DNA from: Xestospongia bergquistia
Taxonomy: Eukaryota; Porifera; Demospongiae; Haplosclerida; Petrosiidae
DNA: 64,000 nt
NCBI GenBank assembly: GCA_963965975.1
Contig: OZ014425.1
Coordinates: 5,001 to 69,000, forward strand
Reading direction: 5' to 3'
Shown here: positions 1-64,000 of the stretch, piece after piece
How the letters are laid out: the number at the start of each line of letters is the position of its first letter
How positions within the stretch are numbered: the stretch's first letter is position 1
Notes under the pieces: model-generated
Database searches by the model: none
Seen by the model: the letters and a program-made list of their open reading frames with translations, nothing else
What the model was told of the DNA's origin: nothing
Program-made: the position numbers and the translations under genes

Positions 1-2413
1 TGACATCGAACATGACGTTTCAGAGGAAACAGAAGATGATCTAGAGGAAGCTGATAGCATGGAAGATAACCTATTGGAATATGAAGGTATTTGCTTTAAT
101 TTTTGTAATAACGAAAAACAAAATAAAACTATTAGAACCAACAATTACTCCACTGATAACTGTAACTGAAACAGGTGAAGTGGATACCTGTGTAGATGAT
201 AAAAGAGATGTTGACAAATTGGAGGAAAGGACATGTGATGAGTTTTTAAAGAATGGTTGTGGTTGTACTAGTAAATGTTCAAGCTACTTCGATGAGGGGT
301 ATATACGAAGCATTCGAAATGAAATGGCAGAATTATCTCGAAATGAATTAGACTTACTGATAATGGGCGAGTTATTGACTTCAATACAAAATGGACCAAT
401 GACATCTGCTTTGAAACATCTACCTGTGGAGAGAAAATATACTCATACTATTTACTATCACAACAGACACAAGGTGAATAGCTAAGAAATTACAATTAAC
501 AGCATTAGTTACTTGTCTAGATTTGTCAAAAAACGTTCCTCTTCCTCCACGGAATTGGTAAATTCAGGTTAGATGCCATCAAAAAAAGCTATCTAGAGAA
601 TGGCATCAAACTAAGGTACAATTAGCATAAAAATACCAACAAACCATTGTGTTCATTAATAGGAGACATGGAAACACCAACAGAGAACCAGCTGTTGCAT
701 TCAGCTTTGACTTAACATCTAAAATTATAACTTTTATTCAAAACTACACCGAAGCTAATGCCATTTTGCTACCAGGACGAATACCTGGATACAAAAAATA
801 TGACATGAAACTTTTGCCATCAAGCACATCCAAGAGAGCAGTGTACTTGGAGTACATTAAAGCCAATGGAGCAAATACTGACAGATTACCATCAGTCTCA
901 GCATTTAACAGGATATGGCAAAAGTACTTACCAAACATAATCATAACAAAACCTATGACAGATCTTTGCTGGATCTGCCAAAGGAATAGTACAGCTATTG
1001 TCCGATCTGCAAACAACCTAGAAAAACAATCGGAAGTAAGTAACGTCATACAAGTACAAGTACACTTGTTACACTTCCAACTTTAGGCATTACGTCTCGC
1101 AAAAGACCACATTACCTTGGTGAAACAGGAACGAGAATATTACCGTGCCATCTTAAAAGACTCATTAACAGAGTTAAAAGACCTGTTCATTATTGATGGT
1201 ACTGTAATAGTGACAAATTACTTCTTAATTTGTCATTTTCTTGTAGATGGTACAGCAAGTGGAAGGTTTCACCCACCAATTTCCAGGCCAGTCACAACGT
1301 TAAATATCAGAGCTCACTATAGTTTTGATTTTGCACAACAGGTACCTTCTAAAACAGCTATTACTATCACATATTTCAATTACAGTAATAGGTCCACTAC
1401 CCATCAAATCCACTTCAACCAGGGCCACTATACTTCTTAACGCCACGCAAGTGTGCTATCTTCGGTGTTTGCTGTGAAGCAATACCAAAACAAATGAATT
1501 ATCTAATAGATGAGGCATTAGATACAGGCAAAGGAGTCAATGCAGTAATCAGTATGGTACATCATTATTTGGAAAATCATGGTCTAAACACTACTATAAT
1601 ACATCTGAATGCTGATAATTGTTCAGGTCAGAATAAAAACAATGCTTTTATACAGGTAATAAACAAACAATAAAGGTAATAATGAACAATTCTTACCTTT
1701 CAGTATTTAATGTGGAGAGTAATAACAAAAAGAAACAAAGAAATCACTATGTCGTTCCTACCAGCTGGTCACACCAAATTTTCGCCAGATTGGTGTTTTG
1801 GCCTTCTGAAACAGAGATTTAGAAGAACTGAAGTTAACAGCTTAAGCGATATTGTAAGTATCGTAAATCAGTCTTCGTATGTCAACTCAGCACAGTTAGT
1901 CGGAACACATGAGGGAGAAATTCTAGTGAAAACATTTGACTGTACTGGATATTTGGCTACCTTCTTTAAAAAGATACCATCAATAAAAAAAAACATCATT
2001 TTAATATTAACAGCAATGATGGTCAAATCTTCATTAAAGAAACATCTACAACTAACTCCACTACAATAAATCTACTTCGTTTTCCTGATATAATACCACC
2101 AAATGAAACGTTACCACAACAACTTCATCCTAAGGGTCTTTCATCAGAAAGGCAGTGGTACCTCTATGACAAAATTCGGCAGTACTGTTCTGAAGATTCC
2201 AAAAACAAGACATGTCCATTGCCTGATATACCACGGCCAAACACACCTTGCCAAACACCTGAGCCACAATCATCACCTCCTCCAACACCTGAACAATGTT
2301 CAACAAGACCACAAACATTCGCTGTTCAACCACTTAGATCATCATCAAAATCTTCAAAAAAATGTGGAAAATGCAGTCAAGTGGGACACAACAGGAGGTC
2401 ATGTAAACAATAA
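1..2413 (+). CDS. Transposon-associated DUF7869-type protein, multi-exon, single frameshift, 5' end outside window
   Basis: I recognise a multicopy invertebrate family whose core matches the DUF7869 region, thought to be transposase-derived; its function is unknown. Splice-consistent exons are 1-86, 175-473, 521-615, 663-1035, 1087-1198, 1247-1341, 1392-1655 and 1704-2413, with introns of 47-51 bp except the first (88 bp). In order the product shows an acidic N-terminus, a Cys cluster (GCGCTSKC), FLFLHGIGK, LLPGRIPGY, KPMTDLCWICQ, HYSFDFAQQ, NADNCSGQNKNN, AGHTKFSPDWCFGLLKQRF, a Pro-rich linker and a final CX2CX4HX4C zinc knuckle (CGKCSQVGHNRRSC). The reading frame is open through all exons until an A9 run at 1985-1993. 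There the frame must shift by one base to continue into the conserved C-terminus, which reads on to the stop at 2411-2413. It is either a very young pseudogene or carries a homopolymer sequencing error. The true start is unknown because the window opens inside an exon; an in-frame Met codon lies at 59. Confidence 0.7.
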
Positions 2414-3061
2414 CTATAAACTTTTTAATGGCTTTTCTAAAAGCCACAACATACACACCTAATACAACAAAATCAACAAAATTTATATAAAACACATTTC
2501 TTAAAAGCACTTGACCTCTTCCTGCCTTAATTAATTAATAGGCGTGGTTCATACCTTAGTACTCTATCAAGAAAACAGTTTTAATACCATCACAATAGCT
2601 AGAAAGCATTAAAACCTCTAACTAAAAGCGCTTGACCAAATACAACAAATAAAATCAACTATAAACTACACACATAATTAAATCAACTTACATACGTTAT
2701 CCACTTTGATTTGCATAACAAATAACGAATGAACAATCATCCACATTCCTTAAGGTCCAAATCACACGGTAAGTAAGAGCAGAAAAGATGGTAGAAACAA
2801 ACAGTCAAACTCGCTACTTTTCCAGTAATGTGCAACGTGGAAAGCTACATCGGTGACATCATCAAACGGAAAATATACGGAAACCTTAAAATTCAATTTT
2901 CTCAAAAAGACAATTTCTGACAAATGTAATGTAAACGCATAATATCTTAGCAACCAAAGAGTGTAACACTATACGACAAACGTCATTTGTAGAGGAAATG
3001 ACGCTCTTTAACGTGATACCAATAACTCAATTTTCGAATTTTGCGCAAAGTGTGTGGTTTT
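2414..3061. other. AT-rich spacer between DUF7869-type gene and satellite array
   Basis: I see no coding region here. The 3' part (about 2950-3061) grades into the first, most diverged S1 satellite monomer. No terminal inverted repeat of the upstream transposon-like gene could be recognised. Confidence 0.5.
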
Positions 3062-6000
3062 CTAAAATTGGGTCACAATTTCTAAGTTCTTTGGCGCCAA
3101 AACTTTTTTTTTAATTTAACCCTTTATTTCCTACGTTATTTGGCGCCAGATATACGTGTATTTTAACCCCTTAGTCACCCAAAAGTTTAGAAAAATTTAA
3201 ATCATAATTTCTATGTTTTTGGCGCCAAAACTTTTTTTTAATTTAACCCTTTATTTCCTACGATATTTGGCTCCAGAAATACGTGTATTTTAACCCCTTA
3301 GTCACCAAAAAGTTTAGAAAAATTTAAATCATAATTTCTAAGTTTTTTGGGGACAAAAATTTTTTAAAATTTAACCCTATATTTCCTAAGTTATTTGGCG
3401 CCAGATATACGCGTATTTTAACCAATTAGTCACCCAAAAGTTTAGAAAATTTTAAATCATAATTTCTATGTTTTTGGCGCCAAAACTTTTTTTAATTTAA
3501 CCCTTTATTTCCTACGATATTTGGCGCCAGAAATACGCGTATTTTAACCCCTTAGTCACCAAAAAGTTTAGAAAAATTTAAATCATAATTTCTAAGTTTT
3601 TTGGAGACAAAAAATTTTTAAAATTTAACCCTATATTTCCTAAGTTATTTGGCGCAAGACATAAGCGTATTTTAACCCATTAGTCACCCCAAAAGTTTAG
3701 AAAAATTTAAGTCATAAATTCTAAGATTTTTTGAGCAAAAATTTTTCAAATTTAACCTTATTTCCTACGTTATTTGAGCCAAAAATACGCGTATATTAAC
3801 CTCTTAGTGTCCCAAAAATTTTAGAGAAATTTAAGTCATAATTTCTAAGATTTTTTGCACCAAAAAAATTTTTAAATTTAACCCTTTATTTCCTACGTTA
3901 TTTGGCGCCAGAAATAAAGCGTAGTTTAACCCCTTAGTCACCCAAAAAGTTTAAAGCAATTTAAGTCATAATTTCAAAGTTTTTTGGCGCCAAAAATTTT
4001 TAAATTAAACCCATTATTTCCTACGTTATTTGGCACCAGAAATACGCAGATTTTAACCCATTAGTCACCCCAAAAGTTTAGAAAAATTTAAGTCATAATT
4101 TCTAAGTTTTTTGGCGCCAAACATTTTTTAAATTTAACCCTTTATTTCCTACGTTATTGTGCGCCAAAAATACGCGTATTTTAACCCCTTAGTAACCCCA
4201 AAAGTTTAGAAAAGTTTAAGTCATATTTTCTAAGTTTTTTGGCTCCGAAAAATGTTTAATTTTACCCTTTATTTCCTACGTTATTTGGCGGCAGAAATAC
4301 GCGTATTTTAACCCCATAATCATCCCAAAAGTTTAGAAAAATTTAAGTCATAATTTCTAAGTTTTTTGGCGCCAAAATTTTTAAATTTAACCCTTTGTTT
4401 CCTACGTTTTGGCGCCAAAAATACGCGTATTTTAACCCCTTAGTAACCAAAAAAGTTTGGAAAAATTTGAGTCATAATTTCTAAGTTCTATGGAGCCAAA
4501 TATTTTTTTAAATTTAACCCTTTATTTCCTACGTTATTAGGCGCCAAAAATACGCGTATTTTGACCCCTTGTAACCCAAAAAGTTTGGAAAAATTTCAGT
4601 CATAAATTCTAAGTTTTTTTGCGCCAATAATTTTTAAAATTTAACCCTTTATTTCGTACGTTATTTGGCGCCAAAAATACGCGTACTGTAACCCCTTAGT
4701 AACCCAAAAAGTTTGGAAAAATTTGAGTTATAATTTCTAAGATTTTTGGTGGCAAAAATTTTTTAAAAATTTAACCCATTATTTCGTACGTTATTTGGCG
4801 CCTAAAATACGCGTACTGTAACCCCTTAGTAACCCAAAAAGTTTGGAAAAATTTGAATCATAATTTCTAAGATTTTTGGTTGCAAAATTTTTTTTAATTT
4901 AACCCTTAATTTCATACGTTATTAGGCGCAAAAAATACGCGTATTTTAACCCCTAAGTAACCCAAAAAGTTAGGAAAAATTTGACTCATATTTTCTAAGT
5001 TTTTTTGCGCCAAAAATTTTTTAAATTTAACCCTTTATTTCCTACGTTATTTGGCGCCGAAAAGACGCGTATTTTAACCCCTTAGTTACCCAAAAAGTTT
5101 GGAAAAATTTCAGTCATAAATTCTAAGTTTTTTTGCGCCAATAATTTTTAAAATTTAACCCTTTATTTCCTACGTTATTTGGCGCCAAAAATACGCGTAC
5201 TGTAACCCCTTAGTAACCCAAAAAGTTTGGAAAAATTTGAATCATAATTTCTAAGATTTTTGGTTGCAAAAATTTTTTAAATTTAACCCTTTATTTCCGA
5301 CGTTATTTGGCGCCTAAATTACGCGTATTTTAACCCTTAGTAACCCAAAAATTTTGAAAAATTTGAGTCATAATATCTAAGTTTATTGGCGCTAAATTTT
5401 TTTTAAATTTAACCCTTTCTTTCCTACGTTATTTAGCGCCAAAGATACGCGTATTTTAACCCCTTAATAACCCAAAATGTTTTGAAAAATTTGAGACATA
5501 ATATCTAAGTTTATTGGCAACAAAAATTTTTAAAATTTAACCCTTTATTTCCTACGTTATTTGACGCCGAAAATACGCATATTTTAACCCCTTAGTAACC
5601 CAAAAAGTTTGGAAAAATTTGAGTCATAATTTCTAAGTTTATTGGCGCCAATTTTTTTTAAATTTAACCCTTTCTTTCCTACGTTATTTGGTGCCAAGAA
5701 TACGCGTATTTTAACCCCATAGTAACCCTAAACGTTTGGAAAAATTTGAGACATAATATCTAAGTTTTTTGGAGCCAAAATTTTTTTAAATTTAACCCTT
5801 TCTTTTCTACGTTATTTGGAGCCTAAAATACGCGTCTTTTCACCCCTTAGTAACCCAAAAATTTTGGAAATATTTGAGTCAAAATTTCTAAGTGTATTGG
5901 CGCTAATTTTTTTTAAATTTAACCATATCTTTCCTACGTTATTTGGTGCCAAGAATACGCGTATTTTAACCCCTTAGTAACCCAAAAAGTTTGGAAAAAT

Positions 6001-9000
6001 TTGAGACATAATATCTAAGTTTAATGGAAACAAATTTTTTTTAAATTTAACCCTTTCTTTCCTACGTTATTAGGCGCCAAAAATACGCGTATTTTAACCC
6101 CTTAGTAACCCAAAAAGTTTTGAAAAATTTGAGTCATAATATCTAAGTTTATTGGCACTAAAATTTTTTAAATTTAACTTTTTCTCTTACGTTTTTGGCG
6201 CCAAAAATACGCGTATTTTAACCCCTTAATAACCCAAAATGTTTGGAAAAATTTGAGACATAATATCTAAGTTTATTGGCAACAAAAATTTTTAAAATTT
6301 AACCCATTATTTCCTAAGTTATTTGGCGCCGAAAATACGCGTATTTTAACCCCTTAGTAACCCAAAAAGTTTGGAAAAATTTGAGTAATAATTTCTGAGT
6401 TTTTTGGCGCCAATTTTTTTTTTAATTTAACCCTTTCTTTACTACGTTATTTGGCGCCAAAAGTACGCGTATTTTAACGCCTTAGTAACCCAAAAGTTTT
6501 GAAAAATTTGAGTCATAATATCTAAGTTTATTGGCGCTAAATTTTTTTTTAATTTAACCTTCTTTACTACGTTATTTGGTGCCAAGAATTTGCGTATTTT
6601 AACCCCTTAATAACCCAAAAAGTTAGGAAAGTTTGACTCATATTTTCTAAGTTTTTTGGTGGCAAAATTTTTTTAAATTTAACCCCTTATTTCCTACGTT
6701 ACTTGCCGCCAAAAATACGTGTATTTTACCCCCTTAATAACCCAAAATTTTGGAAAATTTTGACTCATATTTTCTTAGTTTTTTGGCGCCAAATTTTTTT
6801 TTAAATTTAACCCTTTCTTTCCTACATTATTTGGCACCTAAAATACGCGTATTTTAACCCCTTAGTAACCCAAAAACTTTGGAAAAATTTGAGTCATAAT
6901 ATCTAAGTTTCTTGGCGCCAATTTTTCTTTAAATTTAACCCCTTATTTCCTACGTTATTTGGCGCCAAAAATACAAGTATTTTAACCCCTTAGTAACCCA
7001 AAAAGTTAGGAAAAATTTAACTCATATTTTCTAAGATTTTTGGTGGCAAAAATTTTTTAAATTTAACCCTTTCTTTCCTACGTTATTTGGCACCGAAAAG
7101 ACGCGTATTTTAACCCCTTAGTAACCCAAAAAGTTTTGAAAAATTTGAGTCAAAATTCTATGTTTTTTAACGCCAATTTTTTTTTAAATTTAACCCTTTA
7201 TTTCGTACGTTATTTAGCACCAAAAATACGGGTGATTTAACCCCTTAGTAAGCCAAAAAGTTAGGAAAAATTTGAGTCATAGTATCTAAGTTTTTTGACG
7301 CAATTTTTTTTTAAATTTAACCCTTTATTTGGCGCCAAAATACGCGTATTTTAACCCCTTAGTAACCAAAAAACTTTGGAAAAATTTGAGTCATTTTTTC
7401 TAAATTTTTTTACGCCAAAAATTTTTTAAATTTAACCCTTTCTTTCCTACGTTATTTGGCACCGAAAAGACGCGTATTTTAACCCCTTAGTAACCCAAAA
7501 AGTTTGGAAAAATTTGAGTCAAAATTCTATGTTTTTTGGCACCAATTTTTTTTAAAATTTAACCCTTTACTTCGTACGTTATTTAGCGCCAAAGAAAGGC
7601 GTGATTTAACCCCTTAGTAACCCAAACGTTTGGAAAAATTTGAGTCATATTTTCTAAGTTTTTTGTCGTCAAAAATTTTTTTAAATTTAACCCTTTATTT
7701 TCTACGTTATTTGGCGCCAAAAATACGCCTATTTTATCCCCTTAGTAACCCAAAAAGTTTGGAAAAATTTGAGTCATAATTTCTAAGTTTTTTGGCGCCA
7801 AACATTTTTTTAAATTTAACCCTTTATTTCCTACGTTTTTTGGCGCCAAAAATACGCGTCTTTTAACCCCTTAGTCACCCAAAAAGTTTAGAAAAATATA
7901 AGTCATAATTTCTAATTTTTTTGGTGCCAAAAATTTTTAATTTAACCCTTTATTTCCTACGTTACTTGGAGCCAGAAATACGCGTAGTTTAACCCCTTAG
8001 TCACCCAAAAAGTTTAGAAAATTTTAAGACATAATTTCTTTTTTTTTGGCGCCAAAAATTTTTTTACATTTAACCCTTAATTTCCTACGTTAATTGGCGA
8101 CAGAAATACGCGTATTTTAACCCCTTAGTAACCCAAAAAGTTTGGAAAAATTTGAGTCATATTTTCTAAGTTTTTTGTTGGCAAACATTTTTTTAATTTA
8201 ACCCTTTCTTTCCTATGTTCTTTGGCGCCAATAAGTCGCGGATTTTAACTACTTAGTAACACAAAAAGTTTGGAAAAATTTGAGTCAAAATTCTGTTTTT
8301 GGCGCCAATTTTTTTTAAAATTTAACCCTTTATTTCGTACGTTATTTAGCGCCAAAAATACGCGTGATTTAACCCCTTAGTAACCCAAAAAGTTTGGAAA
8401 AATTTGAGTCATAGTATCTAAGTTTTTTTGACGCCAATATTTTTTTAAATTTAACCCTCTATTTCCTACGTTATTTGGCGCCAAAAATACGAGTATTTTA
8501 ACCCCTTACTAACCCAAAAAGTTAGGAAAGTTTGACTCATATTTTCTAAGTTTTTGGTGTCAAAAATTTTTTAAATTTAACCCTTTATTTCCAACGATAT
8601 TTGGCGCCAAAAATACGCGTATTTTAACCCCTCATTAACCCAAAAAGTTTGGAAAAATTTGAGTCATAATTTCTAAGTTTTTTAGCGCCAATATTTTTTT
8701 AAATTTAACCCTTTATTTCCTACGTTATTTGGCGCCAAAAATACGCGTATTTTAACCCCTTAGTAACCCAAAAAGTTAGGAAAAATTTGACTCATATTTT
8801 CTAAGTGTTTTGGTGGCAAAAATTTTTTAAATTTAACCCTTTCTTTCCTACGTTATTTGGCGCCAAAATACTCGTATTTTAACCCCTTATTAACCCAAAA
8901 AGTTTGGAAAATTTTGACACATATTTTCTAAGTTTTTTTGCGCCAACAATTTTTTAAACTTAACCTTTTCTTTAGTACGTTATTCAGCACCAAAAAGACG

Positions 9001-12000
9001 CGTATTTTAACCCCTTAGTAACCCAAAAATTTTGGAAAATTTTGAGTCATAATTTCTAAGATTTTTGGCGCAAAAATTTTTTAAATTAAACAATTTCTTT
9101 CCTATGTTCTTTGGCGCCAATAAGACGCATATTTTAACCCCTTAGTAACCCAAAAAGTTAGGAAAGTTTGACTCATATTTTCTAAGTTTTTTGGTGTCAA
9201 AAATTTTTTTAATTACACCCTTTATTTCCAACGATATTTGGCGCCTAAACTACGCGTATTTTAACCCCTTAGTAACCCAAAAAGTTTGGAAAAATTTGAG
9301 TCATAATTTCTAAGATTTTTGGTGGCAAAAATTTTTTAAAAATTTAACCCATTATTTCGTACGTTATTTGGCGCCTAAAATACGCGTAATTTAACCCCTT
9401 AGTAACCCAAAAAGTTTGGAAAGATTTGAGTCATAATATCTAAGTTTTTTGTTGCCAATTTTTTTTTTAATTTAACCCTTAATTTCCTACGTTATTAGGC
9501 GCAAAAAATACGCGTATTTTAACCCCATAGTAACCCTAAAAGTTTGGAAAAATTTGAGACATAATATCTAAGTTTTTTGGAGCCAAAATTTTTTTAAATT
9601 TAACCCTTTCTTTTCTACGTTATTTGGCGCCGAAAAGACGCGTATTTTAACCCCTTAGTTACCCAAAAAGTTTGGAAAATTTCAGTCATAATTTCTAAGT
9701 TTTTAGGCGCCAAATTTTTTAAAAATTTAACTCTTCATTTCCTAAGTTATTAGGCGCCAAAAATACGTGTATTTTATCCCCTTAGTAACCCAAAAAGTTT
9801 GGAAAAATTTCAGTCATAAATTCTAAGTTTTTTTGCGCCAATAATTTTTAAAATTTAACCCTTTCTTTCCTACGTTATTTGGTGACAAGAATACGCGTAT
9901 TTTAACCCCTTAGTAACCCAAAAAGTTTTGAAAAATTTGAGACATAATATCTAAGTTTATTGGCTACAAATTTTTTTTAAATTTAACCCTTTATTTCCTA
10001 CGTTATTTGGCGCCAAAAATACGCGTATTTTAACCCCTTAGTAACCCAAAAAGTTTTGAAAAATTTTAGTCATAATATCTAAGTTTATTGGCGCTAAATT
10101 TTTTTTTAATTTAACCCTTTCTTTCCTACGTTCTTTGGCGCAAAAAATACGCGTATTTTAACCCCTTAATAACCCAAAAAGTTTGGAAAAATTGGAGACA
10201 TAATATCTAAGTTTATTGGCAACAAAATTTTCAAAATTTAACCCTTTATTTCCTACGTTATTTGGCGCCGAAAATAAGCGTATTTTAACCCCTTAGTAAC
10301 CCAAAAAGTTTGGAAAAATTTGAGTCATAATATCTAAGTTTTTTGGCGCCAATTTTTTTTAATTTTAACCCTTTATTTCCTACGTTATTTGGCGCCAAAA
10401 ATAGGCATATTTTAACCCCTTAATAACCCAAAAAGTTAGGAAAGTTTGACTCATATTTTCTAAGTTTTTTGGAGGCAAAATTTTTTTAAATTTAACCCCT
10501 TATTTCCTACTTTATTTGCCGCCAAAAATACGCGTATTTTAACCCCTTAATAACCCAAAATTTTGGAAAATTTTAACTCATATTTTCTTAGTTTTTTGGC
10601 GCCAAAATTTTTTTTAAATTTAACCCTTTCTTTCCTACATTATTTGGCACCTAAAATACGCGTATTTTAACCCCTTAGTAACCCAAAAACTTTGGAAAAA
10701 TTTGAGTCATAATATCTAAGTTTCTTGGCGCCAATTTTTCTTTAAATTTAACCCTTTATTTCCTACGTTATTTGGCGCCAAAAATACAAGTATTTTAACC
10801 CCTTAGTAACCCAAAAAGTTTGGAAAAATTTGACTCATATTTTCTAAGTTTTTTGGTGGCAAAAATTTTTTAAATTTAACCCTTTCTTTCCTACGTTATT
10901 TGGCACCGAAAAGACGCGTATTTTAACCCCTTAGTAACCCAAAAAGTTTTGAAAAATTTGAGTCAAAATTCTATTTTTTTTAACGCCAATTTTTTTTTAA
11001 ATTTAACCCTTTATTTCGTACGTTATTTAGCGCCAAAAATACGCTTGATTTAACCCCTTAGTAAGCCAAAAAGTATAGAAAAATTTGAGTCATAGTATCT
11101 AAGTTTTTTGACGCAATTTTTTTTTAAATTTAACCCTTTATTTCCTACTTTATTTGGTGCCAAAATACGCGTATTTTAACCGCTTAGTAATCAAAAAACT
11201 TTGAAAAAATTTGAGTCATTTTTTCTAAGTTTTTTTTACGCCAAAAATTTTTTAAATTTAACCCTTTCTTTCCTACGTTATTTGGCACCGAAAAGACGCG
11301 TATTTTAACCCCATAGTAACCCAAAAAGTTTGGAAAAATTTGAGTCAAAATTCTATGTTTTTTGGCACCAATTTTTTTTTAAATTTAACCCTTTACTTCG
11401 TACGTTATTTAGCGCCAAAGATAAGCGTGATTTAACTCCTTAGTAACCCAAACGTTTGGAAAAATTTGAGTCATATTTTCTAAGTTTTTTGTCGCCAAAA
11501 ATTTTTTTAAATTTAACCCTTTATTTTCTACGTTATTTGGCGCCAAAAATACGCCTATTTTATCCCCTTAGTAACCCAAAAAGTTTGGAAAAATTTGAGT
11601 CATAATTTCTAAGTTTTTTGGCGCCAAAAATTTTTTTAAATTTAACCCTTCATTTCCTACGTTTTTTGGCGCCAAAAATACGCGTCTTTTAACCCCTTAG
11701 TCACCCAAAAAGTTTAGAAAAATATAAGTCATAATTTCTAATTTTTTTGGCGCCAAAAATTTTTTTAAATTTAACCCTTTATTCCCTACGTTACATGGAG
11801 CCAGAAATACGCGTAGTTTAACCCCTTAGTCACCCAAAAAGTTTAGAAAATTTTAAGACATAATTTCTTTTTTTTTTGGCGCCAAAAATTTTTTTACATT
11901 TAACCCTTAATTTCCTACGTTAATTGGCGACAGAAATACGCGTATTTTAACCCCTTAGTAACCCAAAAAGTTTGGAAAAATTTGAGTCATATTTTCTAAG

Positions 12001-14910
12001 TTTTTTGTTGGCAAACATTTTTTTAATTTAACCCTTTCTTTCCTATGTTCTTTGGCGCCAATAAGACGCGTATTTTAACCACTTAGTAACCCAAAAAGTT
12101 TGGAAAAATTTGAGTCAAAATTCTGTTTTTGGCGCCAATTTTTTTTAAAATTTAACCCTTTATTTCGTACGTTATTTAGCGCCAAAAATACGCGTGATTT
12201 AACCCCTTAGTAACCCAAAAAGTTTGGAAAAATTTGAGTCATAGTATCTAAGTTTTTTTGACGCCAATATTTTTTTAAATTTAACCCTTTATTTCCTACT
12301 TTATTTGGCGCCAAAAATACGAGTATTTTAACCCCTTACTAACCCAAAAAGTTAGGAAAGTTTGACTCATATTTTCTAAGTTTTTTGGTGTCAAAAATTT
12401 TTTAAATTTAACCCTTTATTTCCAACGATATTTGGCGCCAAAAATACGCGTATTTTAACCCCTTATTAACCCAAAAAGTTTGGAAAAATTTGAGTCATAA
12501 TTTCTAAGTTTTTTAGCGCCAATACTTTTTTAAATTTAACCCTTTATTTCCTACGTTATTTGGCGCCAAAAATACGCGTATTTTAACCCCTTAGTAACCC
12601 AAAAAGTTAGGAAAAATTTGACTCATTTTCTAAGTGTTTTGGTGGCAAAAATTTTTTAAATTTAACCCTTTCTTTCCTACGTTATTTGGCGCCAAAATAC
12701 TCGTATTTTAACCCCTTATTAACCCAAAAAGTTTGGAAAATTTTGACACATATTTTCTAAGTCTTTTTGCGCCAACAATTTTTTAAATTTAACCTTTTCT
12801 TTAGTACGTTATTCGGCACCAAAAAGACGCGTATTTTAACCCCTTAGTAACCCAAAAATTTTGGAAAATTTTGAGTCATAATTTCTAAGATTTTTGGCGC
12901 AAAAATTTTTTAAATTAAACAATTTCTTTCCTATGTTCTTTGGCGCCAATAAGACGCATATTTTAACCCCTTAGTAACCCAAAAAGTTAGGAAAGTTTGA
13001 CTCATATTTTCTAAGTTTTTTGGTGTCAAAAATTTTTTAAATTTAACCCTTTATTTCCAACGATATTTGGCGCCTAAAATACGCGTATTTTAACCCCTTA
13101 GTAACCCAAAAAGTTTGGAAAAATTTGAGAGATAATTTCTAAGTTTTTTGCGCCAAAAATTTTTTAAATTTAACCCTTTCTTTCCAACGTTATTTGGCAC
13201 CGAAAAGACGCGTATTTTAACCCCTTAGTAACCCAAAAATTTTGGAAAAATTTGAGTCATAATTTCTAAGTTTTTTGGCGTCAAAAATTTTTTAACTTTA
13301 ACCCTTTCTTTCCTATGTTCTTTGGCGCCAATAAGAGGCGTATTTTAACCCCTTAGTAACCCAAAAAGTTTGGATAAATTTGAGTCAAAATTCTATGTTT
13401 TTTGGCGCCATTTTTTTTTAAATTTAACCCTTTATTTCGTACGTTATTTAGCGCCAAAAATACACGTGATTTAACCCCTTAGTAACCAAAAAGTTTGGAA
13501 AAATTTGACTCATAGTATCTAAGTTTTTTTGACGCCAAATTTTTTTAAATTTAACCCTTTATTTCCTACTTTATTTGGCGCCAAAATACGCGGATTTTAA
13601 CCCCTTAGTAACCCAAGTTTGGAAAAATTTCAGTCATGATATCTAAGTTTATTGGCGCCAAATTTATTTTAAATTTAACCCTTTATATCCTACGTTATTT
13701 GGTGCAAAAAAAACGCGTATTTTAACCCCTTAGTAACCCAAAAAGTTTGGAAAAATTTGTGTCATAATTTCTAAGTTTATTTGCGCCAAAATTTTTTAAA
13801 ATTTAACCCTTTATTTCCTACGTTATTTGTCGCCAAAAATACGCGTATTTTAACCCCTTAGTAACCCAAAAGTTTGGAAAAATTTGAGTCGTAATATCTA
13901 AGTTTATTGGCGCCAAAATTTTTTTAAATTTAACCCTTTATTTCCTTCGTTATTTGGCGCCTAAAATAAATGTATTTTAACCCCTTAGTAACCCAAAAAG
14001 TTTGGAAAAATTTGAGTCATAATATCTGTTTTTTGGCGCCAATTATTTAAGATTTAACCCTTTATTTCCTACGTTATTTGGCACCAAAATACTCGTATTT
14101 TAACCCCTTATTAACCGAAAAAGTTTGGAAAATTTTGACTCATGATATCTAAGTTTATTGGCGCCAAAAATTTTTTTTCAATTTAACCCTTTATATCCTA
14201 CGTTATTTGGTGCAAAAAATACGCGTATTTTAACCCCTTAGTAACCCAAAAAGTTTGGAAAAATTTGAGTCATAGTATCTAAGTTTTTTTGACGACAAAT
14301 TTTTTTAAATTTAACCCTTTATTTCCGACTTTATTTGGCGCCAAAATACGCGTATTTTAACCCCTTAGTAACCCAAAAAGTTTGGAAAAATTTGAGTCAT
14401 GATATCTGAGTTTATTGGCGCCAAATTTTTTTTAAATTTACCCTTTATATCCTACGTTATTTGGTGCAAAAAAACGCGTATTTTAACCCTTAGTAACCCA
14501 AAAAGTTTGGAAAAATTTGTGTCATAATTTCTAAGTTTCTTTGCGACAAAATTTTTTAAAATTTAACCCCTTATTTCCTACGTTATTTGTCGCCAAAAAT
14601 ACGCGTATTTTAACCCCTTAGTAAACCAAAAAGTTTGGAAAAATTTGAGTCATAATATCTAAGTTTATTGGCGCCAAAATTTTTTAAATTTAACCCTTCA
14701 TTTCCTACGTTAATTGGCGACAGAAATACGCGTATTATAACCCCTTAGTCACCCAAAAAGTTTGGAAAAATTTCAGTCATGATATCTAAGTTTATTGGCG
14801 CCAAAATTTTTTTTTAATTTAACCCTTTATATCCTACGTTATTTGGTGCAAAAAATACGCGTATTTTAACCCCTTAGTAACCCAAAAAGTTTAGAAAATT
14901 TTGACTCATA
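3062..14910. repeat. Satellite family S1, tandem monomers of about 127 bp
   Basis: This is an uninterrupted head-to-tail array, roughly 90 monomers by length. A typical monomer reads through TACGCGTATTTTAACCCC, a TTAGTAACCC block, an AAAGTTTGGAAAAATTTGAG block, TTTGGCGCC, then TTTAACCCTTTATTTCC and TACGTTATTTGGCGCC. Each monomer usually has two GGCGCC palindromes, about 50 and 77 bp apart alternately, and one AATACGCGTATT palindrome. The left end (3062-4600) is the most diverged, with AGTCACCC instead of AGTAACCC, while the interior is more homogeneous, as expected from unequal exchange. No long ORF is present. It may be a heterochromatic, centromeric or subtelomeric block; the sequence alone does not say which. 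Confidence 0.95.
5500..13100. repeat. Higher-order repeat of about 3.8-3.9 kb within S1
   Basis: Monomer variants recur in the same order at an offset of about 3.8-3.9 kb, about 30 monomers. Examples: the TTGCCGCC variant near 6707 recurs near 10515; the CTACATTATTTGGCACC variant near 6824 recurs near 10640; the TTCTTTAGTACGTTATTC variant near 8968 recurs near 12800. The second copy is very close to the first over about 7.1-9.2 kb versus 10.9-13.05 kb. The outer boundaries are approximate. Confidence 0.75.
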
Positions 14911-16589
14911 TAAAGAGAGACTACCAGCCCTATTCTCTAGCCGACCTTTGGGATACTCCAAAGAGTAGGCTGGTAACCATCTCAGAGGTCTGATGCATTG
15001 CAGAACACTGGCCCACAACACACTGGCAATCACAACTTTTTTAGTTTCTTTATATATGTACTGAAATTGTCTTCATGCTCTTGTGGGGCGCCTATGAATC
15101 TCATTAACGATAACTGACCAGCAATGGTCAACTAAATTGGCTGTTTAAATAATTAAAGCTATAAGAAACTATATTTTTTTTTAAGGGACAAGAATAAACT
15201 CATCCTATTTATGCAGGAACCGGGCCCCACAAATACACCAGCCTCATCTCGCTTAAAGAGAGACTACCAGCCCTATTCTCTAGCCGGCCTTTGGGACACT
15301 CCAAAGACTAGACTGGTAGCCATCTCAGAGGTCTGATGCATTGCAGAACGCTGGCCCACAAGACACTGGCAATCACTACTGTTTAGTTTCTTTATATATG
15401 TACTGAAGATTGTCTTCATGCTCTTGTGGGGCGCCTATGAACCTCATTAACGATAACAGACCAACAATGGTCAACTAAATTGGCTGTTTAAATAATTAAA
15501 ACTATATTTTTTTAAGGGACAAGAATAAACTCATCCTATTTATGCAGGAACCGGGCCCCACAAATACACCAGCCTCGTCTCCATAAAGAGAGACTACCAG
15601 CCCTATTCTCCAGCCGGCCTTTGGGATACTCCAAAGGGTAGGCTTGTAACCATCTCAGAGGTCTGATGCATTGCAGAACACTGGCCCACAAGACACTGGC
15701 AATCACAACTGTTTTATTTTCTTTTATATATATATGTACTGAAGATTGTCTTCATGCTCTTGTGGGGCGCCCATGAATCTCATTAACGATAACTGACCAG
15801 CAATTGTCAACTAAATTGGCTGTTGAAATAATTAAAACTATAAGAAACTATATTTTTTAAGGGACAAGAATAATCTCATCCTATTTATGTAGGAACCGGG
15901 CCCCACAAATTCACCAACCTCATCTCCATAAAGAGAGACTACCAGCCCTATTCTCTAGCTGACCTTTGGGATACTCCAAAGAGTAGGCTGGTAACCATCT
16001 CAGAGGTCTGATGCATTGCAGAACAATGGCCCACAACACACTGGCAATCACAACTTTTTTAGTTTCTTTATATATGTACTGAAATTGTCTTCATGCTCTT
16101 GTGGGGCGCCTATGAATCTCATTAACGATAACTGACCAGCAATGGTCAACTAAATTGGCTGTTGAAATAATTAAAACTATAAGAAACTATATTTTTTTAA
16201 GGGACAAGAATAATCTCATCCTATTTATGCAGGAACCGGGCCCAACAAATTCACCAACCTCATCTCCATAAAGAGAGACTACCAGCCCTATTCTCTAGCC
16301 GACCTTTGGGATACTCCAAAGAGTAGGCTGGTAACCATCTCAGAGGTCTGATGCATTGCAGAACAATGGCCCACAACACACTGGCAATCACAACTCTTTT
16401 AGTTTCTTTATATATGTACTGAAATTGTCTTCATGCTCTTGTGGGGCGCCTATGAATCTCATTAACGATAACTGACCAGCAATGGTCAACTAAATTGGCT
16501 GTTGAAATAATTAAAACTATAAGAAACTATATTTTTTTAAGGGACAAGAATAATCTCATCCTATTTATGCAGGAACCGGGCCCCACAAA
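14911..16589. repeat. Satellite family S2, first block (five monomers of about 330-345 bp)
   Basis: Monomers start with AAAGAGAGACTACCAGCC near 14912, 15255, 15585, 15930 and 16270. Each has the same order of elements: a CCAGCC...GGCTGG inverted repeat, GATGCATTGCAGAAC, TATATATGTACTGAA, GTCTTCATGCTC, TTGTGGGGCGCC, TGACCAGCAATGGTCA, a T-rich run, then AACCGGGCCCCACAAAT. The block begins inside an S1 monomer after TTTGACTCATA and stops abruptly at 16589, where S1 resumes. It has no coding capacity. Confidence 0.95.
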
Positions 16590-18065
16590 TTTCGTACGTT
16601 ATTTAGCGCCAAAAATACACGTGATTTAACCCCTTAGTAACCAAAAAGTTTGGAAAAATTTGACTCATAGTATCTAAGTTTTTTTGACGCCAAATTTTTT
16701 TAAATTTAACCCTTTATTTCCTACTTTATTTGGCGCCAAAATGCGCGGATTTTAACCCCTTAGTAACCCAAGTTTGGAAAAATTTCAGTCATGATATCTA
16801 AGTTTATTGGCGCCAAATTTATTTTAAATTTAACCCTTTATATCCTACGTTATTTGGTGCAAAAAAAACGCGTATTTTAACCCCTTAGTAACCCAAAAAG
16901 TTTGGAAAAATTTGTGTCATAATTTCTAAGTTTATTTGCGCCAAAATTTTTTAAAATTTAACCCTTTATTTCCTACGTTATTTGTCGCCAAAAATACGCG
17001 TATTTTAACCCCTTAGTAACCCAAAAGTTTGGAAAAATTTGAGTCGTAATATCAAAGTTTATTGGCGCCAAAATTTTTTTAAATTTAACCCTTTATTTCC
17101 TTCGTTATTTGGCGCCTAAAATAAATGTATTTTAACCCCTTAGTAACCCAAAAAGTTTGGAAAAATTTGAGTCATAATATCTGTTTTTTGGCGCCAATTA
17201 TTTAAGATTTAACCCTTTATTTCCTACGTTATTTGGCACCAAAATACTCGTATTTTAACCCCTTATTAACCGAAAAAGTTTGGAAAATTTTGACTCATGA
17301 TATCTAAGTTTATTGGCGCCAAAAATTTTTTTTCAATTTAACCCTTTATATCCTACGTTATTTGGTGCAAAAAATACGCGTATTTTAACCCCTTAGTAAC
17401 CCAAAAAGTTTGGAAAAATTTGAGTCATAGTATCTAAGTTTTTTTGACGACAAATTTTTTTAAATTTAACCCTTTATTTCCGACTTTATTTGGCGCCAAA
17501 ATACGCGTATTTTAACCCCTTAGTAACCCAAAAAGTTTGGAAAAATTTGAGTCATGATATCTGAGTTTATTGGCGCCAAATTTTTTTTAAATTTACCCTT
17601 TATATCCTACGTTATTTGGTGCAAAAAAACGCGTATTTTAACCCTTAGTAACCCAAAAAGTTTGGAAAAATTTGTGTCATAATTTCTAAGTTTCTTTGCG
17701 ACAAAATTTTTTAAAATTTAACCCCTTATTTCCTACGTTATTTGTCGCCAAAAATACGCGTATTTTAACCCCTTAGTAAACCAAAAAGTTTGGAAAAATT
17801 TGAGTCATAATATCTAAGTTTATTGGCGCCAAAATTTTTTAAATTTAACCCTTCATTTCCTACGTTAATTGGCGACAGAAATACGCGTATTATAACCCCT
17901 TAGTCACCCAAAAAGTTTGGAAAAATTTCAGTCATGATATCTAAGTTTATTGGCGCCAAAATTTTTTTTTAATTTAACCCTTTATATCCTACGTTATTTG
18001 GTGCAAAAAATACGCGTATTTTAACCCCTTAGTAACCCAAAAAGTTTAGAAAATTTTGACTCATA
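16590..18065. repeat. Satellite family S1, second block (about 11-12 monomers)
   Basis: This is the S1 portion of the second copy of the 3,155-bp duplication, colinear with 13435-14910. Monomers carry the same TTTGGCGCC, TTTAACCC and ACGCGT elements. Confidence 0.95.
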
Positions 18066-21000
18066 TAAAGAGAGACTACCAGCCCTATTCTCTAGCCGAC
18101 CTTTGGGATACTCCAAAGAGTAGGCTGGTAACCATCTCAGAGGTCTGATGCATTGCAGAACACTGGCCCACAACACACTGGCAATCACAACTTTTTTAGT
18201 TTCTTTATATATGTACTGAAATTGTCTTCATGCTCTTGTGGGGCGCCTATGAATCTCATTAACGATAACTGACCAGCAATGGTCAACTAAATTGGCTGTT
18301 TAAATAATTAAAGCTATAAGAAACTATATTTTTTTTTAAGGGACAAGAATAAACTCATCCTATTTATGCAGGAACCGGGCCCCACAAATACACCAGCCTC
18401 ATCTCGCTTAAAGAGAGACTACCAGCCCTATTCTCTAGCCGGCCTTTGGGACACTCCAAAGACTAGACTGGTAGCCATCTCAGAGGTCTGATGCATTGCA
18501 GAACGCTGGCCCACAAGACACTGGCAATCACTACTGTTTAGTTTCTTTATATATGTACTGAAGATTGTCTTCATGCTCTTGTGGGGCGCCTATGAACCTC
18601 ATTAACGATAACAGACCAACAATGGTCAACTAAATTGGCTGTTTAAATAATTAAAACTATATTTTTTTAAGGGACAAGAATAAACTCATCCTATTTATGC
18701 AGGAACCGGGCCCCACAAATACACCAGCCTCGTCTCCATAAAGAGAGACTACCAGCCCTATTCTCCAGCCGGCCTTTGGGATACTCCAAAGGGTAGGCTT
18801 GTAACCATCTCAGAGGTCTGATGCATTGCAGAACACTGGCCCACAAGACACTGGCAATCACAACTGTTTTATTTTCTTTTATATATATATGTACTGAAGA
18901 TTGTCTTCATGCTCTTGTGGGGCGCCCATGAATCTCATTAACGATAACTGACCAGCAATTGTCAACTAAATTGGCTGTTGAAATAATTAAAACTATAAGA
19001 AACTATATTTTTTAAGGGACAAGAATAATCTCATCCTATTTATGTAGGAACCGGGCCCCACAAATTCACCAACCTCATCTCCATAAAGAGAGACTACCAG
19101 CCCTATTCTCTAGCCGACCTTTGGGATACTCCAAAGAGTAGGCTGGTAACCATCTCAGAGGTCTGATGCATTGCAGAACAATGGCCCACAACACACTGGC
19201 AATCACAACTTTTTTAGTTTCTTTATATATGTACTGAAATTGTCTTCATGCTCTTGTGGGGCGCCTATGAATCTCATTAACGATAACTGACCAGCAATGG
19301 TCAACTAAATTGGCTGTTGAAATAATTAAAACTATAAGAAACTATATTTTTTTAAGGGACAAGAATAATCTCATCCTATTTATGCAGGAACCGGGCCCAA
19401 CAAATTCACCAACCTCATCTCCATAAAGAGAGACTACCAGCCCTATTCTCTAGCCGACCTTTGGGATACTCCAAAGAGTAGGCTGGTAACCATCTCAGAG
19501 GTCTGATGCATTGCAGAACACTGGCCCACAACACACTGGCAATCACAACTCTTTTAGTTTCTTTATATATGTACTGAAATTGTCTTCATGCTCTTGTGGG
19601 GCGCCTATGAATCTCATTAACGATAACTGAAAAGCAATGGTCAACTAAATTGGCTGTTGAAATAATTAAAACTATAAGAAACTATATTTTTTTAAGGGAC
19701 AAGAATAATCTCATCCTATTTATGCAGGAACCGGGCCCCACAAATTCACCAACCTCATCTCCCTATTCTCTAGCCGACCTTTGTGATACTCCAAAGAGTA
19801 GGCTGGTAACCATCTCAGAGGTCTGATGCATTGCAGAACGCTGGCCCACAAGACACTGGCAATCACAACTGTTTAGTTTCTTTATATATGTACTGAAGAT
19901 TGTCTTCATGCTCTTGTGGGGTGCCTACGAATCTCATTAACGATAACAGACCAACAATGGTCAACTAAATTGGCTGTTTAAATAATTAAAACTATATTTT
20001 TTTAAGGGACAAGAATAAACTCATCCTATTTATGTAGGAACCGGGCCCCACAGATACACCAGCCTCATCTCCATAAAGAGAGACTACCAGCCCTATTCTC
20101 TAGCCGGCCTTTGGGACACTCCAAAGACTAGGCTGGTAGCCATCTCAGAGGTCTGATGCATTGCAGAACGCTGGCCCACAAGACACTGGCAATCACAACT
20201 GTTTAGTTTCTTTATATATGTACTGAAAATTGTCTTCATGCTCTTGTGGGGCGCCTATGAATCTCATTAACGATAACAGACCAACAATGGTCAACTAAAT
20301 TGGCTGTTTAAATAATTAAAACTATATTTTTTTAAGGGACAAGAATAAACTCATCCTATTTATGTAGGATCCGGGCCCCACAAATACACCAGCCTCATCT
20401 CCATAAAGAGAGACTACCAGCCCTATTCTCCAGCCGGCCTTTGGGATACTCCAAAGAGTAGGCTGGTAACCATCTCAGAGTTCTGATGCATTGCAGAACA
20501 CTGGCAATCACAACCGTTTTAGTTTGTTTATATATGTACTGAAGATTGTCTTCATGCTCTAGTGGGGCACCTATGAATCTCATTAACGATAACAGACCAG
20601 CAATGGTCAACTAAATTTGCTGTTTAAATAATTACAACTATAAGAAACTATATTTTTTTAAGGGACAAGAATAAACTCATCCTATTTATGCAGGAACCGG
20701 GCCCCACAAATACACCAGCCTCATCTCCATAAAGAGAGACTACCAGCCCTATTCTCTAGCCGTCCTTTGGGATACTCCAAAGAGTAGGCTTGTAACCATC
20801 TCAGAGGTCTGATGCATTGCAGAACACTGGCCCACAACACACTGGCAATCACAACTGTTTAATTTTCTTTATATATGTACTGAAGATTGTCTTCATGCTC
20901 TTGTGGGGCGCCTATGAATCTCATTAACGATAACTGACCAGCAATGGTCAACTAAATTGGCTGTTGAAATAATTAAAACTATAAGAAACTATATTTTTTT

Positions 21001-24000
21001 AAGGGACAAGAATAATCTCATCCTATTTATGCAGGAACCGGGCCCAACAAATTCACCAACCTCATCTCCATAAAGAGAGACTACCAGCCCTATTCTCTAG
21101 CCGACCTTTGGGATACTCCAAAGAGTAGGCTGGTAACCATCTCAGAGGTCTGATGCATTGCAGAACATTGGCCCACAACACACTGGCAATCACAACTTTT
21201 TTAGTTTCTTTATATATGTACTGAAATTGTCTTCATGCTCTTGTGGGGCGCCTATGAATCTCATTAACGATAACTGACCAGCAATGGTCAACTAAATTGG
21301 CTGTTGAAATAATTAAAACTATAAGAAACTATATTTTTTTAAGGGACAAGAATAAACTCATCCTATTTATGTAGGATCCGGGCCCCACAAATACACCAGC
21401 CTCATCTCCATAAAGAGAGACTACCAGCCCTATTCTCCAGCCGGCCTTTGGGATACTCCAAAGAGTAGGCTGGTAACCATCTCAGAGTTCTGATGCATTG
21501 CAGAACACTGGCAATCACAACCGTTTTAGTTTGTTTATATATGTACTGAAGATTGTCTTCATGCTCTAGTGGGGCACCTATGAATCTCATTAACGATAAC
21601 AGACCAGCAATGGTCAACTAAATTTGCTGTTTAAATAATTACAACTATAAGAAACTATATTTTTTTAAGGGACAAGAATAAACTCATCCTATTTATGCAG
21701 GAACCGGGCCCCACAAATACACCAGCCTCATCTCCATAAAGAGAGACTACCAGCCCTATTCTCTAGCCGTCCTTTGGGATACTCCAAAGAGTAGGCTTGT
21801 AACCATCTCAGAGGTCTGATGCATTGCAGAACACTGGCCCACAAAACACTGGCAATCACAACTGTTTAATTTTCTTTATATATGTACTGAAGATTGTCTT
21901 CATGCTCTTGTGGGGCGCCTATGAATCTCATTAACGATAACTGACCAGCAATGGTCAACTAAATTGGCTGTTGAAATAATTAAAACTATAAGAAACTATA
22001 TTTTTTTAAGGGACAAGAATAATCTCATCCTATTTATGCAGGAACCGGGCCCAACAAATTCACCAACCTCATCTCCATAAAGAGAGACTACCAGCCCTAT
22101 TCTCTAGCCGACCTTTGGGATACTCCAAAGAGTAGGCTGGTAACCATCTCAGAGGTCTGATGCATTGCAGAACATTGGCCCACAACACACTGGCAATCAC
22201 AACTTTTTTAGTTTCTTTATATATGTACTGAAATTGTCTTCATGCTCTTGTGGGGCGCCTATGAATCTCATTAACGATAACTGACCAGCAATGGTCAACT
22301 AAATTGGCTGTTGAAATAATTAAAACTATAAGAAACTATATTTTTTTAAGGGACAAGAATAATCTCATCCTATTTATGCAGGAACCGGGCCCCACAAATT
22401 CACCAACCTCATCTCCCTATTCTCTAGCCGACCTTTGTGATACTCCAAAGAGTAGGCTGGTAACCATCTCAGAGGTCTGATGCATTGCAGAACGCTGGCC
22501 CACAAGACACTGGCAATCACAACTGTTTAGTTTCTTTATATATGTACTGAAGATTGTCTTCATGCTCTTGTGGGGTGCCTACGAATCTCATTAACGATAA
22601 CAGACCAACAATGGTCAACTAAATTGGCTGTTTAAATAATTAAAACTATATTTTTTTAAGGGACAAGAATAAACTCATCCTATTTATGTAGGAACCGGGC
22701 CCCACAAATACACCAGCCTCATCTCCATAAAGAGAGACTACCAGCCCTATTCTCTAGCCGGCCTTTGGGACACTCCAAAGACTAGGCTGGTAGCCATCTC
22801 AGAGGTCTGATGCATTGCAGAACGCTGGCCCACAAGACACTGGCAATCACAACTGTTTAGTTTCTTTATATATGTACTGAAAATTGTCTTCATGCTCTTG
22901 TGGGGCGCCTATGAATCTCATTAACGATAACAGACCAACAATGGTCAACTAAATTGGCTGTTTAAATAATTAAAACTATATTTTTTTAAGGGACAAGAAT
23001 AAACTCATCCTATTTATGTAGGAACCGGGCCCCACAAATTCACCAACCTCATCTCCCTATTCTCTAGCCGACCTTTGTGATACTCCAAAGAGTAGGCTGG
23101 TAACCATCTCAGAGGTCTGATGCATTGCAGAACGCTGGCCCACAAGACACTGGCAATCACAACTGTTTAGTTTCTTTATATATGTACTGAAGATTGTCTT
23201 CATGCTCTTGTGGGGTGCCTACGAATCTCATTAACGATAACAGACCAACAATGGTCAACTAAATTGGCTGTTTAAATAATTAAAACTATATTTTTTTAAG
23301 GGACAAGAATAAACTCATCCTATTTATGTAGGAACCGGGCCCCACAAATACACCAGCCTCATCTCCATAAAGAGAGACTACCAGCCCTATTCTCTAGCCG
23401 GCCTTTGGGACACTCCAAAGACTAGGCTGGTAGCCATCTCAGAGGTCTGATGCATTGCAGAACGCTGGCCCACAAGACACTGGCAATCACAACTGTTTAG
23501 TTTCTTTATATATGTACTGAAAATTGTCTTCATGCTCTTGTGGGGCGCCTATGAATCTCATTAACGATAACAGACCAACAATGGTCAACTAAATTGGCTG
23601 TTTAAATAATTAAAACTATATTTTTTTAAGGGACAAGAATAAACTCATCCTATTTATGTAGGATCCGGGCCCCACAAATACACCAGCCTCATCTCCATAA
23701 AGAGAGACTACCAGCCCTATTCTCCAGCCGGCCTTTGGGATACTCCAAAGAGTAGGCTGGTAACCATCTCAGAGTTCTGATGCATTGCAGAACACTGGCA
23801 ATCACAACCGTTTTAGTTTGTTTATATATGTACTGAAGATTGTCTTCATGCTCTAGTGGGGCACCTATGAATCTCATTAACGATAACAGACCAGCAATGG
23901 TCAACTAAATTTGCTGTTTAAATAATTACAACTATAAGAAACTATATTTTTTTAAGGGACAAGAATAAACTCATCCTATTTATGCAGGAACCGGGCCCCA

Positions 24001-25870
24001 CAAATACACCAGCCTCATCTCCATAAAGAGAGACTACCAGCCCTATTCTCTAGCCGTCCTTTGGGATACTCCAAAGAGTAGGCTTGTAACCATCTCAGAG
24101 GTCTGATGCATTGCAGAACACTGGCCCACAACACACTGGCAATCACAACTGTTTAATTTTCTTTATATATGTACTGAAGATTGTCTTCATGCTCTTGTGG
24201 GGCGCCTATGAATCTCATTAACGATAACTGACCAGCAATGGTCAACTAAATTGGCTGTTGAAATAATTAAAACTATAAGAAACTATATTTTTTTAAGGGA
24301 CAAGAATAATCTCATCCTATTTATGCAGGAACCGGGCCCAACAAATTCACCAACCTCATCTCCATAAAGAGAGACTACCAGCCCTATTCTCTAGCCGACC
24401 TTTGGGATACTCCAAAGAGTAGGCTGGTAACCATCTCAGAGGTCTGATGCATTGCAGAACATTGGCCCACAACACACTGGCAATCACAACTTTTTTAGTT
24501 TCTTTATATATGTACTGAAATTGTCTTCATGCTCTTGTGGGGCGCCTATGAATCTCATTAACGATAACTGACCAGCAATGGTCAACTAAATTGGCTGTTG
24601 AAATAATTAAAACTATAAGAAACTATATTTTTTTAAGGGACAAGAATAATCTCATCCTATTTATGCAGGAACCGGGCCCCACAAATTCACCAACCTCATC
24701 TCCCTATTCTCTAGCCGACCTTTGTGATACTCCAAAGAGTAGGCTGGTAACCATCTCAGAGGTCTGATGCATTGCAGAACGCTGGCCCACAAGACACTGG
24801 CAATCACAACTGTTTAGTTTCTTTATATATGTACTGAAGATTGTCTTCATGCTCTTGTGGGGTGCCTACAAATCTCATTAACGATAACAGACCAACAATG
24901 GTCAACTAAATTGGCTGTTTAAATAATTAAAACTATATTTTTTTAAGGGACAAGAATAAACTCATCCTATTTATGTAGGAACCGGGCCCCACAAATACAC
25001 CAGCCTCATCTCCATAAAGAGAGACTACCAGCCCTATTCTCCAGCCGGCCTTTGGGATACTCCAAAGAGTAGGCTGGTAACCATCTCAGAGTTCTGATGC
25101 ATTGCAGAACACTGGCAATCACAACTGTTTTAGTTTCTTTATATATGTACTGAAGATTGTCTTCATGCTCTAGTGGGGCACCTATGAATCTCATTAACGA
25201 TAACAGACCAGCAATGGTCAACTAAATTGGCTGTTGAAATAATTAAAACTATAAGAAACTATATTTTTTTAAGGGACAAGAATAATCTCATCCTATTTAT
25301 GCAGGAACCGGGCCCCACAAATTCACCAACCTCATCTCCCTATTCTCTAGCCGACCTTTGTGATACTCCAAAGAGTAGGCTGGTAACCATCTCAGAGGTC
25401 TGATGCATTGCAGAACATTGGCCCACAACACACTGGCAATCACAACTTTTTTAGTTTCTTTATATATGTACTGAAATTGTCTTCATGCTCTTGTGGGGCG
25501 CCTATGAATCTCATTAACGATAACTGACCAGCAATGGTCAACTAAATTGGCTGTTTAAATAATTACAACTATATTTTTTTTAAGGGACAAGAATAAACTC
25601 ATCCTATTTATGTAGGAACCGGGCCCCACAAATACACCAGCCTCATCTCCATAAAGAGAGACTACCAGCCCTATTCTCTAGCCGGCCTTTGGGATACTCC
25701 AAAGAGTAGGCTGGTAACCATCTCAGAGGTCTGATGCATATGTACTGAAGATTGTCTTCATGCTCTTCTGGGGCGCCTATGAATCTCATTAACGATAACT
25801 GACCACCAATGGTCAACTAAATTGGCTGTTTAAATAATTAAAACTCTATAAGAAACTATATTTTTTAAGA
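18066..25870. repeat. Satellite family S2, long block with mixed higher-order order of variants
   Basis: More than 20 S2 monomers lie head to tail. Recognisable variants are A (CTCCAGCCGG, GAGTTCTGATG, lacking the GCCCACAA segment; starts near 20400, 21407, 23694, 25011), B (CTCTAGCCGTCC), C (CTCTAGCCGACC with AACATTGGCCC), D (ATCTCCCTATTC, lacking the AAAGAGAGACTACCAGCC start and reading CTTTGTGATAC) and E (GGGACACTCC, GACTAGG). From about 19.76 kb the order reads D E A B C A B C D E D E A B C D A D', then a final monomer with an internal deletion near 25739. This mosaic points to repeated unequal exchange of multi-monomer blocks. Confidence 0.9.
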
Positions 25871-26639
25871 GACAATAATAAAACTTACCTCATTTAAGCA
25901 AACAAGATCAGTAATACTAATTATATTAATTTTATAGGCATTATAAACAAACAATCTCAAAAAAAGTAATTTATTCTTTTTAGCCAGACTTGGCAATTAG
26001 TCAGTGACCTTGTTATAATTTTCATGGGTCCAGAGAAAAGCCAAGCATTTGTCATCAAAATCAATAGAAGACATAATCAAATCCTAAAAAAATAATGAAG
26101 AGTAATGATGTATTATGAGTTAACGTAAACTGCTGTTATGTACTGTTAACTTACACCCCAGACTCTTTGAAAATATTTATGAAGTTATAGTTTCTTCTTA
26201 AATCATATCAAGATTACTCGTTGCATTTTTTTTGACCCAAAAAATTTCGTAACTGGTAGATGATGTTAGAACAATATTTAACCCTTTCAATTCCAACGCT
26301 GTAATAATTTACCTTCCCTTAGTCTTGGAAGTATCCCTTGGTCGACTCCTCATCATCATGTTCCTGTAGGAGGTTGTAATGCCAACCACATTTCATACAT
26401 TGTTATTATTATATGCTAATTAAACTTGTAAATTGCTAGCACAAAACAATTATTGTTTACATTATAAATAAAAAGTACTTAATTTTTTTAACTTTAATTA
26501 ATATTATAACAACAAGGTGAATGCGAATGGACTTTAGTAACCTAAGAAGACAATGGCAATAAGAAATACACTATAACCATGCTCCATTAGTAAAGCAACA
26601 CCAAGAAGTGTAAATCTAACTGCTACCACAACACCCCAC

Positions 26640-26960
26640 TAATCACACTTCATCTGCCACACCCACCAATTATTTTAATTGTGGCTTACCTTGACTACAC
26701 CTCATATTTCAAATATTCCTATGTCAGCCTAGAATATAAGCCTGACTACACACACAAATATTACAGCAGACAAACCTACTAACAATTGGGTGTGGCATAT
26801 TCTGACCACACCTCATCAATTAATCCCTAGGTCAGCACCATGCATACTTATAGTAGACACGCCTACCAACTATTGGGTGTGGCTTATTTTCACCACACCT
26901 CATATTTTTATTAATGCTCTAGGTCAGCCCAGAATAGCCTTGGCGTGTTTGGGGGTGGAA
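26640..26960. repeat. Diverged short tandem repeat, about three units of roughly 90-110 bp
   Basis: The elements CCACACCTCAT, a GGTCAGCC-like stretch, AGACACGCCTAC-like sequence and ATTGGGTGTGGC recur in that order, with CACACCTCAT-type starts near 26694, 26803 and 26895. Copies are substantially diverged. Confidence 0.5.
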
Positions 26961-27171
26961 ACAAGACAACTAATTAGTTGCTTGTGACTTCCTCAGCCTT
27001 CTCCTGGATTATATACTCACCTTTCTTCCTTACTCTAGAAGGTATAATTGTATTGTACTTTAATTACAAATACACACTACCAAATCTATGACTGTCAAAT
27101 GTACCACTCTCAAATGATATACTACCAACAACTACACTTTGTGACCTTGTGTAAAGTACTAGTGAACTTAC

Positions 27172-27613
27172 ACCCCCAGTGTGGAGATAGAAGAGTGTCT
27201 TGAGACAGCAACCCCCACACTAAAAATCTGTAGAAAAAAAGTTGAAAAAAGAAGAAAAAATATGAAATAATATATAATAAAAATTATAAAATAAAGCATA
27301 CATTATTGTTACCTCCAACTTACAACCACACCTAGATCCTGGACTCCAACGATGCTATAAAAAGAAACAGAAATAAGAAATAATATTGTGCTATAAACTA
27401 CTAAGTCAACATAATACACATCACTAACTTACACCCTGAGATGGAGAGATGCATCTTGAGGCAGCAACCCCCAACCTAAAGATCTGTAGAAAAAGAATTA
27501 AGAAAAGAAGAAAAAATATGAAATAATATATAATAAAAATTATAAAATAAAGCATACATTATTGTTACCTCCAACTTACTACCACCACACCTAGATTCAG
27601 GACTCCAACGATG
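27172..27613 (-). other. Possible tandemly duplicated micro-exon pair
   Basis: On the minus strand, four short blocks are each preceded by an AG acceptor and followed by a GTAAGT-type donor: 27580-27613, 27433-27483, 27324-27354 and 27172-27227. The first and third (CATCGTTGGAGTCC...) are similar to each other, and so are the second and fourth (ATCTTTAGG/ATTTTTAGTG, then GGGGTTGCTG, CCTCAAGA/TCTCAAGA). The duplicated module is about 256-261 bp and includes a conserved AT-rich intron. The blocks have weak coding capacity and I do not recognise a protein; they may be non-coding exons or remnants. Confidence 0.4.
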
Positions 27614-27811
27614 CTACATAAAGAAAGAAGAATAAAGAGTAATTATGTAATATAGGCTAACATTACATTACAATATATTGACAGTATATCATTTGAGAGT
27701 GGTACATTTGACAGTCGTACATTTGGCAGTATCACAAAATAAAAGTTACTGAAGTACTCTTAACAGTTTTACTAACAAATAAGAAACTTACACTTAGTGA
27801 AGTCTTTAACC

Positions 27812-27846
27812 TGTGTGTGTGTGTGTGTGTGTGTGCGTGTGTGTGT
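27812..27846. repeat. (GT)n microsatellite
   Basis: A run of GT dinucleotides with one GC and one TAT interruption. Confidence 0.9.
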
Positions 27847-28769
27847 ATGTGACTCAAACATAAAAGTTACAATGTTATGTTATACAGTGTTATGATTTTA
27901 CTAACATAATAAACTATATGTACCTTTAGTAATCATTAATAACAAACTGTCCAGATTGTTTCACTAGTACATAACATAGACACAACGTAAACTGCCTACA
28001 GAATAAAAAATTATATCATTAGTAACTATAATTGTGTATGTTGGTACATTATGTTACCATGTTATATCTGCTAGCAGCATCCATAATACCAAAGACTCTG
28101 GAAGTGATCTAGTGTCTACAATATCATATAAAGCAGTTATAACTAATTAATATTTGGTAACTTTTCATTGCTATTCAGGAGATAGGACTAGCATAAAATC
28201 CTATGAACAAAGAAAGGATATGACAATAGTAATCTAACAAAAGGCTTACTTGAGAAATCTTTCTTGTTTTTATCCAAAGTTGTTCTTACTATCAGTAGCA
28301 CTCAAACATATTATGATTAATATACAAATTAATATACAATTTATATGCGTACCTCATATTATGGTGATAGGAGACATTGACATGAAAGAAAATACTGCAA
28401 TAAACCATGAGCCTATTCTTACAGACACATAAACAGTAAAAATGATAATTGACTGACCTCTTATCAGTACTCTTACTGCAGTCTGAAAATATACATTGAC
28501 AAAAATGTGAACAAAATTAAATAGAAAGGATTCTTACAAATATATTTAGACATCAGGCTGTTCCTGTAGCCACACACATTTGGCTAATGAGTTTTATAAA
28601 CTCATTATAAGCCTGTGATAAAGAGTGAGAGAACACACAATTAATTATACTACAGTCTTACATATTCCTTATTATCCAGAAGTTAGTATACAAATCTGAC
28701 AATTTATTCAACTCCATGAACACTTATGAATTAGAAACATATCAATATTGCAATGTAGAATGACAGACC

Positions 28770-29006
28770 TTCAATTCTTCTTCGATTCTTGCTGTAGCAA
28801 TGTCTGTTTTTAAAAGTTATTGCGCCAAATTTTGGACAATCACGTGATTTGTAGTATACTGACGTAAGTGCACGTATTCAGTATATTATAACTATGACCT
28901 GTAGTATACTAAGTCAGTATACTGTAAGTTATGTGAATGTATACAATTTTCGATCACAATACTAAACTACTGACATTAATGCAGCAAGAATTGAAGAAGG
29001 ATTGAA
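28770..29006. mobile_element. MITE-like element with about 25-bp terminal inverted repeats
   Basis: The left end TTCAATTCTTCTTCGATTC..., with CTTGCTG following, is matched at the right end by its reverse complement (CAGCAAGAATTGAAGAAGG, then ATTGAA), with about two mismatches in 25. The 237-bp element has no ORF. Internally it carries AGTATACT-type palindromes (several GTAGTATACT/CAGTATACTG copies) and a TCACGTGA. No convincing target-site duplication is visible. Confidence 0.7.
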
Positions 29007-29873
29007 CTCTCAATTGTTAATAGAGTAGAATATATGTGACCTAATTTGTGACAACTTCTGTCAAATAAAAAATCTCAGAAAAAGTGATGATTTCAATATT
29101 TTTGGGAATTTGAGTTAAACCAAAACACAAAGAGAATAGTACCTGACAGTCATTTTAAAGCGTCTATAAATCCAAAGTTCTTTCTAGATTAGTACGTAGA
29201 AGCATAGTCGTTTTCATATATTATTGTACGGTATGTGGGGGTGGAAAATTAAATTCCACTGTTCTCAAATTAATTTTTGGTAGTAGCCACTGTATTTCCG
29301 TTTATATCTTGTTTCTTTAGCAATGCATGCATTTATCAAAGATATCAAACAATTCAACATTATCTATACTTTAAAATGGTATGAAAATATGAAAATGACA
29401 GAAATGACTCAAGTGGTCCCTTTTGCATATCTAGACACATATATAGTCTGTCAGACTTATGTTTTAACTCCTGGATAATGAAGAACATGCAAGATTGTGT
29501 TATATGTAATGTTGTTGTGTTATCTCTCTGTGTGTTATTGATCTTTAATAACTTTTTACAAATGTACTGTTCTCAACAATGACATTATGTTCTTATATAC
29601 ATGGGCAACAAGTTAACTATAAAATATGAAACTCAAACCCTCTTCATGGCTCCTTAGATAGCCAAATATTTGTCATCAAAATCAACAGCAAACATAATCA
29701 AATCTAACTGGTTCTTTTCATATGGTCTTCCTTGAAAGTTCTTATGTATCTAATCTATAATATCTCCCATTGCTCATCAGTTAGCCCAGTTAATCACAAA
29801 TAGGAACAATTCCTGTATCAAATGTTAAGAAGTCCAGCATTATCAGTACTGGATTCCCAAATGAATGTATCAT

Positions 29874-29960
29874 AGAATGTCTAAACCCAGAATGTCTAAA
29901 CCCAGAATGTCTAAACCCAGAATATCTAATCCCAGAATGTCTAAAATCTAATCTAGAATG
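29874..29960. repeat. 15-bp minisatellite
   Basis: Units of AGAATGTCTAAACCC are repeated three times exactly and then decay (AGAATATCTAATCCC, AGAATGTCTAAAATC). Confidence 0.85.
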
Positions 29961-30327
29961 TCTAAAATAAAAACATCTAATCCCAGATTGTCTTTAAAAT
30001 GTCTAAATAAAAAAATGAAATTATTAATGAAAATTAATCAAAGGAGACAGCAAGTCTTTAATTGCATTTATATATGAATCTAAAGTTCTGGAGACATTTT
30101 CAAGTTCTGTTTTTAACTTATGTATGTAACTTAAGTTGAAAGTATTCAAAATATTCTTCTAGTTGTGCATCTTGAGGCATAGTTGCTTTAATAGCTGGAA
30201 GTAGTGCATAGAGAAGAGGGAATGGTTTCCATAAATTAAAAAATTACTTAATAATTAATAAAATAATTAATTAGTTTTTTTATTCTTAGAGTAGTTTAAT
30301 TAAAATAATAATCTTAGTTCATTTATT

Positions 30328-30505
30328 GAAACATATCAATCTTGTAAGGTAGAATGAGAAACCTTCAATCCTTCTTCGATTCTTGTAGCAACATACTGTG
30401 CCAAATTATACATGATTTGTAGTATACTGAGTATACTGACTCAGTATACTACAGGTCATAGCTGCAGTATACTGAGTAAGTACACTACCTCAGTATACTA
30501 CAATT
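30328..30505. mobile_element. Truncated relative of the 28770 MITE-like element
   Basis: The flank GAAACATATCAAT, the end TTCAATCCTTCTTCGATTC and the inner TGATTTGTAGTATACTGA are shared with the element at 28770. The inner part has several AGTATACT palindromes. I do not see a matching right inverted repeat, so this copy appears truncated. Similarity extends left of the inverted repeat (GAAACATATCAAT), so either the true end lies further out or both copies sit in a larger repeat. Confidence 0.5.
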
Positions 30506-31334
30506 TACGTGTTGATTAATTTTGCTGATCAAATCAACAGCAGCAATTAACATATATATTATTATAATTAATGTAATACTCCTCTATCAAGAGTATTGAA
30601 TACTCATTGGAACAAGACATGATTGCTGTTGGTACATTCATTGGAGATTAGTTGATGGTTACATTCATTACATTGTTAAATTAGGTTCTATATAAGAATC
30701 AAGGCTATACATGATTGTAAAAATAAAGGCTGTATATAACAATCAGTGACTTGATAGTTATTGACATAAATAGACATGACTTTATAGTTATTTAATAAAT
30801 ACTAGTGACTTGATGGTTATTTACATATATACCACTAACTTGACAGTTGTGGTAAATAGATACAAATGTCTGGATAATTATTTACATAAATACCAATGAC
30901 TTTACTCAGTATACCATAATTCTGTCCTGTAGTTATCTCTATTGCTATATTAAACAAAACTTCTATCATGATGATCCATTTCTTTGACTTTCTCAATGTT
31001 AAATCAACAATTCCTATATCAGTATGTTAACTCATTTACCAGTGAAACTATCTAGGACCATGTGTAAACAAAGCCATTTCACCAACTACAGCATAGAATT
31101 GCATGAAGATAAAGTCAATCAAAACAGTGGAGCAATTATAATAGCTTTTGTATATAAGATCACTTTTACTCCACCCCTTCCAAAAAGGTCACATTTAATT
31201 TATTTCACTATCACATGCATTCATGGTTTAATAGAATTTTGCAGACAATTGGAATTGAAATATAATTACAGTTTTGACATCAAATGTATTTTATCCAATA
31301 GTATCAATGACAGTTCATTACTTATGTAATAATA

Positions 31335-31340
31335 TTTATT
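31335..31340 (-). promoter_or_regulatory. Poly(A) signal for KIF9
   Basis: AATAAA on the minus strand, about 67 nt downstream of the KIF9 stop codon. Confidence 0.5.
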
Positions 31341-31406
31341 GAAATGTCATTATTCCAGTGGGCCTTTTAAATCCAACAGACTACAATAATTAAGAAAAAA
31401 ATAATG

Positions 31407-34400
31407 TCAACATAATGTCATTAATATTACTCTTTTTTTAGTCTTCAGTTGAGCACCATAAAAAGCAGTAGTGGCAGGATCAGCCTAATCATTGCAAATA
31501 CATGAGATGTAAATATTATAACAATTACCTTCAAGAGGACTTGTTGGATAGAGTTAAAACGTGAATGAGTTTCTGTCGACTCTAACTGATGCTCACCATC
31601 ATCTTTATGTTGACTATCATTTCCTTCACCTATAAAAGCTAACTTATACCACAAGTCAAATTCTTTTACAAGACGCTGTCGACTTAGATGTGTATAGTGA
31701 TCACAATGAGGAATATCAATTTGTAATCTTTCTAAAATACTGTACTGTGCCTTGTATTGATCTTTAGCCTGTTGTTGATATTAGATTAACGACAAACAGT
31801 GCTTAATACTACCTTCTGTAAGTTGACAAGGATTTCATATTCTTCACTGTCTAACACCAATTGTCCACTTGATGTTTGAAGAGTACCATGATCAATACGA
31901 CTGACCTTCTTTTCTTGTAACCTTTTTCTAAACTGCAATAGAAAATAAAATCATCATTTCATTATTAAGTTCTCACTTGATCAATTTGACCTTTAAGTTG
32001 GTTTAAATGACAACTGACATGGTATGCTTCTTTCCTTTTTCTGTGCAATAATTCTATTCATATTTAAATGAAAACAATTATAAATTATAATTAATAGACT
32101 TTACCCTTATTTTGAAGAAATACTTTATTCAATTCTTGACCTCGCCCTTTTTTGAATAATTCAAATACTTCAGAACGTGATGGAGGCGAAGAGGGTTGTA
32201 AGTTTTTGCTGTCATCATCAACACAATACTCCATATCACCATTGAAATTACCACCGGTATTACTAGACAACATTTGTTACTTACAGTAATTATTATAACA
32301 ACTAACCTCTTCTTCTTTTGTGTATCACTAATTGACATTTTTGGCATAAAGGATATCTTCCTTTTTGAGGTAACAGCAGAAGGTAGTTTATGTGATGAAG
32401 GCTACAACAGCAATAACATTATTATAATAACTTTTAATAACTTGCTTTGGAAATTATAGTACCCCGACCATCACTATAACCATACTCTACACGTTCAGGT
32501 TCTTCAATACCAGGTGATGGACTAATAGTCTAACAACAACAATTACAACATGACAGAGATACCTAAATACAATAGACTTACAATAGATTTACGAACTCCA
32601 AATTTGCCTCCTTTCAATGTAGGTTTTATTGTCTTTACTTCTTCTCCAACATCAGTGGATGGGACATGCTCACTAGCTAACTTATGTTCCAAATTGTCAG
32701 CTTTTTCTTGCAATGCAGCTAATTTTTCTTTATAATATTCTTCTATAGAACTAAAAAAAGACTTTGTGATAAGTTTTCATTCACTTACTGAAAATATTGT
32801 TTGAATTGATAAAATATTTCCTTAATGTCACGAATACTATTAAACTATATGAGGGATAAAACAAACATTTAAATCAACAGTCTTACTTCTAAAGTGGACA
32901 GTGTACCCTCTATGTATAGTTTTACATTGCGTTGTAAAGCTATAACTTGACTCTGTGTTAACTGGTCACCACTTTTATTATCATGATGTAACAAACTCTG
33001 TACAGCCAATTCTTCTTTTAAAGCTTTTATTTCTTGCTGATATTTCTGTAACAATCCCTGCAGACATACTCAAATAACAACTTCAAATAGTACCTTACCT
33101 CTGGATGGTAACAAACATTAGACTGAGGAGAAGTTACAACTGACATTATTCTTGAAGCAAAACGAAGTGTAGCTGTCTATTTATGAGATAATGTTGCACA
33201 CTAACTCTTGAATTATCACTAACTGTCTCTTCAATCTGAGCCAACTCTCCCCATATGTTAGCTATCATAACAGTAGCACAATTTCCTCCAAGTGAGTCTT
33301 TCAGCACATGAGTTAATTTACATTGTCTATAAGGAACATGTTGACGTCGATCAGCTAGTGCCAAGATCACCTAAATAACATCTGATAACAATATTAGTAA
33401 TAAGAGAATAAACCTGTTCTAAAAAGGTCAAAGATTTGTTAATGTATATAGCTTCTTTGAGATTTGTACCAGTAGACTAAAGATAATATAAAAGATGACA
33501 TTAACCTCAAATAACAAAATTTACCTCTGTTTTACCAAGTCGTTCAGATCCAGCCAAGTCAACTAAATTCAATTTTGATACAGTATATTGAGCACTGACA
33601 CTTGATAGTGAATGCACCTGCACATTAGGTTATATGAGATAACAATAACATCTGAGTACCTCAACATGCATAGTAAATATAACGTGAGAACGAGAAGAGA
33701 TCTTATTAAGACTATGTTCACCAACCAAACGATTTTTTTCTCCCTATAATTATAATCTAAAAAACTGATTTAAAATGACTTTATACCTCAAACAACATAT
33801 TGAATGCATCTTCCTCATTTTCTGCCAATCTTATTGATAGTCCTTTGACAGAGACATATCCTTTTTCATCCTAATATACTAACATCAAATTAAGCCATTT
33901 AACTATTTTCATTACCTCACTCAATGATAAACAGTCTCCTTGATCAGTGTGTGGCAAAGTAGAGAGTAAATCACTAAAAATTTCATTGTAAATTTCTAAA
34001 TATGATATCCTAAAAAATACTGTTTATCTCAATAAAATTAATTAAGCAATTATACCTGACAATTATTGAGGAGTCTTCAGTTTCTCTTGCTTGTTTAAAG
34101 ACTTGTGAAATGGCACGAGGTATAATTCCTCTGAGTCGATATTGATCTCCACTAGTTCCTCCAATCATAGTATATGTTTTACCTGCACCAGTTTGTCCAT
34201 ACGTAAATACAGTACCATTAATTCCAGCTAAAACATCAGATACAATGTGTTCAGTAGTAACAGAATATACTTCCTCCTGGGAACTGTTATGTAATATACC
34301 ATCAACTCCAAATTTCAATTCTGTCAAAACTAGAACATTACAATTATGACACTAAAAAATACACCTTCTAATGTGTTGTTTATAAGACCAACTTCTGGAC

Positions 34401-34564
34401 GACGTGGTAAACGAATGGTCACTGTCTAAAGAATGATATATAACGAAAACTTCAAAGAATACACTAATCATTACTTTGTTCTTAAAATCAAATGCTTCTT
34501 GAGCAAAAGAAGGAGTAGGTCTTGTTCGTACAAACACCTCTACTCGCTTCGAAGATGCAGCCAT
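31407..34564 (-). CDS. KIF9: Kinesin-9 family motor protein KIF9
   Basis: Plus-end kinesin of the axonemal kinesin-9 family. Many exons are separated by introns of about 45-55 bp. The motor domain runs from the start to about residue 340: VFVRTRP, P-loop GQTGAGKT (about residue 92-99), [37 protein letters not shown] (switch I), [14 protein letters not shown] (switch II), [11 protein letters not shown] and [15 protein letters not shown] neck/coiled coil follows, and the C-terminus keeps KIF9-specific blocks: [25 protein letters not shown] and a final [13 protein letters not shown] before TGA at 31407-31409. Length is about 780 aa by exon sum, like animal KIF9. The start at 34564 is fixed by the [14 protein letters not shown]-terminus. 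The gene is head-to-head with a small gene 71 bp away and has an X-box match in that gap. Family assignment is firm; exact exon ends are inferred from GT-AG consensus. Confidence 0.93.
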
Positions 34565-34580
34565 TTTGGGATTATAGTTT

Positions 34581-34594
34581 GTTTCTATAGTAAC
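34581..34594. promoter_or_regulatory. RFX X-box-like site in KIF9 bidirectional promoter
   Basis: GTTTCTATAGTAAC fits the X-box consensus RYYNYY-N(1-3)-RRNRAC with a 2-base spacer. It lies 17-30 bp upstream of the KIF9 start codon, between two divergent genes. RFX factors drive ciliary genes in animals, and KIF9 is one. Confidence 0.55.
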
Positions 34595-34635
34595 AAAGCT
34601 ACTGCTGGAGCCACACCCCTCCTTTTAAGGATGCA

Positions 34636-35026
34636 ATGAGTTATTTGTTTGAGTTGCTTGTGTCTCGACTACAGAACTGTTCTAGTCCTCAGGAGAGACA
34701 GAGTTAGAAATGTCTGTATTATTAAATAATCTTTTATCGTATATCTTTTAGAGCTACTTGAAACTGCTGCTGATCATCATGTGTTTACTTGTCATCAACT
34801 AGGTTATAATCACAATTATATCATTACTAATGTATACTTTATTTTAGGTGTTATTTTAATGTCTTTAAACTACCCATCAGAAAGACGAACTGTTACTGGT
34901 ATTCTTGCTCCTGTTATTGTAGACCCTGAGAATGCAGCAGACCATTTACGGCCTTTTCTTGCCTGTGATTCATCCTGTCTTAGAATTGACATTCTTAAAA
35001 TGATAATGACTAGTCGTGTGAAGTAA
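34636..35026 (+). CDS. Small DUF4476-like protein
   Basis: Three exons joined at short introns (about 34704-34752 and 34804-34848) encode about 98 residues. The final exon has VILMSLNYPSERRTVTGIL, VIVDPENAADHLRPF and ACDSSCLRIDIL. This pattern of alternating seven-residue helices with a D-x-E-N turn resembles the DUF4476 helical repeat found in animal proline/serine-rich proteins. The start at 34636 follows an out-of-frame ATG six bases upstream. The gene shares its promoter with KIF9, and its stop is only 66 bp from the WDR45 start on the same strand. No function is known; the family match is tentative. Confidence 0.55.
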
Positions 35027-35092
35027 ACCTTTTGTGTCCATATTTATACTGAATACATGATTTTGTAAACCACACCCACTATTGTTAATTTA

Positions 35093-36584
35093 ATGGCAGT
35101 GAGTAAAGGATTGCTGAGTGTTAGTCTGTCTCAAGATCAAAGTTAGCTATCTTTGATAAAGATAATCTAGTTTATATTATGTAGGTTGTTTTTGTTGTGG
35201 TCTAGAAAGTGGACTAAGTATTTACAATGTTCAACCTTTAGCTAGACTATCACATTTAGGTATATATGTTTTTTTTCTTGAATCTGACTTTTGGGAGGCC
35301 AATAGATTTTGCATCAGTAGGAGGTGTAAGTCATGCTGAACTGCTTGGAAGAACTAATATTATTGCTATTGTGGGTGGAGGCCAGGCACCTAAGTTTCCT
35401 CATAACAATGGTTAGTATATAATATAATCTTGATAGATTCGATTCCATTCCATTCAAGTTATGATTTGGGATGATTTACAAGGCAAGTTTGTATATGAGA
35501 TAGCATTTGGTTCACCTGTACTTTCCATCAAATTTCGTAAAGACAAGTCAGTTAACAATTCAATGTTATTGTTATAATAATATTCTAAAACAGATTGATA
35601 GTTGTCTTGTTAACTGAAATACATGTCTTCAATTTTCCAGTTCCTCTAGAACGTCTCACAACACTGTCCACTCAGCCCAATTCTAGAGGTATTCAGTTAA
35701 TATACAAAATGTCTATTTTCTCTCTCTAGGATTGTGTGCTATATGTCCTAGTAATGATTGTCAACTCATTGTATATCCTGGTCCTCAACAAGGAAGTGTT
35801 CAAATAACTGTAAATTATAACTTCCCTTTTGTTAAGTCTTTATAATATTATAGGATTTGGTATCAATTGTGTCACCACAACGAGCTGTAACTGAAAGAGT
35901 ATGTCAAGCACATCAACATGAGATTGCTTGCTGTGCAATTAATCAAGCTGGAACATTACTTGGAACAGCTTCTATTAAAGTAATAAACTATAACATTGTA
36001 ACTATAATTATTATATTAATTTAGGGTACTTTGGTCAGAATACATAGCACTCACACAAGATTATTATTGGCTGAATTTCGACGTGGGGCAGACCCTGCCA
36101 ATATATCTTGGTAATTAACTCAGAGCACTAATTTTATTTCTAATATTTTGTAGCATTAATTTTAGTACAGACTCCTCATTTTTGTGTGTAGCAAGTGATA
36201 AAGGAACAGTCCATATTTTTGCTATAGAAGAGCAGGCATTAAATAGAAAGTCAAGGTGTGCCATTGACATTTTCCACAAATAACATCTTAATTTAGTTTT
36301 GCTCAAGTTGGTCTAACTCAAATAAGTAAAACTGTTGGAACATATGTGGACAGTCAATGGGACTTGGCTCATTTTAGTCTGCCCTCTGAGACATCATGTC
36401 TTTGTGCATTTTTGCCCAATACCAAATCTGTTATAGGTAAATTATTAATCTCTTGATTTAAATTACTTATGTTATAGCTATTTGTCAAGATGGAACATTT
36501 CACAAATATTCCTTTAATACTGAAGGTGACTGCTTAAGAGAGAGTTTTGATGTATTTTTAGACATTGGAAACACTGATTTGTAA
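35093..36584 (+). CDS. WDR45: PROPPIN WD-repeat protein WIPI4/WDR45-like
   Basis: Seven-bladed beta-propeller that binds PI3P/PI(3,5)P2 and acts in autophagosome formation. Introns of about 45 bp split the gene into about ten exons. Recognisable blocks in order are [115 protein letters not shown], then the lipid-binding FRRG motif ([19 protein letters not shown]), [28 protein letters not shown] and a C-terminal [15 protein letters not shown]...[12 protein letters not shown]. Length is about 350 aa, matching animal WDR45. The VGGG and SQW..A.F blocks favour WIPI4 over WIPI3. It converges on CPSF6/7 with only 18 bp between the two stop codons, so the 3'UTRs must overlap. Confidence 0.92.
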
Positions 36585-36602
36585 ACAGAAATAGTTCATG
36601 GT

Positions 36603-38870
36603 TTATCGACGTCTCTCTCTACTTCTGTCACGATGTTTAGAACCACTACTTCGGCTGTGAGCACTTCGTCTCTCACGACTTTCATGACGATCATTAGGTT
36701 TAGATCGTCTATAAAAATGAGTGTTAATAAAAAATATAACACTAGTCATGTTACTTGTTGCCTGCTTGATGTTCAATGCCATGAAGGCAGTCTTGAAGAG
36801 ACTGGATTAGCATCTAAATAAAAAGTAATGTTTGGAACATCTGAAATAAAGGTGGTTTTACTTGACTTGATTCAGAACTAGCTGTCACAGATTGTTTGAT
36901 TAAAGTGATGGCCATTTTCAATGTATCAACTGCACTATCATAATCACCTAAATATTTATGAGTCCCCCATCATATAAAGATAGTGTATTAACTAACCAGC
37001 ATTAGCATCAGACATTGCACGTGAAATAGCAGAGCTTGAAATAGCTCTGTTTCTTTGATTTGCATCTGCTACTTCTTCATCACTTGGTCTGTTTTTAATA
37101 CTACTAGCAGCAGATGGTACTTGAAAATGGGCAGCAGCTTTAGCAAATAGCTCAGCCTAAACTTGTAGTTAACATTAAAAAAAAGGATCATAGTTCCTAC
37201 CACATTGTTGCCTTGAGACATTTCTTGAAGGAAAGCAGGATTGAGATGTGGAGCTGCTGGACCTGGTTTAAATGCTGCAGCCAGTCCAGTAGGATCAAAG
37301 TTAGGGGGAAGGGGTGGTAACGTTGGCTGTAAGACATTGAAATTATAGATGAGACTGAGTGTAATACTAACCGGTCTAGGAAGAGTTGATGGGAATGCAT
37401 TAAAAGGAGGTATCTCAGGTGGCCGTAGCCCTGCCACTGTAGGAGGTAGCCCTGGAGGTGGAAAGGCTGTCCCTATAATTACATGTCATTGGAAATTATC
37501 TACCAAATTCTACCTGTTGGTACTGGAGGTCTAAAGACAGGAGCTGGTGTCCGATGCTGTTGTTTAGTTGGTATAGGTTGTTTCTCAGGAAACGATTTTC
37601 CTATATAACATTATCACAACACATTCATAGAAATACTACCTTGACATTTAGCTTCAAATTGAGCCACTGTCATTCTACCAGCATAAGCAGCAATTAAAGA
37701 TTTGCCATGCAAAACACTATTGACAAGATCATTAAACAATATTAAAAAGTGTCCATTGAACATACACACTCTGTAATTTGTCAGGAGCTCCTAAAGCTAA
37801 TGCTTCATTAGCTAACTCTGCCATAACATATCTATTGGTCAGACATTTTACAATAAAGACATTTTATTATAAAATACCCTTTGGATTGGCCATTTGTTCT
37901 GTTTTCAAAGAATTTAATAATTTTGACTTCACCAAGTCCAGCATCTCTAACTCCATTTAATATATCCATATCTGTTGTCCACTATAAACACCTAATAGTA
38001 ATGCCATTACAATCTACACATTACTAACCCAAGTCATGTTCCCTATGTAAACTGAATTCCTTTTGTTAGGTTCTCGAGAATATATGCTAAGACATTGTGA
38101 AGTAATACTTTGTGATGTTTTATTTGAATCAATACGAGCTTGAACAGTTTTTGCCATTTGTTCAGCATTATAACGGGCAGACCCTGAGTCTATAACCCAA
38201 CCAAACCACAAGATATACAAAAATGCATTATTAAAAAGAAAAAAAAGAACAAAATAAGCAGACATCATCAGGCACATAATGATTGAAATGATAATGCTAT
38301 GTAATAAAGTACAGTAATATATCATATACTTACAATACACATAATATTACAAGACAAAGGGGAGGCAAGCAGATATATGAAAAATAAACAATAAATAAAC
38401 CTGAATTCACAAAATAAATATTACAACAGAACATAACAGATATAATTACATACCACAAGGACTAAATAAGTAACAATAAGAAAAGAGATATGACACACAT
38501 ACAATGTTAAATGACCAACACACCTTCATGTAAACCAGCACCATTCTCTGGTTCTTGGACAAAACTCAACTGCACAAACTATATAATCTACAACAATTAG
38601 TAATTGATAGTCACCTCTTCTGGATCAGTGTCTTGTTTTGACATTGATGCTGGCAGCGTCAATACATCATCCAATAAGTCTGTACTGTCAACACTAGCTC
38701 GTCGTGTTAATTCATCACCAGTAGCTACCTAATTTACAGTATTACTAGTAAAGACACTACAACTTACAATAACAACTTAAATTTTACTTTAACTTTAAGC
38801 ATACCGTTGGAAGGTCGTCATCCAATACCTCACTGTACATCCACTCATCTGATACTGAACCAGTCGCCAT
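36603..38870 (-). CDS. CPSF6: Cleavage factor Im large subunit (CPSF6/CPSF7-like)
   Basis: Subunit of cleavage factor Im, which binds CFIm25 and directs pre-mRNA poly(A)-site choice in the nucleus. The acidic N-terminus (MATGSVSDEWMYSEVL) is followed by an RRM with RNP2 SVYIGNMTW and WTTDMDIL...EVKIIKFFENRTNGQSKG (RNP1 region). Next come a Pro-rich middle (FPPPGLPPTVAGLRPPEIPP, GPAAPHLNPAFLQEM), then NQRNRAISSSAISRAMSDANAGDY, QDCLHGIE and an RS-like tail (HESRERRSAHSRSS...RDRSRERRR). About 450 aa by exon sum. Sequence features do not separate CPSF6 from CPSF7; this is probably the single ancestral gene. One intron (about 38190-38522) is unusually long for this window. Start codons of this gene and SIAH are 90 bp apart. 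Confidence 0.88.
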
Positions 38871-38887
38871 TTTGTTAGTCTCCGTAT

Positions 38888-38906
38888 CACGTGATGGGAT
38901 CACGTG
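38888..38906. promoter_or_regulatory. Two CACGTG E-boxes in the CPSF6-SIAH bidirectional promoter
   Basis: ATCACGTGAT and ATCACGTGAC lie 13 bp apart in the 90-bp gap between divergent start codons. TCACGTGA is the palindromic bHLH-Zip (USF/MITF/TFE type) site. Confidence 0.55.
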
Positions 38907-38960
38907 ACATCAGTAATTACAAGTTTGAAGCATCTACACTCTCAGTGATACACCGTCAAT

Positions 38961-39797
38961 ATGACTCAACTCCCTTTTTCAGCTCTCACAAATCCAGGGT
39001 CAGGTGTACAAGTAAGTGATACAAATCGTGGCACTGATTTGGCTGCTTTATTTGAATGTCCAGTGTGTTTTGATTATGTACTACCCCCAATCCATCAATG
39101 TGATAGTGGTCATCTTATATGTGGAAACTGTCGTCCTAAACTACAAGCATGTCCTGCATGTCGTGGACCCCTTGGTGGTGTCCGTAATTTAGCAATGGAT
39201 AAAGTGGCAGAGACTGTTTTATTTCCTTGTAAATATGTCAATTCTGGATGTACTTTACGATTATTACATAAAGACAAACGAACTCATGAAGAAACATGTG
39301 AATTTCGTCCATATTCATGCCCTTGTCCAGGTACTACATGTCGTTGGCAAGGTAGTTTAGATGAAGTCTTGGACCATTTATTAAATGCTCATAAAACTAT
39401 AACTACTCTTAATGGTGAGGACATAGTCTTCCTGGCAACTGATATCAATCTACCTGGTGCTGTGGACTGGGTTATGATGCAATGTTGTTTTGAACATCAT
39501 TTTATGTTAGTATTAGAGAAACAAGAGAGACACGATGGACATCAACAATTCTTTGCAGTTGTTCAAATTATAGGCACTGAAAAACAAGCTGAACAATTTC
39601 GTTACAAACTAGAACTAGTAGATTCTCGTCATGGACGGAAACTAGCATGGGAAGCTAAACCAAGGAGTATTCATGATGGTATATCACAAGTTATATCAGG
39701 AAATGACTGTCTTATTTTTGAACCAGCTATGGCACAACATTTTGGAGAGAATGGTAACTTAGCAATTAATGTAACTATTGGTCGTGTATGTTATTAA
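38961..39797 (+). CDS. SIAH1: Seven-in-absentia E3 ubiquitin ligase (SIAH)
   Basis: RING-type ubiquitin ligase that targets substrates for proteasomal degradation. It is a single uninterrupted exon of 278 aa, close to animal SIAH length (about 280). The RING finger spans about residues 33-68 ([20 protein letters not shown], then [16 protein letters not shown]). The SIAH-type zinc-finger pair follows ([40 protein letters not shown]), then the beta-sandwich substrate-binding domain ([40 protein letters not shown]). The start is followed directly by a normal N-terminus. Its TAA stop overlaps the CSTF2 stop on the other strand by sharing a TTAA palindrome. The single-exon structure among multi-exon neighbours may reflect old retroposition or intron loss. 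SIAH1 versus SIAH2 cannot be resolved. Confidence 0.96.
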
Positions 39798-40797
39798 ATG
39801 TTATGTGATGTATGTGATAATTGTTCTTTGAGACGTAATATATTATTTCTTTGATCTGGAGGTAACATCTGAACTTGTTCATCAGTTAAACTTAAAACTT
39901 GCATTAAAAGAGCTGCTTTCTCATGATCTTCATGTGACATGTCATCAGAAGGTGGACCAAAATAATGAGGTGGTGGTGTATCATGAGGGTGTGGTCCCCT
40001 GGGTGGAGGTGGACCTCCAGGTGGACCATGGTACCAATCCCTTTCTAAAGGTGGGCGATAATGACCATCATTAGGAGGGCGAGTGGGTGCTGAAGGGGGA
40101 GGAGCTTGAAGTAGGGGACCCCTAGGATTCCCACGATGTAATAAATTTTGAGCAGTATCAAGGTCTACAATTCTCATAACAACTTGAGCCTGTAATAAAG
40201 CATATGCTAATTGAGGATTATGTAGTAGTAATTGTCTAGCTTCTTGAGGATTATGTTGAATACACCATTTCATTTGTTTCATTAACTCGTACATTTGTTC
40301 TGGAGGTAAGCTAGCAACAGCTTTAGTTATAGCTTCTGGAGCAGCTTCAGGAGGTACTGGATTACCATGAAGAGGTGGTTCCACAGGACCTTGATGTCCA
40401 ACAGATGTTCTAAAACTTTCACCAGGTGCATTCATAGCACTATCAATTCTTAAAGGACGGCCATTTAATTCACGACCTACTAAATTACGACAAGCACTTA
40501 GAGCTGTCTCAGAATCTTCATATTCACAAAATCCAAAACCACGTGGTTTTCCAGAAACAGGATCCTGAATGAGTTTTAAACTTACAACAGGACCTACCTA
40601 GTGACAACATAATTTATCATTTAATTAACTGGCGTTTCTATTACCTCTGAAAGAACGGCTCTAAGTTGTTCTTCAGTTGTTTCAAAGGCAATATTAGCTA
40701 CAAAGATTGATCTCATAGCCTTTTCTCGATGTGGATCAGTATTAGGTTCACCAAGACGAGTAGGAGGAGGAGACGATCGACGTAATCGAGAAGACAT
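39794..40797 (-). CDS. CSTF2: Cleavage stimulation factor subunit 2 (CstF-64)
   Basis: RNA-binding subunit of CstF, which contacts the GU-rich downstream element during mRNA 3'-end cleavage. Two exons joined across a 47-bp intron (40598-40644) encode exactly 318 aa. An N-terminal RRM ([35 protein letters not shown]) is followed by the hinge region ([50 protein letters not shown]). A Pro/Gly/His-rich linker leads to the C-terminal CSTF domain ([31 protein letters not shown]). It is shorter than vertebrate CSTF2 (about 577 aa), mainly lacking the MEARA-type repeats. Convergent with SIAH: the two coding regions overlap by 4 bp. Confidence 0.95.
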
Positions 40798-40811
40798 CTT
40801 TACTAACCAAA

Positions 40812-40838
40812 CACGTGGTTAAAGTTTGCGCATGCGCA
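40812..40838. promoter_or_regulatory. E-box and NRF1-like palindrome upstream of CSTF2
   Basis: CACGTG at 40812-40817 and TGCGCATGCGCA at 40827-40838. The latter is an exact match to the NRF1 consensus YGCGCAYGCGCR. Both lie 15-42 bp upstream of the CSTF2 start codon. Confidence 0.6.
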
Positions 40839-40918
40839 TAACAACAACACACAATATAAATGTATGACAAAACATAATATGAAAATTTGTTTGCAATGAT
40901 TATATCTTTAAAATTCAT

Positions 40919-43900
40919 TTAAACAGTAAGTTCTGGCAATGAATCCACTTCAAATTCTACATTAACATGAGTTAAACTATTATATCATATAAGATATTAT
41001 ACCTGATGATACTTGTGAAGAAGGAGATGATGACTGTTCTAATGGTGGTGAATGAGAACTCAATGAATATAACACTGGAGATGTTGGACGTAATTGAAGA
41101 AATTCATTTGAAGGTAAACGTCGTCCCATTTTGAGTCTTTTACTAATTTTCTTTACAATTCGTCCATGAGATTGAGACTTTAAAACAAAGACATCACAAT
41201 TATATATAATGCATATTAACTTACTTCAGTTGAGGATCGACTAGTACCTTCAGTCAATAATGCATTAAACTCTGTTTTCAAATGTTTCCAAACCTATGAC
41301 AAGTAATTAATAGTGGGCATTCACTATTAATTATAATACCTCAGTTTGAGTGGGTGTTATCTTTAGAGCTATAACTAATCCTTCAATATCAAAGTCATGA
41401 TCCAATGCAAGTACTCCACCATGTATACCACTCTCAATGAGATAAGGAGCATACTCATTTAATCCAATAGACTCCACCCATTTAATAACATGTTCATTAG
41501 TCCACATTAAGACATCTATATGAGTACAATAATTACAAATATTTTGTCATTTCTGTACCATTAGTAAGAGAGAGATGTTGACGTCTACTTTCTAACTCCT
41601 ACATAGACAATAGGATATACAGATATATTGTGAAAACATTATACCTTTCGATTATAGTCCAATTTCTTTAAAACACTAATTCCATATTGTAAGCTATTTC
41701 TATGAGTAGAATCTAACATTTTCAATACAGTACGCAAATCTTTCTTTGTTAAATGTTCCAACATTCGAGAATCAATTAAACAAACACGAAATATTTCCTA
41801 CAAATCAAAATCAATTAAAGTTGATATTAATAAGTTACATACTGAATATTGTGGCAGTCCTAGACTAGGTAACCAATAGTCACTAATCCAATTATGATCC
41901 ATGTCACCATAAAATGGTGTCTACATGAAAACAATACATCATTGTTATTATTAATCAAAGACATACTGATTTAGCCAAATTGGATGATGTAGTAATTGAC
42001 ATAATTTCTTGTAGAGCTAATCTTAATTTAAGTCGATGCATTGAGTTAGTGATACCCAACATTTGACTAAGTTCTACTTCAGTTAAAGACTAAAGAACAT
42101 TGATATATCTTTGTATAATTATTACAACTTACTTCCATTAATGATCCAGAATTAACACTATCTTTTAGAGCAGATATATACCAAGATGGTACACCTACCC
42201 AGGCTTCTAACCAAGCTATCACAAGATCTCTCTGCCATTCTGAGAATGGAGTACCTTTACTAATAGCAGTTTTTACAAGCTCAGTCCTACATAAACAGCC
42301 ATGTCGTCATTATGACATAATCATCAACAAACTTTTGTTTTGTTTCTTCATCTGAAAGTATTGGTTCTAAAAAGACAGACACTTCTGACAGATCTAATGA
42401 AGATCGGGGCTCAAGAGTAACTGGTGATAAAGATCCTAGTAATTAGAGTGTTAATTAATTAACAAAAATTTATAAAATAAATACCTTCAGAGGTACCAGG
42501 AGGTGCACTATTTCGTTTATCAGCTTGTAACTTTTTCCAAGACCCTGCAGCACCATTTCCACTATTATTACTTTTACGACGAAATACTTTCTTTACACTG
42601 GACCCAATTCCTTTAGATTTAATCTTTGACTTACTGAGAAAGAAATGATTTCAGAACACATTAAAATACCTTGTTATATTGTCTGGTCTAGATCGTAATT
42701 TCACTCTTATAGGTGATGGAGGAGGAGGCGACCCCGGCTAATTAAGAATATAATTATTTAACGTAATAATAGTCACTTACGGGAGGAGCAGCCTCTCCAA
42801 TTGGAGGAGTAACTCGTGCAGTGTTGTCTACAGGAGGTTCAATTAACTCCTCTTGACTTATATGTATTTCTTCATCCATATTTCTAATATTATTTTATTA
42901 ATCATTAATTAATTCATTCATTACAATAACTTACTCTAATTCTTGATCTAGTGCTGACACTTGACCTTCTAAAATTGACATTAATCGAGACACAGCTCCA
43001 GGTTCAGATACATCCCAAGCATCTTTATCAGATAACAGATAATCGCTAGCCACAAGATCTGATCCAGTGGATTTCCTCCATTTGGCTTGATCAAGATCAG
43101 TTACTTTCCTTGAAGAACGTCCACTTGACCTTTGAACTTGATCCAGTTTGTGACGAGCAAATTGTAATTCTTTTTTTAATTTCATAATTTGTTGTTGTAG
43201 TGTCATATTGTCTTGTTGAGAATGAGATAGTTGAGATTGTAAGGAGTCAACTTGTTCAGTTAAAGTATTCTAGAATTTTTCTATAAATAAAACATTTTAT
43301 TAACAATCTTCTATACCCTGTCATCCATTAACACTTTCTTTTCAGCAAAATGGGTTTTTAATCTTTGATTTGATTCTTTCAACATTCGTTCTACAGTATT
43401 CTGTAGCCGTTCAATGTGTTGTTCATTAACAGTTTCTTTCTCTTGAGCCTAACACACACACATACATACAATATAATATATCTATATTATATATATCCTC
43501 ACTGAAATAAGGTCTTGACATTTGGATTGAAGTAGTGCTTCTAACTCCAAGATTCTATTCTCAAAACTGCCACGTTGTTGTTCTGCCTATTATAATACAA
43601 CAATAGATGGCAGCCAAATTCTCTAGACTAAATAATATTAACCCTTTGATAACTGACCTCAGTAAGTTGGAGAGAATGCTTTCTAAGTTGTTCTTCACTT
43701 ATAGATCTTGCTTGTAATACAGCAACTTCCTTTTGCTTGAGTTCAGCTTTGAGAGCATGATAGTCATCTTGTTGCTATGGTAACAACAATGATACAAGTG
43801 TAAATATGATAGTGGCATACTTTCTGTAACTGTGTTTCCAAGAGAGAAATTTGATCACTGAGTTGTTTATTTGTAGATTGAGCATTTAGGAAGTCATCTT

Positions 43901-45194
43901 GACAAGAAGCAAGTTGCATTTGTAATTGAGAAATAGATTCTTGTTGACTTGAATTCTATGTGTTCACATACTGCTAACCACAGACACCTTGTACACACAC
44001 CTACTTGGTGTAACTTGTCAAGTTCCGTTCTTGTTAAGTGTAAATCTCTCAGAGCAGCTTCTAGTTCATCTTCTGTTTCTTGTACACGATCTGTTAATTC
44101 ATCTCGAAGTTGTAAAACCTACACTTGTAATATCAAATAAAGTACATTACTAGAACAAACCTCTTCTAATTCAGCAGATTTCTCATCCAATGAAAACTGC
44201 ATGTCAGAAATGGCTTGGTCTTTTTCTTGTAATAAGCTCAATTGTTCTTGAGTGAACCCAATAGCATCATAATTGGCACTCATACGGAATGAATTTCTTT
44301 GAGCTATGAGACGTTTCATTCGTCGTATTTCATCTTGTAATGATTTGATCTAAAAATACAAATGACAAGAATAAACTATTTTATTTCCATTACCTCTTGA
44401 TTAGCAAGGGCTAACTCTTCATCCAAGATGGCATTCTTCTCATTAGCACTTCTTAATCGTTCACGAACCTATTATATTTAGTATTTAGTGTATAAAAATG
44501 TAAATACCTTTTCATCTAATGCCTTGTGATGATCGAACAGACTTTTTAATGCTTTCAATACTTCAACTTCTGATGACACACCAGTATTAGCTGTCTGTCG
44601 TTTTAAAACAGTCACACGTAGAGATTTCTCATGACGTGATACAAGACATTCTAAATGTTCCAAAAGTAACTTCATATTAGCTCTCTCTGCCTTTAATTCT
44701 TGAACTTCTTCCTCTTTAGTAATAACTGTCTCTTTAGCAGTTGCTAGTTCACGAGCTAAAGAAGCTATTTCAGCAGCTATTGGCCATTTTTGTATCTCTT
44801 CTACATGTCCATTTGTAAGTGTTCCATGATTCTTGACTTCTTCTAACATTACGTGAAGTTTTTCTTGATCCTGTATACACAATAACATGATAACTAAACA
44901 AAACAAAGGAACACATACTTCCTCTTGAGGTAAAAGAGCCTGTAATTGTCTCATTAATACACCATTATCAGCTTCAAGTTGAGATAAACGAGCATTTGTC
45001 TCTTGATAAGCCTCTTGAGTTTCTCGCAATTTATCCATCAATTTTTCACGTTCCTACAGACAATACATATTAATATATTATATTGTTATAATACTTACCT
45101 CTAACATTGAAATCATGAGCTGTTCCAGACGAGAGTTTTCTTCCTCTGGACTTGGACTGGCTTCATCAATAGTTGGTAACACCTCACACATCAT
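40919..45194 (-). CDS. PPFIA: Liprin-alpha (PPFIA) scaffold protein
   Basis: Scaffold of LAR-type phosphatases and presynaptic active zones in bilaterians; in an aneural animal it would be a general cell-contact or vesicle scaffold. About 20 exons encode roughly 1,080 aa. The N-terminus [14 protein letters not shown] is the liprin-alpha signature. It is followed by long coiled coils ([54 protein letters not shown]), a middle segment [20 protein letters not shown] and a Pro-rich basic linker. Three SAM domains come next: [20 protein letters not shown], then [20 protein letters not shown] with [20 protein letters not shown], then [20 protein letters not shown]. The protein ends PELTV, a possible class II PDZ ligand. 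Stop at 40919-40921. Domain order and length match animal liprin-alpha; which vertebrate paralogue it corresponds to is not meaningful here. Confidence 0.94.
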
Positions 45195-45475
45195 GTCCAC
45201 TTTATATAATTACAATACTAACAAAACAATCATATTAAAATATGATATTTATTGTATCGGATATACACTTCATTAGTGACATATCAAAATATACTCATAT
45301 CAAGATATTAACAGTTGTCATTTTAAAAGAATCGTTCTTACTTTAAAAAGTCAACACTTAACGTCTTTGTTCAAGTACTAGTAGTAAGTTAGTAATGATT
45401 GAAGAAGAGAACTGCTTCACTGCCCATTCCTTCACAATAATTATTGATGTAGGTGTGGCTTGACAATAATGGTAT

Positions 45476-45481
45476 CACGTG
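45476..45481. promoter_or_regulatory. E-box upstream of RING-H2 gene
   Basis: ATCACGTGATC lies about 19 bp upstream of the start codon at 45500, in the 305-bp gap between the liprin-alpha and RING-H2 genes. It is the same palindrome found in neighbouring promoters. Confidence 0.45.
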
Positions 45482-45499
45482 ATCTTGTTATAACTATAA

Positions 45500-47006
45500 A
45501 TGGCTACCAGTGGAGATGGAGGTGGTGATCGAAGGTCATTGAGAAAGAGAGAGTCTCCAGTTGGCGTAAAAATACATTCCAAATGTAGTAAAATGAATGA
45601 TTCAGAAGAATCTAGGTATTTTTTCAATATATCACACTGCTTAACTTTTATTTGTTAGTGATGACACGCCTACAAATTCCATCCATCCACCTGAACCGGT
45701 CATTGATTTAACTACATCCTCAGTTGATACACCATCTCAACCTAATGAAGGTCCTCATCGTAATATTATTCGTCTTGGACCATTTAGTCTTGATATTACT
45801 GGTGGACGTGCTGTTCCAATAAATCGTATTCCAGTACGTACTTATCCTTCCTCATCAGTTCATGTGATTCATGGAGATACCTTTTTTCAAGATGATAGAG
45901 TACGTGTTAGAAGAGGTGATATCCATATTGATGATCCTGAATCACCTAATGAGGCTCCGCCTATCTCATCTACTAACGAACCCAATGTGATAGTTGTTGA
46001 TAGCGGATCAGATAGTGAAGAAGAGACAACAGTAAGTATTTGATGAAGTTATATTGTTCTATTGTTTTATTAAGAATGATGTCATTGTTGTAAATGAAAC
46101 TCCTGTACATCGTGATGATGATGATAATAATGAACCCTATCAAGTAAGTGTTAATAATACATGGATGTATTAATAATATATGATTATAGTCAGATACATT
46201 TGGTACAACTACTTCAACACGTACATTACTAAGAGAACAAGAAGATCGAGCAGAAGATCTTGAAAGGTAACCACACCCTTTTATTCCTATTGTTCATCTT
46301 TGTCTGTAGTATAATAAGTGAAAATATGGATACACTAGCAACAAGTATTCGTGGCTGGACACCAGCTGATGCTAGAAGATTTTTAATGATAACTGTACCT
46401 CAACATGCTCACTCGCGATCAATGAGTCATCGACTGCTAGAACGTCAAATGGCTCAATTACATCCTACTTTAATTATCAGTGCTATTATGGGGAGTCCTG
46501 CTGGTCTTATTGGGAGCAGTATTGGTTCGTATGAGGTTAATATATTGTAATAATAATAATAATAATAATAATACATTTGTTTGGTAGGATTTATTAGAAT
46601 TAGCAGAACAGCTAGGACCAGGTCGTCCACAAGGGCTAACTGATGAGAGTGAGTTGATGAGGTGACATTATTATGATTTCTCTCTCCAGTAATAGCATCT
46701 TTACCTGTTAAACCTTATCATAAAGATTTACATGCTGATCCTACAAAGTTAAGGTGAATACCACTGTTGTCATGACGATTATCTCTGTTCTTATGTGTAG
46801 TTGTGTGGTATGTATGACAGAGTATGAAGAAAATGAGGACATTAAAGTGTTACCTTGTTCTCATGAGTTTCATGTCCCATGTATAGATCCATGGCTAAAG
46901 GCAAGTTACTATAATGTACTATTATGATATCTTGAATTTATTATAGGAACAAAAGACTTGTCCAATTTGTCGTACTACAGTGACTACTACTGCTAGTAAT
47001 AATTAA
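45500..47006 (+). CDS. RING-H2 E3 ubiquitin ligase with SUMO-interaction-like motifs
   Basis: Predicted ubiquitin ligase of about 390 aa in about eight exons with introns near 45-55 bp. The C-terminal RING-H2 finger is complete: [45 protein letters not shown], ending TASNN before TAA at 47004-47006. The N-terminal half is acidic and disordered and has three hydrophobic-acidic stretches that resemble SUMO-interaction motifs: [23 protein letters not shown] and [15 protein letters not shown]2 plus multiple SIMs is the plan of SUMO-targeted ligases such as Arkadia (RNF111), but no Arkadia-specific block upstream of the RING was recognised. A middle segment ([31 protein letters not shown]) is conserved-looking but unknown to me. 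It is convergent with the TRAF-like gene (78 bp between stops). Confidence 0.85.
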
Positions 47007-47084
47007 GTTTATAACCAAATATGGTCTAAAACACATCACTCTAAATGTATATAGTAAAAGAATATCATACTTAAAATAACATTA

Positions 47085-48584
47085 TCATGTATTTCTTCCT
47101 GGTGTCATACTTAACTGAAATACTAAAGAATCATTATACAATACAATGTCATCTAGACTGTTCTGAGTACAAAACAATCCAATATAACCGAATGCTAAAC
47201 CAAGTTCTCCAACTGGTTTATTAACACGATGTAATATATGTACCAAAGTACGTACTCTCTGTTGTTGTCCATAATGTGAGTTCATTCCTGAATCCTTACT
47301 AGATCGTCGAGAAAATCGATTATTTTTTGTTTGTTCTGGCATTTGTTTCATCAATGACACAACTAGTTCATCATTAAAATAAAGTGGCCATACCAGATCA
47401 TCATCATATTGTCCAGATATTAAATGGACATATATAGATATGTGTGTTGAACGTCCATCTCCCTCTCCATTAGGATGTACTACAATACACATTTGGTAGC
47501 CATTCTGAACAGCAAAAGGCAAACTACACCATGGTCGATCTGCAACCTTGAGCATAGAAAACAAGGGCATTCTAAAATACAGAGGAGGACCAGTTGGATA
47601 CAATTTGAGTAACATTGGATTTGATAAAAAAGTGAGCTGGTTTTTCATACAATCGATAGCTAACGTCTTAACTAATGCAGTGTGAGGCTGCTCTGATATA
47701 TATTCTAATTCTTGAGATAAAACAGCTGCAATATTTGCTGTTTTGTTCTTAATAGACTCCACTTCACATTGCATATGAAGTGTTTCTTTTTGAGTTGCTT
47801 CAATTTGAGTTTTCTGAGCCTGCACTTCAGATAAGCTATCTTGAAGCTGTTTCTTCAACTGGTCAACCTCTTTATGGAGAGAATTGTAAGACATCAGCAA
47901 ATGATCTTGCTGATGATCTGTGCAATGTTGTGTAATCTCACGTCGTAACACTCTTACGGTACAACCTGATGATAAAAATGGACATGCTACCATTTCCTTT
48001 GGACAATGGTCTCTGTGTTGTATTAATTCTGCACGTTTCATTGTATCACCACAACCATTTGGACATTTAAGAGGATACTCCAAACATGCTGTATCTAGAT
48101 GTGTATCAAGGGTACCCTCAGGGACCATGTCTTGACAATGAGGACAGGCAGTCCAGCAAATGTAACAATTTGCCTGCAAATGTTCATTTAAATGTTGTCT
48201 TTCCATTGTTGCTCCACAATTTTGTGGACAAGCTATTACTGTAAAAGAGCAACCTCCTTTAGATTGTAAATGATCACGAATTTCACGAACACTTCCAGAC
48301 CATAAACATCCTTTGATATGATTTTTACAATAAATAATCATTTCTCTCATTTGTCGTTCAGCCTTTTGATCTCTAACACATGAAAATCCAGGTAACTTAC
48401 ACATTGGACAAGTGTTATCTTCATTCAACGACACCACATTTTGGACACACTCCTCACAAGCATTTCTACCACAGCAAGCTGTTAAAATAGGATCATTTAA
48501 CAGCTCCGTACAAAGTCCACAACTAAAGTCTGCGGGAATATCATTAGAATCAAGAAAAGGTATTTCTCGAGGAACTGTAGCCAT
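47085..48584 (-). CDS. TRAF-like RING and TRAF-zinc-finger protein
   Basis: Signalling adaptor or ubiquitin ligase of the TRAF superfamily, encoded in one exon. I take the start at the second Met (MATVPREIPF, 48584). The upstream in-frame ATG at 48629 sits 3 bp from the neighbouring RRP15 stop and adds 15 hydrophobic residues unlikely to be native. From that start (499 aa) it has a RING finger (CGLCTELLNDPILTACCGRN, CEECV, CPMCKLPG), then several TRAF-type zinc fingers (CLWSGSVREIRDHL; CPQNCGATMERQHLNEHLQ; CPHCQDMVPEGTLDTHL; CPNGCGDTMKRAELIQHRDH; CPFLSSGCTVRVLRREITQH). A coiled coil (HKEVDQLKKQLQDSLSEVQA) leads into a C-terminal region resembling a MATH/TRAF domain (CSLPFAVQNGYQMCIVVHPN; HISIYVHLISGQYDDDLVWP). 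Such TRAF-like genes are greatly expanded in sponges. It is only 48 bp downstream of RRP15 on the same strand. Confidence 0.9.
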   Translation of the reverse strand: MATVPREIPFLDSNDIPADFSCGLCTELLNDPILTACCGRNACEECVQNVVSLNEDNTCPMCKLPGFSCVRDQKAERQMREMIIYCKNHIKGCLWSGSVREIRDHLQSKGGCSFTVIACPQNCGATMERQHLNEHLQANCYICWTACPHCQDMVPEGTLDTHLDTACLEYPLKCPNGCGDTMKRAELIQHRDHCPKEMVACPFLSSGCTVRVLRREITQHCTDHQQDHLLMSYNSLHKEVDQLKKQLQDSLSEVQAQKTQIEATQKETLHMQCEVESIKNKTANIAAVLSQELEYISEQPHTALVKTLAIDCMKNQLTFLSNPMLLKLYPTGPPLYFRMPLFSMLKVADRPWCSLPFAVQNGYQMCIVVHPNGEGDGRSTHISIYVHLISGQYDDDLVWPLYFNDELVVSLMKQMPEQTKNNRFSRRSSKDSGMNSHYGQQQRVRTLVHILHRVNKPVGELGLAFGYIGLFCTQNSLDDIVLYNDSLVFQLSMTPGRNT

Positions 48585-48632
48585 CCTTATCAGCACTAAT
48601 ATGTGATGTGGGCAGATCCTTATTGGCATTTT

Positions 48633-49406
48633 TTAAATAATAAAGTTATGAATATTATTATCATCTTGTTCCCAATGTTTCATAGCAGTTTCTAATCCTT
48701 CATTATCTTTTAGTAATGACCAACTAGGCTCTTCCTATAGATTACATCATTATGACATTATCACATACATTATGTACATGTACTTGAGATCTCTTGGGCT
48801 GTTTTGCTGTAACTATTTTGTGTTCTTTTAACATGTCCAAAAAACGACCCTTGTCAATTGAAGAAAGCACTACCATTAACATGATAACACAATATTACAA
48901 TCATATTAATAACACCTTTAGATCTCTTCCTTTCTGATGAACCAACTTCTTCAAGTTGAGCTTGTAAATCTTTCTGTTGTTTATCAACAACATTAAATAA
49001 TTGAACTACTATAATAATAATATTATTATTATTTATTGGAATAATATCAAATACAATTCTATCTTACCTCCACGAGTTGCTAGTCTTTTTAATCGTCTCT
49101 CGTATTCCCACATACTTGGTTCTGGTGGGAAATGACAAAGACTAACTGCATCCATACTAGAAGCTAAGATGGCCTCCTACAATATTATAAAACATATATA
49201 AAAATAACTGAGCTTACGTCTTCATCACTTGAGCTCTCGTCATGTGGTAAGTGTCGCTTTCTTGACTGATTGCTACCTTCTTTAAATGGAGGCTATAAAA
49301 ATATAAAATAAAATGAAGTATATCTTATCTATACCTCTTTACTAAGTAATCGAGTCATAACTGTAGCCATTTTCTCCATTGGTAGCATGTTATCTCCACT
49401 GGCCAT
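48633..49406 (-). CDS. RRP15: Ribosomal RNA processing protein RRP15
   Basis: Nucleolar protein needed for 60S ribosomal subunit biogenesis. Six exons sum to about 178 aa, shorter than human RRP15 (282) mainly at the N-terminus. The diagnostic RRP15 core is present: RRLKRLATRGVVQLFNVVDK, then QQKDLQAQLEEVGSSERKRS, then a conserved SSIDKGRFLDMLK segment and WSLLKDNEGLETAMKHWE at the C-terminus. The start at 49406 gives MASGDNMLPMEKMATVMTRL, matching the family's start of the conserved region. It shares a 119-bp bidirectional promoter with thymidylate synthase and is followed closely by the TRAF-like gene on the same strand. Confidence 0.88.
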
Positions 49407-49464
49407 ATTTACAAGACCTAAAATACAGCTTCTTTTTTTGACTCCTCTTTAAGAGAGTTTACAA

Positions 49465-50714
<1,250 letters not shown>

Positions 50715-50784
50715 ATTACCAAATTAGAAATATTGCTGACATATATTCCATCATGTTTATGATTTAGGAACACACTTCTAATTC

Positions 50785-50790
50785 AATAAA
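50785..50790 (+). promoter_or_regulatory. Poly(A) signal for TYMS
   Basis: AATAAA about 70 nt after the TYMS stop codon, within the 133-bp gap before the convergent myotrophin stop. Confidence 0.6.
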
Positions 50791-50847
50791 AATTGCTACA
50801 AACAAAAAAAGATTATTTAAATGTTTGTTTCACTATACAAAATAAAT

Positions 50848-51340
50848 TCATTTCAACAAGTCCTTAATTTCATCTGTTTCAGCACAATCTCTGTAGGCTG
50901 TACCATCTGCAGACTTTCCCTCCTTATTAGCTCCCTAATTAAAATCAGGAAAATCTCATTAATTTTTGTAATAAAGGGGCAAATTACTTTTGATATTAAC
51001 AGCTGCACACACTCTGTATGTCCTTCAAATATAGCAGCTAATAGAGCAGTAATACCATGTTTATCTGGCAACTATAACAAAATAATGATGTCATAAAATA
51101 CTTCACTCACATCAATCTCTGCTCCTTTTGTTAGAAGGTATTTAATGACCTCAACTTGTCCATAATCAGCAGCATAATGAAGAAGGTTACGGCCATTAAG
51201 TAATTCAGCATTGACATCAAATCCAGCCTACAAACAATGACACATTTTAAGTCAATTTCATTTACAATTACCTTTTCACAGCTCTTCTTGACAGCATCTA
51301 AGTCTCCATTCTTAACTCCCCAAAGCAATTCATCAGCCAT
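50848..51340 (-). CDS. MTPN: Myotrophin (ankyrin-repeat protein V-1)
   Basis: Small ankyrin-repeat protein that binds capping protein (CP) and sequesters it from actin barbed ends. Four exons encode 118 aa, the same length as vertebrate myotrophin. Blocks: [20 protein letters not shown], then [20 protein letters not shown] with LLTKGAEID, then [20 protein letters not shown] with CVQLLISK, and the C-terminus [18 protein letters not shown]. Introns are about 48-60 bp. The start at 51340 is fixed by homology to the vertebrate N-terminus. It is convergent with TYMS. Confidence 0.94.
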
Positions 51341-51904
51341 TATTTCTGAAATTAGAATACTAATACAAAACAAGATGTGATCACGTGAACTATCACCACA
51401 CCCCAAATTAAATTTTAATAATTCTTATTAAAAATAATTATTTATTCATAATTATTTACATATTATTATTATTATTCAATTCAATTCTAATATATATCAT
51501 AATATTCCCATCTGTTTGTAGTTCCAAATAGAACTATTGACTAGGATAGAATTGTCAATATAATAATTACTTCATTAAAACAAGACAACTTACATCAATA
51601 GTTACAATAATTAAGTATTGTAGATACATTCCATTAATAGTTTGGCACCTTGAGTGTATACAAATATGCCAAATATGGTATGAAAGTTATTGATTATTAA
51701 ATAACACATTTTTGGATTTATCCAAGATTAAATTATATTAGTTATATGGTGTCCATATTATATTCTGTATGAGTCTTTTGGATGCTGACTTTGGCTAATA
51801 GCCAATCTATACACAAATTGTATATGTTTATGATATTAAATATATCATTATAGTAAAATAATAATACTACAGTAGAATTAGAGAGGAGATGACTCCAAGT
51901 ATAC
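51341..51904. other. Intergenic region upstream of MTPN and of the mini-gene array
   Basis: AT-rich, with no gene seen. TCACGTGA at 51381-51388 is an E-box about 41 bp upstream of the myotrophin start. The 2.34-kb repeat unit begins at about 51905. Confidence 0.5.
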
Positions 51905-51950
51905 AATTACATATAATGATGATATATAACTCATTAAAGAGTAATGTCTG

Positions 51951-52060
51951 AATCTCTTTCATTTAATAAACCATTGAAGGAGTGATCTTTGAATCTCTTT
52001 CATTTAATAAACCATTGAAGGAGTGATCTTTGAATCTCTTTCATTTAATGAACCATTCAG
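51951..52060. repeat. 41-bp tandem repeat, three copies
   Basis: AATCTCTTTCATTTAAT-containing units start at 51951, 51992 and 52033. Units 2 and 3 of the larger repeat have one copy only, so this is an expansion private to unit 1. Confidence 0.85.
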
Positions 52061-52343
52061 TAATAATAATTGTTGTTGCTATGTTGTCTACTGATAATTC
52101 TACTACATGCTGACAGTGCAGCTGACTAAGGCATATAATATTACAATACACCCATTATGATTGTTATCAGCTGACGCTAAATTCTCTCTTGATAACAAAT
52201 GTTGGTGATTGATAAGATAAACACGACGTTCAGCACATTATGTACTTCCCCAGGGATATTCCCCTACACAAGTCATATGAGCTATACTTTATCCGATAAC
52301 ATACTATGAATATATTTATAACAAGTATAACATAGTGCTACAG

Positions 52344-52480
52344 TGACGTAATTTGACATTTAGTGGAAGAGAAAGAAGCAATCCTATTGGTTGATTGACG
52401 TGTGATCCTTAGTACTCCGAGAATAACGACCAAATATGGTAAGTCATTAATAATGTAATTGACTGCGAGAATATAAAAAG
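52344..52480 (+). promoter_or_regulatory. Promoter of mini-gene copy 1 (CRE-like, inverted CCAAT, TATA)
   Basis: TGACGTAA at 52344-52351, CCTATTGG (inverted CCAAT box) near 52383, TGACGTG near 52394 and TATAAAAA at 52473-52480. The same elements recur in units 2 and 3 with TATA boxes at 54813 and 57153. The housekeeping genes of the window show no such TATA box, so these mini-genes look regulated or inducible. Confidence 0.55.
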
Positions 52481-52657
52481 GGAAAGAGTTTTGGTAGCGT
52501 TAGCAAAAAGTTTTGGTAGCGTTAGCAAAAAGCGATTGAAGAGAAGAAAGTCTCTATCAATAAAAAGTATTTCAACATTAAAGAAAGTACTCAAGTGAGG
52601 AGATTACGTTGATGTTACCTAATGTCATATTGCTTGATTTATTATAGGTAGATAAAG

Positions 52658-53145
52658 ATGTGTCATAAGGTGATATTGATTACATCAATGCTTAAATAAC
52701 ATAATTCTATTGATATGTAGTGCTCTGTTAGCGGATGTAGCACACCAGAAAATGGTGTCAAAACTAGCAACTCTTGGTATACGTGTAGACAGACACATAC
52801 GTTTTGCAAAAGTCATCAACAAAGAAGTCATTGTCCCGAACATCCCAGATCTGGTCATACATGACAAACATTAATTAAAAACCCTAACTTTCCCTTTTTG
52901 TAATAGTATAACATTTTAAATAGTGTCTTCATATGTGATAGGTTACTTATGGTAGAAATGTTTACTTACTTTATGTATTACAACATTTTTTACAGACTTT
53001 GAACACTCCATGTGAAGGTTGTGGTAAATCAGTCAATGTTAAAAGATACATAATATTTACATGTCTACTAGCTCATCATCTATGTGAGAACTGTTCTAAT
53101 AGTCAAGTCTGTCCTCTTCATCCAAGGGATAAAAGAAGAGTTTAA
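52658..53145 (+). CDS. Cys/His-rich mini-gene copy 1 with alternative terminal exons A and B
   Basis: I do not recognise a named family. A short start exon (52658-52669, MCHK) follows a non-coding 5' exon. It can be joined across GT-AG introns, in the same phase, to exon A (52721-52864) or to exon B (52996-53145); each ends in its own stop. Exon A encodes CSVSGCSTP..WYTCRQTHTFCKSHQQRSHCPEHP-type sequence with spacing C-x4-C-x15-C-x6-C-x2-H-x5-C-x2-H. Exon B encodes CEGCGKSV..IFTCLLAHHLCENCSNSQVCPLHP-type sequence, C-x2-C-x13-C-x6-C-x2-C-x5-C-x2-H. The two modules share the (Y/F)TC-x6-C-x2-(H/C)-x5-CP-x-H core, so they are probably exon duplicates forming zinc-binding folds. No signal peptide or membrane segment is seen. 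Exon A here is strongly diverged from copies 2 and 3. Confidence 0.6.
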
Positions 53146-53368
53146 TGTCATCAGAAAAAACACTCTATACATTGCAGTACTTCCTATATGTTGCAGTACT
53201 TCCTATATGTTGCATTACTCTCTATGTGTTGCACTACTCTACAAATTGCAGTTCTAGTACTCTATGTTGTGATATACAGTATTATATTAAGTCTTTTGTA
53301 CTTTGTGCTATTTAATCAAATGTTTTTGGCAAGAACTCTTATTATTTCATAAAATGAATTTTTGAACA

Positions 53369-54305
53369 TTAAATTCCTTTATATTTTTTCCAAGCTCTTT
53401 GAATAGTAATAGCAGCTTTAATACATTGTCTAATATGAGTCGCTCTTGCTTTTTGGTGTTGTAAAGCTGTTGTGTAATGTTTTTCACCTGTCTCTCTTGA
53501 TAAACTGATATTAATAGTTTTATCCTCAGGTGGTATTCCCATATCTTCATTACCAGTCCTGGTACCAGTCTGAATGTAAGGACTAGTCATAGTCATAATT
53601 CTATTTTAATATTATGCTTAGTCTTCATTTCCAGTTTTCACAATGGTTTAAATTTTAGTTGTGATGTCCTCATTTCCAATTCTGGTACCAGTCTGTGTCT
53701 TATGACTGACCTTAGCAACCATAGTAGTAGGTGGGGTAGATGTGTTATTGGATTGTTTTCCATCTTTTAAAGAATGTAATATAACATCTCTTAATACAAA
53801 CAAGCATTCTTGAAATTTAACAGAAGTATTAATCCCTACATTGAATGAGGACAGTTCCTTAATTAATTACCAAATAATAATCAATAATTACCTGCAGCAA
53901 CAGGATTATGTAATCGTCCATGTAGAAATTCATATAACACTTTATGACAAAGAGTCTTATCTTCTGATGTCAAAATCTGGTTACTCTCCTGGTAATTATT
54001 ATCTTAATAACTAAATAATTATTATAATATAGTTATACCTCATTACATTGAACATGTGATAGTTTGTTTTCAAGTTCTGATATTTTTCTTTCAACTGACG
54101 AATAATTGCTTTGTCATCAAGTTCTTCATTATGTCTAATAAAAGAGACATGATCACATGATAATCATGTGACATAAATGTACCTGGCTTTATTAGAAATA
54201 CATGCCACTTGCTGTACAAATCAACAAGTTGATATTGTCTCAAACATATTGTTTTGTTCAGCAGACACAGTAGCTACCAATATTAACTCCTAAGCTGTCT
54301 CGTAA
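53369..54305 (-). pseudogene. Decayed 3' fragment of KIF6 (copy 1)
   Basis: Minus-strand homology to the KIF6 gene at 58189-61324. It has the IQ-motif tail (CIKAAITIQRAWKKYKG), TQTGTRTGNED repeats, the FQECLFVLRDVILHSLKD-like exon, the EFLHGRLHNPVAAG exon, the coiled-coil exons and a remnant of the last motor exon ending near 54305. About 1.1 kb of the parent (the HSGKDPLS repeat region) is deleted. Several in-frame stops occur (for example in ATTTAA and GACTAA near 53620-53660). The fragment has no start and no motor domain. Confidence 0.85.
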
Positions 54306-54812
54306 ATGATACAGTAAAATTAGAAACCATTACATATAATGATGATATATCACTTATTAAAGAGTAATATCTGAATCTCTTTCATTTAATGAACCATTCA
54401 GTAATAATAATTGTTGTTGCTATGTTGTCTACTGATAATTCTACTACATGCTGACAGTGCAGCTGACTAAGGCATATAATATTACAATACACCCATTATG
54501 ATTGTTATCTGCTGACGCTAAATTCTCTCTTGATAACAAATGTTAGTGATTGATAAGATAAACACGAAGTTCAGCACATTATGTACTTCCCCAGGGATAG
54601 TCCCCTACACAAGTCATATGAGCTATACTTTATCCGATAAAATACTATGAATATATTTATAACAAGTATAACATAGTGCTACAGTGACGTAATTTGACAT
54701 TTAGTGGAAGAGAAAGAAGCAATCCTATTGGTTGATTGACGTGTGATCCTTAGTGCTCCGAGAATAACGACCAAATATGGTAAGTCATTAATAATGTAAT
54801 TGACTGCGAGAA

Positions 54813-54820
54813 TATAAAAA
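54813..54820 (+). promoter_or_regulatory. TATA box of mini-gene copy 2
   Basis: TATAAAAA with the same upstream CRE-like and inverted-CCAAT elements as copy 1 (within 54680-54760). Confidence 0.55.
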
Positions 54821-54955
54821 GGGAGAGTTTTGGTAGCGTTAGCAAAAAGCGTTTGAACAGTGTCAAAAGTTATATCGATAGAAAGTATTACTCAAGTAAG
54901 GAGGTTAAGTTTATATATTACATGTTAAATGCTGGTTTATTGCAGGTAGAACAAA

Positions 54956-55448
54956 ATGGATAATCCTCAGGTGATTCTTTAATTATAGCAAATGCTTATA
55001 ACATACATTGATTTATATAGTGCTCTGTTAGAAACTGTCGTACACCTGACAGTCGTGTCCAAAGTGGAAAACCTTATACATGTGAAGTTAAACATGATTT
55101 CTGCCATAGTCATCGAAATAAAGACTATTGTCCTAAACATCACAGCTCTCCTCGCAAAAAATAGCAATCCTTTGATTGCAAACCCTAACTCTTTCCCTTT
55201 TTGTAATAGTATAACATTTTAAATAGTGTCTTCGTATGTGATAGGTTACTTATGGTAGAAATGTTTACTTACTTTATGTATTACAACATTTTTTACAGGC
55301 TTTGAACACTCCATGTGAAGGTTGTGGTAAATCAGTCAATGTTAAAAGATACATAATATTTACATGTCTACTAGCTCATCATCTATGTGAGAACTGTTCT
55401 AATAGTCAAGTCTGTCCTCTTCATCCAAGGGATAAAAGAAGAGTTTAA
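54956..55448 (+). CDS. Cys/His-rich mini-gene copy 2 with alternative terminal exons A and B
   Basis: Start exon 54956-54970 (MDNPQ), exon A 55021-55164 and exon B 55299-55448. Isoform A is 52 aa: CSVRNCRTP, then GKPYTCEVKHDFCHSHRN, then DYCPKHHSSPRKK, a basic protein with C-x4-C-x14-C-x6-C-x2-H-x5-C-x2-H spacing. Isoform B is 54 aa and identical to copies 1 and 3 except for the first exon-B residue (GCT, Ala, instead of ACT, Thr). The A stop codon lies before any usable donor, so A and B are best read as alternative last exons rather than consecutive exons. The function is unknown. Isoform A carries five basic residues (three Arg, two Lys) that are neutral or acidic in copy 3. Confidence 0.6.
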
Positions 55449-55698
55449 TGTCATCAGTTCTACTACAACAACACTCTATACATTGCAGTACTTTCTATAC
55501 ATTGCAGTACTTCCTATATGTTGCAGTACTTCCTATATGTTGCATTACTCTCTATGTGTTGCACTACTCTACAAATTGCAGTTCTAGTACTCTATGTTGT
55601 GATATACAGTATTATATTAAGTCTTTTGTACTTTGTGCTATTTAATCAAATGTTTTTGGCAAGAACTCTTATTATTTCATAAAATGAATTTTTGAACA

Positions 55699-56644
55699 TT
55701 AAATTCCTTTATATTTTTTCCAAGCTCTTTGAATAGTAATAGCAGCTTTAATACATTGTCTAATACGAGTCACTCTTGCTTTTTGGTGTTGTAAAGCTGT
55801 TGTGTAATGTTTTTCACCTGTCTCTCTTGATAAACTGATATTAATAGTTTTATCCTCAGGTGACTGAGGTATTCCCATATCTTCATTACCAGTCCTGGTA
55901 CCAGTCTGAATGTAAGGACTAATCATAGTCATAATTCTATTTTAATATTATGCTTAGTCTTCATTTCCAGTTTTCACAATGGTTTAAATTTTAGTTGTGA
56001 TGTCCTCATTTCCAATTCTGGTACCAGTCTGTGTCTTATGACTGACCTTAGCAACCATCGTAGTAGTAGGTGGGGTAGATGTGTTATTGGATTGTTTTCT
56101 ATCTTTTAAAGAATGTAATATAACATCTCTTAATACAAACAAGCATTCTTGAAATTTAACAGAAGTATTAATTCCTACATTGAATGAGGACAGCTCCTTA
56201 ATTAGTTACCTAATAATAATCAATAATTACCTGCAGCAACAGGGTTATGTAATCGTCCATGTAGAAATTCATATAACACTTTATGACAAAGAGTCTTATC
56301 TTCTGATGTCAAAATCTGGTTACTCTCCTGGTAATTATTATCTTAATAACTAAATAATTATTATAATATAGTTATACCTCATTACATTGAACATGTGATA
56401 GTTTGTTTTCAAGTTCTGATATTTTTCTTTCAACTGACGAATAATTGCTTTGTCATCAAGTTCTTCATTATGTCTAATAAAAGAGACATGATCACATGAT
56501 AATCATGTGACATAAATGTACCTGGCTTTATTAGAAATACATGCCACTCGATGTACAAATCAACAAGTTGATACTGTCTCAAACATATTGTTTTGTTCAG
56601 CAGACACAGTAGCTACCAATATTAACTCCTAAGCTGTCTCGTAA
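55699..56644 (-). pseudogene. Decayed 3' fragment of KIF6 (copy 2)
   Basis: Same structure as the copy-1 fragment: IQ-motif tail, repeat remnants with the same in-frame stops (ATTTAA, GACTAA), the same internal deletion and truncation at the same point in the last motor exon (near 56644). Shared lesions mean fragments 1 and 2 descend from one already broken copy. Compared with fragment 1 it keeps a GDxGIPQSPEDK-type insertion that also occurs in the parent gene. Confidence 0.85.
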
Positions 56645-57152
56645 ATGATACAGTAAAATTAAAAACCATTACATATAATGATGATATATCACTTTATTAA
56701 AGAGTAACATCTGAATCTCTTTCATTTAATGAACCATTCAGTAATAATAATTGTTGTTGCTATGTTGTCTACTGATAATTCTACTACATGCTGACAGTGC
56801 AGCTGACTAAGGCATATAATGTTACAATACACCCATTATGATTGTTATCTGCTGACGCTAAATTCTCTCTTGATAACAAATGTTGGTGATTGATAAGATA
56901 AACACGACGTTCAGCACATTATGTACTTCCCCAGGGATATTCCCCTACACAAGTCATATGAGCTATACTTTATCCGATAACATACTATGAATATATTTAT
57001 AACAAGTATAACATAGTGCTACAGTGACGTAATTTGACATTTAGTGGAAGAGAAAGAAGCAATCCTATTGGTTGATTGACGTGTGATTCTTAGTGCTCCG
57101 AGAATAACGACCAAATATGGTAAGTCATTAATAATGTAATTGACTGCGAGAA

Positions 57153-57160
57153 TATAAAAA
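57153..57160 (+). promoter_or_regulatory. TATA box of mini-gene copy 3
   Basis: TATAAAAA in the same context as copies 1 and 2. Confidence 0.55.
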
Positions 57161-57297
57161 GGGAAAGAGTTTTGGTAGCGTTAGCAAAAAGCGTTTGAAC
57201 AGTGTCAAAAGTTATATCGATAGAAAGTATTACTCAAGTAAGGAGGTTAAGTTTATATATTACATGTTAAATGCTGGTTTATTGCAGGTAGAACAAA

Positions 57298-57790
57298 ATG
57301 GGTAATTCTCAGGTGATTCTTTAATTATAGCAAATGCTTATATCATACATTGATTTATATAGTGCTCTGTTAGCAACTGTAGTACACCTGACAGTTGTGT
57401 CCAAAGTGGAAAACCTTATACATGTGAAGTTGAACATGTATTCTGCTATAATCATCGAATTAAAGACTATTGTCCTGAACATCACAGCTCTCCTCGCAAA
57501 AAATAGCAATCCTTTGATTGCAAACCCTAACTCTTTCCCTTTTTGTAATAGTATAACATTTTAAATAGTGTCTTCGTATGTGATAGGTTACTTATGGTAG
57601 AAATGTTTACTTACTTTATGTATTACAACATTTTTTACAGACTTTGAACACTCCATGTGAAGGTTGTGGTAAATCAGTCAATGTTAAAAGATACATAATA
57701 TTTACATGTCTACTAGCTCATCATCTATGTGAGAACTGTTCTAATAGTCAAGTCTGTCCTCTTCATCCAAGGGATAAAAGAAGAGTTTAA
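57298..57790 (+). CDS. Cys/His-rich mini-gene copy 3 with alternative terminal exons A and B
   Basis: Start exon 57298-57312 (MGNSQ), exon A 57363-57506 and exon B 57641-57790. Isoform A (52 aa) reads CSVSNCSTP, GKPYTCEVEHVFCYNHRI, DYCPEHHSSPRKK. It keeps every Cys and His of the inferred zinc ligand set but differs from copy 2 at 9 exon-A codons and 2 start-exon codons, all amino-acid-changing. Exon B is identical to copy 1. A 19-bp minisatellite starts about 30 bp after the exon B stop. The function is unknown. Confidence 0.6.
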
Positions 57791-57821
57791 TGTCATCACT
57801 TCTACTACAAAAACACTCTAT

Positions 57822-58067
57822 ACATTGCAGTACTTTCTATACATAGCAGTACTTTCTATATGTTGCAGTACTTTCTATACATTGCAGTACTTTCTATATG
57901 TTGCAGTACTTTCTATACATTGCAGTACTTTCTATATGTTGCAGTACCTTCTATATGTTGCAGTACTTTCTATACATTGCAGTACTTTCTATATGTTGCA
58001 GTACTTTCTATATGTTGCAGTACTTTCTATACATTGCAGTACTTTCTATGTGTTGCAGTACTCTCTA
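57822..58067. repeat. 19-bp minisatellite, about 13 units
   Basis: Units alternate between ACATTGCAGTACTTTCTAT and ATGTTGCAGTACTTTCTAT. The orthologous positions after exon B in copies 1 (about 53164-53238) and 2 (about 55480-55575) have only a few units. Each unit contains a pyrimidine-rich tract followed by TTGCAG, a 3' splice-site-like string on the plus strand. Confidence 0.9.
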
Positions 58068-58188
58068 GTTCCAGTACTCTATGTTGTAATATACAGTATT
58101 ATATCAAGACTTTTGTGCTTTGTACTATTTAATCAAATGTTTTTGGCAAGGACTCTCGTTTATTTCATAAATTTTGAATTTTCAAATG

Positions 58189-61100
58189 TTAAATTCTTTT
58201 ATATTTTTTCCAAGCTCTTTGAATAGTAATAGCAGCTTTAATACATTGTCTAATACGAGTCACTCTTGCCTTTTGTTGTTGTAAAGCTGTTGTGTAATGT
58301 TTTTCACCTGTCTCTCTTGATAAACTGATGTTAATAATTTTATCCTCAGGTGACTGAGGTATTCCCATATCTTCATTCCCAGTCCTGGTACCAGTCTGAG
58401 TCTTAGGACTAATCATAGTCATAGTTCCAGTTTTAATATTACTCTTAGTAGTTATATCCTCATTTCCAGTTTTCATAATGGTTTGAATTTTAGGAGTGAT
58501 GTCCTCATTTCCAGTCCTGGTACCAGTCTGTGTCTTATGACTGACCTTACTAGTAGGTGTGGTAGATGTGCTTTGTAGTAATTGATACTTAAGAGTTGCT
58601 AGACGATGACGTGTTGCAGTTTCTTTTAGTTCAAGTTGCTTTTCAAGCTGAGAGAGGCGTAATTGGTTAATCTTGTCTTGTATCTGGTCATATTACAGTA
58701 ATAATAGTGCCATATTAACAATACTATTGTACCTCATGTCCTCCAGTGACTTGTAGAGGTCCATTTGAAGGACTTTTATTTGATTTTACTATTTCAAGAG
58801 AACGACGACTCTCAGATAATTTTTGTATTAATTTACTCTATAAATAATAAAATAAAAATTGATTTCAAAAGATAAACTCTTACTTCTTTTAATTTGAGTT
58901 GTTGTTCTACTAATTTTTCTTTAATGATGTCATCCATTGTTGCTCCAGCAGGATTCTTTTCTAGACTCACAACTCTAGTATGTTGAGCTGAAAGTTGTTC
59001 AGAGACTAGACTCAATTCATAGCTATTATAACACATTCAACTATTATTTAATGTAATATATATAATGTACTTACTTTAACTGGTTTACTTGTAACTGAAG
59101 TTTTAAACATGTTACATTATCTTCTAAAAATTGTCTCTCCATTTCCAAAGCAATCTCTTTCTCAGGACTTGTTGAAGAAATATGTCCTCTATTTGATGAA
59201 TGTTTACCTGTACCAGAATGAGATGAGAGTGGGTCTTTACTAGCATGAACTGAGAGTGAGTCTTTACCAGAATGAGATGAGAGTGAGTCTTTACCAGAGT
59301 GAGATGAGGGGTTATCTTTACCAGAATGAGGTGAGAGTGGGTCTTTACCAGAATGAGGTGAGAGTGGGTCTTTACCAGAGTGAAGTGGCTGGTGATTACT
59401 GGAATGAGGTAAGCGCTTAGAGTGAGATGAGCAATGATCATTAACATAGAGTTGATCTTTAGTGTGAGATGACCACTGATGAGGTGAGAGTTGAGGCAAA
59501 TGTTGATCAATTGAATTATTAGATTGAAGTGTATGTTGCTCTCTTTTAAATTTAATTGGAGATTTAAGAGATGTACTAGATTTAGTTGGAACTATTTTAG
59601 TATCCTCTTTGGTCTCTTCTTCATGCAAACTCACAAAGCCACTACTATAATTAGATGATAAATTGGATTGCTTTCTATCTTTTAAAGCATGTAATATAAC
59701 ATCTCTTAATACAAACAAGCATTCTTGAAATTTAACAGAAGTATTAATCCCTACATTGAATGAGGACAGCTCCTTAATTAGTTACCTAATAATAATCAAT
59801 AATTACCTGCAGCAACAGGGTTATGTAATCGTCCATGTAGAAATTCATATAACACTTTATGACAAAGAGTCTTATCTTCTGATGTCAAAATCTGGTTACT
59901 CTCCTGGTAATTATTATATTAATAACTAAATAATTATTATAATATAGTTATACCTCATTACATTGAACATGTGATAGTTTATTTTCAAGTTCTGATATTT
60001 TTTCTTTCAACTGACGAATAATTGCTTTGTCATCAAGTTCTTCATTACGTCTAATAAAAGAGACATGGTCACATGATAATCATGTGACATAAATGTACCT
60101 GGCTTTATTAGAAATACATGCAACTCGCTGTGCAAATCGACAAGTTGATACTGTCTCAAACATATTTTTTTGTTCAGCAGACACAGTAGCTATCATAGCA
60201 GTCACACAATTACCTCCTAAGCTATCTCGTAACACCATTGTTAATAAAGAGTTACGATAGGGGACAAACCCACGGCTGGCACAACGACTAGTTGGCCTGA
60301 CATCTTGTAGACTATGACTTTGTCTTTGAAGTGTAACTATAACATGTTCTAAATGATGAAGTGATAAATTTATATATTTAGCTTCTTCTAAAATCTGTCC
60401 ATCGACTCTAGTTTTAGCAACTCTTTCTGATCCAGCTAAATCTACCAGATTAAGTTTAGATCTACAACAACAGACAATGTTAGCAACATCTATTATGTTG
60501 TATTAATGTACCTAATTCTTGTATCAGATCCATGTTGTTGAGCTGTTAACATTAATGTAAATATTGTGTGAGAACGTGAAGAGCTAGCATTCATAACTGT
60601 TTCAGCTACTTTACGACAAGTGCTTCCCTATGTATAAAAATTAATTACACACATGATTATAGGAGTATACCTCAAATAATAGATTAAGTGCTACTTGTTC
60701 AGTTGTAGCTAAATGAATTGACAAATTTTTAACATGAATTTCTCCATTTAGTCCTTCAGTTACTTTGACCTATAACAAAGATATTAATAGTATAGTTAAA
60801 TGGAGTAACATTACTTTGGGTAAGGCAGTACTTAGAGTGGCTGTTCTGCTGGCAGGATTTAATAGATCATAACCAGTATCTTGATAAATTTCCATGTAAG
60901 AAATATGTAAGGTGATATCTTCATTAATTTGTCTCTCCTCAATAGCCTTATATATAGTGGAGATAACTCGAGGTATCAACCCACGCTCATTATAATATCG
61001 TGCACTACCTTCAATAGTATATGTTTTACCAGATGCAGTTTGTCCATATGCAAATATCGTACCATTATAGCCCTCCAAAAACTTGTCTACTATATGTTTA

Positions 61101-61324
61101 GCTACAATATTAAACACTTCATCTTGAGTATTGGATTGTGTGAATACATGTTTGAATGGAAAAATATATTCTTTATAATGAGGTTCAGCAAACCGAGAGT
61201 ATGTCTCATCACTTTTCACTCCAAATTTTATTTTGATTTCATTGTTAGCAGTTGTTAGATCCTTGTAATATTGTGTAGGTAGAGGAGGAGGTCGAACTCG
61301 AGCATATACAGCTATCTGGGACAT
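58189..61324 (-). CDS. KIF6: Kinesin-9 family motor protein KIF6-like
   Basis: Ciliary kinesin of the KIF6 branch. The start at 61324 gives MSQIAVYARVRPPPL. The motor domain shows GYNGTIFAYGQTASGKTYTI (P-loop at about residues 94-101, with Ala where Gly is usual), ISYMEIYQDTGYDLLNP, NASSSRSHTIF (switch I), [15 protein letters not shown] (switch II), YINLSLHHLEH and LRDSLGGNCVTAMIATVS. The KIF6-type GYDLLNP and NLSLHHLE blocks separate it from KIF9. Downstream are coiled coils, a Ser/His-rich segment with about six HSGKDPLS-type decapeptide repeats (about 59210-59390), TQTGTRTGNED-type repeats and a terminal IQ motif (AAITIQRAWKKYK). Roughly 850-900 aa. Introns are about 45-60 bp. It is head-to-head with TTC17 (80 bp between starts), with an X-box match between them. 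Confidence 0.9.
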
Positions 61325-61336
61325 ATCTCATTGTTT

Positions 61337-61349
61337 GTTACCTAGCAAC
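61337..61349. promoter_or_regulatory. RFX X-box in the KIF6-TTC17 bidirectional promoter
   Basis: GTTACCTAGCAAC fits RYYNYY-N1-RRNRAC exactly and resembles the canonical ciliary X-box. It begins 13 bp upstream of the KIF6 start codon and is about 56 bp from the TTC17 start. Confidence 0.65.
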
Positions 61350-61404
61350 GTTACAACGATTACAAGCCAGCCACACCCATTCTGCAGATGAGGGTGTATT
61401 TGCA

Positions 61405-64000
61405 ATGCTTCTCCAGTTTTATTTATGTTTTTTTAGCTGTCTCTTTACTTTATCTGAATCGTCCAATCACTGGATTGTGACTGAAGAAGGAAGAATTAAG
61501 TCTCAGGTATATATGTATTGTTTCTATTGTAAACTTCTTATATTCTTTTAGAGTAGTTCTCCCTATGATCTTCGCCAATCACATGATTTAATAGCTCTCC
61601 TTAAACAAGAACAAAGATTTATTAAACTTCACATTCTACGGCAACAACTTGTTCATTATAAGCATCAATTTTTGGAGATATTAGATTTGCAAAATTATTT
61701 CAAAGTTTCTTCTGAACAGCTTGATAATCCAGATTGTACAACAGCAAAGAGTTTATCATTTCATGATCTGACTCCTTTAACAGTCATACCATTAGAAGAG
61801 AAAGGGATTAGGTATGTTATTATGGATATATCTAATGTTCTACTTTCTTATAGTCATCATGACTTCCTTGATCCTGCTCCACCTTCAAAAGAGCCACACT
61901 GCAGCCATTTCTCTGACTTACCTTTTACGATGTCCTCTATGGCACACTTAGCAGGAGTCCAAAACAAAGACTCACTTAATGGAAGATCTGAACTCTTTCT
62001 TTTATTGCCATTCTATTTACAGATAAATGAGTTTGGTAACTCACTCTACCAGGGACTACAGAGAGTGAGTATATCTTTTAATGATCCCTTCATTTATATC
62101 CTTAATTAGAACACCACATCATGGGTGTTATATAATTTAGCTGCTATATATTGGAGAGTAAGAGGTGAACCAAGCCAAGCTATTGATTGTATCCAACAAG
62201 CATTGTACTACTCACCAAGGTATATATCTCACTATACATCCATTTTACTAGTTATTGATCCATTTAGCCAATATCATGATATAGCATTACTACATCTAAC
62301 AAATGTATTATATCTATCTGATCAAATATATGATGCACTAATACCACTAAAAGCAGCTTTGTCATTCTCTACATCTCGTGGAATTCTATTCTATACTTTA
62401 GGAAAGATATATGCAGTAAGTTATGAACTAAAACTATTATATTTATTACCTTATATGGTAATAGAATTTAGGATATCTTAGTGAATCTGTTAGTGCCTTA
62501 GAGACAGCATTTTATTATAAAGCTCAAAATAAAGACCTCCTTTCACTTCGACAGTCACTCTTATGTGATATAACTGCTCAACAACTTAAACATCATCACA
62601 TTGACAAAATAATGGACACTAAACAGTTATTACATCAATTTTACAATATACTTTCTGAGGCCCATCGTCATAGTGTGTTAGACTCATCAAACTTGTTTTC
62701 AAACTGGATTAACCTCTTAGTTGAAACTGCTACATATGATCCCTACATCTTCAGATATAATAAACAGTCTCATACAAGGGATAAGCAGATTCATTCCTAT
62801 GCCAGTGATAAGCAGACGCATTCCTATACTAGTGATGATTTGGAGATACTCTTGAGGTCTGCAGTAGAAGATATTACATTATTAGAGAACAAATGTGACA
62901 ACTGGACACGCCCTTTATCTCTTGAAATAACTTTAAAGAAAATATTGGCAACACAGCAAAATGCTAAACCTAAAATACGTTTAGTTCGAGAGAGTTGTCA
63001 TAGTAACAAGTCAGCCAATATCAACACGTGTTCTCATGTTATTTCTCAATTTTATCCTCATCCAGTATGCCCTGTTGTGCATATCAAAAACCACACCCAC
63101 CAAAATAATACTCAATATAAAGTACCAGCACAAAAAGTAAAGAAATCTTCAAAATATACTGAAGCTTACAGGCGAATGGAATTTTTACCATATACTGCAC
63201 TCCCCGCTTCATTAGAACAAGTAATATTTCCAAACCACACCCCCTCATCAACAAATGACTATAATGATCCTTATTGGCCTACAAAGACACAATGTCTTGA
63301 ACTAGTAGAAGGACTAACTGATAATCTTCCTCGATTTACTGGTACCTTTCTAACACCAGAAGCTCGTGGAATAAGGTATACCAATGTACTCCACTACTGA
63401 AGTACATATCTGCACCAAACTTGTATTTAATCCATACTTTTAATTAGTTACTTTTGATGCAATAATTAGAATTAGAATATATCTCTAAATATGAGGCTAT
63501 TTAATAATTAGCAATTAACTAGCAAATCTACTAATTATAGATATGCAATTACTTCACTTGAACCTAAGTGACATTAATATTACTACTTACAATATGTTAC
63601 ATTAGATTTTATAATAATATATATATATATATATTGTAGTTTTAAGGAGTTGTTAGCTGATGTCCCATTGTTGTCATGGCAACAGGCTCCTTATTGTACT
63701 AACATCACAGATTTACCATTCAGTATGATAACTATGGATCATTTAGAGGGTGTGGCTAATAGACACAGTCTTGCATCAGGAGAACCTGTAGCAGAAGCAG
63801 GACTAAAACAAGTAGGATGTGTCAATTTATCATTTACTATATATTCTTGTCTGTAGTTATTAGTAACTGCAGTTGAAGATGCTACTGGTAGTAGATATAC
63901 AGTTAAAGAAGCAGCTCAGAGAGTAATGAGTGCATTATATAAGGTACTAGTAATAAATTGTGTACTATGTCATCATTTTATCAATAGCATGGACATCATT
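61405..64000 (+). CDS. TTC17: Tetratricopeptide repeat protein 17 (TTC17), 3' end outside window
   Basis: TPR protein linked in vertebrates to actin organisation and ciliogenesis. The start at 61405 gives MLLQFYLCFFSCLFTLS, a signal-peptide-like segment, followed by NHWIVTEEGRIKSQ, the TTC17 N-terminal signature. Later exons show SSPYDLRQSHDLIALLKQEQ, then CSHFSDLPFTMSSMAHLAGV, then WVLYNLAAIYWRVRGEPSQA with IDCIQQALYYSPR, then the TPR-like YHDIALLHLTNVLYLSDQIY. The C-terminal half has YWPTKTQCLELVEGLTDNLP and CTNITDLPFSMITMDHLEGV. Two diverged copies of the DLPFxMxxMxHLxGVxNxxSL block occur, as in vertebrate TTC17. Introns are mostly about 42-50 bp, but one is 264 bp (63376-63639) with an AT microsatellite. 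The coding region continues past the window. Confidence 0.9.

Follow-up and report, generated by a model that had tools for sequence, protein, structure and literature searches.

Organization of the tandem array

The window, i.e. the whole 64-kb stretch of sponge DNA that was analyzed, corresponds to C15:5001–69000 of a 146-Mb, 21-contig assembly, which was also the genome searched in this work; the sequence that precedes it (C15:1–5000) consists entirely of N in the copy used. The GC content of the window is 30–41% in 4-kb steps, its introns are about 50 bp long, and it contains SIAH-, TRAF- and CSTF2-like and kinesin animal genes. In these respects the window agrees with the genome of the sponge Amphimedon queenslandica, which is described as compact, with 64.2% AT, in the available portion of its report (PMC4773876). 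A block that reads like TPKSRLVTISE in translation is repeated within 20448–25418, at about 20.4, 21.5, 23.7, 25.1, and 25.4 kb.

Our analyses have identified in this window a tandem of three units, each about 2.34 kb long, and every unit carries a mini-gene on the plus strand and a piece of the tail of the neighbouring kinesin gene on the minus strand. The gene models of this array were read from the sequence, and the elements follow one another in the same order in each unit, viz. a TATAAA motif (at 52472, 54813, and 57153 for copies 1, 2, and 3), a predicted 5′UTR exon that lacks an ATG (exon 0), intron 0 (50–53 bp), a start micro-exon of 22–25 nt that carries the ATG, intron 1 (50–51 bp), exon A (144 nt including the stop codon), a putative intron 2, and exon B (150 nt including the stop codon). 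The start exon is in phase with exon A and also with exon B, and the two predicted proteins (isoforms A and B) would be about 51–54 residues long, each with one cross-brace-like Cys/His module.

In copy 2, the promoter region (54361–54811, plus strand, as for all of the mini-gene features) corresponds to homologous sequence upstream of the other two copies. The start micro-exon, recognized by translation and by comparison of the copies, lies at 54946–54970 (10 nt of 5′UTR followed by MDNPQ) and is followed by the 50-bp intron 1 (54971–55020) and by exon A (55021–55164; CSVRNC...RKK, stop TAG). A putative intron 2 of 96 bp (55203–55298) extends from the 3′UTR of exon A to exon B and has the form GTAATAGT...TTTTTTACAG in all three copies, with its counterparts in copies 1 and 3 at 52900–52995 and 57545–57640; exon B itself (55299–55448), which we infer to be an alternative in-phase terminal exon, shows 0–1 differences among the three copies. 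The start micro-exon of copy 1 (52648–52669; ATG at 52658, MCHK) was predicted from splice motifs and translation, its exon A (52721–52864, stop TGA) was located by tblastn and the genome search, and its exon B (52996–53145) is a sequence-based model. The same kinds of evidence place the start micro-exon of copy 3 (MGNSQ) at 57288–57312, its exon A at 57363–57506 (genome search and comparison with copy 2), and its exon B at 57641–57790.

Partial copies of the kinesin-gene tail are found on the minus strand at 53355–54279 in unit 1, where they were recognized from the direct repeats D3, D5, and D6 and from translation, and at 55685–56618 in unit 2. Both are truncated and lack the middle part of the tail, and since open stretches remain in them, chimeric or short kinesin-tail transcripts from these two units are possible. 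A 27-bp tandem repeat of about 6.4 copies, with repeats like SHSGKDPLS, lies in the kinesin tail frame at 59211–59383. Each unit also contains a 19-bp minisatellite behind exon B (53165–53252, 55475–55582, and 57817–58067, the last annotated on the plus strand), whose copy number rises from unit 1 to unit 3, where it reaches 13.2 copies.

Replacement differences between copies 2 and 3

An earlier note on this DNA held that copies 2 and 3 differ in isoform A by replacement changes only, and our base-by-base recount of exon A reproduces its figures, viz. 10 differing bases in 9 codons, which change R/S, R/S, R/C, K/E, D/V (2 bases), H/Y, S/N, N/I, and K/E (copy 2/copy 3), together with D/G and P/S in the start exon. 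None of the 11 codons concerned keeps its residue; the stricter wording that no synonymous change is present needs qualification, as the D/V codon (GAT/GTA) requires two steps, one of which may be synonymous along one path, and counts as 0.5 synonymous difference under the NG86 method. Intron 1 and exon B differ at 1 of 50 and 1 of 150 positions, respectively, as had been reported. The eight putative Cys/His ligands of exon A (C1, C6, C21, H25, C28, H31, C37, and H40) are identical in all three copies, and the net charge of isoform A (K+R minus D+E) is +6 in copy 2, +1 in copy 3, and +4 in copy 1. When the 10 exon-A differences are polarized at the base level by copy 1, an outgroup that is itself 35% diverged, copy 2 carries the derived base at three, by which it gained two R and one K, copy 3 carries it at another three, and four are not assignable.

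Near-identical tandem units are hard to assemble, and sequencing errors or collapsed haplotypes might have created the exon A differences. However, the 12 coding differences keep the reading frame and the ligands and are concentrated in coding bases, and the units also differ in minisatellite length and in their kinesin parts. We therefore consider an artefact of this kind to be very improbable.

Mosaic divergence along the units

The divergence between the units changes abruptly along their length. In the promoter region the three copies differ at 10 (copies 1 and 2), 9 (copies 1 and 3), and 7 (copies 2 and 3) of 451 positions, and the identity of copy 1 to copies 2 and 3 is about 98% here and 99–100% in exon B. 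Between these stretches lies a divergence island of copy 1 of about 350 bp (52530–52890, plus strand; the edges are approximate and were drawn from comparison of the copies), which spans part of the 5′UTR exon, intron 0, the start exon, intron 1, exon A, and the start of the 3′UTR. In steps of 60 columns, copy 1 is 31–48% different from copies 2 and 3 in the core of the island and 18–22% different at its edges, and the flanks are mostly 97–100% identical. For copies 1 and 2, the differences amount to 19/50 in intron 0, 18/46 in intron 1, 50/144 in exon A, and 1/150 in exon B; for copies 2 and 3, they amount to 10/144 in exon A, 1/100 in introns 0 and 1 together, and 0/134 in the stretch between exons A and B. 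The order of relatedness is different again in the kinesin part, where units 1 and 2 differ at 3 of 467 positions compared and units 2 and 3 at 35 of 464. From these jumps in divergence, different stretches of the units seem to be of different ages, which is a sign of exchange between the units; local exchange has probably homogenized the flanks and spared exon A.

Recent point mutation is an unlikely source of the island, given that copies 1 and 2 are 35% different in exon A, 38% in intron 0, and 0.6% in the linked kinesin part. The island was more probably either spared by conversion or imported from a diverged allele or copy. First-look searches, whose results are lower bounds, found no donor of it elsewhere in the genome, and searches of the same lower-bound kind found no exon-A copies in the genome beyond these three.

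Balancing selection on a small target usually leaves a peak of divergence between flat flanks, and the copies might be ancient balanced alleles of one ancestral gene that were set side by side by unequal crossing over between haplotypes. The sharp peak that separates copy 1 from copies 2 and 3, with near-identical flanks on both sides, and the failure of the first-look searches to find a donor are consistent with this proposal, as is the fact that units 1 and 2 are closest in the kinesin part, which makes it unlikely that their exons A diverged in place. However, the one assembly searched showed no second haplotype of the locus, and conversion between old paralogs fits these observations equally well. 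We regard the balanced-allele proposal as unlikely; it is a special form of the explanation that we prefer below, and the odds of the two overlap.

Identity and constraint of the Cys/His module

Exons A and B can be aligned with each other, and seven columns (C, C, H, C, C, P, and H) are invariant in the six aligned sequences. The ligand columns defined by exon B are all kept (7/7) between copy 1 and copies 2 and 3, although the residues match at just 19 and 21 of 43 positions, and the chance of such retention is P = 0.0016 and 0.0036. Because these columns are kept despite the low identity, the isoform A proteins look constrained rather than dead.

The array-1 proteins and a relative at 83 kb (described below) have no Pfam match over the cut-off. 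In the order of its ligands exon A resembles the AN1-type zinc finger (PF01428), for which characteristic spacing is C-x2-4-C-x9-12-C-x1-2-C-x4-C-x2-H-x5-H-x-C, but this spacing was found in none of the five proteins tried. The AN1 profile gives E = 0.0044 (17.6 bits) for exon A of copy 2 and E = 0.085 (13.4 bits) for copy 3, both short of the gathering score of 27.9 bits, and gives no match for copy 1; exon A is not among the eight AN1 matches over the cut-off elsewhere in the genome. Unlike the RING finger (C3HC4), exon A has C-x4-C and more His. The RING ligand pattern occurs in none of the five proteins, and two of them, isoform B and the 83-kb relative, show RING-like spacing only when His is allowed as the final ligand. 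No RING family exceeds its curated cut-off for the isoforms or for the 83-kb relative, whose weak profile matches are to zf-RING_14 (E = 0.023) and Prok-RING_4 (E = 0.04). Isoform B has weak Pfam matches, all under the cut-off, to zf-C2HC_2 (E = 0.0029), DUF1272 (E = 0.011), and zf_Tbcl_2 (E = 0.015). None of the PDB profile matches (21 in one search and 1 in another) was better than E = 0.05, and these weak matches were disregarded; AlphaFold, applied to exon A of copy 2 with a six-row alignment, yielded no folded model (mean pLDDT 41.9). On its sequence the motif is thus best described as a cross-brace-like Cys/His pattern between the AN1 and RING types that fails the tests of both, and its binding of zinc is putative.

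A hydrophobic N-terminal stretch was not found by hydropathy, and because the predicted exon 0 also has no ATG, the product looks intracellular. The recognition or self/non-self role that had been suggested for the protein finds no direct support in this anatomy, and a role in conflict is speculative.

A second array and other relatives

A search with exon B led to two further genes on the minus strand of the same contig, at C15:77.0–77.1 and 83.6–83.7 kb, which flank a second array (C15:76993–83760, minus strand) situated 8–15 kb beyond the window. These flanking exon-B-type genes have a single module and share 96.8% identity across about 185 bp, and no similarity was detected in the surrounding sequence. 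Between them are five Cys/His genes of a like general design, four of which have two modules per protein according to hand-made models. The recurrence of a design similar to that of array 1 at C15:77–84 kb is counted in favour of the reading proposed below.

Exons also outdiverge introns in the two gene pairs of this second array that were compared; an alignment of units c and d was discarded, as their two 1500-bp windows overlap on the chromosome. For genes c and f, the contrast is significant for exon 2 (p = 3e-4) and for exons 2 and 3 together (p = 3.5e-5); for genes d and e, with in-frame boundaries, p is 0.10–0.11 for exon 2 alone and 0.003–0.004 for exons 2 and 3. However, dN/dS is below 1 in all 12 exon comparisons (0.04–0.97, the lowest values reflecting saturation), and the c2/f2 comparison combines a pS of 0.83 with a pN of 0.30. 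The second array thus has the appearance of old divergence with conserved or homogenized introns and not of omega above 1, which tells against reading an exon/intron contrast alone as a sign of positive selection.

Among public predicted proteins, a search with profile A1 recovered one relative (P0001, of the exon-B type), and 5 of the 16 candidates recovered with profile A2 are relatives of the second array (P0002–P0006); these six metagenome proteins represent further variants of the relatives. No homologues of isoform A alone were found among the predicted proteins, a set in which an exon without a start codon would be missed. In P0002, P0004, and P0005, nine columns are variable in residues 1–38 and four in residues 39–69. 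By eye, P0006 corresponds to gene d (C15:80360–80542) with a frame change in mid-sequence, and this frame change suggests that broken variants exist. The viral contigs scanned contained no relatives; the single locus from the scan of genome contigs (L028), a match of 11 residues within a Mycobacterium contig, was treated as a chance match, and weak genome matches on C2 (E = 0.033) and on C8 (E = 2.6) were also obtained. Our literature search, which covered few subscription journals, found no description of this family or its like.

Evidence for selection on exon A

The coding sequence of isoform A differs between copies 2 and 3 at 12 of 156 positions, compared with 8 of 779 noncoding positions of the unit (54361–55298; Fisher p = 1.2e-5) and 1 of 234 adjacent noncoding positions (p = 1.1e-4). 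When the 22 differences are rotated with their clustering preserved, the observed value is reached in 10 of 1097 rotations, a count that takes in the unrotated arrangement. The excess of exon A over linked DNA is real, and the replacement rate of isoform A exceeds that of linked DNA, but this strong contrast is probably confounded by conversion.

The codon-based evidence is less decisive. The probability of finding no synonymous change among 12 is 0.065, 0.039, and 0.029 for kappa of 1, 2, and 3. Nonsynonymous sites differ in excess of synonymous sites plus the enclosed intron 1 (p = 0.005–0.011), and the coding excess within the cluster over intron 1 alone has p = 0.07. The NG86 omega is 4.6 for copies 2 and 3, 1.01 for copies 1 and 2, and 0.83 for copies 1 and 3. 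Over 43 codons, a set that leaves out the extra Trp codon of copy 1 and the codons past 43, a likelihood ratio test for omega above 1 on the branches of copies 2 and 3 gives a one-sided p of 0.049 with the branch omega at its upper bound, and a single omega over the three copies is 0.90, which is not different from 1. On codons alone, the support for selection on the pair of copies 2 and 3 is borderline, and this pair was chosen post hoc out of the 64-kb window. Outside the eight exon-A ligands, pN and pS are 0.40 and 0.35 for copies 1 and 2, and 0.39 and 0.40 for copies 1 and 3, as neutral drift outside the ligands predicts for the old split.

These results may also be explained without selection for diversity. 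Exon A may be free to change outside its ligands, conversion of the flanks alone may inflate the contrast with linked DNA, sequence heterology may block conversion within an island once it has diverged, and the lack of synonymous differences between copies 2 and 3 may be due to luck, for which a probability of 0.03–0.065 leaves some room. An omega near 1 for the split of copy 1 from copies 2 and 3, the inclusion of UTR and introns in the copy-1 island, and the high synonymous divergence that accompanies the exon excess in the second array all accord with such a neutral history. However, a difference of only 7% between the exons A of copies 2 and 3 is in our judgement too small for a strong block to conversion, and the excess of nonsynonymous over silent change inside the cluster is also against it. 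A neutral history is a serious possibility, although we hold it to be less likely than not.

The earlier note had inferred strong diversifying selection. The exon A excess and the retention of the ligands on which it relied are confirmed, and its strength is not borne out, with borderline codon tests and an omega of 0.90 over the three copies. Its use of intron and flank divergence as a neutral yardstick is open to doubt, since in these mosaic units that divergence has itself probably been shaped by exchange between copies, and intron divergence is in general an unsafe yardstick in tandem arrays. Diversifying selection on exon A is plausible and moderately supported, and is not proven from three copies.

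Proposed origin and function of the array

The diversity of exon A in this tandem array most likely results from selection for different versions acting together with exchange between the units, a reading to which we assign a probability of roughly 0.5. Exchange, by gene conversion or unequal crossing over, would keep the promoter, exon B, and much of the 3′ flank near-identical, and exon A would escape it and carry diverged versions. In the history of exon A, copy 1 would then have separated from copies 2 and 3 long ago, and copies 2 and 3 would have diverged recently by replacements only, with selection favouring different versions.

The best reading of the products is that of a lineage-restricted family of intracellular-looking Cys/His microproteins in which a variable exon escapes concerted evolution. 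We think it most likely that the module binds a variable partner inside the cell. A constant zinc-like scaffold would present loop residues and charge that meet this partner, for which a microbial or selfish-element protein is a candidate, and exon B would supply a constant isoform. In its most specific form, which we consider improbable, the array would be part of a lineage-restricted, highly polymorphic intracellular microprotein system of a sponge, in which exon A is kept variable by diversifying or balancing selection and exon B constant by concerted evolution, as a minimal variable/constant pair directed against microbes or selfish elements.

Comparison with known systems

When tandem duplicates diverge in their exons only, this is a classic mark of conflict, with examples in venoms, plant resistance genes, and MHC. 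The present mini-gene encodes only about 52 residues, is found in a sponge, and has a built-in control in the similar but invariant exon B of the same gene; if confirmed, it would provide a very small natural system in which gene conversion can be separated from selection. Venom toxins, like the mini-gene products, are encoded by tandem Cys-rich genes with conserved Cys; the toxins are secreted, whereas the mini-gene products have no signal-like N terminus, as judged by hydropathy only.

In snake venom toxins, according to the available portion of a report on accelerated exon evolution (ASSET; PMC2711939), exon segments differ profoundly, introns are more than 85% similar, and the exon changes alter charge and surface. 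Copies 2 and 3 of the mini-gene resemble the toxins, as portrayed there, in their diverged exons, similar introns, and altered charge, whereas the copy-1 island, unlike the toxin pattern, also covers introns and UTR. A second parallel is the RPP8 family of NLR genes in Arabidopsis, in which, according to the part of the report available (PMC6771003), intergenic gene conversion and selection for diversity have acted together on the tandem duplicates. The RPP8 products, as described in that part, are large NLR proteins with hypervariable sites in the LRR, whereas the mini-gene products have about 52 residues and no Pfam domain over the cut-off.
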